This document shows, in pieces, positions 1 through 64,000 of a DNA stretch of 64,000 nt. The stretch covers positions 1 to 64,000 of the forward strand of contig CANRPY010000003.1 in the NCBI GenBank assembly GCA_947632595.1, written 5' to 3'. The notes beneath the pieces were generated by a model, which saw only the letters and a program-made list of their open reading frames with translations, was not told the origin of the DNA and did no database searches. The stretch is from an uncultured Bacilli bacterium. GTDB taxonomy: Bacteria > Bacillota_I > Bacilli_A > RF39 > UBA660. The first letter of the stretch is position 1; each line of letters begins with the position of its first letter. The translations under genes were made by a program, and so were the position numbers.

Positions 1-126
1 TGTTGGTCTTTTTCTTGGCTTATCAATTAATAATTTTTCATCTTTAAAAAACATTGTTCCTACTACATTCATTTTTTTCACTTCTTCTTCCATTTCTTTA
101 TAAAGTTTATCTAGTTCTTCTTTCAT
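1..126 (-). CDS. Partial CDS running off the window edge; N-terminus MKEELDKLYKEMEEEVKKMNVVGTMFFKDEKLLIDKPRKRPT; function unknown
   Basis: Open frame from ATG (complement 124-126) to the window edge, hand-translated. Confidence 0.45.
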   Translation of the reverse strand, partial: MKEELDKLYKEMEEEVKKMNVVGTMFFKDEKLLIDKPRKRPT

Positions 127-164
127 ATTCAATATACCCTTTATCTTTCAATAATTTCATAGCT

Positions 165-545
165 TTATCCTAGAATTTTTTTAAAATATTCATTTAGTAA
201 CTTCCAATCTTTTTCTTGTTCTTTGTCAAACTCATGAACTATCTCATCTAATTTCTTAAATTCACTTTCTATATAAGTATCAAGTTCTTTATTTCTGGGA
301 ATAAGTTTTTTCTCCGAACTATTAATCTTTATGTCGAGTAATTCATCTACTATTTGATTATATTTACTTGGAATACCTGTATTTCTTAAAATATCAAATT
401 CAATTGGTGGAATAGTATTATTTTCTAATACATACTTTGCTGCCAATAAAGATCTTAAAACATAAAAATATTTTTTTTATCTTTATCTCATCATTATTTT
501 TTATATAGTTAATATAGTGATTTAATGCTAAGCGGTAATAATGAT
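165..545 (-). pseudogene. Remnant of a YcgL/RlaP-type predicted nucleotidyltransferase (C-terminal part, frameshifted)
   Basis: ORF 165-446 plus upstream out-of-frame VNHYYRLALNHYINYIKNNDEIKIKKIF; removing one T from the T-run joins them as ...KKIFYVLRSLLAAKYVLENNTIPPIEF, typical of this family. Confidence 0.5.
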
Positions 546-611
546 TAACCATCTTAGTTTTTGAAAAGTACCTTTCACCTATACTTCTCTATTTCCTTCT
601 TTTTGAACCTG

Positions 612-827
612 TCAGAAATTCTGACATGTTGAAATTTTATCTAATTCATCCTCTAAATATATATTGTTTATATGTTCAACAATATTTGTTCTAGAGGTTT
701 TAAAAAGTAATGCCATTTGTTGATGAGATAACCAAACAGTTTCATTTTCCAATTTTACATCAATTTTAGTCTTTCCATCATCAGATTGATAAATTACTAT
801 ATTGTTAGCACAATCCTTATTCTCCAA
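612..827 (-). pseudogene. Truncated RhuM-family protein (N-terminal fragment)
   Basis: NIVIYQSDDGKTKIDVKLENETVWLSHQQMALLF...ISTC then stop; similar to the neighbouring full-length RhuM gene. Confidence 0.7.
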
Positions 828-935
828 TTATACATCTCTTCAATTTAAAATACACTAATCTCTTATAATATTGTTGCATTCTTTATTTATTATAGTTCTT
901 GTATTTTTATTACTTCCGCAAAACTTTATTTTTCC

Positions 936-1958
936 TTATCGTTGTTCTTCTATATGGTTTATTTCATTTACTAATCTATCAAAATCAGATATATAGTTTC
1001 TATCTTGTATAACTTTATACTTTTCATATTCATTTTCTGCTTTTTCTATGGCTTGATTATGAGAAATTTTTCCCTTTCCTTCTAATATATTATAATGAAA
1101 TACTTTTAAAGCATTATCAACTTCCTTTTTCCAATCTTCCATATACATTATAATATTTCTTTCAGCATTATTTTCAGCTATATCTAAAAATAAGTTTACC
1201 AAATTATTTAAATTTTTGATTTCTTTTTCATCTAAGTAATTTTTTGCAATAGCAATATCTGATTTCAATATTTTGCCATTAGGTGACTTTTCCCAATTAG
1301 TAAGACCCATATTTTCTTTTGTAGAATCAACTCTACTATAAACTATTTCAGCAGCTGTCTTTCCAGTTATTGCATAATGAAATTTATTTTGGATTGTTTT
1401 ATAAAATTCCACTGCTATTTCACTATTTTTATCATAATCTATTGAACACTCAGAAAAAATATCTGTAATTTTTTGATAAAACATTCTTTCACTTGTACGA
1501 ATTAATTTAATTCTTTCAAGTAATCTTTTAAAATATTCTTGATCATTTTTATTAGCTTTCATGAATCTTTCATCATTTAAAGCAAATCCCTGAATCATAT
1601 AATCTTTAATGATTTTATTTGCCCAAGTTCTAAATTTAATTGCCTTTTTAGAATTAACTCTAAAGCCAATAGAAATAATCATATCTAAATTATAATATTT
1701 TGTATTGTATGTTTGTTTTCCAGCATTACCCATATGTTCCATTTTGGAACATGTGCTATTTTCTTCAAGTTCACCATCATTATATATGTTATTAATATGT
1801 TTCGTTATTGCAGGTCTTTTAACATTAAAAAGTGTTGCTAAAGCTTCTGTACTTAACCAAACATCTTCATTTTCAAGTAATACTTCTACTTTAGTATTTC
1901 CTTCTTCATCATTATAAATTAAAATGCTCTTTTCATTTCCAATTAATTTATCTTTCAC
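936..1958 (-). CDS. RhuM family (virulence RhuM-like) protein
   Basis: 340 aa; VWLSTEALATLFNVKRPAITKHINNIY and YYNLDMIISIGFRVNSKKAIKFRTWANKII motifs. Confidence 0.85.
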   Translation of the reverse strand: MKDKLIGNEKSILIYNDEEGNTKVEVLLENEDVWLSTEALATLFNVKRPAITKHINNIYNDGELEENSTCSKMEHMGNAGKQTYNTKYYNLDMIISIGFRVNSKKAIKFRTWANKIIKDYMIQGFALNDERFMKANKNDQEYFKRLLERIKLIRTSERMFYQKITDIFSECSIDYDKNSEIAVEFYKTIQNKFHYAITGKTAAEIVYSRVDSTKENMGLTNWEKSPNGKILKSDIAIAKNYLDEKEIKNLNNLVNLFLDIAENNAERNIIMYMEDWKKEVDNALKVFHYNILEGKGKISHNQAIEKAENEYEKYKVIQDRNYISDFDRLVNEINHIEEQR

Positions 1959-2157
1959 ATTACGCCTCCTATAAAACAGTCTTTTTTACTATATTATACT
2001 ATCACCAATCATTGTAAACAAGTAACTCAAATAAATCCAATATGTAAAAAAATCCAAAATCATTTTTGATTTTTCTTCTTTTCTAAAATGAACAGAAAAA
2101 ACAGATCAAATTGAATACTATCTTTATAAATTAATATAAAATTGCATTTTTGGTAAA

Positions 2158-2187
2158 TTGACCGTTTCGTATAGATTATTATATAAT
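2158..2187 (+). promoter_or_regulatory. Candidate sigma-A promoter for the acyltransferase (TTGACC-N18-TATAAT)
   Basis: ttgacc 2158-2163, tataat 2182-2187; RBS aaaggag at about 2212-2218 before ATG 2224. Confidence 0.6.
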
Positions 2188-2223
2188 TAATTTGATTTTA
2201 TAAGATTTCGAAAAGGAGATAAT

Positions 2224-3346
2224 ATGGTAAAACACAGAAGTTCAAATTTTGAATTATTAAGAATAGTCGCTATGCTATTTATTATCAGTTTTCATTATGT
2301 ATATAAAAGCGGTTATATTTTTGATAGTTTAACTATTCATTCCGTTATCATAAAAAGTTTTTATTTTTTAGGCGAACTCGGAGTAAACTTATTTATTTTA
2401 ATAACAGGTTATTTTCAGGTAAAGGGTAAGTTTTCTATTGAGAAATTAATTAAGTTAATTTTAGAAGTAAGTTTCTATTATATATTTACTTTTTTTATTC
2501 ATAATTATATATATATATATAGATGGGGCTTCTTTTACATATAGTATTAAAAAAATCTTTTTGTTATTTTTTTCCTTTATTTTTAATAGTTATTGGTTTA
2601 TTACAGCATATATCCTTTTATATATTTTAAGTCCATTTTTCAATAAGTTTGTAAGTAAAATATCACAAAATGATTTTAAAAAATTATTAGTAGTTCTCTT
2701 ATCTTTGTATTGTGCTATTCCAACTGTTCTTGGTCTTTTAAACAATAGCACTGAAACATTATTTTATTATAGTAGATTTATATGGCTTATCATTATGTAT
2801 TTGTTAGGTGCCTATATAAGGTTATATTCTTTAAAATTTTTTTCTAAAAAGAAAAATACTATCTTAATAGCAGCATGCTCATTTACTGTTATGGTTATAG
2901 GGATTATTATCATATATGTTTTTAGGGATTTCTTTGCCAAAATTGGTACAACCGAGGTCGCTTATTTTTGGACACCTAATTCTATTCCCATGTTATTATT
3001 AAGTGTTGCTATTTTCGAATTGTTTAAAGATATTAAACTAAAATACAATAAAATCATTAATACTTTGGCTTCCACTACATTAGGTATATATTTACTACAT
3101 GATAGTGTTTTGAATAAATATATTTGGAAGAATATATTTAGAACTTTAAAATGCTTAAATAGTAAGTATTATCTATTATACATTTTAGCATCCTCTATCA
3201 TTATCTTCTTGGTAGGAGCAATAATCGATCTCATAAGACAATTGTTTGAAAGAATAACTATTGGAAAGTTTTTTGAATCTAATTTATATCAAAAAATTAA
3301 GTTCAAATGTCAAAAAATGATTCATCATATTCTTAACTGTATTTGA
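2224..3346 (+). CDS. Acyltransferase 3 family membrane protein, interrupted by a frameshift at a (TA)8 tract (2506-2521); ORFs 2224-2544 and 2561-3346
   Basis: N-terminus NFELLRIVAMLFIISFHYV; the other frame directly after the TA tract reads DGASFTYSIKKIFLLFFSFIFNSYWFITAYILLYILSPFFN and continues to 3346. Confidence 0.8.
2506..2521. repeat. Dinucleotide (TA)8 microsatellite inside the acyltransferase coding region
   Basis: Read directly: aat-tatatatatatatata-gatggggc. Confidence 0.95.
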
Positions 3347-3389
3347 TTTCATAATTCTAAATTACGCTTTTAAACTTTATTCATCCATA

Positions 3390-3689
3390 CTAATGCTCTG
3401 TTTTTATATATACACCATTTACCTTTTTGTATATTCTTTTAGCATTCTTTTTAATTTTATGTTCTATTTCTTCTCCTAAATCTAATCCTAATATTTCTGC
3501 TATTCCCATTAAGTATATTGCTACATCTGCAAGTTCTTCTCCTAAATCTTCTTTCTTCTTTAGCCATGCCATATATGCTTCACCCAATTCCCCATAGGCT
3601 AAACAAAATTCCATATTTACATCTGTTACATTAAATCCATGATTTACTTTATTTAGATATACATCTTTTTGTAATTGTTTAAAATTCAT
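3390..3689 (-). CDS. MazG-like nucleotide pyrophosphohydrolase
   Basis: 99 aa; AYGELGEAYMAWLKKKEDLGEELADVAIYLMGIAEILGLDL, all-alpha MazG-like EExxD pattern. Confidence 0.7.
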   Translation of the reverse strand: MNFKQLQKDVYLNKVNHGFNVTDVNMEFCLAYGELGEAYMAWLKKKEDLGEELADVAIYLMGIAEILGLDLGEEIEHKIKKNAKRIYKKVNGVYIKTEH

Positions 3690-3715
3690 AATATTTTTCC
3701 TCCTTCGTTTTTATT

Positions 3716-3747
3716 ATAAAAAAAAATCGCTATATATTATAGCGATA
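3716..3747 (-). terminator. Rho-independent terminator following the LysR-type gene
   Basis: ATCGCTATA..TATAGCGAT hairpin with T-run on the minus strand. Confidence 0.6.
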
Positions 3748-3779
3748 ATTAGTCATAAGTGTTATTCCCTCGCGGAATA

Positions 3780-4676
3780 TCATTTTATTTTTATATTTAA
3801 TTGTTCTTCCATAAATCTTAATGGAACTTTTGTCAAAAACTTTTTATTATATATGAGGGCAACTTCTTCCTGATGTAATTTTGTTTTCATATCAATACAT
3901 TTATATGTATCGTCTCCTTTTATTATATCCTCAATTATATAGCCAATACCCAAATCATGTTTAACAGCAGTCATGATTCCTTCACTGGTCTGAATATTCA
4001 TTACCCTTTTAACTTTTACGTTATTTTTGATTAATATTTCATCTAAAAATTTTCTATTATTAGAGCCAGGTACTGGCAATACTAAAGGAACATTTTCTAA
4101 ATCTTTTATGTCTTTTATATGTTTATAATTTTCATATTTATCTTTTCTACAGAAAAATTTATACTCTATTGGATATAATTTAATCAATTCTAAATCTTTA
4201 TCAAGGCTTTCAAATAATGGCGAAGAATATATAATAAAGTCTATTTTATGAGTATTTAATAAATTTAATAAATATTCTCTTGATCCATTCATTAATGTTA
4301 TTTCTATATTTGGATATTGTTTATTAAATTTTTCTATTTTATCAAAAAAGAAAAAAGATGAAATATAGGATGGTAATCCAATATTTAATTTCCCTCTATT
4401 TAAACTATCTGTTTCCAACAATAATCTTTCTGCTGTCAGTATACTACCATATGATTGCTCTACATAATAAAGTAATTCCTTACCATTTTCAGTAAGTTCT
4501 ACTCCATGAGAGTTTCTATAAAATAATTGTGAACCTAATTGTTCTTCTAATTTTTTTATAGACTTTGATATAGATGATTGAGTAGTATAAGTAAATTCTG
4601 CTGCTTTCGAAAAGCTTCCATATTGTGCAACATCATAAAATACTTTATATAAATTCAGATTCATATTATTAAACAT
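3780..4676 (-). CDS. LysR family transcriptional regulator
   Basis: 298 aa; LYKVFYDVAQYGSFSKAAEFTYTTQSSISKSIKKLEEQLGSQLFYR HTH and substrate-binding domain. Confidence 0.92.
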   Translation of the reverse strand: MFNNMNLNLYKVFYDVAQYGSFSKAAEFTYTTQSSISKSIKKLEEQLGSQLFYRNSHGVELTENGKELLYYVEQSYGSILTAERLLLETDSLNRGKLNIGLPSYISSFFFFDKIEKFNKQYPNIEITLMNGSREYLLNLLNTHKIDFIIYSSPLFESLDKDLELIKLYPIEYKFFCRKDKYENYKHIKDIKDLENVPLVLPVPGSNNRKFLDEILIKNNVKVKRVMNIQTSEGIMTAVKHDLGIGYIIEDIIKGDDTYKCIDMKTKLHQEEVALIYNKKFLTKVPLRFMEEQLNIKIK

Positions 4677-4698
4677 ATAACCACCTAGTTAAATTGTA

Positions 4699-4887
4699 TC
4701 ATATTTTATAAATATAACAGGTACTAAGATTGCTACCATTCCTATAGTTCATAGTTTGTTGTTCTGCTATATATTCTTCATTTTTTGTTCTAAAACCACT
4801 TTTTGTTATTTGCTTTCTTTTCCCATTTACCTTTCCTGCTTCGAATCTGTATTCATACAGATTATTTCTTTTACGTATGTTTATCAT
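4699..4887 (-). pseudogene. Tyrosine integrase remnant (N-terminal arm-type DNA-binding domain only)
   Basis: MINIRKRNNLYEYRFEAGKVNGKRKQITKSGFRTKNEEYIAEQQ resembles phage/ICE integrase N-termini; no catalytic domain follows. Confidence 0.6.
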
Positions 4888-4985
4888 ATCTTATTACTCC
4901 TCCTTTTAAAAACATTTTACATCAAAAAAAGTATTAATAATTACTGTCAATACCTTTAAATATTACTAACTTTTAATATTTATAC

Positions 4986-6041
4986 TTATCTATTTCTATA
5001 TTTATTATATAAATTATATACAAATTCATAATAATCTTCTTTATGTGAATTATATGTGCTTATAATTTTGTTTGCTATATTATATGCTTTTTCATAATCT
5101 TCTTTTGTAATCAAACCATGTTCATATGCTTCTTTTAATTCATCTTCATCCATTATTACTGGTTCATGTCCATTAGGTATACAAACATCTAATTTCATAT
5201 CAACAAAATATGGATTTTCTGAATTACTAAAATCATTGGTTCTAGTTATATCAAAATAACTTTCTATTAAATTATCTTGATCATCAAACATAACAGTTAG
5301 CCACCAATTTTCTCCTTTAGGAGCAAATATTAAATTCTTATAGTTATTATCAGCTATAGTAACTTTACCAATTGGTGAATCTACTGATAAGGGAGATTCA
5401 ACTTTTTGCATCTCTAAAAAACATACTTTACCTTCAAATAACTCATTTTTTTCATCTTCGACTATGACTTTTTTTTGAGGAATTCTTTTCCAATCATCTC
5501 TTCTTAAGTCCCTAAATCCAAAAGTAATATGATTATCTCTCAATTTTATTTTAGTTAAATATTCTTCTGCAGTTTCACCAACTATAAAAGCTCCACAACC
5601 TAACTGTGCTCTTAACGAAGCCGGATTATCTTTGTGAACGGATAAATATATCTCATCCTCCTTTATTATGTCTTTACATTTTTCAATTGCTAAAACTAAG
5701 CCTTTTTTAGCATAGCCTTTTCTTCTATATTCAGGTAATATCCCATATCCTATATGTCCTGCACCTTTTCTTAAAAAATCATTTAAATAATGTCTTATTT
5801 TGAATAATCCGACTATCTTATCATCATCCCACAAAAAGAAGTACGTATCTGGAACATATCCATTAGTTAAATCTAATCCTTCAGAATTTTTTAATAATTT
5901 AGGAATTATTTCATTTACAAATTCTTCTTTTGTAACATCATGATATTTATTTTCAAATCCATTTTCCTGCGCTGGCATGGACTTTATTGCTTTATATTCT
6001 TCCTCGGCATCTTCAAAATTTATCTTTTTCAAATAAAGCAT
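4986..6041 (-). CDS. GNAT N-acetyltransferase fused to a DUF402-like domain
   Basis: GHIGYGILPEYRRKGYAKKGL (acetyl-CoA binding) then WWLTVMFDDQDNLIESYFDITRTND...YFVDMKLDVCIPNG...LTKEDYEKA (DUF402 pattern). Confidence 0.75.
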   Translation of the reverse strand: MLYLKKINFEDAEEEYKAIKSMPAQENGFENKYHDVTKEEFVNEIIPKLLKNSEGLDLTNGYVPDTYFFLWDDDKIVGLFKIRHYLNDFLRKGAGHIGYGILPEYRRKGYAKKGLVLAIEKCKDIIKEDEIYLSVHKDNPASLRAQLGCGAFIVGETAEEYLTKIKLRDNHITFGFRDLRRDDWKRIPQKKVIVEDEKNELFEGKVCFLEMQKVESPLSVDSPIGKVTIADNNYKNLIFAPKGENWWLTVMFDDQDNLIESYFDITRTNDFSNSENPYFVDMKLDVCIPNGHEPVIMDEDELKEAYEHGLITKEDYEKAYNIANKIISTYNSHKEDYYEFVYNLYNKYRNR

Positions 6042-6192
6042 ACTATCAACTCCATAAATATATACTATTTGAAAAAAGGATGTCCACATTTAACTTTATT
6101 CGTTAACATTTCCTTTAATTTCAAATGATTTTTTAGTTTTTTTAATTTTTTCTGCAAGTAAATGTAATGGTTTGATATATCACCTATATCTT

Positions 6193-6687
6193 TTAATCAA
6201 GTTTTTTCAAACATTTAGGAACTTCCTTTTCATTATCAGCATATGTAACGCTAAATTTTATACCCCTCAAATTATTATTAATTGCTTCTTTTTCAAAATC
6301 TATAACATCTTCTGGCAGTTTATCAATATCACACCATACTAATTCTGAACACTTTTCCGGCTCCATAATATTAATATTTCCAAGATAATTACTAATTTCA
6401 AAGTAAACATCATAATAAGGAGGTAATGACTTGTTTTTTCTATTAACAACAAAAGTATCAACTATATCTTCCACTTTTATTGTTATTCCTAATTCTTCTT
6501 TTGCCTCTCTTACTGCAGCTTCATATGCATTTTCATTAACATCTATATGTCCAGCTGGTAAAGCAAGAAAACCTGGCCAAAGTTTAGTTCCTTGTCTTCT
6601 TTGCAATAAAATTTGTTGTTTTTTATTTCTTATTATTAGATATATTGATGACAAAAATTTTTCTCTTTCCATAAAATCATCTCCCAA
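6193..6687 (-). CDS. NUDIX hydrolase
   Basis: GHIDVNENAYEAAVREAKEELGI matches the Nudix box. Confidence 0.9.
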   Translation of the reverse strand: MGDDFMEREKFLSSIYLIIRNKKQQILLQRRQGTKLWPGFLALPAGHIDVNENAYEAAVREAKEELGITIKVEDIVDTFVVNRKNKSLPPYYDVYFEISNYLGNINIMEPEKCSELVWCDIDKLPEDVIDFEKEAINNNLRGIKFSVTYADNEKEVPKCLKKLD

Positions 6688-6735
6688 ATAAATAGGTAGT
6701 ATGCACAGTTTTAATACAAACTACCTATTATTCTT

Positions 6736-6778
6736 TATTTACCACAACAGTTCTTATACTTCTTTCCACTTCCACATG
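6736..6778. repeat. 43-bp direct repeat, copy 1: duplicate of the secA 3' end (SEC-C coding sequence)
   Basis: tatttaccacaacagttcttatacttctttccacttccacatg identical to 8557-8599. Confidence 0.95.
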
Positions 6779-6914
6779 CTCTTGCACTTTTGATATTTAT
6801 AGTATTTATATTACTATGTGTAACTATTGTTATTCGTTGAAAGCATTGGACAAGAACCATTTAGTATATATAGTATTTATGTTACTATTATTACTATGAA
6901 TATTTAGTATTTTG

Positions 6915-6933
6915 GAAACAAAATGGAAACATT
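6915..6933. repeat. AAACAAAATGGAAACATT repeat, copy 1
   Basis: 18-nt identity (6916-6933) with 8479-8496. Confidence 0.85.
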
Positions 6934-7062
6934 GTTTTCATTCGTTTAACTAATACCCAATTATTAATGCTGAAAATATAAAACCTTACCACAAGAATGA
7001 TACATCAAGGAAAATGAGAAAATAAAAATATTTAATTTGCCATTTACTTGCATTATTTAAAA

Positions 7063-8292
7063 TTATTTCATATCTAGATAAATGTTTTCCTTATCAAAAT
7101 ATATTTCTTTGGTTTTGTTATAAATACAATCCACTTTTTCAATTTGATTAATAAACAACTTGGAATTAGATTCTTTTATATCGTCAAATTTAGTGGCAAA
7201 ATCATCTTTAATGTTTTGAGCGGACCTTTTCAAATTATCACCTTTTTCATTCAACCAATTATCTACATTTTTGATTTTTACTTTTTCCGCTAAATTACCA
7301 ATTGCTTTACCTGCACTTCCTAAACCCGATAACACATTTCCCTCTAATGATTTATTTGCATTCTTTTTAACATAATCCAATGCTCCATCAAATTCTGCCA
7401 AATACTCATTATCTAACTCATCAAGTTCATTCTTTTTACTTAATAGATAATTACTTTCGTAGTTACCTAATAACAATATCTCCATTAATGTGGAAAATGA
7501 GTAAATATATAATGATAATCTATAATATCTAAACTTTTTCTGTATATCATCAATAATAGAATTCATACTCATACTTGTAGTAAAAAATTTATCTTTGGAT
7601 AAGTCATCATTTATTTGTTTCTTATAGAAAAGCATATTTTTATTTGCAGTTCTTTTAATATCCATTACTTGCTTATGATTATTTACAAGATACTTTTCAT
7701 CTTCTAAATTAAATTTAAAATCATTTATTGATCTATTTAATATTTCCAAGTCTGATTCTATTTCTGACTCTTTTTCATGTTCTAAAAAAGAAAATATTTT
7801 TTTATTTAGTTCTTTAATTTCACCAAGTTCCTGCTCAATGCCTGATAATGCAACCGACATCATTATAACAGTTGGATCTAATGTCATTACATTGCCGGAG
7901 TTAACTTCTTTTAATTTTGCCATAGTAGAAGTACCATCACTTTTCTTAATGGCACCCCAAAAAGTTTTACCATCTCTCATTGCTTTTAAGGAATCATTTT
8001 TTCCCAGATTTGTTATGCGGTATAAATTATCTGGAGTTTTTGGATTTTGTCCCGTAATTGTTTTTATACTATTCGCAGTCGATACAGTAATAGGACTAAT
8101 TTCAGACAATTTAGAAATAGATAAACTATATGAATTGCTACTTAGGTTTTCCTTCCTAACTTCAGACAACATATAATTATTCATTTCAATTAAACTATAA
8201 TTTTCTTTTTTATCATCTTGAAGTGATGATATTTGAGAATTTTTCATTTCAATATTTTCGTTTTTCTTTTTTAATTTATCAAACATTCCCAT
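7063..8292 (-). CDS. Hypothetical 409-aa protein, helical/hydrophilic, no recognised domain
   Basis: Complete ORF flanked by the direct repeats at 6736-6778 and 8557-8599. Confidence 0.75.
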   Translation of the reverse strand: MGMFDKLKKKNENIEMKNSQISSLQDDKKENYSLIEMNNYMLSEVRKENLSSNSYSLSISKLSEISPITVSTANSIKTITGQNPKTPDNLYRITNLGKNDSLKAMRDGKTFWGAIKKSDGTSTMAKLKEVNSGNVMTLDPTVIMMSVALSGIEQELGEIKELNKKIFSFLEHEKESEIESDLEILNRSINDFKFNLEDEKYLVNNHKQVMDIKRTANKNMLFYKKQINDDLSKDKFFTTSMSMNSIIDDIQKKFRYYRLSLYIYSFSTLMEILLLGNYESNYLLSKKNELDELDNEYLAEFDGALDYVKKNANKSLEGNVLSGLGSAGKAIGNLAEKVKIKNVDNWLNEKGDNLKRSAQNIKDDFATKFDDIKESNSKLFINQIEKVDCIYNKTKEIYFDKENIYLDMK

Positions 8293-8478
8293 ACATTAAT
8301 CACCTTATAAACATTATTATATCACGTATATTACAAGTTCAAATAATAATTATTTTACATACTATTTTTATCAACAAAAAAGACTTCATATTTGAATAAA
8401 ATCTTTTTGTTTCCATTGATAAATGCCTTATTTTATAAGTGTTTCCAGCCATTTTTGGAAACATTTCCATTTTTTTGA

Positions 8479-8496
8479 AAACAAAATGGAAACATT
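8479..8496. repeat. AAACAAAATGGAAACATT repeat, copy 2
   Basis: 18-nt identity with 6916-6933. Confidence 0.85.
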
Positions 8497-8555
8497 TTGG
8501 CTTTTTTTACGAATTTTTAAAATTCTTAAATCCTCGCAAGCCCTTATTTTATGGG

Positions 8556-11054
8556 CTATTTACCACAACAGTTCTTATACTTCTTTCCACTTCCACATGG
8601 GCATGGATCATTTCTACCTATTTTTTGTTTTTTGATAGGTTTTTGTTTTGCCTTTGTATCATCGTTGTCGTTTGTAATCATCTTTTTTGTTTGTGGTTTT
8701 CTTTCAATATTTTGTCTTATTTCTGCTTTTAGTAAGAAGATTGAAATGTCTTTATCAATTTTTTGTAACATAGAATCAAACATATCAAATCCTTCCATTG
8801 TGTAGGCTCTTAATGGATCTTCTTGGGCATATCCTCTTAAATGAATTCCTTCTCGTAAATGTGCCATTGTATTAATATGTTCTGTCCAGTAGTTATCTAA
8901 TACTTGAAGGGAGATTACTTTTTCAAATTCATTTGTTACTTCTTGTGGGATCTCTTTTAATTTATTTTCGTATTCTTCAATTACTCTTTTTGCGATTACA
9001 TCAATTACTTGATTTTCATCATTTTCTTTGATGTCTTTTACTTTCATATCTTTCTTTAAAAGATTTTCATTGGCAAACTCAATAATATCTTCAAAATCTT
9101 GATCTGTTAAATATCCTTCTGGTGTTAGATGAGATTTTACTAAGTCCTCAATATGATGACGGAACGTTGTTAGAACCATTTCATGAATGGATTCATTTTC
9201 TAGAATCTTATTTCTTTTTTCATAGATAATTTCTCTTTGATTATTCATAACATCATCATATTGAAGTAGGCTTTTACGAATATCGTAGTTATTTCCTTCT
9301 ACACGTTTTTGTGCTTGTTCTACACTCTTCGTAAATGCTTTACTACGGATTGCTTGGTCTCCCATTCCCATACTTTCCATCATAGTTCCAATTCTATCTG
9401 AACCAAATTTTACCATCAAGTCATCTTTCATCGATACAAAGAATTGTGTATAACCAGGATCTCCTTGACGTCCAGAACGTCCACGTAACTGATTATCAAT
9501 ACGACGGGATTCATGACGTTCTGTACCAACAACACATAGTCCTCCTAGTGCTCTTACTTCATCTGATAATTTAATATCGGTACCACGTCCGGCCATATTC
9601 GTTGCGATAGTTACTGATTTACCAAGTCCAATTTTTGAAATGATTTCTGCTTCTCTTTCATGATTTTTTGCATTTAATACTTCATGAGGAATCTTTGCTT
9701 GTTTTAATAAGTTACTAATGATTTCACTTGTTTCAATTGCAATAGTACCAATTAATACTGGTTGTCCTAATTCATATTTTTCTTTTACAAAGTTAATAAT
9801 GGCTTTATATTTTGCTTCTTTTGATGCATATACTAAATCTGCTTCATCTATACGAATTACTTCTTTATTTGTTGGGATTTCTATAACATACATATTATAG
9901 ATATCACGGAACTCTTCTTCTTCTGTTTTTGCAGTACCAGTCATTCCGGATAGTTTTTTATACATACGGAATAAATTTTGGAAGGTAATTGTTGCCATGG
10001 TCTTTGTTTCTTCATTAATCTTTACGCCTTCTTTTGCTTCGATTGCTTGATGTAGACCATCCGAATATGCTCTTCCTTTCATTAGACGTCCTGTAAATTG
10101 ATCAACAATTACTACTTCTCCATCTTGTACAACATAATCTACATCTTTTCTCATTGCGTAATTTGCACGTAATGCTTGATTAATAAAATGTAGTAATGTT
10201 GTATTGTTGATGTCATATAAGTTATCTACATGGAATGATTTTTCTGCTTTATCTGATCCTTCTTCTGTTAGATTTACACTATTTGTTTTTTCATCATAGA
10301 TAAAGTCTTTTTCTTTTTTTAAGCTTTTTGCATATTTATCTGCGCTGATATATAAATTTTGATTTTGCATTTCTCCACCAGAAATAATCAATGGTGTACG
10401 TGCTTCGTCGATTAAGACAGAGTCTACTTCATCGATAATTGCGAAATTAAGTTTTCTTTGAACTCTATCTTCTTTTCTAACTACCATATTATCTCTTAAG
10501 TAGTCGAATCCTATTTCATTGTTTGTTGAATATAAAATATCACAGTTATAGGCTTCTTGTTTTTCGGCAGGTGTTAAATCTCTTTTGTTTACTCCTACTG
10601 TTAATCCTAGGAATCTATGAATTCCACCCATCCATTCGGCATCACGTCCGGCAAGATATTCATTTACTGTAATAATATGAACACCATCCCCTGTTAGGGC
10701 ATTTAAATATGCAGGAAGTACAGCTGTAAGAGTTTTTCCTTCACCCGTTTTCATTTCTGCAATATTACCATAATGGATTGCTAGAGCACCTAATATTTGA
10801 ACATAAAAATGTTTTTCTCCTATTACACGAAATGCTGCTTCTCTTGCTGTTGCAAAAGCTTCTACTAAAATATCTTCTAGGGTCTCCCCGTTTCTTAATC
10901 TTTCTTTAAATTCTTCTGTTTTATTTTGTAACTCTGTGTCTGTTAATTTTGAATATTCTTCATCAAGAGCAATGATTTTATCTGCTATTGTATGGAATCT
11001 TCTTAACTCTTTATATTCATGGTCGAATAATTTTTTTAAAATATTCAAGGTCAT
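8556..11054 (-). CDS. secA: Protein translocase subunit SecA
   Basis: MKTGEGKTLTAVLPAYLNAL, NMAGRGTDIKL, C-terminal SEC-C RNDPCPCGSGKKYKNCCGK. Confidence 0.98.
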   Translation of the reverse strand: MTLNILKKLFDHEYKELRRFHTIADKIIALDEEYSKLTDTELQNKTEEFKERLRNGETLEDILVEAFATAREAAFRVIGEKHFYVQILGALAIHYGNIAEMKTGEGKTLTAVLPAYLNALTGDGVHIITVNEYLAGRDAEWMGGIHRFLGLTVGVNKRDLTPAEKQEAYNCDILYSTNNEIGFDYLRDNMVVRKEDRVQRKLNFAIIDEVDSVLIDEARTPLIISGGEMQNQNLYISADKYAKSLKKEKDFIYDEKTNSVNLTEEGSDKAEKSFHVDNLYDINNTTLLHFINQALRANYAMRKDVDYVVQDGEVVIVDQFTGRLMKGRAYSDGLHQAIEAKEGVKINEETKTMATITFQNLFRMYKKLSGMTGTAKTEEEEFRDIYNMYVIEIPTNKEVIRIDEADLVYASKEAKYKAIINFVKEKYELGQPVLIGTIAIETSEIISNLLKQAKIPHEVLNAKNHEREAEIISKIGLGKSVTIATNMAGRGTDIKLSDEVRALGGLCVVGTERHESRRIDNQLRGRSGRQGDPGYTQFFVSMKDDLMVKFGSDRIGTMMESMGMGDQAIRSKAFTKSVEQAQKRVEGNNYDIRKSLLQYDDVMNNQREIIYEKRNKILENESIHEMVLTTFRHHIEDLVKSHLTPEGYLTDQDFEDIIEFANENLLKKDMKVKDIKENDENQVIDVIAKRVIEEYENKLKEIPQEVTNEFEKVISLQVLDNYWTEHINTMAHLREGIHLRGYAQEDPLRAYTMEGFDMFDSMLQKIDKDISIFLLKAEIRQNIERKPQTKKMITNDNDDTKAKQKPIKKQKIGRNDPCPCGSGKKYKNCCGK
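8557..8599. repeat. 43-bp direct repeat, copy 2 (secA 3' end)
   Basis: Identical to 6736-6778. Confidence 0.95.
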
Positions 11055-11126
11055 CCACTCCTTCAAGACATTATTTTATCAAAAAAAGAAGAGAAATAAA
11101 AGTATATTTCTCTTCTTTTATCTTTC

Positions 11127-11657
11127 TTATTCTGTTTCAATTACTCCGTAATTTCCATCATTTCTTTTGTAAATCACACATGGAGCATCTGTTTCTCTAT
11201 CTTTGTACATATAAAATTGGTGTCCTAGAAGTTCCATTTGTAGGATTGCTTCTTCTTCATCCATAGGTTTTACTTCTATCACCTTTCTTTTTACAATTTT
11301 ACTTGTTTCTTTTTCTTCCTCTTCTTCTATGCTTTCAAAATTAAATTCAAATGCTTGTTTTGTTTGTTTTGCCATTAATCTTGTTTTGTTTTTACGAACT
11401 TGTCTTTCCAGTTTATCAATGGTCTTATCAACAGCTGCATAGAAGTCGTCATTTGTTTCCTCCGATCTTAGAATAAATGATTTTAATGGGATTGTAATTT
11501 CTACTGTCTGTTCGTGTCCTTTTACTTTCACTATGACGTTTGCGTGAACATTTTCACTATTTCCTAGGTATTTATCTAACTTTCCTAGCTTCTCATCTAC
11601 ATACTCTTTCATAGATTCCGTAATTTTTAGTTTTTCACCACGAATTTGTATTTCCAT
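11127..11657 (-). CDS. hpf: Ribosome hibernation promoting factor (long form)
   Basis: MEIQIRGEKLKITESMKEYVDEKLGKL and C-terminal PMDEEEAILQMELLGHQFYMYKD. Confidence 0.95.
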   Translation of the reverse strand: MEIQIRGEKLKITESMKEYVDEKLGKLDKYLGNSENVHANVIVKVKGHEQTVEITIPLKSFILRSEETNDDFYAAVDKTIDKLERQVRKNKTRLMAKQTKQAFEFNFESIEEEEEKETSKIVKRKVIEVKPMDEEEAILQMELLGHQFYMYKDRETDAPCVIYKRNDGNYGVIETE

Positions 11658-11709
11658 AAAATCTCCTCCTTTGTACTTTTATTATACCAAATTCTTAAAA
11701 AAAATACCA

Positions 11710-11931
11710 CTAGTTTATAGTGGCAGCTTCTCTTAGAAGTCTTACATTAATGGCTTGGTACCCTTTACTGGTTTCGATTAATTTAAATTCCACTAATTGT
11801 CCTTCGCTTAGTGTTTTATAACCATCTAATTCAATAGCTGAATAATGAACAAAGATATCTTCGTTTTGCTTAAATCCAATAAAGCCATATCCTTTGTCAT
11901 TATTAAACCATTTCACGCGCCCGGTCATCAT
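11710..11931 (-). CDS. Cold-shock-domain protein
   Basis: MTGRVKWFNNDKGYGFIGFKQNEDIFVHYSAI. Confidence 0.93.
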   Translation of the reverse strand: MMTGRVKWFNNDKGYGFIGFKQNEDIFVHYSAIELDGYKTLSEGQLVEFKLIETSKGYQAINVRLLREAATIN

Positions 11932-12066
11932 ATACCTCTTACACCTCAATTCTACCATAGCTTCATGGTAGTTTTATTGTAGCAAAAAGTTTTCTTATTT
12001 TTTTCAAAATTCTCTTAATTGCCCTTTTCTTATTCCTCTTTGGCTTCTCTTCTTCATTATTCGACT

Positions 12067-12753
12067 TTATTCTACTTTTCGAAGAGAATCTATTATCTCT
12101 TTTTTTTGGTTTCTAGATATATTTGTATATGTCGTTTTATCTTGAAAAGTAATCTTATTTTCTCTTTTGTGATAAGATAAAATTTGATCTTTATTGATTA
12201 GACAACTCCTACTTGCTTTGATCATCTTTTGTTTTAATTCTTGTTCTAACTCCATGATGCTTTTTGCTATATCATATTCTCCATTTGTTGTTACAATCCT
12301 ACACTTTTTTTCTTCTTTTCTTTTTTCTATATATTTGATTTCTCGAATAGGAATGTTATAGAGACTATTTTTATATTCATATTTCAACATATTTGGTCTT
12401 TGTTTATAATTTTGTATACTGATGCGGATTGCTCTTTCTAATAGATATTCATATTCTTTTTCTTTTAGAATTACATCTACTAATAGCCATCCTCTTTTTA
12501 ATAAGTCAGGCACTAATTCTTTTTTCTTTGTTGTAACAATAATCATGGATGCCCAATCCTTTGCTCTTATTCTTTCAATTCGATTTTTATTTTTTTCATT
12601 TTCTATATTTAAGATATAGATTTTATAAGTATCCGAGATTTTTTCTTTCTCTTCTTTTATTCTATATTCATAGTCTTCCTTCATCATGACTTTTTGAATG
12701 ATGTTTTTTACTCTTATATAATCTTCTTCCTCTTCAATTCTAAACTCTATCAT
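12067..12753 (-). CDS. LytTR DNA-binding protein with degenerate receiver-like N-terminus
   Basis: C-terminus LYNIPIREIKYIEKRKEEKKCRIVTTNGEYDIAKSIMELEQELKQKMIKASRSCLINKDQI; receiver site reads YILNIEN. Confidence 0.8.
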   Translation of the reverse strand: MIEFRIEEEEDYIRVKNIIQKVMMKEDYEYRIKEEKEKISDTYKIYILNIENEKNKNRIERIRAKDWASMIIVTTKKKELVPDLLKRGWLLVDVILKEKEYEYLLERAIRISIQNYKQRPNMLKYEYKNSLYNIPIREIKYIEKRKEEKKCRIVTTNGEYDIAKSIMELEQELKQKMIKASRSCLINKDQILSYHKRENKITFQDKTTYTNISRNQKKEIIDSLRKVE

Positions 12754-12803
12754 TTTATCACGCACCTTATCCATCATATCATTTTTTTGATAAAAAAAAG
12801 AAA

Positions 12804-13901
12804 CTATTTTGTTTCTTTTTTCTTCTTTGGAATAATTTTTGATTCAATCTTTTTTAAGATTTCTGGGTTTTTATCAGAAATAATCGTTGTATGGAAGACA
12901 AACCAGGTTACTAATATAAAGATTACAATAAATAGAGCTTGTCCTATTTTTGGATCTTTTAAGACAAATATTAAAGTTGCGACTGCGAATAAAATATTGA
13001 TTCCATAAATAATGAGTACTGTTACTACTTGTGAAAAATTCATTCCTAATAATTGATGGTGGAGATGTTGTTTATCTGCTTGGAATGGTGGTTGTCCTTT
13101 TAATAATCTTCTTATGATTGCGAATAAGGTATCTAAGATTGGAATTCCTAAGATAGATACTGGTACAAAGAATGAGATTAAGGCAGGTCCTTTAAATTCG
13201 AGTAGGGATATTACTGCAATAATAAATCCCATGAATGTTGCTCCATCTCCTGCGAAGATTTTTGCGGGATGAAAGTTATGGAGTAAGAAACCCATTGTTG
13301 ATCCTAACATGATTAGGGTAATTACCATTACAAGGCTTCCAAATCTGCCTTGGAAAAATCCAATAATTGCAATGGTAATATAAAAGATTGTACATATTCC
13401 TCCACTTAAACCATCTAATCCATCTATCAGATTAATAATGTTTGTACATGCTACGATAAAAAAGATGGTAATTGGATAAGATAAGATTCCGAAATCAAAT
13501 GTATAGCCGAATGCTGTAATGACATCTAAGATAATTCCACCATAGAAGACTATGACACAGGCTGCTACTATTTGTGCTAATAATTTATAGGTTGCTCTAA
13601 TTGGTTTGATATCATCTACAATAGAAGTTAAAATGATGATAAAACTTCCTATTAGGATTGAATTCATTCGAATACTTTGTTCTCCAAATAACATATAACC
13701 GAATAGAAAAGATAAAAAGATTCCTACTCCACCAAGTTTTGGAGTTGCTTTCTCATGAATATGTCTATGTCCTTCTTCTGATCTAGGGTTATCCATTGCA
13801 TTGACATGCACAGCTACTTTTCTCATTAAGAACATAATGATTGCTGAAAAGATAAAGGTTGTTATGACAATTTTTGATGCCGATAACAGTTGGACTTTCA
13901 T
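12804..13901 (-). CDS. tagO: MraY/WecA-type glycosyl-1-phosphate transferase (TagO-like)
   Basis: DNPRSEEGHRHIHEKATPKLGGVGIFLSF, NIINLIDGLDGLSGG, HNFHPAKIFAGDGATFMGF. Confidence 0.88.
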   Translation of the reverse strand: MKVQLLSASKIVITTFIFSAIIMFLMRKVAVHVNAMDNPRSEEGHRHIHEKATPKLGGVGIFLSFLFGYMLFGEQSIRMNSILIGSFIIILTSIVDDIKPIRATYKLLAQIVAACVIVFYGGIILDVITAFGYTFDFGILSYPITIFFIVACTNIINLIDGLDGLSGGICTIFYITIAIIGFFQGRFGSLVMVITLIMLGSTMGFLLHNFHPAKIFAGDGATFMGFIIAVISLLEFKGPALISFFVPVSILGIPILDTLFAIIRRLLKGQPPFQADKQHLHHQLLGMNFSQVVTVLIIYGINILFAVATLIFVLKDPKIGQALFIVIFILVTWFVFHTTIISDKNPEILKKIESKIIPKKKKETK

Positions 13902-13963
13902 AAAATTTCCTTCTTTCTACCAAGATTATACCAAATTTTCTTTTATTGCAAAAGAAAAAACCA

Positions 13964-14962
13964 TTATTCTTGGTCTTCTTCCAGTTGTTTTCTATTTTCT
14001 AGTAAAACTCCTGTTCCTTCTACGACACATGTTAATGGTTCTTCGGCAATTAATGCAGGGATTGTTAATGCTTCTTCTAATACATCTACTAATCCAGTTA
14101 AAAGGGAGCCTCCTCCTGTTAGAATGACACCTTTTTCTACAATGTCTGCTGCTAGTTCAGGTGGTGTTTGTTCTAGTACTCCTTGTGTTGACTTGATAAT
14201 TTTATTTACTCCATCCATTAAGGCTTCTTTTATCTCTTCTTGATTTACTTCTATGGCACTTGGTAGTCCTGTTAATAAACTTCTTCCTCTTACTTCTAAC
14301 TTTTCTTTTTTACTTGGTTTATATACGTTTGCAAAATGAATCTTTATATCTTCTGCTGTTGGTTCTCCTATTAATAATTTATATTTATCTCTTAAGTATT
14401 TAATAATATCTTGGTTTAGAGAATTTCCTGCTACTTTTACAGAGGCAGATGATACAATTCCATTCATGGATAATACTGCAATATCTGTAGTTCCTCCTCC
14501 AATATCTAATACCATATTTGCTTCTGGTTTTGAAATATCCATTCCTGCTCCAATGGCTGCTACTTTTGGTTCTTCTTCTATATATACTTTACTTGCACCC
14601 ATTCTTTCTGCTGCTTCTTTGATGGCATTTCTCTCTACTGGAGTAATATTGGTTGGACAACAAATTAAAATTCTTGGTCTTGTAAATAATTTTCTTGCTT
14701 TAATTTTACGGATAAAGGAATCTAACATAATTTCTGTTAATTCAAAGTCTGCGATTACTCCATCTTTTAAAGGTCTAATTGCTTTAATCTTTCCTGGAGT
14801 TCTTCCGACCATTTCACTTGCTTCACTTCCTACTGCAATCACTTTTTTTGTTTCTGTTTCTATTACAACGATACTTGGTTCGTTTAATACAATTCCTCTA
14901 CCTTTTACATAGATTAAAACGTTTGCCGTTCCTAAATCAATTCCAATGTCTCTTACTATCAT
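13964..14962 (-). CDS. MreB/Mbl family actin-like cell shape protein
   Basis: DIGIDLGTANVLIYVKGRGIVLNEPSIV; MVLDIGGGTTDIAVLSMNGIV. Confidence 0.95.
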   Translation of the reverse strand: MIVRDIGIDLGTANVLIYVKGRGIVLNEPSIVVIETETKKVIAVGSEASEMVGRTPGKIKAIRPLKDGVIADFELTEIMLDSFIRKIKARKLFTRPRILICCPTNITPVERNAIKEAAERMGASKVYIEEEPKVAAIGAGMDISKPEANMVLDIGGGTTDIAVLSMNGIVSSASVKVAGNSLNQDIIKYLRDKYKLLIGEPTAEDIKIHFANVYKPSKKEKLEVRGRSLLTGLPSAIEVNQEEIKEALMDGVNKIIKSTQGVLEQTPPELAADIVEKGVILTGGGSLLTGLVDVLEEALTIPALIAEEPLTCVVEGTGVLLENRKQLEEDQE

Positions 14963-15042
14963 AATCTATCTACTCCCATTTTTATTTTATCATATTTTCT
15001 ATCTACTACTATTATATTTTCTTTCGATAAAAAAAAGAAGAA

Positions 15043-15672
15043 CTAATTCTCCTTCTTGTATTCTTTGTTTATATATAATTCTGGATTTACGGAACTTCCA
15101 TTTACATAGATTTCGAAATGTAGATGATTTCCTAATTCTTTCTCCATTTCGTTTGTTCCACTTTTTCCAATTACTTGTCCCTGTCCTACATTATCTCCTT
15201 GTTTTACAGATACTTCACTTAAACTTTGATAAATAGAAATTAATCCATTTTTATGTTCAACTTCTACAATTTTTCCTAAGATATCATCTTCTTTTACTGT
15301 CTTTACGGTTCCATCTGCTATAGCAATGACATCAAATACTTCTTTTTTTACAAAATCAATTCCTGTATTTTGATAATACGTATTTTCTTTTACTACGATG
15401 GAATTTTCTTGAGTTGTTTCTTCTCCTTTATAATCGTAGTAAGATTTTCCTATCGTTACTCCACTATCTACATAAGGAGAAGTTATATAATTATTTTCAC
15501 TCACTACTGGAAGTGTTTCTTGGTAATACTCATTTGCTGTTGGATACTCTTCTGCTTCTATTTCTTCTCCACTCATACTTGTTGTTGCAAAAATGGCGAA
15601 GATTAATACGGGAACAAGGGTTAATACAAAGATACCTAAAGGGAGTCCTTTTAAAAATGCTTCTTTTTTCAT
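15043..15672 (-). CDS. M23-like, SpoIIQ-like protein
   Basis: N-terminal TM; NTGIDFVKKEVFDVIAIADGTVKTVKEDDILGKIVEVEHKNGLISIYQSL...HLHFEIYVNGSSVNPELY. Confidence 0.78.
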   Translation of the reverse strand: MKKEAFLKGLPLGIFVLTLVPVLIFAIFATTSMSGEEIEAEEYPTANEYYQETLPVVSENNYITSPYVDSGVTIGKSYYDYKGEETTQENSIVVKENTYYQNTGIDFVKKEVFDVIAIADGTVKTVKEDDILGKIVEVEHKNGLISIYQSLSEVSVKQGDNVGQGQVIGKSGTNEMEKELGNHLHFEIYVNGSSVNPELYINKEYKKEN

Positions 15673-15723
15673 ACTTTCACCTCATTAACATTTTGAGCAA
15701 AAAAAAAGGATTTATACATCCTT

Positions 15724-15924
15724 TTAAAAGATATTTACGGATAAGACTAAATCGTAAATAAAATTAGTCACGAGATAAATCATTGATAATCCTAAGAAAA
15801 AATAAAATAGTTTTGCTTGGACTGGATTTACATTCTTTTTAAAGATATGATTAATATTTAGAGATGCCATTGTCCATATCACTAAAATTGTTACGATAAA
15901 ATATAAAACGTATTTAAATGTCAT
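15724..15924 (-). CDS. DUF1146 (YwzB-like) small membrane protein
   Basis: Two-TM 66-aa protein, size and synteny typical. Confidence 0.65.
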   Translation of the reverse strand: MTFKYVLYFIVTILVIWTMASLNINHIFKKNVNPVQAKLFYFFLGLSMIYLVTNFIYDLVLSVNIF

Positions 15925-15926
15925 GC

Positions 15927-16367
15927 TTATTTTTCCTCATATTCTTTTATTTTATTTCTTCTTCTAACATGCTTTTCTTCCATGGAACATGGAGTACTTA
16001 TAAATGTTTTTACGATCTCATATGCTTTTTCTAAAGTCATTTTTTCGCCAAAGGCAACTATGTTAGAATCATTATCTGTTCTTGTTGCGATTGCTTCTTC
16101 TTTAGAGTCTACTTTTGCACAACGGATTCCTTTTACTTTATTACAGGCAATACTAATCCCAATTCCTGATCCACAGATGGCTACTCCAAAATCTACTTCT
16201 TTTTCTATGACTCCTTGTCCTAAACGAAAGGCATAGTCTGGATAATCTGTTGATTTCTCTTCATAGGTACCATAATCCTTGATTTCTATATTTTCTTGTT
16301 CTAATTTTTCTATTAATTCTTTTTTTAAATTAAATCCTCTATGGTCACTTGCAAAACCTAATTTCAT
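15927..16367 (-). CDS. rpiB: Ribose 5-phosphate isomerase B
   Basis: MKLGFASDHRGFNLKKEL; GVAICGSGIGISIACNKVKGIRCAKV. Confidence 0.95.
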   Translation of the reverse strand: MKLGFASDHRGFNLKKELIEKLEQENIEIKDYGTYEEKSTDYPDYAFRLGQGVIEKEVDFGVAICGSGIGISIACNKVKGIRCAKVDSKEEAIATRTDNDSNIVAFGEKMTLEKAYEIVKTFISTPCSMEEKHVRRRNKIKEYEEK

Positions 16368-16416
16368 TGTATCCCTCTTTTCTAATTTTATTATAACACG
16401 AAAAAGAAAAAACTGC

Positions 16417-16632
16417 TTATTCTGCAGTTTCTTTATCAAATCCATATTTCTTGTTAAATTTATCTACACGACCAGCGCGCGATGCTCTACTTTGTTTTCC
16501 TGTATAGAATGGATGACATTCTGAACAAATTTCAACATTAATTTCTGATTTTGTAGATTTACAAGTAAATGTGTTTCCACATGCACAAGTTACTGTGCAA
16601 TCTTTGATTTCTGGATGGATATCTTTTTTCAT
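16417..16632 (-). CDS. rpmE: 50S ribosomal protein L31 (zinc-binding, four-Cys form)
   Basis: [47 protein letters not shown]. Confidence 0.96.
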
Positions 16633-16651
16633 ATTCTTCTCTCCTTCCGCC

Positions 16652-16670
16652 ATGACATCCGTGATGTCAT
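16652..16670 (-). promoter_or_regulatory. Hairpin just upstream of the rpmE RBS (candidate L31 leader)
   Basis: ATGACATC-CGT-GATGTCAT perfect 8-bp stem, 3-nt loop. Confidence 0.45.
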
Positions 16671-16695
16671 AGTAATTAAACGCGTTATTAATATA

Positions 16696-17394
16696 TCAAA
16701 TATTTTCTTGGTTTTCAAGTGTTTTTTGAATTATTTTCCTTGATATTTCATAATATCCTAAACGATTTGGGTAATAACTATTCGGATTCGAGAAAAAGTT
16801 AGGGTCTCTTTTTAGAAGATTTTGTGTATCAATATAAGTAATTTTTTGATTTTCTTTTAATATTTTATTTAATTCTAGGATTCCTTTTCTTTTATATTTT
16901 TCTGTACTATTGGTTTCACAGTATCCTACTACGATGATTGAATTATGATAATATTTTGCTATTTCTTCTATACATTCTTCATAGTTTCTTTTGATTTCTA
17001 CCATGATTTTTTCAAATTTTTGTTCTGTTAGAGATTCTTCTATCGATAGGGAGTACAATAAATCGTTATATCCTAATGTTATGATTAAGAGGTCAGACTC
17101 GGACAAAATCTTTTTTATTTTTGGGGTTTGTTTTATGAGTGTTGTGATGCTTTTTAGAGATTGTTCTTTTTTGGAATAGTCGGTATTGGTAACGACTTTA
17201 TCATTTTGTTTTTTAAGTTCTTCTTCTACATAGTCAATATATCCGTAGTCTTTGGATCCATAGGAATTGATTCCTAGTGAGAAGCTATCTCCTATACTTG
17301 TCATTTGATACATGGAGTGAGATGTTTCTTGATAAATGATAAAAACAGATAAACTTAATAGTAGTAAAATCAGCAATTTAGTTTTTCGAGTCAT
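16696..17394 (-). CDS. SGNH/GDSL-type hydrolase
   Basis: TSIGDSFSLGINSYGSKDYGYIDYV; LIITLGYNDLL; YYPNRLGYYEIS. Confidence 0.75.
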   Translation of the reverse strand: MTRKTKLLILLLLSLSVFIIYQETSHSMYQMTSIGDSFSLGINSYGSKDYGYIDYVEEELKKQNDKVVTNTDYSKKEQSLKSITTLIKQTPKIKKILSESDLLIITLGYNDLLYSLSIEESLTEQKFEKIMVEIKRNYEECIEEIAKYYHNSIIVVGYCETNSTEKYKRKGILELNKILKENQKITYIDTQNLLKRDPNFFSNPNSYYPNRLGYYEISRKIIQKTLENQENI

Positions 17395-17424
17395 TTTCCC
17401 TCCCAAAAAAAGAAATATATTTTA

Positions 17425-18678
17425 TTATATTTCTTTAATGGTTATTTTAGCACCTACATTGGTTAATTTTTCTACGATTTGTTCATATCCTCTTAGAATA
17501 TGTTCTACACTGGTTATGGTTGTTTTTCCTTCTGCTTTTAAGCCTGCTGCCACCATAGCGGCTCCTGCTCGTAAGTCTGTTGCGACAACTTCGCATCCTT
17601 TTAGTTTGGTTGGTCCTGCTATCGTTGCGGTTTGATTTTTTACCATGATGTCTGCTCCTAAATCTTTTAGATATGGAACATGCATAAAACGATTTTCCCA
17701 AATGGTTTCTGTTGTCTTACTCTTTCCTGTCATTTGGGTTTGTAATACGGTAAATGGTTGTTGCAAGTCGGTCGCAAAACCTGGATAGACTGCTGTTTTA
17801 ATACTTGTTGATCTATATTTCTCTTGTTTTTGTACGATAACGTAATCTGCCCCTACTTCTAGGCTGACTCCTGCTTCTTCTAATTTGGATAATAGGGCAT
17901 CGATATGTTCTGGAATAATATTATCTATTTTTAGTGGATTTCCGCATAATGATCCAATAATGACATACGTTCCTGCTTCTATTCTATCGGGTATTACTTC
18001 ATGGAAACACTTTCCTAGATGGTCTACCCCTTGAATTTTAATGGTAGAAGTTCCTGCTCCTGATATTTTTGCTCCCATGTTATTTAAGAAGGTTGCTACA
18101 TTTACAATTTCTGGTTCTTTGGCTGCATTATCAATGATTGTTTTTCCTTTGGCACGAACGGCTGCTAACATGATATTTATGGTTGCTCCTACAGATGCAA
18201 TATCTAGGTAAATATTTGCTCCTTTTAGTTCTTCTGCCTCTACTGTATATTTATTTCCTTCACTAGTTACTTTTGCTCCTAGTGCTTCAAAACCTTTTAA
18301 GTGAAGATCAATTGGTCTTGCTCCTATAGAACATCCTCCTGGAAAATACATAACTACTTTTTTATATTTTCCTAGAAGAGCTCCCATGAAATAATAAGAC
18401 GCTCTTAATTTTTTAGAGAAAATTTCTCCTATTTCTACATTCTTCATCTTTTCTGGATTGATTACAATACTTTCACTTGCTCTTTTATAGTCTACATTTA
18501 ATTCTTTTAATATATCACATAAGGAATCGGTATCCGTAATTTCTGGTACATTGCAGATGGTTACTTCTTCATCGGTTAAGATTGCTGCTGGAATTAAGGC
18601 TACTGTTGCATTTTTGGCTCCACTAATACGGATTGTTCCGGTTAAGTCTTTTCCGCCCTCTATTTCCATTATTTTCAT
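17425..18678 (-). CDS. murA: UDP-N-acetylglucosamine 1-carboxyvinyltransferase
   Basis: RISGAKNATVALIPAAILTDE; PGGCSIGARPIDLHLKGFEALGA. Confidence 0.97.
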   Translation of the reverse strand: MKIMEIEGGKDLTGTIRISGAKNATVALIPAAILTDEEVTICNVPEITDTDSLCDILKELNVDYKRASESIVINPEKMKNVEIGEIFSKKLRASYYFMGALLGKYKKVVMYFPGGCSIGARPIDLHLKGFEALGAKVTSEGNKYTVEAEELKGANIYLDIASVGATINIMLAAVRAKGKTIIDNAAKEPEIVNVATFLNNMGAKISGAGTSTIKIQGVDHLGKCFHEVIPDRIEAGTYVIIGSLCGNPLKIDNIIPEHIDALLSKLEEAGVSLEVGADYVIVQKQEKYRSTSIKTAVYPGFATDLQQPFTVLQTQMTGKSKTTETIWENRFMHVPYLKDLGADIMVKNQTATIAGPTKLKGCEVVATDLRAGAAMVAAGLKAEGKTTITSVEHILRGYEQIVEKLTNVGAKITIKEI

Positions 18679-18817
18679 TTAAAAACCTCCTAACAAAAAT
18701 TTAAAATTTTTGCTGCTTTCTCTACTTAATCATACGTTCTAAGTATTTTTTTGTCAATTAGCTTGGGCTTTTCTATGAATATTTGTCGTAAACTTTTGTT
18801 TTCTCTTCTATTTTATG

Positions 18818-19297
18818 TTAAAAAAGTTTACTTATTGCTTCTTTTATCCAAGATTTATATTCTACGGGTTCTTCTTCCTCTATCATGCATAGGGGAGGAA
18901 ATAAGATACACCAAAAATTATCTCCTCTACCTTCTCCTAGAGTGATTACTAGGGATTCATACATTCCTGCTTCATAAGTTTTTCCTTGATACTCTTTTTC
19001 TGGGAAATAATTTTCTCCATAATGAATTTGGAAAGGAGTTCCTATTTCGTTTGATATTCTATTTTCAAATGTTGGAATCATTTCTTTGATATATTTTTCC
19101 TCTTCTTCTTTGGTTTTGGCATTTCTATTTTGTAATTCTTTTTCCATGCTTTTTACAATTTTCTTTTTTGTCTCTTGATCTTCTACATTATTACTATTGG
19201 CAATGATTCGAAATCGTATGGTATCTTCTGGTAGAGTATCTTTCTTCATAGCTAAAATTCCTATGATTATGGCGATTATGATTACTGTTTTTTTCAT
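18818..19297 (-). CDS. spoIIR: Stage II sporulation protein R
   Basis: IRFRIIANSNNVEDQETK; GMYESLVITLGEGRGDNFWCILFPPLC. Confidence 0.92.
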   Translation of the reverse strand: MKKTVIIIAIIIGILAMKKDTLPEDTIRFRIIANSNNVEDQETKKKIVKSMEKELQNRNAKTKEEEEKYIKEMIPTFENRISNEIGTPFQIHYGENYFPEKEYQGKTYEAGMYESLVITLGEGRGDNFWCILFPPLCMIEEEEPVEYKSWIKEAISKLF

Positions 19298-19343
19298 TTA
19301 AAAACCTCACTTTCGTATTTATAGTGAGGTTCTTTTTCTTTTT

Positions 19344-20168
19344 TTATTCCAAATTTTTAAAAATAAACATCATTCTATCTCTTTCCGATAGATCTTTTTT
19401 TACTTCTATTCGTACTCCATCTAGATTTTCTTTTACTAATTCTGTGATTGCTTGTGCTTGATCTTTACCTATCTCAAAGGCAATTAAGGCTCTTTCTTTT
19501 AAGTTTTCTTTTACGTGATTTAGTATCTTACGATAACAATCTAGTCCGTCTTCTCCTGCATATAGGGCAATTGATGGTTCATTTTCTTTTACAATTTGTT
19601 CTACTTCTTCTGAATCTTTAATATAGGGTGGATTACTGATAATGACATCATACTTTTTTACTTGGTTTTCTAACATGTCATTTTCTATTAAATTGGCATT
19701 TGATGTGAGTCTTTCTTTATTGATTTTGGTTACTTCTAATGCTTGTTTTGAGATATCGATTAAATCCACAGAATTTGTGGAAACTTTTTTTTCTAATGTT
19801 AGACCAATTACTCCACTTCCACAACCTAAGTCAACTATATCTACAGGAGTTGTCCAATACTTTTTTATGTATTCTATGGTATGTTCTACTAATTCTTCTG
19901 TTTCAAAACGAGGAATTAGAACTCTTTCATCTACATAAAAGGAATTTCCATAAAAGTTCACTTTTTGTAATACATATTGTAGTGGTTTTCCTTCTTCTAG
20001 AGCAAGCACTGCTTTTTTATATTGTTCTTCTTTTTCTTCTGGAACGATTTCTTCTAAATGGTTATAGAGTTCTAATGGATTTTGATTTAGAAATTCTGCT
20101 AAAAGGATTTTGGCATGTGCGGAATGACAATGACTTTTTCCAAATACTAAGCATTCGTCTATGGTCAT
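19344..20168 (-). CDS. prmC: Peptide chain release factor N5-glutamine methyltransferase
   Basis: VDIVDLGCGSGVIGLTL; DVIISNPPYI. Confidence 0.95.
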   Translation of the reverse strand: MTIDECLVFGKSHCHSAHAKILLAEFLNQNPLELYNHLEEIVPEEKEEQYKKAVLALEEGKPLQYVLQKVNFYGNSFYVDERVLIPRFETEELVEHTIEYIKKYWTTPVDIVDLGCGSGVIGLTLEKKVSTNSVDLIDISKQALEVTKINKERLTSNANLIENDMLENQVKKYDVIISNPPYIKDSEEVEQIVKENEPSIALYAGEDGLDCYRKILNHVKENLKERALIAFEIGKDQAQAITELVKENLDGVRIEVKKDLSERDRMMFIFKNLE

Positions 20169-20182
20169 TTTGATTCCTCCTT

Positions 20183-21250
20183 TTATTCTTCGGTTTCTCC
20201 TTCTAGTTTTCTTTTTTGATCTTCTTGAATTAGAGCATCAATGATATCATCTAGGGCTCCGTCCATTACTCGGTCAAGACTGTTGGTTGTATACCCTATT
20301 CTATGATCGGTTACTCTGTTTTGTGGATAGTTATAAGTTCTAATTTTTTCGGCACGATCCCCCGTTCCTATCTTACTACGTCTTTCTTTTCCTTCTTTTT
20401 CTGCTTTTTCTTGCTCTTGTAATTCATAGAGACGAGATTTTAGGACTTTCATTGCTTGTTCTCTATTTTGAATTTGGCTTCTTTCATTTTGACAAGTTAC
20501 TACGATATTCGTTGGTAAATGGGTAATTCTTACTGCAGAATCGGTTGTATTGACTCCTTGTCCTCCATTTCCACTGGAACGATAAATATCTACTCGAATA
20601 TCATTTGGATTAATTTCAATTTCCACATCTTCGTCTGCTTCTGGCATTACCAATACCGTTGCGGTAGAAGTTTGTAGTCTTCCATTGGATTCTGTTACGG
20701 GTACTCTTTGTACTCTATGAGATCCACTTTCATATTTTAATTTGGAATAAGCGCCTTTTCCTTTAATCATTAATTCAATTTGACTAAATCCTCCTGCTGT
20801 TCCATCAATTGAGTTATATACTTGATAGGTAAATCCTTGTTTTTCGGCATATCTTGTATACATACGGAATAGGTCTCCAGCGAAGATATTTGCTTCATCT
20901 CCACCTGCTGCTCCACGGATTTCCATAATAACATTCTTGGAATCATTCGGATCTTTTGGTATTAACAAGACTTCTAGTTCTCCATCTAATTTTTCTTTTT
21001 CTTGTTCTAATTCTTTGATTTCTTCTTTTGCCATTTCTCCAAGTTCTGGATCATCTTTCATTTCTTTGGCATCTTCTAAGTCTTGCATAACTTTTTTATA
21101 TTTTTTATAACAAGTTACAATATCTTCTAAATCTGACATTTCTTTAGAATATTGTCTTGTTTTTTTTACATCACTTAAAACTTCTGGTTTCGTTAATTCT
21201 TGTTGTAAGTCTTCATACTTTTTTAGTGTTGCTTCTAATCTTTCTATCAT
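20183..21250 (-). CDS. prfA: Peptide chain release factor 1
   Basis: [50 protein letters not shown]. Confidence 0.97.
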
Positions 21251-21315
21251 ATTTTCACCTAATCTTTCTTAAGACAGTCCTATTATATCATATATTTTTT
21301 ATGAAAAAAACTAGA

Positions 21316-21825
21316 TTATCCTTCTAGTTCTAATTCATCTTCGTCAATAACGACTAAGTCTTTTAATTCTTCATTTGTCTCATCGTCATAGTCATCTTCT
21401 TCTTTATCATCATAGCTGTCTTCTTCATCCTCTTCATCGATTGACTCTTCTTCTTTTTCTGACTCTTCGTCTTCTTCCTCTTCTTCATCATCGTCCGTTG
21501 CAATCTTAATTACTTTGTCTGAGGTATGGTTGCTTCTTAAGTCCCATTTTCCATTATCTAATAAGATAAATCGTTTATCTGTTGCCAAAGAAGTATAGAA
21601 ATCTGCAATTTTCTTTTCAAAAGCACTTTCTGGCAATTCTAACAACTTCATTATTTTCCGAAATAACTCCGCTGTATTTAATGTTCTTTTACTATTTTGT
21701 AGAATTAGTTCTGCAATATCCTTATTGGATAACTGCTCTAATTCTTCCTTTTTCATTTTTAGGCTCATTTTTTTGTCCTCCTGTGTCAAAAAATATCTTA
21801 TGTTTGGATAAGTATTTTGTGACAA
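21316..21825 (-). CDS. rpoE: DNA-directed RNA polymerase delta subunit
   Basis: N-terminal HARE-HTH-like fold and long acidic tail; next to argS. Confidence 0.88.
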   Translation of the reverse strand: MSQNTYPNIRYFLTQEDKKMSLKMKKEELEQLSNKDIAELILQNSKRTLNTAELFRKIMKLLELPESAFEKKIADFYTSLATDKRFILLDNGKWDLRSNHTSDKVIKIATDDDEEEEEDEESEKEEESIDEEDEEDSYDDKEEDDYDDETNEELKDLVVIDEDELELEG

Positions 21826-21880
21826 ATCATTTTTTCCAAGTTCTTTTATACCATATATATTACTCTATGGCAAGATTTTT

Positions 21881-23629
21881 TTACATTTTTTCTGGTACTT
21901 TCATACTTAGAATTTCTAATAAGAAATTATTTACCTTATACACAATCTCTGTTAAGACTAACCAAGACTCTTGTAATTCTTTATTTTCTTCCGTTAGAAT
22001 CATATGTTCTGCATAAAATTTATTATATGCAGATGTTAAAACGTAAAGATATTCTGCAATGTCATTTAGACTCCTAGATTGTAGGGATTTTTCTAGGATA
22101 TTTGGTAGTTCTAATAAGGTAAGAGCAATTTCTCTTTCTGTTGAACCTGATATTTGTTTGATTGTTTTTGCATTAAGGTTTTCTGCTTTTTTTAGAAGAG
22201 ATTTCATACGGATTGTTGAATATAAAAGATATGGTCCCGTTTTTCCTTCTAAGTCTGCAAACTTCTCTACTTCAAAGACATAATCGGTTTCTCTATATGG
22301 TAAAAAGTCTGCATATTTTAGAGCAGCAATTGCTACATCTTCGGCAATGGATGATTTTTCTTCTTCTAGTACAATGCTAGAATTGATTCTCTTTAAGGTT
22401 TCTTCTTTAACTAATTCAATTAGTCCTTTTAATGACATTACTCCGCCATCTCTTGTTTTAAATGGTTTTCCATCTTTTCCATTCATCGTTCCAAAACCGA
22501 TATGTTCTAGAGATACTTCTTTTCTTACTAACTCGGCTTTTCTTGCAGAACGGAAAGTTTGTTCAAAGTGTAGGCCTTGTCTGCTATCTACTACATACCA
22601 TATTTCATCTGGGTGATATTCCTTTTCTCTTTGCAGAATTGTTGCTAAATCGGTTGTTTCATAAGATAGCGTTCCATTGCTTTTTACAAATAATAATGGT
22701 GGCATTGGTGCTTTGTCTTCTTCTTCTGCTACTTCTACTATCTTTGCTCCTTGGCTTTCTATTAATAGATGTTTTTCTTCAAAGATTTGTTCTAATTCTT
22801 GGAAATATTCTGCAGCATCACTTTCTCCTAACCATAACTCAAATTCGGTATTAATTCTTTCATATACTTTTTTAATATCTTCTTTAGAAATTTCTACGAT
22901 CTTTTTCCATAAATCGTAATATCCTCTTTCATGGTTTTGGATTTTTGTTGTTACTTCTCTTCCTTCTTCTAGATAGGCTTCACTCTCTTTTGCTTTTTGA
23001 GATGCTAAAGGATAGATTTTTTCTAAATCTTCGTTTTGAATTGGTAGCGTTAATTCTTCATAATTTCCTGTGTAATTTTTATCAAAATAAGGAAGTTCTG
23101 GGTACATTTTTTGAATTTCTAGTACTACGAACCCTAATGGTCTTCCATAGTCCCCTAAGTGAGCATCTCCTAATACTTCGTAGCCTAGGGCTCTTGCTAA
23201 ACGTTTTAAGGCTTCTCCTAAATTAGCGCTTCTTAAATGCCCTACATGTAGTGCTTTTGCAACGTTTGCTCCTCCGTAGTCGATAATGATTTTTTTCTTC
23301 TCTTTTTTATCAATATTTGCGAAAAGATCGTTATTTATTTTATTTAAAAAGTCTTTTAAATAGTCTTCTGATAGACTAAAATTAATAAATCCTGGTCCTG
23401 CAATATTTACATTGATAAAACGTCCATCTTTTTTTAATTCTTCTGAAATTTTAGTTGCAATCTCTCTTGGATTTTCATGATATGTCTTTGCTAATTGCAT
23501 GGCATCATTTAGTTGGTATTCGCCTAAATCTTTTCTATTAGATGGCTCAATTGCAAGGGTTTCTACTTCATAACCACTCTTTTTTACAATCTCTTTAATG
23601 TCTTCTATCGTCTTTCTTAAAATACTCAT
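21881..23629 (-). CDS. argS: Arginyl-tRNA synthetase
   Basis: KALHVGHLRSANLGEALKRLARALGYEVLGDAHLGDYG; FGTMNGKDGKPFKTRDGGVMSL. Confidence 0.98.
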   Translation of the reverse strand: MSILRKTIEDIKEIVKKSGYEVETLAIEPSNRKDLGEYQLNDAMQLAKTYHENPREIATKISEELKKDGRFINVNIAGPGFINFSLSEDYLKDFLNKINNDLFANIDKKEKKKIIIDYGGANVAKALHVGHLRSANLGEALKRLARALGYEVLGDAHLGDYGRPLGFVVLEIQKMYPELPYFDKNYTGNYEELTLPIQNEDLEKIYPLASQKAKESEAYLEEGREVTTKIQNHERGYYDLWKKIVEISKEDIKKVYERINTEFELWLGESDAAEYFQELEQIFEEKHLLIESQGAKIVEVAEEEDKAPMPPLLFVKSNGTLSYETTDLATILQREKEYHPDEIWYVVDSRQGLHFEQTFRSARKAELVRKEVSLEHIGFGTMNGKDGKPFKTRDGGVMSLKGLIELVKEETLKRINSSIVLEEEKSSIAEDVAIAALKYADFLPYRETDYVFEVEKFADLEGKTGPYLLYSTIRMKSLLKKAENLNAKTIKQISGSTEREIALTLLELPNILEKSLQSRSLNDIAEYLYVLTSAYNKFYAEHMILTEENKELQESWLVLTEIVYKVNNFLLEILSMKVPEKM

Positions 23630-23976
23630 TTTTCCACCTCTATCTTATATAGAAAATCTTGATTTTCTACTTGATATTTTATTTCAATTTCTTGATCTTT
23701 CTTTTCTATCTTTTTTGTTATTATGGGAAGATTTATTGTTTTTTGATATTCTTTTATTTCTATCTGTCCTTCTGTTTTCTTCCCTTCTTGAAAGGAATAC
23801 TGCATTCGTAGTTTATCATTTTCTCTTATTAGAGTATTCTCCTCATAATTATATATCACATGTGTTTGATTTTTTTCTACATATTTTATTTTATTTTCTT
23901 CAAGTATGGCTGTTGTCTCATAAGATGTATCTACTTCTTCGTTTTGTATTGTAATTTTTACTCTTATCTTAGACAC
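23626..23976 (-). CDS. DUF1934 (YwiB-like) protein
   Basis: beta-rich 116 aa immediately upstream of argS. Confidence 0.7.
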   Translation of the reverse strand: MSKIRVKITIQNEEVDTSYETTAILEENKIKYVEKNQTHVIYNYEENTLIRENDKLRMQYSFQEGKKTEGQIEIKEYQKTINLPIITKKIEKKDQEIEIKYQVENQDFLYKIEVEK

Positions 23977-24086
23977 ATTCCCACCTACTTCAAAGTTATG
24001 GTATGATTATACCACAAAATTCTTTTTTTACTAGTTATTTGTACATATTTTTCTTTTTTCTCTCTCATACTATTATGGGTGATTTC

Positions 24087-26045
24087 ATGAAAATACTTAA
24101 AAAAATAATTCGTATTTTTCTTGTTTTTTTGCTTCTTATTGGTCTTTTTTGTGGGGGAGTTTATCTTTTTATTCGTTTTTCTCCTAAGATTATGATTAAT
24201 AGCGCCAATAATATTACTTTATATGATAAAAGTGACCAGGCTTTTTTTACGGGAAGTGAAAAAGGAGAATGGACTTCTCTTGATGAGATTTCTCCTCATT
24301 TAATTCAGGCAACTATTTATACGGAGGATAAAAAATTTTATAAACATTTTGGTTTTGATATTCCTCGTATTGTGAAGGCTCTATGTTCTAATATTCTTAC
24401 CCAGAGTCATTCTCAAGGGGCTTCTACTATTACGCAACAGTATGCAAAAAATTTATTTTTAGATTTTGATAAAACTTGGAAGAGAAAATTTCTAGAAGCT
24501 TGGTATACGCTTCGAATTGAGGTTAATTACAGTAAAGATGAAATATTAGAGGGATACTTAAATACGATTAATTATGGGCATGGAAATTATGGGATTGAGA
24601 ATGCTAGTCATTTTTACTTTAATAAAGATAGTTCTGATTTATCATTAGCAGAAGCAAGTATTCTTGCGGGGATTCCGAAATCTCCAAGTAATTATTCTCC
24701 TCTTGTTTCTTTGGATGCCGCTAAAGAAAGACAATTGCTTGTTTTAAATAGTTTGGTACGAAATAAAATCATTACGGAAGAGGAAAAGGAAAAAGCATAT
24801 CAGGAAGAACTTCATTTTGTTGGAGAGGAAAAAGAAGATTTATTAACTAGTATTCATTATTATCAAGATGCCATTATGAAAGAGTTAGAGAATATTCCTA
24901 CGATTCCTTCTGATTATAGTGATATTGGTGGGCTTAAAATCTATACAAATTTTCAATATGATGTGCAAAAGAATTTAGAGAAGACGGTACAAGAGACTTT
25001 TCCGGATGACTCTAAATTACAGACTGCTGTCGTGGTGATGGACCCTAGTAATGGAGGTATTATGGCTCTTATTGGGGGAAGGGATTATCAGGAGTCTAGT
25101 TATAATCGAGCAACGGACTCTAAGAGACAGGTAGGTTCTACTATGAAACCTTATTTATATTATTCTGCTTTAGAAAATGGGTTTACTTCCAGTACTGCTT
25201 TTGTGAGTGAGAGAACTACGTTTCCTTTATCGGAAGGCAAGACTTATTCTCCTAGAAATTATAATGATGTTTATGGAGATAAGGCAATTTCTATGGCTAC
25301 GGCTATTGCTTATAGTGATAATATTTATGCGGTTAAGACTCATTTGTTTTTAGGGACGGAAAGTTTGATTCAAGTTGCTAGAAGGGTTGGAATTGAAGAA
25401 AAATTAGATGAAGTGCCTTCTCTTCCTTTGGGAACTAGTGAAATCAATATTATGCATATGGCAAGTGGGTATGCTGCTTTTGCAAATACTGGGTATAAGG
25501 TTGATGCTCATCTCATTAATAAAGTAGAAGATGGAAGTGGGAATGTTTTATATGAACACACTTCGGAAAAGGAACTTGTTTTAAATCCAAGTTTGGTCTA
25601 CATTCTTAATAACATGCTTACTGCACCTTATGATCCTTTATATGTGGATTATAATTACCCTACTGCGATTAGTTTATCGGGAAAACTTACTCATACTTAT
25701 GCTTTAAAGAGTGGTACTACGAGTGGTGATAATTGGAATATTGGTTTTAATCAAAAAGTACTATGCGCTGTATGGGTTGGTTATGATGATAATACAGAAC
25801 TTGTGAAAAGCGATTATAAATATGCTCAAAATATTTGGTATAAAACAGTAGAAGCTTATGAAGAAGGGATGAGTAATGAGGATGTTTGGTATGAAAAACC
25901 GAATAATGTTGTTGGCGTTTTGGTGGAACCTATCTCAGGAAAACCTGCAAATGACGGGGATGAACATGTTAAACTTATGTATTTCTTAAAAGGAACAGAA
26001 CCTAATGGGGATGAACCTGTATTTGATGAGATTGAGAATCCTTGA
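24087..26045 (+). CDS. PBP1A-family transglycosylase/transpeptidase
   Basis: ATIYTEDKKFYKHFGFD; QGASTITQQYAKNL; RQVGSTMKPYLYYSAL; KSGTTSGDNWNIGFN. Confidence 0.95.
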   Translation: MKILKKIIRIFLVFLLLIGLFCGGVYLFIRFSPKIMINSANNITLYDKSDQAFFTGSEKGEWTSLDEISPHLIQATIYTEDKKFYKHFGFDIPRIVKALCSNILTQSHSQGASTITQQYAKNLFLDFDKTWKRKFLEAWYTLRIEVNYSKDEILEGYLNTINYGHGNYGIENASHFYFNKDSSDLSLAEASILAGIPKSPSNYSPLVSLDAAKERQLLVLNSLVRNKIITEEEKEKAYQEELHFVGEEKEDLLTSIHYYQDAIMKELENIPTIPSDYSDIGGLKIYTNFQYDVQKNLEKTVQETFPDDSKLQTAVVVMDPSNGGIMALIGGRDYQESSYNRATDSKRQVGSTMKPYLYYSALENGFTSSTAFVSERTTFPLSEGKTYSPRNYNDVYGDKAISMATAIAYSDNIYAVKTHLFLGTESLIQVARRVGIEEKLDEVPSLPLGTSEINIMHMASGYAAFANTGYKVDAHLINKVEDGSGNVLYEHTSEKELVLNPSLVYILNNMLTAPYDPLYVDYNYPTAISLSGKLTHTYALKSGTTSGDNWNIGFNQKVLCAVWVGYDDNTELVKSDYKYAQNIWYKTVEAYEEGMSNEDVWYEKPNNVVGVLVEPISGKPANDGDEHVKLMYFLKGTEPNGDEPVFDEIENP

Positions 26046-26095
26046 TTCTCTTTTTTGTTATATTGTATATTTGCGATTTTCTTGTTATAATTTAG

Positions 26096-26650
26096 ATGAT
26101 AAGGAGGAATGCTATGATAGAGACTATTTTAGGTATCGTTGTTGTTGTTAGTTTACTGCTACTTATTCTTACACTTATTAGTAATAAGTTTCAATTTGCT
26201 ATCATCAAAATAGAACAAGCAGAAGAAGAAATCTCTCTTTATTTAGATACGAAAAAGAATCTTTTAGATCGAACAAGACCGATAGTTACAAAAGAATTAA
26301 AATTAGAAGAATTCTTACCGGAGTTAGATCAAAATTTTGAAGAGATCTCTAATTTTGATGAGCATGATATTTTGAAGAAAGCTTATAATGACTTATACAA
26401 GATTATTGATGAGAATGATAAATTATTAAAAAGTGAAGCTCTGTCATCTATCTTAAAAGAATTAAATGATAATGAGGAAGATATTATAGGGGCTATTAAA
26501 TACTATAATAATACGGTTGTTACCTATAATAAATTGGTTTTATCTTTTCCATCTAATATTATTGGATTTTTTAAGGGATGCAAGAAAAAGGCTTTTTATA
26601 ATAATGAAAAGAAAGAAATGTTTGAAATATTAAACGAGAATAGAGGTTAA
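26096..26650 (+). CDS. LemA family protein
   Basis: N-terminal TM; AIKYYNNTVVTYNKLVLSFPSNIIGFF. Confidence 0.8.
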   Translation: MIRRNAMIETILGIVVVVSLLLLILTLISNKFQFAIIKIEQAEEEISLYLDTKKNLLDRTRPIVTKELKLEEFLPELDQNFEEISNFDEHDILKKAYNDLYKIIDENDKLLKSEALSSILKELNDNEEDIIGAIKYYNNTVVTYNKLVLSFPSNIIGFFKGCKKKAFYNNEKKEMFEILNENRG

Positions 26651-26652
26651 TT

Positions 26653-27645
26653 ATGAATTTTATTGAAACAATTAAGGATAGAGCAAAAAAGGATAAAAAG
26701 ACAATTGTTCTTCCTGAAACTATGGATAGAAGAGTATTAGAGGCTGCTAGTAAGGTATTACAAGAAGGGATTGCTCATGTTATTTTGATTGGGAATTCTA
26801 AGAAGATTTTAGAGGAGTATGCTGATCTTTCTTTAGGAGAAGCTACTTTTATTGATCCTTTAGAATCTGATCTTACAGAAGAATTAATTCAAAAATTAGT
26901 AGAACTTCGTCGTGAAAAAGGTATGACTTATGAAGAAGCTAAACGATTATTATTAGAAGATTATATGTATTTTGCTTGTATGTTAGTAAAGACTGGTCGA
27001 GCAGATGGTGTTGTATCTGGAGCTTGTCACTCTACTTCTAATACGTTAAGACCTGCACTACAAATCATTAAAACTAAGCCAGGTGTTCTTCTTGTATCCG
27101 CATTCTTCTTGATGGTTGTTCCTGATTGTGAATATGGAGAACATGGTATCTTTGTTTTTGCAGATGCTGGATTGGAACAAAATCCTACTCCTGATAAGTT
27201 AGCTGCAATTGCTGCTAGTAGTGCAGATAGTTTTCAATTTTTGGTTCAAAAGGAACCTATCGTCGCAATGCTTTCTCATTCTACGGTTGGTAGTGCAAAA
27301 CATGCTGATGTTGATAAAGTAGTAGAAGGCGTTCGTATTGCGAAGGAAAGTTATCCGGAGTATCAAATTGACGGAGAATTCCAGTTAGATGCTGCGATTG
27401 TTCCTGAAGTTGCTAAAAGCAAAGCTCCTGATTCTAAGATTGCTGGTCATGCAAATGTATTGGTATTCCCAGACTTAGATGCTGGTAATATTGGTTATAA
27501 ATTGGTTCAAAGACTTGCAAAGGCTGAAGCCTACGGACCTATTACTCAAGGAATTGCTGCTCCTGTTAATGATTTATCTAGAGGTTGCTCTAGTGATGAT
27601 ATTGTTGGAGTGGTTGCTATTACTGCTGTTCAAGCTCAAAAATAA
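26653..27645 (+). CDS. pta: Phosphate acetyltransferase
   Basis: KDKKTIVLPETMDRRVLEAASKVL; VAMLSHSTVGSAKHADVDKV; NDLSRGCSSDDIV. Confidence 0.97.
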   Translation: MNFIETIKDRAKKDKKTIVLPETMDRRVLEAASKVLQEGIAHVILIGNSKKILEEYADLSLGEATFIDPLESDLTEELIQKLVELRREKGMTYEEAKRLLLEDYMYFACMLVKTGRADGVVSGACHSTSNTLRPALQIIKTKPGVLLVSAFFLMVVPDCEYGEHGIFVFADAGLEQNPTPDKLAAIAASSADSFQFLVQKEPIVAMLSHSTVGSAKHADVDKVVEGVRIAKESYPEYQIDGEFQLDAAIVPEVAKSKAPDSKIAGHANVLVFPDLDAGNIGYKLVQRLAKAEAYGPITQGIAAPVNDLSRGCSSDDIVGVVAITAVQAQK

Positions 27646-27676
27646 AAAAAATCCACAATTTTTGTGGATTTTTTTA
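27644..27676. terminator. Bidirectional terminator between convergent pta and ung
   Basis: AAAAAATCCACAA-ttt-TTGTGGATTTTTTT. Confidence 0.85.
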
Positions 27677-28336
27677 TTCTACTCTCCAATCGATTTCTTG
27701 GATGCCATTTTTCTTTAGAAATTCGTTGGTTTTGGAAAATGGTTTGCTGCCAAAAAAACCATTATAAGCAGAAAATGGAGATGGGTGGGCAGACTCAATA
27801 ATCAAATGTTTTGGGTTTGTAATCAAACTCTTTTTTTGTCTTGCATAGGCTCCCCAAAGAATAAATACAACAGGAGTCTCTTTTTCATTTATGATTTTGA
27901 TAATATCATCTGTAAAATGTTCCCACCCTTGATCTTTATGAGAAGTTGGTTTATGTTCTTCTACTGTTAAGACTGCATTTAGAAGCAATACTCCTTGTTT
28001 TGCCCACGGCTTTAAGGAGTTAGATTCTGGAAAAGGGATTCCCAAGTCACTTTCTAGTTCCTTAAAAATGTTTTTTAATGATGGTGGTTTTAATACTTCA
28101 TTTTTTACAGAAAAAGATAGTCCTTCTGCTTGATTAGGTCCATGATAAGGATCTTGTCCTAAAATCACTACTTTTACATTATCATAGTCCGTGTAACGAA
28201 ATGCATTCATGACTTCATTTTCTTTTGGATATATTGTATGTGTTTTATATTCGTTTTTTACGAAATTCATTAGCTTTTGAAAATACTCTTGTTGATATTC
28301 TTCTTTTAATAATTCGTCCCATTTATTTCCAATCAT
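27674..28336 (-). CDS. ung: Uracil-DNA glycosylase
   Basis: VVILGQDPYHGPNQAEGLSFSV; ESAHPSPFSAYNGFFG. Confidence 0.98.
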   Translation of the reverse strand: MIGNKWDELLKEEYQQEYFQKLMNFVKNEYKTHTIYPKENEVMNAFRYTDYDNVKVVILGQDPYHGPNQAEGLSFSVKNEVLKPPSLKNIFKELESDLGIPFPESNSLKPWAKQGVLLLNAVLTVEEHKPTSHKDQGWEHFTDDIIKIINEKETPVVFILWGAYARQKKSLITNPKHLIIESAHPSPFSAYNGFFGSKPFSKTNEFLKKNGIQEIDWRVE

Positions 28337-28344
28337 AGATCCTC

Positions 28345-28800
28345 CTATTTATGATAACTTTCATTGTGATTAATTTTAAATGCTCGATAGATTTGTTCTA
28401 ATAAAATTACTCGAAATAGTTGATGAGGGAAAGTCATTTTAGAGAATGATAAATGGATTTTTGCTCGATTCTTGATTCTTTCGTCTAATCCATAGCTTCC
28501 TCCTATTACAAAAGATATTCTACTATTTTCTATTTGTATTCTTCGAATTTCTTCTGCAAACTCTAAAGAGGTATATTCTTTTCCTTCTATTTCTAGTGTT
28601 ATGACATAATCTTTATCTTCTAGATGTTTTTCGATTCTTTCTGCTTCTAATTTCATGGCTTTTTCTGTTTCTAAAAGCCCTTCTTCTTTTACTTCTATTA
28701 GTTCTATATTGGTATATTTTTGAAGTCTTTTTTGATACTCTTCTATCGCATCTTTTAAGTATTTTTCTTTGATAGTTCCTACTGTAATTATTTTTATCAT
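28345..28800 (-). CDS. rlmH: 23S rRNA (pseudouridine1915-N3)-methyltransferase
   Basis: MIKIITVGTIKEKYLKDAIEEYQKRL; FVIGGSYGLDERIKNRA; FRVILLEQIYRAFKI. Confidence 0.97.
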   Translation of the reverse strand: MIKIITVGTIKEKYLKDAIEEYQKRLQKYTNIELIEVKEEGLLETEKAMKLEAERIEKHLEDKDYVITLEIEGKEYTSLEFAEEIRRIQIENSRISFVIGGSYGLDERIKNRAKIHLSFSKMTFPHQLFRVILLEQIYRAFKINHNESYHK

Positions 28801-28801
28801 A

Positions 28802-29557
28802 TTACACCTCTATGAATGGTCCTACTTCGTATTGGTCTGCGATTAGGATTTGAATGTCTTCTGGTAATTCTTGTTCTGCCATTGCTTCTAATGCTTTTTC
28901 TTTGGTATTGTTCTTCTCACTAAGATGCGCTAATATAATGGCTTTGGTATTTGGACCAATGATTTTTTTTAGATATTTCGCGGTTGTTGTATTGGATAGG
29001 TGGCCGCTATCACTGATGACTCTTTCTTTTAAGAATCTAGGATAGGGTCCATCCATTAACATAACTTCATCATGATTGCTTTCTATCATATAACAGTCTT
29101 TTCCAACCATTTTTTCTAAATATTTTCTATTGATATAACCGGTATCGGTTACATAGACAAAACTTTTTCCTTCATACTTCATGATATAGCCTACTGAGAC
29201 TGGAGCATCGTGAGAAGTATGAATTAATTCTATTTCAACATTATTTATGAAGAAGTCATCTTCTATAAATTTACATCTTGGGTATGGTACATCGTTTTTT
29301 AGACTCTCATACATTGTTTCTGGAATGTAGACGTCTAAATTTGTTTTTTTGATTAGGGTCTCTAATCCTTTTGTGTGATCCCTATGACAATGTGTTATTA
29401 AGACTCCTGAAAAATCAGAAAAAGAAAGGGAATTTTCTTCTAGAACTTTTTGGAGAGTCGTGAAGGAAATTCCCATATCAATTATTATTTTTGTTTCGTC
29501 ACATAGCACAATTGTACAATTTCCTTTGGAACCACTGGCTATTGGTTTAATCTTCAT
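28802..29557 (-). CDS. MBL-fold hydrolase, WalJ/YycJ-like
   Basis: IASGSKGNCTIV; GVLITHCHRDHTKGL; ESNHDEVML; SDSGHLSN. Confidence 0.9.
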   Translation of the reverse strand: MKIKPIASGSKGNCTIVLCDETKIIIDMGISFTTLQKVLEENSLSFSDFSGVLITHCHRDHTKGLETLIKKTNLDVYIPETMYESLKNDVPYPRCKFIEDDFFINNVEIELIHTSHDAPVSVGYIMKYEGKSFVYVTDTGYINRKYLEKMVGKDCYMIESNHDEVMLMDGPYPRFLKERVISDSGHLSNTTTAKYLKKIIGPNTKAIILAHLSEKNNTKEKALEAMAEQELPEDIQILIADQYEVGPFIEV

Positions 29558-29558
29558 T

Positions 29559-31064
29559 TTAATAGAATTGCATGGCATTTAGTACGGTTCCTCCTCGATA
29601 AGGGAATCCATACCAAATTGCGAAGTGTACGTGTACACCTGTTGCCGCTCCTGTCATACCCATACCACCAATGACTTGTCCTTTTTCTACATAATCTCCT
29701 ACGCTTACTGCACGGCATCCAGGACACATGTGCGCATATAGGGAATAATATCCATTGTGGTGATCGATAACGATATATTCTCCATTGTCTCCATATCCAC
29801 CAGGATAATTACCATATTTCTTTTCCGAAACGACAACGGTTCCTGCTTGAGCAGCAAAGATATTGGATCCATATCCACAACCCGCAATATCTGTTCCATC
29901 ATGGAAAGATCCCCATCTCCATCCAAATGGACTACTGATAGATGCACAAGTTGCTGGCCATCCCCAGGCTCCTCCATAAGGAAGTGGAGAACCATATCCA
30001 TAGTAGCCGGATTGCTTTCCACCTTTTACAATGATTTCATTTACTGGTTCTTTGATTGTCTCTGTATTTAGTGGAGTTCTACTTTCTACAACACCATTTA
30101 CTTTTAACACTTCTTGTGTTACAAGGTTTTCTCCTTTTACTCCTTGTTGAATTACTTCGCTCCAACCAACATATTTATCATTATCATACTGTGTTTCTGT
30201 TGAATAGTTTTTTTCTTCATAGAAACTTACGGTATCTTGTTCTACTACGCTAAATTGTGGTTTTAAAACTCCAAGTGTTACTTTTTGTCCTGGAGAAAGT
30301 AACGTATTTTCATCTTGTAAATCTGGATTTGCGATTAAAAATTCTTGTACAGAAATTTTATTATTAAAAGCAACATCTGAGATGGTATCTCCTACTTGAA
30401 TCGTATACATTTTTTGTTTTTTTGTTGTTCCAAATAATAGGTATTTACTTAATTCTTCTTCTGTTTGATAAATCTTTTTATCTACCGGGATTAAATCTTT
30501 TTTGATGGTAATTTTATTTTTAATATAGATATTTACAATATAGGTTCCTACATCTTCTATTTCTGGTTGTGTATCATTGGCATAATTATTATAATCTGTT
30601 TCATCGATAAAGGATTTTACTGTCTTTTCAATGGAATTGGTAAAGACTTTTTTATCCAATACATATATTTTTTGTGTTGTTCCTTTTATGGTTTTTCCAT
30701 CTGTTGTTTTGGTATCTAATCCTTTTAACTTAATGACATATCCACTGATGGTGAAAGGCGAAATGTCTTTAATTTCTTCATAGATTTCTTCTGCTGTTTT
30801 TACTCCTTGATCAAAGGTTGTTTCTTTCTCTATATCTAGATCTGTTGGAACATATACTTTATTGACATGGTATTTTTTCTTGATTTGGTCTTGTTGTTGG
30901 TCGATATAGTCTTCTAATTCTTTTTTAGATTCTATTAGACCTAATGACTTTCCTTTTAGATAGACTCTATATAAATCTCGTGGTTTACTCGATATGGATT
31001 GGAAACCTGACATTAGAAGAAAAACTATCATTACTAGGAAAGATAACTTTATTTTTTTATTCAC
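29559..31064 (-). CDS. LysM and M23 peptidoglycan endopeptidase (likely GTG start)
   Basis: YTIQVGDTISDVAFNNKISVQEFLIANPDL (LysM); SFHDGTDIAGCGYG...GYYSLYAHMCPGC...GVHVHFAIW (M23); gggaggg RBS before GTG 31064. Confidence 0.92.
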   Translation of the reverse strand: MNKKIKLSFLVMIVFLLMSGFQSISSKPRDLYRVYLKGKSLGLIESKKELEDYIDQQQDQIKKKYHVNKVYVPTDLDIEKETTFDQGVKTAEEIYEEIKDISPFTISGYVIKLKGLDTKTTDGKTIKGTTQKIYVLDKKVFTNSIEKTVKSFIDETDYNNYANDTQPEIEDVGTYIVNIYIKNKITIKKDLIPVDKKIYQTEEELSKYLLFGTTKKQKMYTIQVGDTISDVAFNNKISVQEFLIANPDLQDENTLLSPGQKVTLGVLKPQFSVVEQDTVSFYEEKNYSTETQYDNDKYVGWSEVIQQGVKGENLVTQEVLKVNGVVESRTPLNTETIKEPVNEIIVKGGKQSGYYGYGSPLPYGGAWGWPATCASISSPFGWRWGSFHDGTDIAGCGYGSNIFAAQAGTVVVSEKKYGNYPGGYGDNGEYIVIDHHNGYYSLYAHMCPGCRAVSVGDYVEKGQVIGGMGMTGAATGVHVHFAIWYGFPYRGGTVLNAMQFY

Positions 31065-32418
31065 TTGGTGATCCCTCCCCATTTTTTTCTTTTCTTAAAT
31101 TTAAAAAGGTTGATGTATTTTTCTTGAATAACAATTCTATGGTTGCGGTAGGTCCATTTCTGTGCTTACCGATAATTAATTCACTAATACTATTATTATC
31201 TTCTGTTCTTGCTTCTTTATTGTAATAATCATCTCGGTATAAGAAGGCAACGATATCGGCATCTTGCTCGATGGATCCGGATTCTCTTAAATCACTCATT
31301 AATGGTCTTTTATCATCTCTGGATTCTACTCCACGAGATAATTGAGATAGGGCAATGACTGGTACTCCTAATTCCATCGCTAGTGTTTTAAGGCTTCTTG
31401 AAATATCGGATACTTCTTGTTGTCTGTTACTTCCGTAATTTTTTCCACCTGAGATTAATTGTAGGTAGTCAATCACTACAAGAGCAAGGCCTTTTTCGCT
31501 ACTGGCAAGTCTTCTACATTTTGCTCTGATTTCTCCGATGGTAATTCCTGGAGTATCATCCATGACTAGATTGGTATCGGCAAGTTGAGATGCTGCTTCA
31601 TTGATTCTTTTCCAATCTTGATTTAATAGATTTCCCGTTCTTAATTTAAATCCATCTAATTGTCCTAGAGATGACAAAATACGCATAGCTAACTGTTCTG
31701 CACTCATCTCTAAGTTAAACAAAGCAACTGATTTTTCTTGTGTCATGGCAACATGGGTTGCTAGATTAAGGGCAAAAGCTGTTTTTCCCATTGCTGGACG
31801 CGCTGCGATGATAATTAATTCATTTGGATGAAGTCCTGTTGTTAGACGATCAAAATCATACCATCCTGTTTCTAACCCTGTGATTTCTCCTTTATTTTCT
31901 GATAATCTTTCTAGGTCAGACTTTGTTTTGGCAATGATTTCTTTCATACTTCTAAATTCTGAAGATGTTCTTCTTTTTACAACGTTTAAAATCTTCTTTT
32001 CTGCATTATCTAAGATTTCATTAATCGTTTCATCTGGACTATACCCATCTTGAGCAATTTCTTCACAAGTCGTGATTAATCCTCGAATTACACTGGAATC
32101 TTCTACACTTTTAATATAATAGTCAATATTACTTGCAGTAGGCACGTAGTCTAACACTTCTGTTAGGTATTCTACTCCCCCTACTTCTGTTAAACTATTT
32201 TTGTTTTTTAAATAACTGGTAATTGTTGTAATATCAATTGGTGTATTTTCTTCTTGTAATGCAATCATCGCACTAAATATTTTCGCATTTTTGTCACTAT
32301 AGAATGCTTCTGGGGTAAGAGATTCTGTTGCCTTTTGAAGAGCATATTTTGACAAAAAGCATGATCCTAGTACGGATTCTTCTGCTTCTAAATTGTTTGG
32401 TAATGTTCTTATCGGCAT
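31057..32418 (-). CDS. dnaB: Replicative DNA helicase
   Basis: RTLPNNLEAEESVLGSCFL; IIAARPAMGKTAFALNLATHVA; VVIDYLQLI. Confidence 0.97.
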   Translation of the reverse strand: MPIRTLPNNLEAEESVLGSCFLSKYALQKATESLTPEAFYSDKNAKIFSAMIALQEENTPIDITTITSYLKNKNSLTEVGGVEYLTEVLDYVPTASNIDYYIKSVEDSSVIRGLITTCEEIAQDGYSPDETINEILDNAEKKILNVVKRRTSSEFRSMKEIIAKTKSDLERLSENKGEITGLETGWYDFDRLTTGLHPNELIIIAARPAMGKTAFALNLATHVAMTQEKSVALFNLEMSAEQLAMRILSSLGQLDGFKLRTGNLLNQDWKRINEAASQLADTNLVMDDTPGITIGEIRAKCRRLASSEKGLALVVIDYLQLISGGKNYGSNRQQEVSDISRSLKTLAMELGVPVIALSQLSRGVESRDDKRPLMSDLRESGSIEQDADIVAFLYRDDYYNKEARTEDNNSISELIIGKHRNGPTATIELLFKKNTSTFLNLRKEKNGEGSPSE

Positions 32419-32428
32419 TCTCTCACCT

Positions 32429-32869
32429 CTATTTAATTACATGTACTTTTATTTCTGCTGGAACTTCTGGATGCAAATGAAGAATTACGTTATGAAATCC
32501 TAATGATTGAATGGTATTTTGGATTTCTATCTGACTCTTCTCAATTTTATAGCCTTGCTTTTCTAATTCATCTTTGATTTGCTTTACGCTAATACTTCCA
32601 AATACTTTATCTCCTTCTCCTGTTTTTACTTTAAATTCTAGAGTTACTTTTGAAAGTTGTTCTTTTAAGGCTTTTGCATTCTTTTTATTTTCTTCTTCTT
32701 CTTTTTCTTTTCTTGCTAATTCATGGTTAAGTTTTGCTAAAGACTCTTTTGTCTTTTTTACGGCATAACCATTTTTTATTAGATAGTTTTCGGCATAGCC
32801 ATCTTTTACATTTTTAATTTGCCCCTTTTTACCTTGATTTTTTAAATCTTTGATAAAAATTACTTCCAT
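32429..32869 (-). CDS. rplI: 50S ribosomal protein L9
   Basis: MEVIFIKDLKNQGKKGQIKNVKDGYAENYLIKNGYA. Confidence 0.97.
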   Translation of the reverse strand: MEVIFIKDLKNQGKKGQIKNVKDGYAENYLIKNGYAVKKTKESLAKLNHELARKEKEEEENKKNAKALKEQLSKVTLEFKVKTGEGDKVFGSISVKQIKDELEKQGYKIEKSQIEIQNTIQSLGFHNVILHLHPEVPAEIKVHVIK

Positions 32870-32870
32870 T

Positions 32871-33857
32871 TTACTCTCCTTCTTCTTTAATTGCTTTTTT
32901 GACTTCTTGTTCTACTTTACTTATCGTTGTATCTTCAAATCTTGCTGCTCCACTGGTATTGTCTCCTCCACCACCTATTTTTTCTAAGACACTTCCGATA
33001 TCGTAGTTTCCAAGACTTCTTGCACTTACTCCTATCGTATCTTTTCCGATTTTTCCGATTACAAAGGATGCTTCAATATTATTAAAGAATAATAAGGTAT
33101 CTGCTACTTTTGCTAAGTCTTCTCTTCTATAAATGGTATAGGGAGTTGCCTTCGTAAATGCAACATTTCCTGATAAAGTCTCTATGGATGCTAATAGTTT
33201 TTGTCTTTCTGTATACTCTTCTAGATTTTGCTTTAATAAATATTGTACTTTCTTAGCACTTGCTCCTAGGCTGGATAAATAATAGGATGTATAAAATGTC
33301 TCTGCTGTTGTGTTTAATGTATAGTTATTGGTATCTAGTACAATTCCTGATAAAATGATTGTTGCATAATAGGATTCTAATTCGACATCATAATATTCTA
33401 TTAGATTTGCAATCATTTCACAAGTACTTGATGTTTTGGTGTCTATGATTTTTACGGCATCTTCTATTGTTGTTTTGCCAATATCATGGTGATCAATAAT
33501 TAGTTTGTTTTTTATTTTCTTTAATACTTCTTCATTTTGTACAAGTTCTTTTTTATTGGTATCTAGAATAATTAATAAATTTTTAGAGGCTCTAGGGTAC
33601 ATTTTCTCTTCTAATTCTTCTCCACGAATCGTTTCAATGCAGCCTTCTAACTCTCTTAATACTTTTTCTACTCCCATTTCGTGAGTTTTATCATCTACTA
33701 TGATGTAGCATTTCTTCTTTTTTCTTTTTAGAATCATGTACATTCCTATTTGGCTACCTAAGGCATCTAAATCTAAATTCTTATGAGCCATTAAGAAGAT
33801 GGTATTGGCATTTCTTACTGCTTTATTGAGTTTTCTACGTTCTTTAATGATTCCCAT
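32871..33857 (-). CDS. DHH/DHHA1 phosphoesterase, GdpP-like catalytic module without N-terminal TM/PAS/GGDEF
   Basis: MAHKNLDLDALGSQIG; LDTNKKELVQ; IIDHHDIG; GIVLDTNNYTLNT; GGGGDNTSGAARF. Confidence 0.88.
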   Translation of the reverse strand: MGIIKERRKLNKAVRNANTIFLMAHKNLDLDALGSQIGMYMILKRKKKKCYIIVDDKTHEMGVEKVLRELEGCIETIRGEELEEKMYPRASKNLLIILDTNKKELVQNEEVLKKIKNKLIIDHHDIGKTTIEDAVKIIDTKTSSTCEMIANLIEYYDVELESYYATIILSGIVLDTNNYTLNTTAETFYTSYYLSSLGASAKKVQYLLKQNLEEYTERQKLLASIETLSGNVAFTKATPYTIYRREDLAKVADTLLFFNNIEASFVIGKIGKDTIGVSARSLGNYDIGSVLEKIGGGGDNTSGAARFEDTTISKVEQEVKKAIKEEGE

Positions 33858-33935
33858 ATTTCCTCCTATAAAGTCTCATAAATATTATATAATAAAAGTT
33901 AGTCTTTGTCTAATAAAACAAAGGTTTCCAACAAC

Positions 33936-33965
33936 AAAAAAATGTAGAATTTTCTACATTTTTAT
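33936..33965 (-). terminator. Terminator downstream of rpsR
   Basis: AATGTAGAA-tt-TTCTACATT with T-run on minus strand. Confidence 0.75.
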
Positions 33966-34177
33966 TTTGCAAATGGTAATAAGGCAATTGCACGTGCTCT
34001 TTTGATTTGTTTTGAAATAAATCTTTGATGTTCTGCACAGTTACCTGTTACACGTCTTGGTAAAATTTTACCTTTTTCATTGATATATTTTCTTAATGCT
34101 TCTGGATCTTTCCAATCAACGGTTTTTCCAGTACACATGATACATACTTTTTTCTTTCTTCTATTGAATTCTGCCAT
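33962..34177 (-). CDS. rpsR: 30S ribosomal protein S18
   Basis: [43 protein letters not shown]. Confidence 0.97.
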
Positions 34178-34201
34178 GTTCACTCCTCCTTTTCTTTGTT
34201 A

Positions 34202-34684
34202 CTAGAAAGGTAATTCATCATCACTGATTTCGATATTTGAACCGAAGTCTGCGAATGGATTACTATCTATATCGGTTCCCTTTGGTTCTGGAGTATCTCC
34301 AAAATCGTATGGGGTTGGTCCTGCATTGTTTGCAGAACTATTCATATTACTTGAATTACTTGAGGAATTCTTTGATCCTAAAAATTCAACATTGTCAGCA
34401 ACTACTTCTGTTACATATCTTTTTTGACCATTGTTGTCATCATAGCTTCTTGTTTGGATTCTTCCATCAATTGCTACTTGGCTTCCTTGTGTTAAATAAT
34501 TTTTTACATTTTCTGCTTGTTTTCTCCATACCACGATATTAATGAAGTCAGCTTCTCTTTCTCCACTTTGATTGGTAAAGGTTCTATTGACTGCGATGGA
34601 GAATGTTGCAACAGCGGTATTGCTTCCTGTGTATCTTAATTCTGGATCTCTTGTTAATCTTCCTATTAAAAATACTTTATTCAT
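34202..34684 (-). CDS. ssb: Single-stranded DNA-binding protein
   Basis: MNKVFLIGRLTRDPELRYTGSNTAVATFSIAVNR...; C-terminal DDELPF. Confidence 0.97.
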   Translation of the reverse strand: MNKVFLIGRLTRDPELRYTGSNTAVATFSIAVNRTFTNQSGEREADFINIVVWRKQAENVKNYLTQGSQVAIDGRIQTRSYDDNNGQKRYVTEVVADNVEFLGSKNSSSNSSNMNSSANNAGPTPYDFGDTPEPKGTDIDSNPFADFGSNIEISDDELPF

Positions 34685-34705
34685 AACTTTTAACCTCTTT
34701 CATTA

Positions 34706-34993
34706 TTAGTCTTCTACTTTTACAACAATATGACGTAATAAACTTTCGTTAATTCTAGCAACACGTTTAAATTCTTCTTCTGCAGCTGCAGTTGCTTCTA
34801 CTACAAATAAGTAATAGTATCCTGTTGAAAACTTCTTTACTTCATAAGCAAGTTCTCTTTGTCCCATTGGTTTTTCTTCTAGGATATTTGCTTTTGCATC
34901 TGTTAAAACCTTTTTCATAGATTCTGCTGTTTTTCTAATTTCTGCTTCCTCCATATCTGGTCTAACAACGAACATGATTTCATATTTATTCAT
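34706..34993 (-). CDS. rpsF: 30S ribosomal protein S6
   Basis: MNKYEIMFVVRPDMEEAEI; GQRELAYEVKKFSTGYYYLF. Confidence 0.96.
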   Translation of the reverse strand: MNKYEIMFVVRPDMEEAEIRKTAESMKKVLTDAKANILEEKPMGQRELAYEVKKFSTGYYYLFVVEATAAAEEEFKRVARINESLLRHIVVKVED

Positions 34994-35020
34994 TATTTTC
35001 CACCTCCTTTTGGACATTTG

Positions 35021-35055
35021 ACTGTTATAAACAGTAAGGAGTATTTAAAATACTC
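35021..35055 (-). promoter_or_regulatory. Two tandem hairpins in the rpsF leader
   Basis: ACTGTT-ata-AACAGT (35021-35035) and GAGTATT-taa-AATACTC (35039-35055) between promoter and RBS. Confidence 0.55.
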
Positions 35056-35061
35056 GAAGGT

Positions 35062-35090
35062 ATTATAACAAATTCTTGTTTTCTTTGCAA
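35062..35090 (-). promoter_or_regulatory. Candidate sigma-A promoter for rpsF-ssb-rpsR (TTGCAA-N17-TATAAT)
   Basis: Minus strand: ttgcaa agaaaacaagaatttgt tataat. Confidence 0.7.
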
Positions 35091-35099
35091 GTAATAATT

Positions 35100-36200
35100 C
35101 TATACATTAAAGCGGAAATGACAGATATCTCCATCTTGCATTAGATATTCTTTTCCCTCTAATCTTGCTTTTCCTGCTTCTTTTACTTTTAATTCGCTTC
35201 CACACTCGATTAAATCTTCATATGACATTACTTCTGCGCGGATAAATCCTTTTTCAAAGTCTGTATGAATGATTCCTGCACATTCTTTGGCATTCATTCC
35301 TTTACGGAACGTCCATGCTCTTACTTCATCTTTTCCTACTGTGAAATACGTTGCTAATCCTAAGGTATCATAGGTTGCGGTTATTAATTGATTTAGTCCA
35401 GATTCTTCTACTCCTAAAGCTTCTAGCATTTCTTTTTTTTCTTCTTCTGTCATTTCACTTAAGTCTTCTTCTACTTTGGCACATAGACTTACTACTTTAG
35501 CATTTTCTTTTTGTGCATACTCTTTTACTTTTTTAACGTATTCATTATCTGGATTTCCTAATTCGCTTTCTTTGATATTTGCAAGATAAATCATTGGTTT
35601 TGCTGTTAAAAAACTATACGTTTTAATGACTTTTTTCTCTTCTTCTTTTAATTCTATTTGACGAATTGGTTTGTTTTCCTCTAAGGTTTTTTTACATTTT
35701 TCTAAGGTTTCTACTTCTAATAGATCATTTTTATCTTTCGTTGTTCGTGCTTTTTTTGCTACTTTTTCTAGTCTATTTTGAATGATATCTAAGTCTGCAA
35801 TCGCTAACTCTAGATTGATGGTTTCAATATCTCTTATTGGATCAATATTTCCCTCTACGTGAATAATTTTTCCATCATCAAAACATCTTACGACTTCTAC
35901 TATCGCATCTACTTCTCGAATATGAGATAGGAATTTATTTCCAAGACCTTCTCCTTTGCTAGCTCCTTTTACAAGTCCTGCAATATCTGTAAATTCATAA
36001 GCTGTTGGAATAAAACGATTCGGTTCATACATTTCTTTTAATTTATCCATTCTTTTATCTGGTACAGTTACGACTCCTACATTTGGTTCTATGGTTGCAA
36101 ATGGGTAATTTTCTGCTAAAATCTTTTGATTGGTAATTGCATTAAATAACGTAGATTTTCCTACATTTGGTAATCCTACTATTCCTGCGGTTAAACTCAT
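35100..36200 (-). CDS. ychF: Redox-regulated ATPase YchF
   Basis: MSLTAGIVGLPNVGKSTLFNAIT; DIAGLVKGASKGEGLGNKFL. Confidence 0.97.
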   Translation of the reverse strand: MSLTAGIVGLPNVGKSTLFNAITNQKILAENYPFATIEPNVGVVTVPDKRMDKLKEMYEPNRFIPTAYEFTDIAGLVKGASKGEGLGNKFLSHIREVDAIVEVVRCFDDGKIIHVEGNIDPIRDIETINLELAIADLDIIQNRLEKVAKKARTTKDKNDLLEVETLEKCKKTLEENKPIRQIELKEEEKKVIKTYSFLTAKPMIYLANIKESELGNPDNEYVKKVKEYAQKENAKVVSLCAKVEEDLSEMTEEEKKEMLEALGVEESGLNQLITATYDTLGLATYFTVGKDEVRAWTFRKGMNAKECAGIIHTDFEKGFIRAEVMSYEDLIECGSELKVKEAGKARLEGKEYLMQDGDICHFRFNV

Positions 36201-36283
36201 ATTTACACCTCTTTTTTCTACTTGTTTATTATACCATATATCTTATTTTTTCGTATAAAAAAATCATATCTTTCAATATGATT

Positions 36284-37879
36284 TTATATTGTTGGTACAA
36301 CACCTGGTCCAATTGGTAATCCTATTATGTACCAAATGACTACAATTAGAATCCATGTTAGAGAAATGATTAGGAAATATGGGGTAATTAATCCTAAGGT
36401 TCCTCTAATCGTGTATGGTTTTTGTTTATTTAAGTTGTAGACATTTAAATATCCTATAAAGATGACAAAGGATGCCAGTAAAGGGGTATATCCTTTTGTC
36501 ATGGAATCTGCTACTCTCATGACGATTTGAGCAAATTGTGGTGAAATATTTGATTGCATAAACATAGGGACAACGGCTGGAGAAAAGATTAACCACTTAT
36601 TTGCAGGCGATGTTAAGAATATATTGGAGAATGCGATTAATAATAAAGATACAATGATTAGTGGTATGCCACTAAATTGCATATTTTCTAAGGCAGTTGC
36701 TAACCAAGCTGTTATGACTACTCCAATATTACTTTTTCTAAATACGGCAATGAATTGGGATACGACGAACATTAAGATAAAGATACTTCCAATATTATTA
36801 AAGTTCTTTCCTGCATTTTCTACGATGTTTTTATCATTTTTAATGGATTTACTTCCTACTCCATAAGCAATTCCACATAAAATAAAGAATAGGGATACGA
36901 TATAGGTAAATCCATCTTGGAAGTATGCATTGGCACCAAATAATTGATTGACATATGCACTTTCTTTTAAGTCAAGTAATAATCCTGAAAATGGTAGACC
37001 TGGAATTAAGGCATAAATAAAGGCAATGGCAACTAAGATTGCTACTACTAGTGCATATCTTAATCCTCTTTTTTCATATTTATCTTGTTCAATTTGTCTT
37101 TGTTCTTCCTCTTCTAGATCAAAAGAATGATATTTTTCTGTTTCAGAATATTCTTCATCCTTTTTATATTTTCCAATCCTTGGAGCAATAATTTTTTCTA
37201 TGACAATCGTTCCGACTATCGATAGGATAATGGATGCTGCAATAATGAAGATTAAGTTTGAAGTAAGAGCAATATGTGCTTTATCATCGATTAATCTTGC
37301 GGCATTTGTTGTGTAATTAATTAGTGATATTTCCATGGATCCTACAAAGACTGAGACTCCGTAACCAAAGGACACTCCACAAAAGGCTGTTACAATTCCT
37401 AATAATGGATTTCGATTGTTAATAAAGTATATCAAGGCTACCATTGGTATTAGAATGGCATATCCTACTTCATTAATTAGAGATGACATTGTTGAAATAA
37501 AAATAACTAAGAAGGTAAATAGGAATTTAGGCATTTTACTAATATGTCTTTTTGTAATTGTTTGAATAAATCCTGTTCCTTCTGCTACTGTTAATCCTAT
37601 TAAAGATAAGATTAATGTTCCTAATGGAGCAAAACTTAAAAAGTTTTTCGCTGCATCACTAATTATAAATTTTATTCCATCAAATGATAATAAGTTTTCT
37701 ACCGTAACCAATACTGGTTCTAATTCGTTGGTGTTTGTATTCACAGTATTATATGTTGCTTGCATCTGTAGTAGAGAAAGAATCCAACTTGCAAATACTG
37801 TTAGAAAGGTTAGGGCAATAAACATGGTTACTGGGTGAAAATAAAATTTCTTTAATCTAAGTTTTCCTCTTTCTTGCAT
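36284..37879 (-). CDS. AbgT family transporter
   Basis: 531 aa multi-TM; SFAPLGTLILSLIGLTVAEGTGFI; SSLINEVGYAILIPMVALIYF; SPANKWLIFSPAVVPMFM. Confidence 0.85.
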   Translation of the reverse strand: MQERGKLRLKKFYFHPVTMFIALTFLTVFASWILSLLQMQATYNTVNTNTNELEPVLVTVENLLSFDGIKFIISDAAKNFLSFAPLGTLILSLIGLTVAEGTGFIQTITKRHISKMPKFLFTFLVIFISTMSSLINEVGYAILIPMVALIYFINNRNPLLGIVTAFCGVSFGYGVSVFVGSMEISLINYTTNAARLIDDKAHIALTSNLIFIIAASIILSIVGTIVIEKIIAPRIGKYKKDEEYSETEKYHSFDLEEEEQRQIEQDKYEKRGLRYALVVAILVAIAFIYALIPGLPFSGLLLDLKESAYVNQLFGANAYFQDGFTYIVSLFFILCGIAYGVGSKSIKNDKNIVENAGKNFNNIGSIFILMFVVSQFIAVFRKSNIGVVITAWLATALENMQFSGIPLIIVSLLLIAFSNIFLTSPANKWLIFSPAVVPMFMQSNISPQFAQIVMRVADSMTKGYTPLLASFVIFIGYLNVYNLNKQKPYTIRGTLGLITPYFLIISLTWILIVVIWYIIGLPIGPGVVPTI

Positions 37880-37887
37880 ATAGACAC

Positions 37888-38088
37888 CTACTCCTTTATC
37901 TTCTTTAATTTCTTATTAAATTCTATTCTAGGAATGAGAACTGTTCTACCACAATTTAAACATTTTATTTTGATATCAGCTCCTACACGGACAATTTCCC
38001 ACTCATTGGTTCCGCATGGATGTTGTTTTTTCATAATGACAATTGTTCCCAATCCATAGTTATTTTTTTCGTTTTCCATTGTCCTCAT
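37888..38088 (-). CDS. DUF951 small protein
   Basis: MKKQHPCGTNEWEIVRVGADIKIKCLNCGRTVLIPR. Confidence 0.85.
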   Translation of the reverse strand: MRTMENEKNNYGLGTIVIMKKQHPCGTNEWEIVRVGADIKIKCLNCGRTVLIPRIEFNKKLKKIKE

Positions 38089-38098
38089 CTTCCTCTTT

Positions 38099-39019
38099 TT
38101 ATTTATCGATTGCGATATTCAATAATTCTAAGATACGATTAAGATCTTTTTCATTTACAAAATTAATTTCTATTTTATTTTTCTTAATAGATACTTTTGT
38201 TCCTAATTTATCGCTCATTTCTTCTTCTAAATAAGAATATTCTCTATTTTCTTTTTTACGATGTTGTGGGTTTGTCTTGATAATTTTTGGTTCTTGTGTT
38301 AAAGATTCTAATTCTCTAACACTGATTCCTTCCTTGATAATTTTCTCTTCTAGTTCTTTTTGTTGTGTTTTATTATCTAATTTACTTAGTACTCTGGCAT
38401 GTCCCATCGTGATTTTTTTTTGATTAATATCTTCTTGAATTTCGATTGGTAATGTTAAAAGACCTAGCATATTGGTAATATGACTTCTACTCTTTCCTAG
38501 GCGTTTTGCTAAATCTTCTTGCGTTAATGTTAGGGTTTCTTGTAATTTTTTATATGCGGTTGCTTCTTCAATTGCTGTTAAGTTTTCTCTTTGTAAGTTT
38601 TCTAGAAGAGCTATCTCCATCATCTGAGTATCATTAAATTCACGGATAATAGCTGGTATTTCTTCTAATCCCGCCATAAGAGATGCTTTTACTCTTCGCT
38701 CACCAGCTATAATTTCATATCCTTTAATTGATTTTTTAACAATAATTGGTTGAAATACTCCATGTTCTTTAATGGAATCTGATAATTCTTGTAAGGCCTC
38801 TTCATCGAAGACTTTTCTTGGCTGATAAGGATTGCTTCTTAATTCACTTAATTTTATGTTTACAATTTCTTCTTTTGGCGTTTCGCTTACAATTTTTTCT
38901 TCCACCGTACTATAGTCTAGTACTTCATTGTTAAAAAGTTCTTCTAGTCCTTTTCCTAATGCTCTTCTTCTTGGAATTCCACTACTCGATATATTATTGT
39001 TGGTTTCCATTTCTTTCAA
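38099..39019 (-). CDS. parB: Chromosome partitioning protein ParB/Spo0J
   Basis: LRSNPYQPRKVFDEEALQEL; IAGERRVKASLMAGLEEIPAI; GKSRSHITNMLGLL and TMGHAR (ParB-type specificity residues). Confidence 0.95.
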   Translation of the reverse strand: MKEMETNNNISSSGIPRRRALGKGLEELFNNEVLDYSTVEEKIVSETPKEEIVNIKLSELRSNPYQPRKVFDEEALQELSDSIKEHGVFQPIIVKKSIKGYEIIAGERRVKASLMAGLEEIPAIIREFNDTQMMEIALLENLQRENLTAIEEATAYKKLQETLTLTQEDLAKRLGKSRSHITNMLGLLTLPIEIQEDINQKKITMGHARVLSKLDNKTQQKELEEKIIKEGISVRELESLTQEPKIIKTNPQHRKKENREYSYLEEEMSDKLGTKVSIKKNKIEINFVNEKDLNRILELLNIAIDK

Positions 39020-39785
39020 TCACTTCCTTTGCTAGATTGATATAGGCTTCAGCTCCCCTACTCTTTGGATCATATACAATAATTGGTTCTCCATGAGAAG
39101 GAGCTTCTGTTAGTTTTACTAATCTTGGAATAATGGTATTGTATACTTTTTCTTTAAAGAAACTACGGATATCTTCCACAACTTCAAATCCTAAATTGGT
39201 TCTAGAGTCTAACATGGTTAGTAATACTCCTTCAATATCTAATGTTGGATTTAAGGATTTTTGTGCCATCATAATGGTTTTTAATAATTGTGTAATTCCT
39301 TCTAGTGCGAAAAATTCACATTGTACAGGAATAATTACTGAATTGGATGCGGTTAAAGCATTCGTTGTAATGACATCTAATGATGGAGGACAATCGATGA
39401 TAACATAATCAAACTCTTCTCTTAATTCTTGAAGACATATTTTTAATTGTTCTCCTTTTTTAAATCCTGCAATGGTTCTACTTTTTTCTAATAATTCGGC
39501 ATTTAATCCTGCTAAATTAATGGTAGCAGGTACTACATATAAATTTTTATATTTTGTTTTAATCATTGCTTGTTGCATTGTGCATTCTTCTATTAAAACA
39601 TCATAGATACTTTTTTCAATATCTCCTTTATTGATTCCTACACCAGTAGTTGTATTTCCTTGTGGATCTAGGTCTATTAATAATACTTTTTTCCCTAATA
39701 CTGCTAATGATGCTGAAAGATTGATGCTAGTTGTTGTTTTTCCAACTCCACCTTTTTGATTTACTAATGATATAACCTTTCCCAT
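38994..39785 (-). CDS. parA: ParA/Soj ATPase
   Basis: MGKVISLVNQKGGVGKTTTSINLSASLAVLGKKVLLIDLDPQGN. Confidence 0.97.
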   Translation of the reverse strand: MGKVISLVNQKGGVGKTTTSINLSASLAVLGKKVLLIDLDPQGNTTTGVGINKGDIEKSIYDVLIEECTMQQAMIKTKYKNLYVVPATINLAGLNAELLEKSRTIAGFKKGEQLKICLQELREEFDYVIIDCPPSLDVITTNALTASNSVIIPVQCEFFALEGITQLLKTIMMAQKSLNPTLDIEGVLLTMLDSRTNLGFEVVEDIRSFFKEKVYNTIIPRLVKLTEAPSHGEPIIVYDPKSRGAEAYINLAKEVIERNGNQQ

Positions 39786-39877
39786 CTAATCACCCATTTT
39801 CATATTACTAGTTTATTGTACCAAATAATCTTTTTTTTTGAAACTCTTTTCCTCAAAAAAAAGTAGATTTCAAAAAT

Positions 39878-41176
39878 CTACTCTTTATCAATTTTAATAA
39901 TAATTTGATATGACTTTGGAAAATTCATTTCATCTGCATTTATGCTTACACCGTGATTCTTTAAGTCTTCGATTGTTTGCTTGATTTTTTTGGTTGCTTC
40001 TTCAATTGTATAATTGCCTGTTGTACTTTCTCCTAAACCAATTGGTGTGCTGTCTATTGATGGTAAGATACTTGGAGAAAGATTGTTTTGTTCTGGAAGA
40101 CTTGTGTTTTCTATCTTGATAGATGCTAACTCTGGAGATGAGAAGTAATCTTCTTTTTCTGCTTTTTCTTCCTTACTCATTGTTGGAGGAGTTGATGTTG
40201 GAATATTTAACAAGTTATCAATTGCTGCCCCACTGCTTGCTGCTTTGATATCGGTTGCATTTTGTCTTACTTCATTTACATTAATCGATGGAATCACATC
40301 TGGTAAGCCTGCTCCATTCATACCCATTCCTATATTTTGTTCTTTATTGTTTTCTCCATAATTAATAAATTTATCCATGGTCTTTTCCTCCCCTTCTGGG
40401 TCTTCATCATCTGGGTTCGTTGGAGGTGCAATTACCACTTTTCCATAATTTGATGTTTCTTCCTCAATTGTTGAAGAAGTTGGAATCAGTGGTGTAGAAT
40501 CTAATAATCCTCCAATAGATGCAGAGGCATTTTGGTCAATTGGAATATCAGAAGCATCTTTTCCTTTTGGATATTTTTCTTTGATTTCCTCTTCTAGAGC
40601 TCTCACACTCATCTTTGTTGTAATAATTCTTTCTACCATTTCTTTTTGTACAGCGACATCTGGTACATTTAGTAATGCTCTTGCATGTCTTTCTGAGATT
40701 TGCTCTTTTAATAGAGATTCTTGAATTTCTTCTGGTAAAGATAATAATCTTAATTTATTCGCTACTGCAGATTGACTCTTTCCCATTGTTCTTGCTAATT
40801 CTTCTTGAGTCATCTGATCTAGTTCTAATATTTTTTGATAAGTTCTTGCTTCTTCTATTGGGTTTAAATTTCTTCTTTGTAAATTCTCAAGCAATGCTAC
40901 TTTAGAACTTTCTTTATCATCTAAATTGCGTATAATTGCTGGTATTTTAGTCATTCCTGCCAAAGCAGATGCTTTATATCTTCTTTCTCCTGCAATGATT
41001 TCATATTTTCCATTGATGTTTCTTACAATAATTGGTTGAATTACGCCATGTTCTTTAATAGATACTGCTAATTCTTTCAATGCTTTTTCATCAAACACTT
41101 CTCGTGGTTGAAATCTATTTGGAATAATATCATCTAGATATAATTGTACTACTTCATCTTTATTTTCATCATACAT
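39878..41176 (-). CDS. noc: Noc-type ParB paralog (nucleoid occlusion protein-like) with long internal linker
   Basis: GKSQSAVANKLRLLSLPEEIQ...ISERHARALL (Noc-like HTH); C-terminus SYQIIIKIDKE; located rsmG-noc-parA-parB as in B. subtilis. Confidence 0.85.
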   Translation of the reverse strand: MYDENKDEVVQLYLDDIIPNRFQPREVFDEKALKELAVSIKEHGVIQPIIVRNINGKYEIIAGERRYKASALAGMTKIPAIIRNLDDKESSKVALLENLQRRNLNPIEEARTYQKILELDQMTQEELARTMGKSQSAVANKLRLLSLPEEIQESLLKEQISERHARALLNVPDVAVQKEMVERIITTKMSVRALEEEIKEKYPKGKDASDIPIDQNASASIGGLLDSTPLIPTSSTIEEETSNYGKVVIAPPTNPDDEDPEGEEKTMDKFINYGENNKEQNIGMGMNGAGLPDVIPSINVNEVRQNATDIKAASSGAAIDNLLNIPTSTPPTMSKEEKAEKEDYFSSPELASIKIENTSLPEQNNLSPSILPSIDSTPIGLGESTTGNYTIEEATKKIKQTIEDLKNHGVSINADEMNFPKSYQIIIKIDKE

Positions 41177-41275
41177 GATAATCCCTCACTTTATTCTTTT
41201 ATTTTGCCTATATTATCATTATAATGTATTTTCTTTCTTCTTTCAACTTATTTTCATAGAAAAAGCATGTAAAAA

Positions 41276-41926
41276 TTACATACTTTTTTTTCTCATAACG
41301 ACTAGTGTTCTTATACTATTTTCTTTTGGAAGATAAAACTTTTCTAGTTGATTTATTGTGTATTTTTTCTCTAATTTTTGTCTTACTTCTCTTGTTAATT
41401 CTTCTTCTACATTTGCTTTCATTGCAACAAAGATTCCTTCTTTAGCAACTAAATGCATCGTATAATTCACTAATTTTTCTATGTTGGCTACTGCTCTAGA
41501 AGTTACTACATCAAATTGTCCTTTATATTCTTCTCCTCTTGTATGAATTGCTGTAATGTCTTTTAAATCTAATTTTTTAATGACTTCTTGTAGATAATTT
41601 ACTCTTTTTTGTAAGGAATCAATTAGTGTTACTTTTAGATTAGGAAAACAGATTTTTAAGACTATTCCTGGGAATCCTGCTCCTGTTCCCACATCGCATA
41701 ATGTTTCTACTTTATTTAGATTCACTACTTTTTGTATGGTTAAGCTATCATAAAAGTGTTTTAAATAAACTTCTTTTTCCTCTGTAATACGAGTTAAGTT
41801 TATCTTTTCATTCCATTCTAACATCATTGAGTAAAATTCTTGTAGTTTTTGCATCTTGTCTTCACTCATTTGAATTCCTAATTTGGTTACTTCTTCTATG
41901 AATTCTTCTTTATTCATTTTTTCCAT
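41276..41926 (-). CDS. rsmG: 16S rRNA (guanine527-N7)-methyltransferase
   Basis: LCDVGTGAGFPGIVLKICFPNLKVTLIDSLQKRVNYL. Confidence 0.96.
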   Translation of the reverse strand: MEKMNKEEFIEEVTKLGIQMSEDKMQKLQEFYSMMLEWNEKINLTRITEEKEVYLKHFYDSLTIQKVVNLNKVETLCDVGTGAGFPGIVLKICFPNLKVTLIDSLQKRVNYLQEVIKKLDLKDITAIHTRGEEYKGQFDVVTSRAVANIEKLVNYTMHLVAKEGIFVAMKANVEEELTREVRQKLEKKYTINQLEKFYLPKENSIRTLVVMRKKSM

Positions 41927-43778
41927 ACTCCTTTTTTAAGTATACAGATAAAATGGAAATATCTGATGGGTTTACTCCACTAATTCTTATTGCTTGTGCT
42001 ATGGTTGTTGGTCTTACTTCTTTTAATTTTTGTCTTGCTTCACTCGCAATATTTCTTACTTTATCATAGTCTATGTTATCTGGAATTTGTTTTTTTTCTA
42101 ATTTTAGTAGTTTTTCTGCTTCTTTATAGGCTTTTGCAATATATCCTTCATATTTTAAATTGATTTCTACTTGTTCTTTGATTTCTTTTTTATATGGAAT
42201 TTCGATAAAGTTTTCTATCCATTTCATTGTTATTTCTGGTCTTCTTAATAGTTGTTCATAAGTCATAGTTGCATTTGGTACTTGAAAACCTTCTTTTTGG
42301 AACGTTTCTTCTACTTCTTTTGTTATTTTTAATTTGTTTTCTCTTAAGTATGCATGTAATTGTTGTATTTTTTCTTCTTTTTCTTGTAGTCGATTGTATT
42401 GTTCTTGATCAATGAGTCCTACTTCATATCCATATTTTCTTAGTCTTTGATCGGCATTATCACTTCGTAATAAGAGGCGAAATTCTGCTCGTGATGTTAG
42501 TAAACGATAAGGATCTCTAATTCCTTTTGTAATTAAGTCATCAATTAAGACTCCAATATAGGCTTCGTTTCTTTTTAAGACAAGAGGGTCTTTCCCTTCT
42601 AATTTCAAGGATGCATTGATTCCTGCCATTAATCCTTGGCAAGCTGCTTCTTCATAACCACTTGTTCCATTAATTTGTCCAGCAGTAAAGAGATTTTCTA
42701 GTATTTTGGTCTCTAAATTGTTCTTTAACTGTGTTGGATAAATAGCATCATACTCAATGGCATATCCATATTTTAAGATTTTCGCATGTTCAAAACCAGG
42801 TAGAGAATGGACCATTTTTTCTTGCACTTCTTTTGGCATAGAAGTAGAAAAACCTTGTAAGTACATATCATCATAGTATCTACTTTCTGGTTCAATAAAT
42901 AATTGATGTCTTTCTTTATCTGAAAAGCGAACTACTTTATCTTCTATAGATGGACAATATCTTGGCCCGATTCCTTCAATATCATCTAAAGCGCCATACA
43001 TGGAAGATTTTTCTAGATTCTCGCGAATAATTCGATGAGTTTCTTCTGTTGTATAGGTTAAATGACATGGAATTTGATCTTCTATTTTATATTGTGGTTC
43101 TAAGTCGAAACTAAAGGTTAGGTATTCATTATCTCCTGGTTCTACTCTTGTTTTGGAAAAATCAATGGTTTTTCTATCTATTCTTTGAGGAGTGCCTGTT
43201 TTTAAACGTATGATTTGAAAACCGTATTCTCTTAATTTATCACTTAGAAAATTAGATGGTCTTTCTCCATGTGGTCCTTGTCTTGTTCTTGTATTTCCTA
43301 CTAAGATATCTGCTTTTAGATAGGTTCCTGTTGTTAAAATGACTATCTTTGACTCTATCTTTTCTCCATTTTCTAGGATAACTCCTTTTACTTGTCCTTC
43401 TTCTACGATTAAGTCTTCTACCATTGCTTCTTTTATTTCTAGGTGTTTTTGTTCTTGCAATGTTTTTAACATCTCTTTTGGATACGTGATTTTATCTCCT
43501 TGTGCTCTTAGGGATTGTACAGCAGGTCCTTTTGCCTTATTTAACATTTTTATTTGTAGATGGGTTTTATCGGCTATTTTTCCCATAATTCCACCTAAGG
43601 CATCGATTTCTCTTACTACAATTCCTTTTGCACTACCTCCTATATGAGGATTACATGGCATATCTGCTATATTTTTTAAATTACTGGTAATAAGTAGTGT
43701 TTTATGATTTTTTTTGGCACTGGCATAGGCTGCTTCACATCCTGCGTGTCCTCCTCCTACTACTATAATTTCATACAT
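41910..43778 (-). CDS. mnmG: tRNA uridine-5-carboxymethylaminomethyl modification enzyme MnmG
   Basis: MYEIIVVGGGHAGCEAAYASAK; NPHIGGSAKGIVVREIDALGG. Confidence 0.98.
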   Translation of the reverse strand: MYEIIVVGGGHAGCEAAYASAKKNHKTLLITSNLKNIADMPCNPHIGGSAKGIVVREIDALGGIMGKIADKTHLQIKMLNKAKGPAVQSLRAQGDKITYPKEMLKTLQEQKHLEIKEAMVEDLIVEEGQVKGVILENGEKIESKIVILTTGTYLKADILVGNTRTRQGPHGERPSNFLSDKLREYGFQIIRLKTGTPQRIDRKTIDFSKTRVEPGDNEYLTFSFDLEPQYKIEDQIPCHLTYTTEETHRIIRENLEKSSMYGALDDIEGIGPRYCPSIEDKVVRFSDKERHQLFIEPESRYYDDMYLQGFSTSMPKEVQEKMVHSLPGFEHAKILKYGYAIEYDAIYPTQLKNNLETKILENLFTAGQINGTSGYEEAACQGLMAGINASLKLEGKDPLVLKRNEAYIGVLIDDLITKGIRDPYRLLTSRAEFRLLLRSDNADQRLRKYGYEVGLIDQEQYNRLQEKEEKIQQLHAYLRENKLKITKEVEETFQKEGFQVPNATMTYEQLLRRPEITMKWIENFIEIPYKKEIKEQVEINLKYEGYIAKAYKEAEKLLKLEKKQIPDNIDYDKVRNIASEARQKLKEVRPTTIAQAIRISGVNPSDISILSVYLKKEYGKNE

Positions 43779-43791
43779 GGTTTCACCCTCT

Positions 43792-45153
43792 TTATTTTCC
43801 AAGGCAAAATCTAGAGAACATTTCATCTAATAATTCTTCTTCATATGTTGTTCCATTAATTGTTCCTAGTTCTTCCCAGATGTTTTTAATATCCATCTCT
43901 ATCATATCAATTGGCATTTCTTCTTGTAGGGATTTTTCAATATCCTCTACTCTTTGTAAACATCTTTTCAATATACTGATGCTTCTAGAGTTGCTTAAAT
44001 AAGTTGGATCTTTTGTCTCAATTTCTTGCATATGAAAGTAATCCTCTATTTTTTCTTTTAAGGTTTCTATTCCTTTTTGCTCTTTCATACTCATTTCAAT
44101 TACTCTTGATGAATCTACTTCTAATTTTGTACGATCTAATTTTGCCTCTAGATCTATTTTATTAATAATTACAATATATTTTTTCTCTTTGATTTTATCA
44201 AATAATTCTTTATCTTCTTCTGTTAATGGTTCATTGTTATTTAGTAAGAATAATATTAAATCTGCTTCTTCGATTGCTTTGATACTCTTCTCTACTCCGA
44301 TTGCTTCGATTTTGTCTTCTGTCTCTCTGATTCCTGCAGTATCAATCATATTTAATAAGATTCCATTTATCATGACTTGTCCTTCTACTATGTCTCTTGT
44401 TGTTCCCGCAATCTCTGTTACAATGGCTTTTTCTTCTTGTAAAAGGGTATTTAAAAGAGAACTTTTCCCTACATTTGGTCTACCGATAATTGCTGTTTTA
44501 ATTCCTTCTTTGATGATTTTGCCATTTTCAGACTCTTTTAGAATCTTTTTTATTTTTTCTTTTAATTTTGTAATTTTTGGAATTAAAACATCGTTGGTCA
44601 TTATTTCTACATCATCATATTCTGGATAATCTATATTTACATTGATATTAGAAATAATTTGTACCATATCACTTCTTAATTCATTGATTAAATTAGAGGT
44701 TTTTCCATCTATTTGATTGGCTGCCATTTTTCTTTGAATTTCTGTTTTGGCATCAATCATATCCATCACTGCTTCTGCTTCTAATAAGTCAATTCTACCA
44801 TTTAAGAAAGCTCTTTTCGTGAATTCTCCTGGTTCTGCCATACGGCAACCATTTTCTAATAACAATTCTAATACTTTATTGGTTGGAGCGATTCCTCCAT
44901 GTGTATTTATTTCTACTACATCTTCTGTTGTGAACGTTTTTGGGGATTTCATTACTGATACTAGTACTTCATCGATTCTTTCTTCTTGATCTACAATATG
45001 ACCATAATGAATGGTATGAGTTTCTACTTTTTCTAAGTCTTTTCCTTGAAAGATCTTATTTACAATCGCAATTGCTTCTTCTCCACTTACACGGATAATG
45101 GAAATTGCCCCTACTCCTTGACTTGTTGCAATCGCACATATTGTATCATTCAC
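43792..45153 (-). CDS. mnmE: tRNA modification GTPase MnmE
   Basis: DTICAIATSQGVGAISIIRVSG; IIGRPNVGKSSLLNTLL; FCLGK C-terminus. Confidence 0.98.
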   Translation of the reverse strand: MNDTICAIATSQGVGAISIIRVSGEEAIAIVNKIFQGKDLEKVETHTIHYGHIVDQEERIDEVLVSVMKSPKTFTTEDVVEINTHGGIAPTNKVLELLLENGCRMAEPGEFTKRAFLNGRIDLLEAEAVMDMIDAKTEIQRKMAANQIDGKTSNLINELRSDMVQIISNINVNIDYPEYDDVEIMTNDVLIPKITKLKEKIKKILKESENGKIIKEGIKTAIIGRPNVGKSSLLNTLLQEEKAIVTEIAGTTRDIVEGQVMINGILLNMIDTAGIRETEDKIEAIGVEKSIKAIEEADLILFLLNNNEPLTEEDKELFDKIKEKKYIVIINKIDLEAKLDRTKLEVDSSRVIEMSMKEQKGIETLKEKIEDYFHMQEIETKDPTYLSNSRSISILKRCLQRVEDIEKSLQEEMPIDMIEMDIKNIWEELGTINGTTYEEELLDEMFSRFCLGK

Positions 45154-45221
45154 GGTATCCCTCCTTTTTCCTGGTAGTATTATAGCACATATCTTTTTTT
45201 TACGATATAAAAAAAGAAGAT

Positions 45222-45839
45222 TTATTCTTCTTCTTTTGGTTTTATTACTACGTAGCGGTTTGGTTCTTCTCCTTCACTTTCTGTATAAACTCCTTTAAAA
45301 TTCGTTAATACATTGTGAATAATTCTTCTTTCATAGGAATTCATAGAATCTAATTTTGCCTCTACTTTTGATGTTCTTACTTCTCTTGCAATTCTCTTTG
45401 CTAAATGTTCTAATGATTTTTCTCTTTTTTCTTTATATTCATTTACATCTAACATGAATTTATAATTTCTACCAAGTACTTTACTTAAATGTCCACTTAC
45501 AATCATCGTTAATGCTTTTAGATTTTTTCCATTTTTGCCAATTAATAGTGCGTCGTTATCTGAATAAATAATGTATTTTGGGACTTCTTCTTTATTTTTT
45601 ACTTCAATATTTACGCTTAGTCCCATATTTTTTAGGATTTGCATTAAGTAATCTTTAATATATTTGATAACTTCTCTTTTTTCGATTACTTCGATTTCTA
45701 CCTTTTTACTCTTAAATAAACCACCTTTTGATTCCCCTAATTCTTTAATGAATAAGTTTTCTTCTACTTCTTGTAATTCTTCTTTTGCTTTTTGAATCGC
45801 TTCTTCTTTGGTTTTTCCAAAATAACTATGCTTTTCCAT
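45222..45839 (-). CDS. khpB: RNA-binding protein Jag/KhpB (Jag-N, KH, R3H)
   Basis: FGKTKEEAIQKAKEEL; LLIGKNGKNLKAL; SYERRIIHNVL. Confidence 0.93.
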   Translation of the reverse strand: MEKHSYFGKTKEEAIQKAKEELQEVEENLFIKELGESKGGLFKSKKVEIEVIEKREVIKYIKDYLMQILKNMGLSVNIEVKNKEEVPKYIIYSDNDALLIGKNGKNLKALTMIVSGHLSKVLGRNYKFMLDVNEYKEKREKSLEHLAKRIAREVRTSKVEAKLDSMNSYERRIIHNVLTNFKGVYTESEGEEPNRYVVIKPKEEE

Positions 45840-46755
45840 TTACTTCTTTACTCCTTTTCACTAATATATTTTGAACTATGGTGAACAAATTAGATGTTAC
45901 CCAGTAGATTCCTAATCCTGTTGGCATAAATAATGCTGTAATAATAATCATTCCTGACATCATCATTGGCATCATTTTCATGGTTGGATCTTCCATATTA
46001 CCAGTGGAATTCATTTTAAATGAGAAGTATGTTGTTGCGGCAATGATTAACATTAATAGGATATAAGCATAAAAGGTTACACTTCCAATTCCTACTGATG
46101 GTGTTGTTCCTAGTTGTAGTCCTAAGAATTTATCTTCGAAGATTACAGGTGTTCTTTGAACTGCTTCGAAGAATGCTACAAAGATTGGTAATTGAATGAA
46201 TGCAAATAAGCATCCAGATAATGGACTAATATGATATTTTTGATAAACCGCTAAGATTTCTTGATTTTGTTTCATCATGGATTCTTGATCTTGCTTTCCT
46301 TCATATTTCTTTTGAATTCTATTTAACTCAGGTTGTGCTTTTTTAATGATTTCAGATTGCATTGCTGTTTTTTTCGTTATTGGGAAAGCGATTAATCGAA
46401 TGATTAAACTAATTAAAATAACCGAAATACCATAATTTTTTACTAAATTTCCTAATTTTAGAAGGATGTAGGCTAATGGTTTTACAAAGATGCTTGTCCA
46501 TAACCCTTCATATTTTCCTGATGTAATTTTAAATTTACTACATTCTGGAAGAGATTCTATTTTTACTCCATTTTTTTCATAGATTGATAATGTATCTTTA
46601 TTTGTTGGTCTACAAATAATATTTTGTGTTAATGTCTGACCTGTCTTTTGGTTTTTTACAACCTTATTATTACTATCCGTTAATGTTTTTGTACATCCTG
46701 TTGAAAGTATTAATAATATTAGGATAATAATTACTTTCCATTTTTTATTTTTCAT
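45826..46755 (-). CDS. yidC: Membrane protein insertase YidC/SpoIIIJ
   Basis: lipoprotein N-terminus LSTGCTK; YGISVILISLIIRLIAFPITKKTAMQSEIIKKAQPELNRIQKKY. Confidence 0.96.
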   Translation of the reverse strand: MKNKKWKVIIILILLILSTGCTKTLTDSNNKVVKNQKTGQTLTQNIICRPTNKDTLSIYEKNGVKIESLPECSKFKITSGKYEGLWTSIFVKPLAYILLKLGNLVKNYGISVILISLIIRLIAFPITKKTAMQSEIIKKAQPELNRIQKKYEGKQDQESMMKQNQEILAVYQKYHISPLSGCLFAFIQLPIFVAFFEAVQRTPVIFEDKFLGLQLGTTPSVGIGSVTFYAYILLMLIIAATTYFSFKMNSTGNMEDPTMKMMPMMMSGMIIITALFMPTGLGIYWVTSNLFTIVQNILVKRSKEVNGKA

Positions 46756-47101
46756 AATGTTCCTTTCTGTTGCTACTATTGAAAAGCTCTATCCAGTCTT
46801 TTTCTAATTCTTGATAGTTTTTTTCTAGTGCCCCTTTCCTTAATATTATAATATAATCTGTTCCATTAATATAGTCTTTTTTATTATTATCAATCATACT
46901 GCGAATTCTTCTTTTATATTTATTACGAAAAACTGCATTTCCAAGCTTTTTACTTACAGAGATTCCATAACGATTATATGGTAATTTGTTTTCTTGTTGA
47001 TAAACGACAAAACTACGATTTTTAAGACATCTTCCCCTACTCATTATTTTTTCAAAATCCTGAGTATTTTTTACGATATATAGTTTTCTCATAAAAATCA
47101 C
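46745..47101 (-). CDS. rnpA: Ribonuclease P protein component
   Basis: YGISVSKKLGNAVFRNKYKRRIRSMI. Confidence 0.96.
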   Translation of the reverse strand: MIFMRKLYIVKNTQDFEKIMSRGRCLKNRSFVVYQQENKLPYNRYGISVSKKLGNAVFRNKYKRRIRSMIDNNKKDYINGTDYIIILRKGALEKNYQELEKDWIELFNSSNRKEHYEK

Positions 47102-47113
47102 TACCCTTTTAAG

Positions 47114-47146
47114 TAAAAAACCACTGTTTTAGCAGCGGTGTTTTAT
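47114..47146 (-). terminator. Terminator-like hairpin after rpmH
   Basis: ACCACTG..CAGCGGT with T-rich minus-strand flank. Confidence 0.45.
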
Positions 47147-47265
47147 TTGCATAAACTTTTACGTCCTTTGCGACGACGACGATTTAATACATTTGTTTTT
47201 TTACGTGCAAAAAATCCTAGTCTTTTTGATTTTTTACGATTATTTGGTTGATATGTTCTTTTCAT
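47143..47265 (-). CDS. rpmH: 50S ribosomal protein L34 (40 aa)
   Basis: MKRTYQPNNRKKSKRLGFFARKKTNVLNRRRRKGRKSLCK. Confidence 0.95.
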   Translation of the reverse strand: MKRTYQPNNRKKSKRLGFFARKKTNVLNRRRRKGRKSLCK

Positions 47266-47366
47266 TGCTTCCACCTCCCGACATAAATCTACATTATTAT
47301 AATAATAGATTCCTTGTTTTGTCAAATAAAACTTTTCTAATTTTCTTTTTTCCACTAATCCACAGG

Positions 47367-47480
47367 TATGTGGAAAACAGTTATCCACCCTGTTTATTGA
47401 AAATTTGTGGAAAATGTGGATAACTTTCTTATTCTCTTAATTTATCCCCAAAAAAATTGTGGATAACTTTGTGGATAAAC
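47367..47480. other. oriC: oriC upstream DnaA-box cluster
   Basis: TGTGGATAA at 47415-47423, 47458-47466, 47470-47478; TTATCCACC at 47381-47389; located between rpmH and dnaA at the strand switch. Confidence 0.88.
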
Positions 47481-47557
47481 GGTGGAAAAAACTTTTTCCA
47501 TAAAAATTGTTTATTTTTTCAACAAATTAATGTAGAATAAAACGTGATTAATGAATC

Positions 47558-48979
47558 TTGTGGGGAGATGGTAATTTGAATGTAGATATCGTATGGTCAA
47601 AATTACTAAGTAATCTTAAAGATAAGCTTACATCTCTGTCCTATAATACTTGGTTCTGTGAAACGGAATTATATCAATTGATTGATGGAAAAGCAATTAT
47701 CATTGTTCCTATGCCTATTCATAAAAGACATTTATCTGAGAATTATTCTGATATGATTTCTAACTTATTATATGAAATAACTAATGAAAATTATGATTTA
47801 ATCTTTACTTTAAAAGAGGAAATCGAAGAGGAAAAAAAGAAAGAATTAGAAGAAATCGAGAGAAAGAAAGAGAGTGAACTTAGCGTTGATTCTGTTGATA
47901 TAGAACGAAAAAATACAAAAATCTCTTCTAATTTGAACCAAAATTATACTTTTGATAACTTTATTGTTGGAAATTCCAATCGTTTTGCACATGCTGCTGC
48001 ATTATCTGTTGCGGAAAATCCTGGTAAAATCTATAATCCTTTATTTTTATATGGAAATAGTGGAGTAGGGAAGACGCATTTGATGCACGCAATTGGAAAT
48101 TTTATCCAAGAAAACTCCAATAAACGTGTTTTATATGTCACCAGTGAACAGTTTATTGATGAATTTGTTAAAACAAATCGGAAGGACGAGGGAGGAACAA
48201 ACTTCAATTATGTTGAGTTTTTTAAAGATAAATACCGAAATATCGATGTCTTAATTATTGATGATATTCAATATTTAGGAGGTGCTCAACAATCTCAACA
48301 AGAATTTTTCCACACTTTTAATAATTTATTTAATGATAGTAAACAAATTATTGTATCTTCTGATCGTAGTCCTGATGACTTAAAACTATTAGAAGAGCGT
48401 TTAATTACAAGGTTTAGTTGGGGATTACGAGTAAATATTTCTCCTCCTGATTACAATTTAAGACGAGATATTCTTAAAAAGAAAATTATTGCGAATAACT
48501 TTGAAAAAGATATTCCTGATGATGTAGTAGAGTATATTGCTTCTAATATAGGTCCTGATGTAAGGCATTTAGAGGGCGCTATTACAAGATTGGTTGCTTA
48601 TTCCACAATTATGGGTGGAGAAAAAATAACTTTAGATCTTGCTATAGAAGCATTAAAGGACTTTAATACTAAAGGAGTAGGGGAAAAGAATGATGTTCAT
48701 CGTATTCAAAAAATTGTATCTGAATACTTTCAGATTTCCGTAGAAGATATTCGAAGTAAGAAAAGAAGTTCTAATATCTCATTTCCAAGACAGATTGCTA
48801 TGTACCTCTGTAGGGATTTAACAAATGAGTCTTTTCCTAAGATAGGCATTGAATTTGGTGGAAAAGATCATTCTACTGTCATGCATTCCGTAGAAAAGAT
48901 AGAAAAAGAGATTCGTGAAAATAAAGATTTGGCTAATATTATTGAAAAATTAAAGAAAGATATCGGGATTGTGCAATAA
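47558..48979 (+). CDS. dnaA: Chromosomal replication initiator protein DnaA
   Basis: NPLFLYGNSGVGKTHLMHAIGNFI; LIIDDIQYLGG; FGGKDHSTVMHSVEKI. Confidence 0.98.
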   Translation: MWGDGNLNVDIVWSKLLSNLKDKLTSLSYNTWFCETELYQLIDGKAIIIVPMPIHKRHLSENYSDMISNLLYEITNENYDLIFTLKEEIEEEKKKELEEIERKKESELSVDSVDIERKNTKISSNLNQNYTFDNFIVGNSNRFAHAAALSVAENPGKIYNPLFLYGNSGVGKTHLMHAIGNFIQENSNKRVLYVTSEQFIDEFVKTNRKDEGGTNFNYVEFFKDKYRNIDVLIIDDIQYLGGAQQSQQEFFHTFNNLFNDSKQIIVSSDRSPDDLKLLEERLITRFSWGLRVNISPPDYNLRRDILKKKIIANNFEKDIPDDVVEYIASNIGPDVRHLEGAITRLVAYSTIMGGEKITLDLAIEALKDFNTKGVGEKNDVHRIQKIVSEYFQISVEDIRSKKRSSNISFPRQIAMYLCRDLTNESFPKIGIEFGGKDHSTVMHSVEKIEKEIRENKDLANIIEKLKKDIGIVQ

Positions 48980-48996
48980 TTTGAATTATTAACAAA

Positions 48997-49005
48997 TTAT
49001 CCACA
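48997..49005. other. DnaA box between dnaA and dnaN
   Basis: TTATCCACA exact. Confidence 0.75.
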
Positions 49006-49108
49006 AGTTAAATATTCATTTATGCTTACCATTTATAAGAAAAAATGACATTTTTAACAATTTCCACAGTAATAATAAAAATAATTTTAAAGAAAGAAGG
49101 AATATAAT

Positions 49109-50236
49109 ATGAAATTTACGATTAAGAAGGATTTATTACTTGATGCCTTAATAAAAGTATCTAAGGCAATCTCTACTAAGAATTTAATTCCAGTACTTGG
49201 AGGAATTAAATTTGATTTAAAAAAGAAAAAATTGGTTTTAACTGCTAGTGATAATGATATTACGATTCAAACTGTTATAGAAAGTAATTCAGATGATGAA
49301 TTTAAGATTGATAGTGAAGGTAGTATTATAATATCTGGAAAGTATATTTTAGATATTGTTAGAAAATTACCTGATGAATATATTAATATAGAAGTTATAG
49401 ATGAGTTAAAGATTTTGATTTATACAGAAAATAGAGAATTTAATTTAAATGGTATTAGTGAATCTGAATATCCTAATATTGGTCTTGAAGAAAGTAAAAA
49501 GAAAATTGATTTAAAAGCAGGTACTTTAAAAGCTATTGTTAATCAAACTGCTTTTGCTACTTCTAATGAGGAAAGTAAACCTATTCTTACTGGTATTAAC
49601 TTTAATATAGTAGGGGATATGTTAGAATGTAATGCTACAGATTCTTATCGTTTAGCTAGAAAGATTGTTAAATTAGATAAAGTTAGTGATGAAAATTATA
49701 ATATTGTTATTCCTAGTCATAATCTTTTAGAATTTGTTAAGATTTTAGGAGATGATGAAGAAGTTGTTGAATTACATATCTTTAGTAATAAGATTTTATT
49801 TAAAAATGGTAATTTAAAATTCGAATCTCGTTTAATTAATGGTGCTTATCCTAATACTTCTAATTTATTACCAGATGATTCTATGCTTGTTGTTAGTACT
49901 AATTTAAATGATTTCTATAACGTTATTGATCGTGTTAGTATTTTAACTAGTGATAAAGAGAAAAATATTGTTACTTTAGAAACGAATGGTAATACTTTAA
50001 TTTTAAAGAGTAGTTCTGTTGAGATTGGTAGAGTAGAGGAGAAAATGAATATTGTTAAGAATAATGATGAAGATATTAAAATCTCCTTTAGTGCTAAATA
50101 TATGATGGATGCTTTAAAAAGTTTTTCCACAGAATCTGTTGATTTACATTTTGTAGGAGAAATTAAACCAATTTTAATTAAATCTACAGAAGATGAGAGT
50201 TTAACTCAATTAGTTTTACCAATTCGTACTTATTAA
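49109..50236 (+). CDS. dnaN: DNA polymerase III beta sliding clamp
   Basis: MKFTIKKDLLLDALIKVSKAISTKNLIPVLGGI; C-terminal QLVLPIRTY. Confidence 0.97.
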   Translation: MKFTIKKDLLLDALIKVSKAISTKNLIPVLGGIKFDLKKKKLVLTASDNDITIQTVIESNSDDEFKIDSEGSIIISGKYILDIVRKLPDEYINIEVIDELKILIYTENREFNLNGISESEYPNIGLEESKKKIDLKAGTLKAIVNQTAFATSNEESKPILTGINFNIVGDMLECNATDSYRLARKIVKLDKVSDENYNIVIPSHNLLEFVKILGDDEEVVELHIFSNKILFKNGNLKFESRLINGAYPNTSNLLPDDSMLVVSTNLNDFYNVIDRVSILTSDKEKNIVTLETNGNTLILKSSSVEIGRVEEKMNIVKNNDEDIKISFSAKYMMDALKSFSTESVDLHFVGEIKPILIKSTEDESLTQLVLPIRTY

Positions 50237-50269
50237 AAAGAGAAATCAAAAGAATTTCTCTTTTTTTTT
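50236..50269 (+). terminator. Terminator after dnaN
   Basis: AAAAGAGAAAT..ATTTCTCTTTTTTTTT. Confidence 0.8.
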
Positions 50270-50372
50270 GCAATAAATCTTATTTATCGACAAAAATAGA
50301 TTATTTTCGACATTTTTGTTTGTTATTTTAGTAGGCAAGAACTTTTTATTAGGTTCTGAAGGGGGATTTTTT

Positions 50373-50825
50373 ATGATTCATAAATATGAATTTAGTAAAG
50401 GAACTTTAGCAATTGTTCCAAATGATGAAGAAACTAGTTTAGTTTTAGAAGATAAGGAGAGGTATATTGTTCAAGAAAAGCCATTTCGTATTATGGAAGA
50501 TAGTTGTCATTACTTTGGAAGTAGTTATGAAGGAAGAAAAGAGGGAGCTAAGGCTATTTTAGGTGCTGAATATAAAGTACCAATTGTTGTTGAGGATTCT
50601 TCTAATTTGATTGCTTTTCCAACGACATCGCCATATGCTGATGATTGTGCTTGGATTTCTTTAAAAAGAGTCTTCAATATTTATAAGATTGATAACTATC
50701 ACACGAAAATTGTGTTTGATAATCAAGAAGAAATCATTGTTCCATGTTCCTTTCGATCTGTTGAAAATCAACTATCGAGAGCTTCTCGTTTAGATTTAGT
50801 TTTACAAAACCGAAAAAATAGTTAA
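50373..50825 (+). CDS. ComK-family competence transcription factor homolog
   Basis: DSCHYFGSSYEGRKEGAKAILGAEYKVPIVVEDSSNLIAFPTTSPYADDCAWISLKRV aligns by eye with B. subtilis ComK DRSCRFFGSSYAGRKAGTYEVTKISHKPPIMVDPSNQIFLFPTLSSTRPQCGWISHVHV. Confidence 0.88.
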   Translation: MIHKYEFSKGTLAIVPNDEETSLVLEDKERYIVQEKPFRIMEDSCHYFGSSYEGRKEGAKAILGAEYKVPIVVEDSSNLIAFPTTSPYADDCAWISLKRVFNIYKIDNYHTKIVFDNQEEIIVPCSFRSVENQLSRASRLDLVLQNRKNS

Positions 50826-50840
50826 AAAACTATTTTTTTC
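50814..50840 (+). terminator. Terminator after comK-like gene
   Basis: AAAAAATAGTT-aaa-AACTATTTTTTT. Confidence 0.75.
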
Positions 50841-50914
50841 GTGCTTTAAAAGCTCATATATGGTATAATATTACTGTATGTATAGGAATACCACATTAGG
50901 GGATAGGTGAGAGT

Positions 50915-50941
50915 ATGTGTCTTTTAATCGGGTTTAAATGA
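50915..50941 (+). CDS. Putative 8-codon leader ORF (MCLLIGFK) coupled to recF by ATGA overlap
   Basis: atg tgt ctt tta atc ggg ttt aaa tga; preceded by ggggataggtgag; recF ATG at 50938. Confidence 0.35.
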   Translation: MCLLIGFK

Positions 50942-52050
50942 AAATTAATAAAATAAATCTTGTTCATTTTCGTAATTATTTAAAATTAAATTTATCTTTA
51001 GGTCCTCAAATGAATATTTTTGTTGGGGATAATGCACAAGGAAAGACTAATATTTTAGAAGCAATTACGATTTTAGCACTTACAAAATCACATCGAGTAG
51101 GAACAAGTCCTAATATTATTATGTTTTCTAAGAATAAATGTAGGATTGGTGGGACAGTCCAAAAAGATAAAATTCTTACCAAATTAGATGTGGAAATTAC
51201 TGAAGATACAAAAAAATTAAGTGTGAATCATACGAATATCAAAAAAGTAGCGGATTATTTATCTCATTTAACTATTATTGTATTTACTCCAGATGATTTA
51301 GAGATTATTAAAGGATCTCCTAGTGAGAGAAGAAATTTATTAAATATTCAGTTATGTCAATTATCTAGAGAATATGTAAAAGTTTATAATGAATATAATC
51401 GTTTATTAAAAACTAGAAATGAGTATTTAAAGATTTTATTTCAAAATAGTATTGCAGATACTAATTATTTGGATATTATTACGGATAAGTTAATTGAAAA
51501 AGCTATTTTTATTTATCAAAAAAGAAAAGAGTATCTTGATTTCATTAATTTACATATTAATGAATATTTTCAAAAGATTACAAATGATGATGGTATTCGA
51601 GTTTGTTATCTACCAAATGTTATTTTTGATGATTATGAATATGAGACTATTCGTAAAAAATTAAAGCATACATTTAAGAAAAATTATATGAAAGAACTTA
51701 ATTATGGTATGACAATATATGGTCCACATCGAGATGATTTTGTTTTTGAATATCGTGGAAATGATTTAAAATATTATGGTTCTCAAGGACAACAAAAGGT
51801 AGCAATTTTATCTTTTAAATTATCAGAAATTCCTATTTTTCAAGAGATTACGGGGACTTTACCTGTTTTACTTCTTGATGATATTTTTAGTGAATTAGAT
51901 ATTAAAAAGAGAAATCAACTCCTTAGATTTATTCAAATTGATGGTATTCAAAGTATTATTACTACTACAGATTTGCGAAATATTCAAAAGAAATATATTA
52001 ATCAAGCAAATGTTTATGTTGTAAAAGATGGAAATATAGAAAGAAGGTAA
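50938..52050 (+). CDS. recF: DNA replication and repair protein RecF
   Basis: [42 protein letters not shown]. Confidence 0.97.
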
Positions 52051-52054
52051 GAAT

Positions 52055-53980
52055 ATGGAAGAAAAAGTAAAAAATGATTATGATTCTTCGGCTATACAAG
52101 TCTTAGAAGGGTTAGAAGCTGTTCGAAAAAGACCTGGTATGTATATTGGTACAACTAGTTCTAGAGGACTTCACCATTTAGTTTGGGAGATTGTGGATAA
52201 TTCTATTGATGAGGCATTAGCTGGATATTGTACCCATATCGAAGTAACAATTTGCAAAGATAATAGTATTATTGTAAAAGATGATGGTAGAGGGATTCCT
52301 GTTGATATTCATCCAAAGACTGGTAAAAGTACGGTAGAAACTGTTTATACGGTTCTTCACGCTGGAGGAAAATTTGGTGGTGGAGGATATAAAGTATCTG
52401 GAGGACTTCATGGTGTTGGTGCAAGTGTTGTTAATGCTTTATCTGACTGGTTAGAAGTTAAGGTATATCGTAATGGAAACGTTTATTATCAAAGATATAG
52501 TAATGGTGGACATCCTGATGATGAATTAAAGGTTATTGATCATTGTGATTTAGAAAGAACAGGTACGGTTGTTCATTTCTTACCAGATGATGATATTTTT
52601 ACAGAAACTACTGTTTATGATTATGATATTTTAAAAAATCGTTTAAAAGAATTAGCTTTTTTAAATAAAGGACTTAGAATTTCTTTATATGATGAGAGAG
52701 AAGCAGATAAAAAAGATTCTTTCTGTTATGAAGGTGGACTTGTAGAATATGTACAAATGCTTAATAAAGCAAAGAATCCTATTCATGAGACGATTGTGGA
52801 TATTGATGGTGAAGATAGTGATATTCGTGTAGAAGTAGCTTTACAATATAATGAATCTTATAATGAGAGTATTTATTCTTTTGTTAATAATATTACAACT
52901 CCTGAAGGTGGTACTCATGAAGATGGTGTTAGAAGAGCTTTAACTAGAATTCTTAATAAATATGCTTCTAATGCTGGTATTTTAAAAGAAAAAGATGATC
53001 CATTATCTGGAGAAGATGTACGTGAAGGTTTAACAATGATTATTTCTGTTAAACATCCTAATCCTCAATTTGAAGGACAAACTAAGACTAAATTAGGAAA
53101 TAGTGAAGTTCGTGGAATTGCTGATAAAATCTTTTCTGAGACATTTGAAAGATTTTTAATGGAAAACCCTGATCAAGCTCGTATTATTGTAGATAAAGCT
53201 ATGACTGCTAGTAGGGCAAGAGTTGCTGCTAAAAAAGCACGTGAACTTACTCGTAGAAAGGGAGACTTAGATGTTACGAATTTCTATGGAAAACTTTCTG
53301 ATTGTAAAAGTAAAGATGCAACTGTTTCTGAAATCTTTTTAGTCGAGGGAGATTCTGCTGGAGGATCTGCTATTAAAGGTAGAGATTCTATGACGCAGGC
53401 TATTTTACCTTTACGTGGTAAGATTTTAAACGTAGAAAAAGCAAGACTTGATAGGGCTCTTAGTAATGAAGAAATTCGTACGATTATTACGGCTTTTGGA
53501 ACTGGAATAGGGGAAGAGTTTGATTTATCTAAACTTCGTTATCATAAAATTATTATTATGACAGATGCTGATGTAGATGGTAGTCATATTCGTGTGTTGT
53601 TACTTACTTTATTCTATCGTTTCTTCCGTCCTATTGTTGAAGCTGGACATGTTTATGCTGCTCAACCGCCATTATTTTGTATAAAACATGGAAAAACGAT
53701 TAAATATGTTCTTAATGAAGAAGAAAGAGATGAGTATCTTGCTACTTTATCTCCTAATACCAAATATGATATTGCTCGTATGAAAGGTTTAGGAGAGATG
53801 GATGCAGAAGAGTTAAATGAAACGACTATGGATATTCATAAACGTGTATTAAGACAAATTACTGTAGATGATGCTATGGCAGCAGATGAGGTTTTCTCTA
53901 AGTTGATGGGTGAAGAAGTTGAACCTAGACGAGAGTTTATTGAAACGAATGCAACTTATGTTGAAAACTTAGATGTTTAG
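52055..53980 (+). CDS. gyrB: DNA gyrase subunit B
   Basis: [52 protein letters not shown]. Confidence 0.98.
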
Positions 53981-53989
53981 GAGGTTTAT

Positions 53990-56515
53990 ATGGATCGATT
54001 AGAAAAAAATAATATTGTTAAAGAAGTCCAAGATTCCTTTTTGGAATATTCAATGAGTGTTATTGTTGCTCGTGCTTTACCTGATCTTAGAGATGGTTTA
54101 AAGCCTGTTCATAGACGTATTTTATACTCTATGTTTGAATCTTGTTATACTCCTGATAAACCGCATAAAAAGAGTGCTAGAATTGTTGGAGATGTTATGG
54201 GTAAATATCACCCACATGGAGATTCTTCTATCTATGAAGCTATGGTTCGTATGGCTCAAGATTTTTCTTACCGTTATATGTTAGTTGATGGACATGGTAA
54301 TTTTGGTAATATAGAAGGTTATGGGGCTGCTGCTATGCGTTATACTGAGTCTCGTCTTTCTAAGATATCTTTGGAATTGCTTCGAAATATCAATAAAGAT
54401 ACGGTTAATTTTATTCCTAACTTTGATGAGAGTGAAAGAGAACCTGAAGTTTTACCTTCTAGATTTCCTAATATTTTAGTAAATGGTACAACGGGTATTG
54501 CTGTTGGTATGGCAACGAATATTCCTCCTCATAACTTAGGGGAAGTCATTGATGGTTGTGTTGCTTATATTGATAATCCTGATATTACTTTAGATGAAAT
54601 GATGAAGTATATTAAAGGTCCTGATTTCCCTACTGGTGCTATTATTCTTGGAAATAGTGGTATTAGACAAGCTTATGAAACGGGTAGGGGAACTATTACG
54701 ATACGTAGTAAGGCTACTATAGAGGAATCTAATGGCAAACAATGTATTGTTATTGATGAGGTTCCTTATGGTGTTAATACTTTAGAGTTAAAAAATAAAG
54801 TTGCTGAACTTGTTCATAATAAAATTATTGATGGAATTGCGGATTATCATTCTGATTTAAAAGATGGAATTAAAATTACAATTACTTTAAAAAAGGATGC
54901 GAATGCTCAAGTTGTTTTAAATAAGTTATATAAACATACGCAATTTCAAACAACTTATGGTATTATCTTTTTAATGCTTGATCAAGGAGTTCCTAAAACT
55001 CTTGGTTTAAAAGATATTATTGTTAAGTATATTGATTATCAAAAAGAAATTATTATTCGTAGAACACGCTTTGATTTAGATGTTGCGGAAAAAAGAGTTC
55101 ATATTTTAGAGGGTTTAAAGATTGCTCTTGATAATATTGATGCTGTTATTAAAATTATTCGTGGTGCTGATTCTGATGATGAAGCTCGTGATGGTTTGAT
55201 GAAGAACTTTGGTCTTACGGATGTTCAAGCAAATGCTATTCTTGAGATGAAATTACGTCGTTTAACGGGCTTAGAGCGTGAAAAGATTGAAAGTGAACTA
55301 AATGACTTGTTAAAGTTAATTGAAGAATTAAAGGCTATTTTAGCTAGTGATCAGAAGATATTAGAAGTTATTAAAAATGAATTATTAGAAATTAAACAAA
55401 AATATGGTGATGAGAGACGTACTCATATTGATATGACTGCTATTGAGTATATTGAAGATGAGTCTTTGATTCCTGAGGAAGATATCATTATTAATCTTAC
55501 TAAGAATGGTTATATTAAACGTTTAAGAACCGATACTTATAAGACACAAAATCGTGGTGGTGTAGGTATTAAAGGTATGTCTACTAACGAAGAAGACTTT
55601 GTGGAAAGAATTTTATCGATGAGTACCCATGATTATCTATTATTCTTCTCGAATCGTGGTAGAGTCTATCGAATGAAGGGTTATGAGGTTCCTGAATTTT
55701 CTAGACAATCTAAAGGAATTCCTGTTATTAATTTATTGCCACTTGAAAAAGATGAGAACATTCGTTCGATATTGAGTGTTAAACCGAATGATGGATTTAC
55801 TAAATATTTATTATTTGTTACGAAGAATGGTATTGTTAAACGTACTGCTATTGAAGAGTTTGATAACATTCGTAAGAGTGGTAAAATTGCTATTGTTTTA
55901 AGGGAAGATGACGAATTAATTACTGTTAAAAAGACCTGTGGAAAAAATGAAATTGTCATTGGTGCAAGTAATGGACGTATGGTTCGATTTGATGAAAATG
56001 AGATTCGAAGCATGGGTCGTAGCAGTTCTGGTGTTAAGGGTATTGAACTAGAAGGTGCTATTGTTGTTGGTGCTGATGCTGTGGAATCTGGCCATATGGT
56101 ATTAATTGTTACAGCTAATGGTTATGGAAAGAAATCTTATATTGATGAGTATCGTTTAACTCATCGTGGTAGCAAAGGTGTTAAGGCATACAATGTCACA
56201 GACAAGAATGGTATTTTGGTATCTCTTAAGTGTTTTAATCCTGATGCTTTATTAGATCTTATCTTAATGACAGATAGTGGTACTATTATTAAACTTCCTC
56301 TTGATCAAGTTTCTACGTTAAAGAGAGCTACTCAAGGTGTTCGGTTAATGAATTTAAAGGATGAACAAAAAGTTTCCACTGTTGCTTTGGTAGAAAAGGA
56401 TAAGAACGAAGAAGAATCCACAGAAAATGTGGAGGATTCTGATAATGAATTTCAATCAGATGAAAATAATCACAATGACATTGCTGATGAAGAAACAAAA
56501 GAGGAAAATGAATAA
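53990..56515 (+). CDS. gyrA: DNA gyrase subunit A
   Basis: [32 protein letters not shown]; acidic C-terminus. Confidence 0.98.
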
Positions 56516-56530
56516 TTTTCCTCTTTTCTT
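56501..56530 (+). terminator. gyrA terminator overlapping the stop codon
   Basis: GAGGAAAAT-gaat-AATTTTCCTCTTTTCTTTTTT. Confidence 0.75.
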
Positions 56531-56587
56531 TTTTATATTTAAAGGTCTAATTTAGGCCTTTTTTTGATATTAAAGGGAATTGTTACC

Positions 56588-56596
56588 TGTGGATAA
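56588..56596. other. DnaA box
   Basis: TGTGGATAA exact. Confidence 0.6.
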
Positions 56597-56616
56597 AATG
56601 TTTTTGTTGTGAAAAA

Positions 56617-56632
56617 TATTTCCCGGGAAATA
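56617..56632. promoter_or_regulatory. Noc-binding site (NBS) 1
   Basis: TATTTCCCGGGAAATA contains the B. subtilis NBS consensus ATTTCCCGGGAAAT exactly. Confidence 0.88.
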
Positions 56633-56640
56633 ATTTTTAG

Positions 56641-56656
56641 TGTTTCACGTGGAACT
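56641..56656. promoter_or_regulatory. parS 1 (14/16)
   Basis: TGTTTCACGTGGAACT vs consensus TGTTTCACGTGAAACA. Confidence 0.8.
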
Positions 56657-56674
56657 AATAGAGTGTTTGGGAAA

Positions 56675-56690
56675 TATTTCCCGGGAAATA
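56675..56690. promoter_or_regulatory. Noc-binding site (NBS) 2
   Basis: TATTTCCCGGGAAATA, exact. Confidence 0.88.
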
Positions 56691-56733
56691 AAATTTTATT
56701 TTTCAACTAATTTTGTGTATTTTAAAATTCTTA

Positions 56734-56749
56734 TGTTTCACGTGAAACT
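56734..56749. promoter_or_regulatory. parS 2 (15/16)
   Basis: TGTTTCACGTGAAACT. Confidence 0.93.
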
Positions 56750-56848
56750 TTTTTCCACAAAAAATGTTAATTTCTATTTAATTTACTTTTCTATCATTTT
56801 TATTTTTTCTTCTTTTTTTTGCTAAAAAGCGATTTTAGTTTATTCATT

Positions 56849-56864
56849 TGTTTCACGTGAAACA
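56849..56864. promoter_or_regulatory. parS 3 (16/16)
   Basis: TGTTTCACGTGAAACA. Confidence 0.97.
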
Positions 56865-56865
56865 T

Positions 56866-56874
56866 TTATCCACA
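56866..56874. other. DnaA box abutting parS 3
   Basis: TTATCCACA exact; near-match TTATCCACT at 56929-56937. Confidence 0.6.
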
Positions 56875-56956
56875 ATTTTTGTTTATAATTAGATTTTTTT
56901 CTCTTTTTTATTCACAAATATTTACTTTTTATCCACTTTATAATAAAATAATAAAC

Positions 56957-57032
56957 GTGCAATGAAAGTGATTGAACCAGGTCAGGATCGGGAGATAGCA
57001 GCCTTAAGGTCCGCCTTTCATGTGCACTTTTT
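56957..57032 (+). ncRNA. ffs: Small SRP RNA (4.5S/scRNA-like)
   Basis: ATGAAAG/CTTTCAT and GTGC/GCAC closing stems, GAACCAGGTCAGGATCGGGAGATAGCAGCC domain IV core, T-run at the end; located upstream of tadA/dnaX as scr is in B. subtilis. Confidence 0.85.
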
Positions 57033-57038
57033 CTATTT

Positions 57039-57500
57039 ATGGAGGAATTTATGGATAAACAGTACTTTTCTGTTGCTTTTCTTGAAGCAAAGAAAGCTTT
57101 TGAACAAGATGAAGTTCCAATTGGAGCTGTTATTGTGAAAGATGGCAATATTTTAGCTTCTGCACATAATCAAAAAGAAAAAGATTGTTGTTGCACTTCT
57201 CATGCAGAGATTTTAGCAATTCAACAAGCTTCTTCTAAATTACATAATTGGAGACTTGAAGATTGTGATTTATATGTTACTTTGGATCCTTGTCCTATGT
57301 GTGCAAGTGCGATAAAACAAGCAAGAATTCGTAATGTCTATTCTTGTTTAAACAATAACGACTTTCATAATCTTGAGTTAATTCAATCTATTTTTCAAAC
57401 AGATTCTGTTAATCCTGAAGTACATTTTGAATCTAATTTAGAAGTTCAAAAAGGAAAAGAAATCTTAAGTGAGTTCTTTAAAAAGCAAAGAAAACGTTAA
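57039..57500 (+). CDS. tadA: tRNA-specific adenosine deaminase
   Basis: VPIGAVIVKDGNILASAHNQKEK; SHAEILAIQQAS; TLDPCPMCASAIKQARI. Confidence 0.95.
   Translation: MEEFMDKQYFSVAFLEAKKAFEQDEVPIGAVIVKDGNILASAHNQKEKDCCCTSHAEILAIQQASSKLHNWRLEDCDLYVTLDPCPMCASAIKQARIRNVYSCLNNNDFHNLELIQSIFQTDSVNPEVHFESNLEVQKGKEILSEFFKKQRKR
57347..57365. repeat. 19-bp repeat TTTAAACAATAACGACTTT (copy in tadA)
   Basis: Identical to copies at 58707-58725, 58761-58779, 58815-58833. Confidence 0.9.
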
Positions 57501-57516
57501 TTTCTTTGCTTTTATG
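57481..57516 (+). terminator. Terminator overlapping the 3' end of tadA
   Basis: AAAAGCAAAGAAA-acgttaa-TTTCTTTGCTTTT, 13-bp perfect stem. Confidence 0.75.
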
Positions 57517-57546
57517 TTATAATAAATCATGAATGGGAGGTTTCTT

Positions 57547-59325
57547 ATGTATCATGCTTTATATCGTAAATATCGTCCTTCTGATTTTGATTCTGTTGTT
57601 GGACAGGACGCTATTATTAAAACATTAAAAAATTCTATTAAAAATCATAATTTTTCACATGCCTATATGTTTTTTGGTCCACGTGGAACTGGTAAAACAA
57701 CGGTTTCTAAAATTTTTGCAAGAAACGTGAATTGCTTGTCTCCTGTTGATGGAATTGCGTGTCAAAAATGTGAAGCTTGTCAAGTTTCTTTTTCACATGA
57801 TTGTATTGATATTATTGAGATTGATGCTGCTTCTAATAATGGTGTTAATGAGATTCGGGAATTAAGAAATAATGTTAATTTGGTTCCTAGTTCCTTACAT
57901 TATAAGGTTTATATTGTTGATGAAGTTCATATGCTTTCGGATGCTGCATTTAATGCCTTACTTAAGACTTTAGAGGAACCACCTGAACATATTATCTTTA
58001 TTCTTGCTACTACAGATCCTCAAAAGGTACCTGAAACGATTATTTCCCGTTGTCAATGTTTCTCTTTTAAAAGAATTTCTAATGAAATGATTCGAAAAAG
58101 ATTAGAATATGTTTGTAAAGAAGAAAAAATTAAAATTGAAGATTCTGTTTTAGATCGTATTGCAGTTATGTCCGATGGTGGATTACGAGATGCTTTGGGT
58201 TTACTTGATAAAATGGTTTCGTATACAAACGATAAAATTACTTTAGAAGATTTCAATGAAGTGAATGGTATTTTATCAGATGATGATTTATATCAATTTA
58301 TTTCCCATGTTATAAATGGTTATATTCAAGAGGTTTTATCTGATATTTCTAATTTTAATAACAGTGGAAAAAATCTTATTCAAATTATGATTCAGTTAGC
58401 TGATTTTGTTCGTAATATGATTGTGGACTCTTATTTGTCTCATAAAGAATGTTCTTTTGATCTTGATTTTCTTCAAGAATTTGAAAATCAATTAAATGAT
58501 AAAATGTTTGATATTAAAAAGAGTAGCAATACCAAAGTTTTTATTGAGATGTTTTTATTAAAGTTTATTAATGATATTATTTTGCATCATTCTGTTCATA
58601 ATGTGGTTGTGGAAAAAAACAATTCATTAGATGTTCCAGTTAAAACTTCTAGTGTCGTTCCTAAAGATACTCTATCACAAAAAGAATCTATTGAAAGTAA
58701 AAGTGATTTAAACAATAACGACTTTTCTGATAAAAGTGATGATGTCGTTAGTGAAAGTGGTTTAAACAATAACGACTTTTCTGAAAAAAATGAAGATGTT
58801 GTTAGTGAAAGCAATTTAAACAATAACGACTTTTCTAATTTTGTTCCAAAAGTTTTGAATTTATCTGAAATTATGGATGTTCGTATTAATAATACTATGG
58901 CGACTGCAGATAAGAATTTATTGAAGTTAGAACTTAATAATTTTGATTTACTTAGAGATTATTCTTTTGATCAAGAAATAGGGTATTTGGTCAATTCTAT
59001 CCTTGATTCTAAGATAAGAGCTGTTGGTCCTGATTATCTAATTATTTCTTATGATAGTGATGCCAGTGTTGAACAAAATCTTGCTCAATTATTTAAACTT
59101 AATGAGGTATATTCTTCTATTACAAATTCTAATAAGAAACTTGCAATCGTTTCTGATGATAAATGGGATCAAATTAGGAATGAATATATTGAAAATTTAA
59201 AAAATAAAGTAAAATATGAACTGAAGGAAGAACCTGAAGTTATCTTGGAAGAAATTAAGAATGATGATATAATATCTAGTAGTGCGATATCTTTATTTGG
59301 TAAAGATATTGTAGAAATTGAGTAA
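57547..59325 (+). CDS. dnaX: DNA polymerase III subunit gamma/tau
   Basis: MYHALYRKYRPSDFDSVVGQDAIIKTL; FGPRGTGKTTVSKIFARNVNC; IIEIDAASNNGV. Confidence 0.97.
   Translation: MYHALYRKYRPSDFDSVVGQDAIIKTLKNSIKNHNFSHAYMFFGPRGTGKTTVSKIFARNVNCLSPVDGIACQKCEACQVSFSHDCIDIIEIDAASNNGVNEIRELRNNVNLVPSSLHYKVYIVDEVHMLSDAAFNALLKTLEEPPEHIIFILATTDPQKVPETIISRCQCFSFKRISNEMIRKRLEYVCKEEKIKIEDSVLDRIAVMSDGGLRDALGLLDKMVSYTNDKITLEDFNEVNGILSDDDLYQFISHVINGYIQEVLSDISNFNNSGKNLIQIMIQLADFVRNMIVDSYLSHKECSFDLDFLQEFENQLNDKMFDIKKSSNTKVFIEMFLLKFINDIILHHSVHNVVVEKNNSLDVPVKTSSVVPKDTLSQKESIESKSDLNNNDFSDKSDDVVSESGLNNNDFSEKNEDVVSESNLNNNDFSNFVPKVLNLSEIMDVRINNTMATADKNLLKLELNNFDLLRDYSFDQEIGYLVNSILDSKIRAVGPDYLIISYDSDASVEQNLAQLFKLNEVYSSITNSNKKLAIVSDDKWDQIRNEYIENLKNKVKYELKEEPEVILEEIKNDDIISSSAISLFGKDIVEIE
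58614..58620 (+). other. Candidate -1 frameshift slippery heptamer in dnaX (A AAA AAC)
   Basis: Zero-frame codons GAA AAA AAC at 58612-58620; -1 frame reads QFIRCSS then TAA at 58641-58643. Confidence 0.45.
58702..58838. repeat. In-frame 54-bp tandem repeat (18 aa, about 2.5 copies) in dnaX linker
   Basis: SDLNNNDFSDKSDDVVSE / SGLNNNDFSEKNEDVVSE / SNLNNNDFSN. Confidence 0.93.
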
Positions 59326-59333
59326 AAGGAGAA

Positions 59334-59636
59334 ATGTATATGAATATGCAAGCTATGTTAAAGCAAGCTCAAGCTTTACAAAAAGATATGATGAAAGTAA
59401 AAGAGGAGATTGACCAAACAGATTTTGTTGGAGAAAGTTCTCTTGTAAAAGTTACTATGAAAGGTACAAAAGAAGTTACTAAAGTTGAGATTCAAGCAGA
59501 AGATAGTATGGATAAAGATGATATCGAAATGCTTCAAGATATGATTGTTGTGGCTATTAATGATGCTAATAAAAAAGTAGATAAAATGATGGAATCTAAA
59601 ATGAGCAAATTTGGTAATATTCCAGGTCTATTCTAA
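59334..59636 (+). CDS. ybaB: YbaB/EbfC nucleoid-associated protein
   Basis: MQAMLKQAQALQKDMMKVKEEIDQ. Confidence 0.95.
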   Translation: MYMNMQAMLKQAQALQKDMMKVKEEIDQTDFVGESSLVKVTMKGTKEVTKVEIQAEDSMDKDDIEMLQDMIVVAINDANKKVDKMMESKMSKFGNIPGLF

Positions 59637-59637
59637 G

Positions 59638-60234
59638 ATGTATCCTGATAGTTTAAAAAATTTAATTGAATCTTTTAAATATTTACCAAGTGTTGGTGAA
59701 AAATCGGCAGAAAGATTTGCTTTTTCTGTTTTTGATTTAGATGATGAACAGGTTGAATTATTTAAACAAAGTTTAGATGATGTAAGAAAAAGAGTTCATC
59801 CTTGTAAAACTTGTAATGTTTTGACAGAAGAAGAGTATTGTTCTATTTGTTCTGATGAGAAAAGGGATTCTAGTGTTTTATGTGTTGTAGAAGATGTTAA
59901 AAGTGTTTTCTTATTTGAAAAACTTGGTATGTTCCACGGTAAATATCATGTATTGAGTGGTTTGATTTCTCCTCTTGATGGTGTTAACCCTGAAGATATT
60001 GGTATTGATAAATTGCTTGATAGAATTCATCAAGAAAAATTTGATGAGATTATCTTTGCTTTTCGTCCTAGTATTGAGGGAGAAACCACTGCTTTATACA
60101 TTAAAAAAATCATTGATGATTTGCCAATTAAAATTACTAAGATTGCTAATGGGGTTCCTATTGGTGCTGATATGGAATATATTGATAGTTTAACTTTAGA
60201 AAGAGCATTAAGTGATCGAAAAGAAGTTTCATAA
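59638..60234 (+). CDS. recR: Recombination protein RecR
   Basis: YPDSLKNLIESFKYLPSVGEKSAERFAF; CKTCNVLTEEEYCSIC; GEGETTALYIKK-type Toprim. Confidence 0.97.
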   Translation: MYPDSLKNLIESFKYLPSVGEKSAERFAFSVFDLDDEQVELFKQSLDDVRKRVHPCKTCNVLTEEEYCSICSDEKRDSSVLCVVEDVKSVFLFEKLGMFHGKYHVLSGLISPLDGVNPEDIGIDKLLDRIHQEKFDEIIFAFRPSIEGETTALYIKKIIDDLPIKITKIANGVPIGADMEYIDSLTLERALSDRKEVS

Positions 60235-60276
60235 AAATTGTTCTTATTCATATAGTTTAGTGAAAAGGATGATTCT

Positions 60277-60462
60277 ATGAAATTTATCTTTAAAATTATT
60301 AAGAGAGTAATTATTAGTTCCTTTTTGTTATATCTTTTTAATTATTTTTTTGGAACTTATCATATTTTAATTCCTATTAATCTTTATACAGTATCTTTTG
60401 TTTCTTTCTTTGGTTGGATAGGATTGGTAGGTTTAATTTTATTTAAGTGTTTACTATTGTGA
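60277..60462 (+). CDS. bofA: BofA family protein (pro-sigma-K processing inhibitor-like)
   Basis: 61-aa two-TM protein ending IPINLYTVSFVSFFGWIGLVGLILFKCLLL; directly after recR as in B. subtilis. Confidence 0.72.
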   Translation: MKFIFKIIKRVIISSFLLYLFNYFFGTYHILIPINLYTVSFVSFFGWIGLVGLILFKCLLL

Positions 60463-60469
60463 GGGTTTT

Positions 60470-61303
60470 ATGGGTGAAATTTCTAGTATTCAATCTCGAT
60501 TTATTCAGTATATTAATGGTATTATTCATAACCATAGGGTTTCTCATGCATATTTAATTGAATTAAATAATTATGAGCAGGATCTTACGTTTGTTTATTC
60601 TTTTATTAAAATGATTTTATGTAATATTTCGTATGAAGAATTAGAGTCTTGTCAAAATCCTATTCTTACTTTGATTGATGATGGAAATTATCCTGATATT
60701 CGTGTTATTTCTTCGGATACTGGTGTTATTCAGAAGTCCTTTATAACGGATTTGCAAAAAGAATATAGTAATAAGTCTTTATTAAATGAGAAAAGGATTT
60801 ATTTGATTCGTGAGGCTGAAAAATTAAATGGTTTTTCTGCTAATACGATTTTAAAATTTTTGGAGGAGCCTGAAGATGATATTATTGCTTTTCTTTTAAC
60901 GGATAATCGTTATCATGTGTTAGATACCATTTTATCGAGATGTCAGGTTTTATCTTTAAAAGAAGAAAAAGGTTCTTATCAAGTAGATGATTCGTTATTG
61001 GATATCTTAGATTGTATCTTAAATCCTAGACAATTCTTTTTAAAATATCGTTCTTATATGGATGATATTTTCTTGGATAAAAATGTTATGAGAAATCAGT
61101 TACGAGAAGTTGAGAATGTTTTGATTGCTTATTTAGAAGGAAATTTAATTGAAAAAGATGAGTTATCTTTCCTTTCTTCTAAAACAAGTGATGAAGTTAT
61201 TCATATTTTGTCTGTTATTGAAGATGAAGTTCCTAAACTTGATTTTAATGTTAATTTTAAATTATGGGTAGATGCTTTATTTTCTAGATTGATTGGAGGT
61301 TAG
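60470..61303 (+). CDS. holB: DNA polymerase III delta-prime subunit-like ATPase
   Basis: HNHRVSHAYLIELNNYEQDL; KRIYLIREAEKLNGFSANTILKFLEEPEDDIIAFLLTDN. Confidence 0.88.
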   Translation: MGEISSIQSRFIQYINGIIHNHRVSHAYLIELNNYEQDLTFVYSFIKMILCNISYEELESCQNPILTLIDDGNYPDIRVISSDTGVIQKSFITDLQKEYSNKSLLNEKRIYLIREAEKLNGFSANTILKFLEEPEDDIIAFLLTDNRYHVLDTILSRCQVLSLKEEKGSYQVDDSLLDILDCILNPRQFFLKYRSYMDDIFLDKNVMRNQLREVENVLIAYLEGNLIEKDELSFLSSKTSDEVIHILSVIEDEVPKLDFNVNFKLWVDALFSRLIGG

Positions 61304-61307
61304 TTTT

Positions 61308-62120
61308 GTGTTTGATGTTGTGGTTGTAAGTGTTCCTGATACCAAGAGTTATTATTTTTTATCTCCTAATGAACTTGAATTAAAAAAAGGTGATCAGGTA
61401 TTATTTGAAAGTGATAATGGTCCTTTTGTTGGTACTGTTTGTAAGGAGGTTTATTCTGAAAAGAAGAGTAATCTTGTTTTGCCGTTAAAAAAAGTTATTC
61501 GTCATATAGGAGAAACGGATCAAAAAACGATTACTAAGAATGCTAATCTTGCAAATAAGGCATTAGAGGATGCGAAGAAGTTTAGCAAATCTTTAAACCT
61601 AGAGATGAACTTTGTTGATTCTTATTTAAATTTTGATGGTTCTCAAATGTTTTTATCTTTTTTATCCGATGATCGTGTAGATTTTCGTGATTTGGTTAAA
61701 AAACTTGCTCAAAAATACAAAATGCGTATTGAACTTCGTCAGATTGGAGTTCGTGATAAATCTAAGAAAATTGGTGGTTTAGGGCCTTGTGGATTATTTC
61801 TTTGCTGTAATTCTTTTTTAACAGATTTTAATAGTGTTTCTATTAATATGGCTAAGAATCAAATGCTTGCTTTAAATCCATCTAAAATTAATGGTATTTG
61901 TGGACGTTTATTGTGTTGTTTGGGATATGAAAATGAAACGTATACGGAATCAAAAAAATCTTTACCTAAGGTTGGTTTTGTTATGGATACTCCTGAAGGT
62001 ATGGGTAAAGTTGTTGATATTGATGTTTTTGGAAATACTTATTCGGTTGATTTAGGGGATAAGGGAATTATGAAGTTTCCTGGAGAAAAGAGAATTGAGA
62101 AAAATGGAAAGAATAGATGA
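61308..62120 (+). CDS. ricT: PSP1 / RicT (YaaT) family protein
   Basis: RDLVKKLAQKYKMRIELRQIGVRDKSKKIGGLGPCGLFLCCNSFL; GICGRLLCCLGYE. Confidence 0.95.
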   Translation: MFDVVVVSVPDTKSYYFLSPNELELKKGDQVLFESDNGPFVGTVCKEVYSEKKSNLVLPLKKVIRHIGETDQKTITKNANLANKALEDAKKFSKSLNLEMNFVDSYLNFDGSQMFLSFLSDDRVDFRDLVKKLAQKYKMRIELRQIGVRDKSKKIGGLGPCGLFLCCNSFLTDFNSVSINMAKNQMLALNPSKINGICGRLLCCLGYENETYTESKKSLPKVGFVMDTPEGMGKVVDIDVFGNTYSVDLGDKGIMKFPGEKRIEKNGKNR

Positions 62121-62838
62121 TATATTAGGGTATTCTCATTTAAAGATTTATCAGAATTCTTCTTATTTTTCTTTTTCTTTAGATAGTATTATTCTGGCAA
62201 ATTATTCTACTATTCGGTTACGAGATAAAAAAATTCTTGATTTTTGTACAGGGAATGGGGTTGTTCCGTTGATTTTGTCACGAAGATGTGATAAAAGTAT
62301 TGAGGGCGTTGAAGTCCAAGAAAAATTATGTGATTTAGCAAGAAAGTCTGCTATTTATAATCATTTAGAGGATCGTATTCAGATTCATTGCATGGATGTT
62401 AAAGAGTTTGCTTCTAATCCTGTTCATTATAATCAATATGATTTGGTTTTATGTAATCCTCCTTATTTTAAAAATCATGAGAAGAGTTCTAAGAATCTTT
62501 CTTATGAGAAGATGATTGCAAGACACGAAATCCTTATTGATTTAGATGGTATTTGTGATTGTGCAAAAAAAGTTTTAAAAGAACATGGTACATTCTGCAT
62601 GGTTCATAGAACGGATCGTTTATTGGATGTTTTATTTGCTTTTCGTAAGCATGATTTGGAGCCTAAAAGAATTAAATTTATTTATGAAACTTTAGAAAAA
62701 GAGTCTTTTTTGGTTCTTGTAGAGGGGCAGAGAATTGGAAATAGTGGTCTAAAAATTGATAAGCCTCTTATTTTGTATCAAGAAGATGGTTCTATGACAG
62801 ATGAGTATGCAAAATTACAAGTGGAAGTGATAAAATGA
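62104..62838 (+). CDS. tRNA1(Val)-type (adenine-N6)-methyltransferase, YabB-like
   Basis: ILDFCTGNGVVPLIL; YDLVLCNPPYF. Confidence 0.9.
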   Translation: MERIDDILGYSHLKIYQNSSYFSFSLDSIILANYSTIRLRDKKILDFCTGNGVVPLILSRRCDKSIEGVEVQEKLCDLARKSAIYNHLEDRIQIHCMDVKEFASNPVHYNQYDLVLCNPPYFKNHEKSSKNLSYEKMIARHEILIDLDGICDCAKKVLKEHGTFCMVHRTDRLLDVLFAFRKHDLEPKRIKFIYETLEKESFLVLVEGQRIGNSGLKIDKPLILYQEDGSMTDEYAKLQVEVIK

Positions 62839-63671
62839 TTCAAAAAAGTTATGATGGTTCTCCCTGTCTTTATTTAATTCCAACTCCTATTGGTAATTTA
62901 GAAGATATTACCATGAGAGCTCTTACTGTTTTAAAGATGGTGGATGAGGTTTTATGTGAGGATACTAGGGATACTGGGTTATTGCTTAGTCAATATGATC
63001 TTCATAAAAAATTAGTTAGTTGTCATGAGTTTAATGAAGAAAAAATGGTCGATTATGTTCTTACTCGTTTAAGAGAGGGACATACTTTAGGTCTTGTTAC
63101 GGATCAAGGGACTCCTATCATTAGTGATCCTGGTTTTTTGATTTCTCGAGGAGTTATTGATGCTGGATATCCTGTCGTTAGTCTTCCTGGTGCTACTGCT
63201 TTTGTTCCTGCCCTTACTTCCTCTGGGATTTTACCTTCTCCTTTTTTGTTTTATGGATTTTTAAATGCAAAAAAGAGTAAGCAAATTCAAGAATTAAATC
63301 GTTTAAAAGATTATCCCTTTACGATTATTTTTTATGAAGCTGTTCACAGAATTCAAAGTACATTAGAAAATTTATTAGAGGTTTTTGGAGATCGTCAAAT
63401 ATCTGTTGCGAGAGAACTTTCTAAAGTACACGAAGAATATATTCGTGGTAAAATAAGTACAGTTCTTTCTATGATTGATTGTTTAAAAGGGGAATTTGTT
63501 CTTGTTGTAGAAGGTGATCTTCAAAAAATTGATTATAGTAATTTAGATGTTGTAGAACATGTATCTATGTATTTAGAAGATATGAGTGAAATGGACGCGA
63601 TTAAGAAAGTTGCAAAAGAACGTGGCGTTGCCAAATCCGTTATTTATCAAGAATATCATAATAGGAAGTGA
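62835..63671 (+). CDS. rsmI: 16S rRNA (cytidine1402-2'-O)-methyltransferase
   Basis: LYLIPTPIGNLEDITMRAL; EDTRDTGLLL; GLVTDQGTPIISDPG. Confidence 0.97.
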   Translation: MIQKSYDGSPCLYLIPTPIGNLEDITMRALTVLKMVDEVLCEDTRDTGLLLSQYDLHKKLVSCHEFNEEKMVDYVLTRLREGHTLGLVTDQGTPIISDPGFLISRGVIDAGYPVVSLPGATAFVPALTSSGILPSPFLFYGFLNAKKSKQIQELNRLKDYPFTIIFYEAVHRIQSTLENLLEVFGDRQISVARELSKVHEEYIRGKISTVLSMIDCLKGEFVLVVEGDLQKIDYSNLDVVEHVSMYLEDMSEMDAIKKVAKERGVAKSVIYQEYHNRK

Positions 63672-63675
63672 TTAT

Positions 63676-64000
63676 ATGAAACTTATTGTTGGTCTTGGAA
63701 ATCCAGGGGCTGATTATGAAAAGACAAGACATAATGTTGGGTTTTCTTTTCTTGATTATTATTTGAATTCTAAGAATATTTTAGAAAAATGGTCTTCTAA
63801 GTTTGATGGCCTTTATTTGCAAACGATGATAGCTGGAGAAAAAGTTTTATTTTTAAAACCACAAACTTTTATGAATCTATCAGGTGATGCGGTTCGTAAA
63901 ATTATGGACTATTATTCTATTTCTATTTCTGATTTATTGGTTATTTCTGATGATTTAGACTTAAAACTTGGAAATTTTAAATTAAAAAGAGATGGTTCTT
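63676..64000 (+). CDS. pth: Peptidyl-tRNA hydrolase (partial, runs off window)
   Basis: MKLIVGLGNPGADYEKTRHNVGFSFLDYY. Confidence 0.95.
   Translation, partial: MKLIVGLGNPGADYEKTRHNVGFSFLDYYLNSKNILEKWSSKFDGLYLQTMIAGEKVLFLKPQTFMNLSGDAVRKIMDYYSISISDLLVISDDLDLKLGNFKLKRDGS

Follow-up and report, generated by a model that had tools for sequence, protein, structure and literature searches.

An acyltransferase-3 (AT3) gene close to the end of a contig from an uncultivated, gut-type bacterium is split over two reading frames, and a (TA)8 tract lies inside the stretch where these frames overlap. This raises the question of whether the gene has simply been broken, or whether the tract sets its reading frame in such a way that expression can be switched off and on again. 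The window, i.e., the whole 64-kb stretch of DNA analysed here, is one end of contig C3 (87,030 bp) in a genome of 1.4 Mb assembled in 51 contigs.

Reading frames and protein family

The upstream frame runs from ATG 2224 to a TAG stop codon at 2542-2544 and encodes 106 aa. This confirms the sequence-only reading of this DNA, according to which translation ends at 2544 with eight TA units. The downstream frame is open until 3346 and is offset by +1 (2224 = 1 mod 3, 2561 = 2 mod 3), and the two frames overlap at 2471-2544. With this offset, the modulo-3 arithmetic of the same reading is right, as the gain of one unit or the loss of two joins the frames up to 3346 and gives a protein of about 374 aa. 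The (TA)8 tract is the sole run of at least seven TA units found by a pattern search of the genome (1,398,357 bp), and when the window was shuffled 100 times with its dinucleotide counts preserved, no such run arose.

Both parts of the gene match the Acyl_transf_3 profile (PF01757), the 5′ part at positions 3-101 (E 9.8e-7, 28.6 bits, cut-off 31 bits) and the 3′ part at positions 110-321 (65.5 bits, cut-off 31). Apart from the frame change, the gene contains no further lesion over 1.1 kb, and the earlier statement that both frames are otherwise undamaged agrees with the profile matches and with the open frame at 2471-3346. AT3 proteins move acyl groups across the membrane; their motifs include R-X10-H in TMH1 and RXXR, and the TMH3-TMH4 loop caps the inner cavity (PMC9833829). 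In the window gene, the R-X10-H motif lies intact in TMH1 (residues R13 and H24 of the upstream frame), and LGIYLLHD, a conserved segment, is undamaged as well. A C-terminal SGNH domain is absent, as the frame stops at 3346 directly after the AT3 domain, and the next gene (3390-3689) lies on the opposite strand. The gene product is a standalone AT3 membrane enzyme without a fused SGNH domain, and a separate partner may therefore complete the acyl transfer.

Upstream of the gene, the promoter and ribosome-binding site previously described as intact are both present (Table 1). Since promoter-like sites in this AT-rich region occur at chance level (12 found vs 14.0 expected), the promoter itself is weak evidence.

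The remainder of the 64-kb window is dense in long intact ORFs. Between the gene and the contig end, an RlaP-like remnant (165-446) matches profile positions 159-248 only and shows a frame change at an A8/T8 run near 471-478. A remnant of a second RhuM N-terminus (612-827), likewise at the contig end, lies beside the intact RhuM gene (936-1958).

Table 1. Features of the split AT3 gene in the window, and TA tracts in AT3 genes of relatives
Feature	Position	Strand	Basis or state
Candidate sigma-70-like promoter, TTGACC-N18-TATAAT	2158..2187	+	11/12 positions matched
Shine-Dalgarno-like AAAGGAG, 5 nt upstream of ATG 2224	2212..2218	+	Sequence
AT3 gene, 5′ part, from TMH1 to approximately the end of TMH3	2224..2544	+	PF01757 match, 47% to L025
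T7 run, alternative place of the frame switch	2490..2496	+	Homology scans leave T7 possible
(TA)8 tract at the TMH3 end / TMH3-4 loop, putative site of slippage	2506..2521	.	Sequence, genome-wide and shuffle counts
3′ part of gene, +1-offset frame; ORF 2561-3346 from first TTG	2471..3346	+	PF01757 match, open frame
L130	G833:C1		TA10, out of frame, 198 + 152 aa; profile 2-201 then 205-321 at tract
L182	G833:C6		TA9, out of frame near C-terminus
L193	G853:C10		TA9, out of frame; profile 2-153 then 153-323 at tract
L132	G826:C35		TA9, out of frame; further stop and A8 run upstream
L127	G987:C4		TA8, in frame, 323 aa

Position of the frame change

Intact orthologues align to both frames with identities of 43-54%; they are L085 and L087-L093 from the same family and L025, the closest cross-family homologue (Bulleidia extructa, L025/L067, at 45%). 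The source organism and B. extructa share a class, Bacilli in GTDB terms, and the family of the source organism is probably an RF39-like group. In one of the orthologues, L087 (G763), a G9 tract lies in frame within a locus of 23.5% GC, and a homologue from a Lachnospiraceae MAG (L078) has an in-frame G8 in the same TMH3-4 loop. A search of genome contigs with the window protein alone gave no match; the alignment-based search of these contigs returned 17 distant homologues, and plasmid, phage and viral collections yielded remote homologues only (24-31%). No second allele of the window gene was found in the searched collections, which hold no same-species relative.

To locate the frame change, chimeric translations were made that leave the first frame for the second at every codon of the overlap in turn, and each such switch was scored against profiles of 26 broad or 11 close homologues. 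The scores are nearly flat from about 2490 to 2541, with only about 2 bits of variation for the close profile, and clearly lower before about 2478, which confines the switch to about 2478-2541. Besides the tract, this span includes the T7 run at 2490-2496 and short G4/T4 runs 3′ of the tract. The earlier claim that the gene goes out of frame exactly at (TA)8 stands insofar as the tract lies inside the frame overlap, but its exactness is not retained, as the switch is placed at the run or at most about 30 bases from it.

Among the individual homologues, L025 alone favours a switch just after the tract (798-808 vs 777), where the first frame reads YRWGFF vs YRLGFF in L025. The closest homologue, L085, slightly favours a switch at the tract, and the others are neutral or lean against the post-tract site. 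A lesion 3′ of the tract, as suggested by YRLGFF in L025, was therefore not adopted as the main reading, given that the closer homologues lend it no backing, and is retained as a rival. The window protein is about five residues longer at the tract than its orthologues, which fits the expectation if the run expanded there. On the whole, homology permits a switch within (TA)8 without establishing the tract, as opposed to nearby bases, as its place.

AT3 genes with repeat tracts across the family

Tracts of at least eight TA units were sought in 376 family genomes, 47 of which contain at least one. With those from a previous scan of 27 genomes included, the set that was read comes to 81 distinct tracts, most of them intergenic. 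AT3 genes hold 6 of the 81 tracts against 0.18 expected (binomial P 3.6e-8), and 5 of 80 when the window is excluded (P 1.2e-6), where the expectation takes AT3 genes as about 0.22% of the genomes (95 genes × 1.1 kb in 46.5 Mb) and the null is the whole genome, not membrane genes, so that the control for chance arising from peptide composition in AT-rich membrane genes is incomplete. In two of the relatives listed in Table 1, L193 and L130, the break in the Pfam profile match coincides exactly with the tract. The tract positions in the AT3 proteins differ and are non-homologous, which favours separate origins. Furthermore, the IYIYI peptides among 137 AT3 ORFs are always encoded by a pure TA run and never by synonymous codons, which makes the run a feature at the DNA level, not at that of the peptide. 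Selection for the IYIYI peptide instead of the DNA run was rejected on the basis of this codon use.

We also tallied 95 AT3 genes from 36 genomes. Of these, 14 contain a long TA or G tract within the gene, a biased rate since the genomes were chosen mostly for TA tracts or orthologues. Eight of these genes are out of frame and six in frame (five OFF and four ON with TA tracts; three OFF and two ON with G tracts). Internal stops not due to contig ends were found in 3 of the 81 tract-free genes, and being out of frame is thus associated with the presence of a tract (8/14 vs 3/81, Fisher P 3e-6). In-frame AT runs also occur in G867 (10 units), G972 (7) and G762:C3:37788 (7); L212, with (AT)10, counts among the in-frame examples. 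Poly-G tracts are in frame in G763 (G9, in L087) and G761:C42 (G10), and out of frame in G762:C3:23480 (G9), G681:C45 (G8) and probably G942:C30 (G9 near the start). In L097, the profile match breaks at G9, covering 2-270 and then 276-324.

Other repeat-bearing loci in relatives

Poly-G runs of at least eight are abundant in G762, G763, G987, G734, G826 and G942, with 28 to more than 100 overlapping 8-mer matches per genome; the loci read from these genomes mostly have 21-28% GC, and most members of the window's genus lack such poly-G. From sequence, this abundance looks like large contingency repertoires. In L106 (G763:C1:1-2212), repeated genes about 970 bp apart carry G9 before a near-identical YLLIILVLLV membrane segment, and this arrangement is likely a phase-variable surface protein array. 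The same genome contains two tandem genes, L129 and L140 (G763:C2:9304 and 10366), with an in-frame TA run just after the start codon and a YIGSSNV motif that is SGNH/DltD-like by eye, with no Pfam match. Together with the AT3 orthologue L087 (G763:C2:14733, G9), these make three repeat-bearing genes within about 5.5 kb.

In G854, several genes (L151, L176, L177 and L179) start with MNKLKNRR(K/N)IYIYI, with 8-11 TA units directly after the start codon; some belong to ORFs of about 500 aa and are in frame, others are out of frame. In L150/L175 (G681:C9:7065-13850), apparent tandem repeat units have TA runs of 9-12 units at their ends; there are five of these runs, one about every 1.7 kb. In-frame TA9 tracts were found in a DUF6056 membrane protein (L157, G950:C47) and in a hexapeptide-repeat transferase (L144, G867:C6).

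We lean towards the view that this large family of small-genome uncultivated Bacilli relies on TA and poly-G slippage at multiple loci as a contingency system acting on surface proteins and on envelope acylation, into which AT3 genes would have been recruited repeatedly and independently. To our knowledge, this lineage of Bacilli is not known for phase variation, and a literature search for phase variation together with RF39 found nothing.

Proposed phase variation and alternative explanations

With a probability of roughly three in four, we read the AT3 gene as a phase-variable on/off switch that was sequenced in its OFF state. The probable task of the enzyme is to acylate a glycan of the cell envelope, with polysaccharide, teichoic acid and peptidoglycan as candidate substrates. 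The (TA)8 run in the TMH3-4 loop would gain or lose units through slipped-strand mispairing at replication, and one in three unit-number classes would fuse both frames into the protein of about 374 aa (ON). The eight-unit consensus would belong to the OFF class and yield the 106-aa stub with three helices, ending near TMH3, so that a full-length enzyme would need another unit-number class. Acylating and non-acylating cells would then coexist in the population, and we infer that the switch is reversible. Phase variation, already put forward from the sequence of the locus, is favoured by the comparison across relatives, as tracts occur in AT3 genes beyond chance, both ON and OFF states are found, and the breaks coincide with tracts. 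On the other hand, the source genome contains MutS, which tends to slow dinucleotide slippage, and this counts against phase variation here. A mismatch-repair-null mutator is not supported, given the presence of MutS.

An ordinary recent loss, in which a one-off indel in the tract, in T7 or just after the tract broke a gene that will now decay, is unlikely, yet it is the alternative to which we give the most weight. It draws on the bounding of the switch only to about 2478-2541, on the preference of L025 for the post-tract site and on the gene remnants within 2 kb (RlaP, 165-446; RhuM, 612-827). Relatives also contain plain AT3 pseudogenes, with a nonsense codon in L020, stops in L086, a frameshift unaccompanied by a long repeat in L096, and truncation by a transposase-like ORF in L008. 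Against decay speak the 1.1 kb free of any other lesion and the retention of both R-X10-H and LGIYLLHD. The region of the break holds the one long repeat of the genome, and AT3 breaks in the family associate with tracts (8/14 vs 3/81), which further argues against such a loss.

That the frame change is a consensus or assembly error, with a fixed in-frame unit number in the true gene, seems very improbable. The gene does lie 2.2 kb from the end of C3 in a 51-contig assembly, but at 16 bp the run is short by the standards of most read types, the remaining 64-kb window is full of long intact ORFs, and a like arrangement is seen in several unrelated assemblies. We consider it least probable that the ribosome or RNA polymerase slips on UAUAUA, in which case some full-length enzyme would always be made and the unit number would tune its amount. 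After a -2 slip, UAU AUA UAU AUA should re-pair perfectly at both codons; a stimulatory element is not known here, however, and most AT3 genes of the family are plain single ORFs, which indicates that slippage is no conserved requirement.

Comparison with known systems

If phase variation of the window gene is true, the resulting random acylation of envelope glycans would be relevant to phage sensitivity and host immune recognition. An uncultivated, probably commensal family of Bacilli shows the repeat-tract hallmark many times. Genomes with phase variation at multiple loci are scarce outside pathogens, which a review names as an open question (PMC11868660), and the tract counts of this family bear on this question.

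The oafA gene of Haemophilus influenzae encodes an AT3 enzyme that O-acetylates LOS and is phase-variable (PMC9558356, citing Fox et al. 2005); it is frameshifted in some sequenced strains, and its switching is associated with carriage vs invasive isolates (PMC9558356). As in oafA, the AT3 reading frame in the window would be set by a simple repeat. In contrast to the tetranucleotide repeat of oafA, which serves Gram-negative LOS, the window gene has a TA dinucleotide tract deep in the gene and belongs to uncultivated Bacilli. In Salmonella Typhi, AT3-dependent O-antigen acetylation by oafB is likewise switched on and off in the population, but this switching is epigenetic, through upstream DNA methylation, and the protein is SGNH-fused, while the window gene encodes AT3 only (PMC9558356). 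Intragenic dinucleotide frame switches are also described for the type III methyltransferase of Mycoplasma mycoides with AG12 (PMC3498834) and for the CT repeats of H. pylori oipA (PMC10564699), in each case with another gene and another dinucleotide. In the Gram-positive Streptococcus pneumoniae, peptidoglycan O-acetylation provides an example of random on/off acetylation of an envelope glycan, which proceeds via programmed DNA inversions and not via repeat slippage (PMC12324116). Combined, AT3 phase variation and dinucleotide frame switching are already known, and what is new here is the TA tract in an AT3 gene, the uncultivated Bacilli host and the apparent multi-locus recurrence across the family.

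Follow-up and report, generated by a model that had tools for sequence, protein, structure and literature searches.

A candidate composite centromere of interleaved ParB and Noc binding sites downstream of gyrA in uncultured gut Bacilli

In a family of uncultured gut Bacilli, Noc-binding sites (NBS) alternate with parS sites in the intergenic region downstream of gyrA. We favor the reading, and consider it reasonably likely, that this region would serve as a composite centromere at which ParB and Noc clamps load next to each other, confining Noc to the origin. Sequence evidence is strong for the sites and for the predicted specificity of the two proteins; that Noc binds the array, loads there as a clamp, shares it with ParB and has a role at it is what we infer from this evidence. 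A search of the open-access literature found no described NBS-parS array, in keeping with the original prediction, whose author knew of no locus arranged in this way.

Binding sites and cognate proteins in the window

The sites were mapped by motif scanning of the window, the 64-kb stretch of DNA analyzed here. The 430 bp that separate gyrA from the SRP RNA gene contain two exact NBS, three parS and two exact DnaA boxes. These sites, their boundaries and the genes discussed below are as follows:

38099–39019, minus strand: parB, with HTH residues R-M-T-G at four specificity positions
38994–39785, minus strand: parA
39878–41176, minus strand: noc-type ParB paralog of 432 aa, with CTP domain, HTH, 179-aa acidic linker and C-terminal domain
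41276–41926, minus strand: rsmG, giving the order rsmG-noc-parA-parB
47356–47478, no strand assigned: cluster of DnaA boxes preceding dnaA, taken to be oriC; the array is ~9 kb away
47558–48979: dnaA
53990–56515, plus strand: gyrA (NF004043, 1142.9 bits), upstream boundary of the array
56497–56527 and 56541–56561: terminator-like hairpins of gyrA, upstream of the array
56588–56596, minus strand: DnaA box, TTATCCACA, exact
56618–56631, no strand assigned: NBS 1, ATTTCCCGGGAAAT, exact
56641–56656, no strand assigned: parS 1, TGTTTCACGTGGAACT, 14/16, two mismatches
56676–56689, no strand assigned: NBS 2, ATTTCCCGGGAAAT, exact
56734–56749, no strand assigned: parS 2, TGTTTCACGTGAAACT, 15/16, one mismatch
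56751–56759, plus strand: near DnaA box, TTTTCCACA, one mismatch, 1 bp past parS 2
56849–56864, no strand assigned: parS 3, TGTTTCACGTGAAACA, 16/16, no mismatches
56866–56874, plus strand: DnaA box, TTATCCACA, exact, 1 bp past parS 3
56908–56916, plus strand: near DnaA box, TTATTCACA, one mismatch
56929–56937, plus strand: near DnaA box, TTATCCACT, one mismatch
56948–57038, plus strand: SRP RNA gene (RF00169, 53 bits), downstream boundary of the array
57039–57500, plus strand: tadA (TadA model, under the curated cut-off; synteny), the gene that bounds this intergenic region downstream in relatives

Rescanning recovered every NBS, parS and DnaA box named in the original prediction, with identical parS scores. 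Both NBS are exact as it had stated, but it had placed them 1 bp too low, the correct starts being 56618 and 56676. The near-box that it gave at 56929 is present, and further one-mismatch boxes at 56751 and 56908 complete its list. It did not mention the placement of the array between the gyrA terminator-like hairpins and the SRP RNA gene, which adjoins the end of the array together with a promoter-like site at 56921–56949.

The sites are scarce elsewhere. At up to three mismatches, 0.33 parS are expected per 64 kb and three were observed, all in the array; no NBS with fewer than three mismatches occurs in the window besides the two described. Whether either motif recurs in the genome, a question raised with the original prediction, was answered by scanning the whole assembly (1,398,357 bases, 51 contigs, 95.3% complete). 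This contains two exact NBS, both in the array, one two-mismatch NBS elsewhere, and no parS at up to two mismatches beyond the three in the array. A chance origin of the array is ruled out by the window expectation, this genome-wide scarcity and the absence of such sites from shuffled sequences.

The parA, parB and Noc-type genes that the original prediction placed in the window all lie on its minus strand (38099–41176), at a gene position (rsmG-noc-parA-parB) orthologous to that in B. subtilis. The window has the parA-parB pair and the consensus parS near the origin that characterize a chromosomal ParABS system. NBS specificity is set by residues Q173, K179 and/or K184, and R201 (PMC7383237). 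The window's Noc-type protein has Q, K, S and R at these four positions and is thus predicted to be of the NBS type; Q173, K179 and R201 (Q-K-x-R) are kept in 37 of 38 Noc sequences, among which two genomes are sampled twice. ParB, with R, M, T and G, including R173 and G201, is of the parS type by the same published rules (PMC7383237). The ParB_N domain of the Noc-type protein is intact (PF02195, 118.9 bits), with GERR and ENLQR CTP motifs. Against profile TIGR04285 it scores 284.3 bits over positions 1–196 of 255, under the curated cut-off of 315, and we therefore speak of a Noc-type protein, not of an established nucleoid occlusion factor.

No N-terminal membrane-targeting amphipathic helix was found by alignment to solved Noc structures or among the N-termini of 36 Noc-type sequences. 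The alignment to these structures starts only at their residues 23–24 (residue 23 in 7ol9, a B. subtilis-type Noc), and the NRFQPR-type motif is preceded by just 15–23 residues in 34 of the 36 sequences; the family's protein therefore lacks the membrane helix on which B. subtilis Noc depends. The 179-residue acidic linker ahead of the C-terminal domain is poorly conserved, and no strongly conserved motif was seen in it.

Conservation, alternation and phasing of the sites

By GyrA, the nearest named relatives are uncultured gut Bacilli of ruminants, rabbits and birds, including Candidatus Onthousia and Candidatus Faecimonas. The original prediction had named absence of the array from close relatives as one result that would overturn it, and the array is present in them. 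Across two sets of post-gyrA loci, 154/158 have parS, 125/158 NBS and 122/158 both, counts that are drawn entirely from MAGs. In the first set, comprising loci whose sequence extends 400 bp or more past gyrA, the figures are 71/73, 68/73 and 66/73; in the second, with about one locus per genus, they are 83/85, 57/85 and 56/85. Intergenic density in the first set is 2.8 NBS and 4.6 parS per kb, compared with 0.046 and 0.009 in the flanks and none in shuffles.

Exact NBS occur in 120 of 147 genomes of the window organism's family, nearly all from different genera, with zero control matches; the site is characteristic of this family. A class-wide sample yielded NBS matches in 47 of 297 genomes, mostly from the same family. 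About one-third of the more distant genera have no NBS in the array proper, and many of these retain one nearby, for example in dnaX. Genomes without detectable Noc are more often without NBS (Fisher p = 0.011). A phylum-wide search for adjacent NBS and parS matched only genomes of the same class, one of them outside the family (G351), with an exact-core pattern so strict that it misses the window's own imperfect parS. In this genome, from another family of the class and with 46% GC, NBS-parS pairs lie between gyrA and tadA (L172), and the arrangement may accordingly be older than the window's family. Other variants were also seen. Single exact NBS are found away from recognizable origin genes in other families of the class (L173–L177, L179, L180), and three loci (L229, L266, L274) have no NBS after gyrA and carry regular tandem arrays of 9–11 parS only.

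The two kinds of site alternate. Neighboring sites switch between NBS and parS in 269 of 406 cases, compared with a mean of 199 and a maximum of 231 in 2000 shuffles. Regular (NBS-parS)n tandem repeats, of up to 25 sites and with periods mostly of 62–126 bp, are present in 22 of 188 loci; examples are L105 (16 sites at 64 bp), L123 (18 at 75 bp) and L282 (25 at 80 bp). Contigs end within 1.3 kb downstream of gyrA in 28 of 80 named loci, compared with 6 upstream. As contigs so often break at the array, the true arrays are probably longer.

Centre-to-centre distances between neighboring NBS and parS cluster near 26, 36, 48, 58 and 68 bp, that is, at half-integer helical turns. Kinship among loci leaves them not fully independent, making the nominal p values optimistic: in the first set, the spacing has a period of 10.5 bp and a phase of 0.47 (Rayleigh p ~1e-6; 0/3000 in a jitter null), and the second, with nearly one locus per genus, replicates it when period and phase are fixed beforehand (p = 0.0014). 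When each locus contributes a single distance, phasing is retained across all loci (p ~0.002) and is not significant in the second set alone (p = 0.09). No 10.5-bp phase was found in parS-parS or NBS-NBS pairs. The window's own NBS-parS spacings of 24, 34 and 59 bp fit half-turns loosely.

Origin-proximal NBS, a probable restriction of Noc and competing interpretations

NBS were mapped, with one mismatch allowed, in 20 well-assembled relatives. Of 45 sites, 43 are either no more than 13 kb from gyrA, on its contig, or located up to ~160 bp in front of noc; the other two, each with one mismatch, belong to a single genome. The scattered distribution of sites known from Noc systems is thus not seen in the window genome or its relatives, all of them MAGs in whose missing sequence scattered sites may yet lie. 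In 38 cases an exact NBS lies inside the variable dnaX linker, nearly always translated as ISREI. This peptide is spelled by exact NBS DNA in 52 of 59 instances, a coding that codon usage predicts with a frequency of ~0.0008. These counts point to selection on the dnaX sites at the DNA level and rule out a mere protein motif. The embedded sites occupy differing positions across genera (e.g. L130:8648, L160:4229), and the linker is hypervariable.

In the composite centromere that we favor, parS would be the entry point for ParB dimers and the interleaved NBS that for Noc dimers. Each protein, when bound to CTP, would form a closed clamp that slides outward across a shared stretch of a few kb near oriC, placing Noc almost exclusively on the segregating origin rather than along the chromosome. 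ParB and Noc probably occupy the array jointly and act as one partition complex, given the alternation and phasing of their sites and the short distances, tens of bp, between them. ParB would recruit ParA and, presumably, SMC, while Noc would contribute a second output via its long linker. A non-random phase common to many genera fits co-occupancy better than accidental overlap. The original prediction had suggested either co-loading or competition at the interleaved sites; conservation, alternation and phasing in other genera, predicted specificity and scarcity elsewhere give co-loading strong support, and competition is now less favored.

A role of Noc in segregation or replication control appears at least as likely as one in division, for which the known membrane mechanism is unavailable to a Noc-type protein that has no membrane helix. 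Origin-restricted nucleoid occlusion resembling that of MipZ, with Noc on the segregated origin blocking FtsZ through its linker in Min-less bacteria, is nevertheless an alternative to which we give some weight, while thinking it unlikely. MinC (PF03775) was missing from all 21 genomes searched, which cover the window's own genome, its genus and several other families of the class, with positive B. subtilis and E. coli controls. FtsZ is present, NBS are near the origin only, and the acidic linker could carry a partner site. This linker, however, has no strongly conserved motif, and the sole known Noc mechanism requires the N-terminal helix (PMC4331003) that is missing here.

It is improbable that Noc at the array instead controls replication initiation, with the DnaA boxes perhaps serving to titrate DnaA locally or to regulate it, even though Noc restrains initiation in Staphylococcus aureus (PMC5540599). 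The density of exact DnaA boxes is 7.4 times higher within arrays than in the flanking sequence (26 observed, compared with a mean of 0.58 for permuted 9-mers), but these boxes occur in only 17 of 137 arrays, not as the conserved cluster that titration would call for, and the array is ~9 kb away from the DnaA-box cluster at dnaA. The DnaA titration that the original prediction thought possible is therefore weakly supported; a DnaA hub as a general conserved feature is ruled out by the same count. Being so restricted, the boxes look like a lineage-specific addition. They resemble the oriC-proximal DnaA-box clusters of B. subtilis (cited as PMC3245932) in lying near but outside oriC; they differ from them in being found in a minority of arrays, with a titration role unsupported.

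Much less credible is the idea that the sites regulate SRP RNA-tadA-dnaX transcription or act as local terminators, with no centromere involved. The promoter-like site and SRP RNA gene immediately downstream are in line with it, but the site consensus is that of two segregation proteins encoded nearby, NBS and parS form long alternating repeats, and NBS are also found inside dnaX and upstream of noc. We see hardly any likelihood that the array NBS are leftovers of a genome-wide set lost in genome reduction. The genomes are small and have few NBS each; yet the exact matches, the repeated (NBS-parS)n amplification and the codon-level selection in dnaX indicate current selection, and the link between absence of NBS and absence of Noc also speaks against the idea.

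The Noc of textbook bacteria inhibits division chromosome-wide while tethered to the membrane, and is thought to stem from a parB duplication. Here, over 100 genera have its sites only around the origin, apparently as part of the centromere, and a Noc that lacks the membrane helix. The similarity to the B. subtilis and S. aureus systems lies in the 14-bp NBS core, the key HTH residues and the CTP motifs. The differences, which for the two model species are taken from published work, concern site number and placement: B. subtilis has ~70 NBS around most of the chromosome and requires the membrane helix for nucleoid occlusion (PMC4331003), and S. aureus Noc has 41 loci over the origin-proximal half (PMC5540599), whereas there are usually 1 to ~8 NBS here, which alternate with parS and with few exceptions lie close to the origin. 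In contrast to B. subtilis Noc, the family's protein combines the lack of the helix with a linker of ~180 aa. The parA-parB operon and the clustered consensus parS close to the origin are shared with chromosomal ParABS centromeres. What sets the array apart from these is that sites for a second, paralogous loader alternate with parS, often as tandem repeats and with half-turn phasing. MipZ of Caulobacter belongs to the ParA-type ATPases and binds ParB. The two systems may share the logic of placing a division regulator on the segregated origin where MinC is lacking, except that here a ParB paralog, recruited to DNA sites of its own, would act as the regulator.

Tentatively, and with somewhat more doubt than confidence, we propose that Noc is a dedicated centromere protein in this large gut Bacilli family: a helix-less, origin-only second clamp that shares a phased, alternating satellite with ParB and is possibly ancestral to the chromosome-wide nucleoid occlusion of Bacillus and Staphylococcus. 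The role of Noc before nucleoid occlusion, and the loading of two CTP clamps side by side on one centromere, have become testable questions, and the satellite form and half-turn phasing supply experiments in vitro with a definite structural prediction.

Some genomes have an NBS, exact or with one mismatch, ~60–160 bp upstream of noc (G030:C6:67731, G145:C10:63668, G109:C3:37986, G092:C22:84038), which suggests noc autoregulation. In the window, an ORF of 169 aa lies between dnaN and recF (50316–50825), a place that it keeps across the family.
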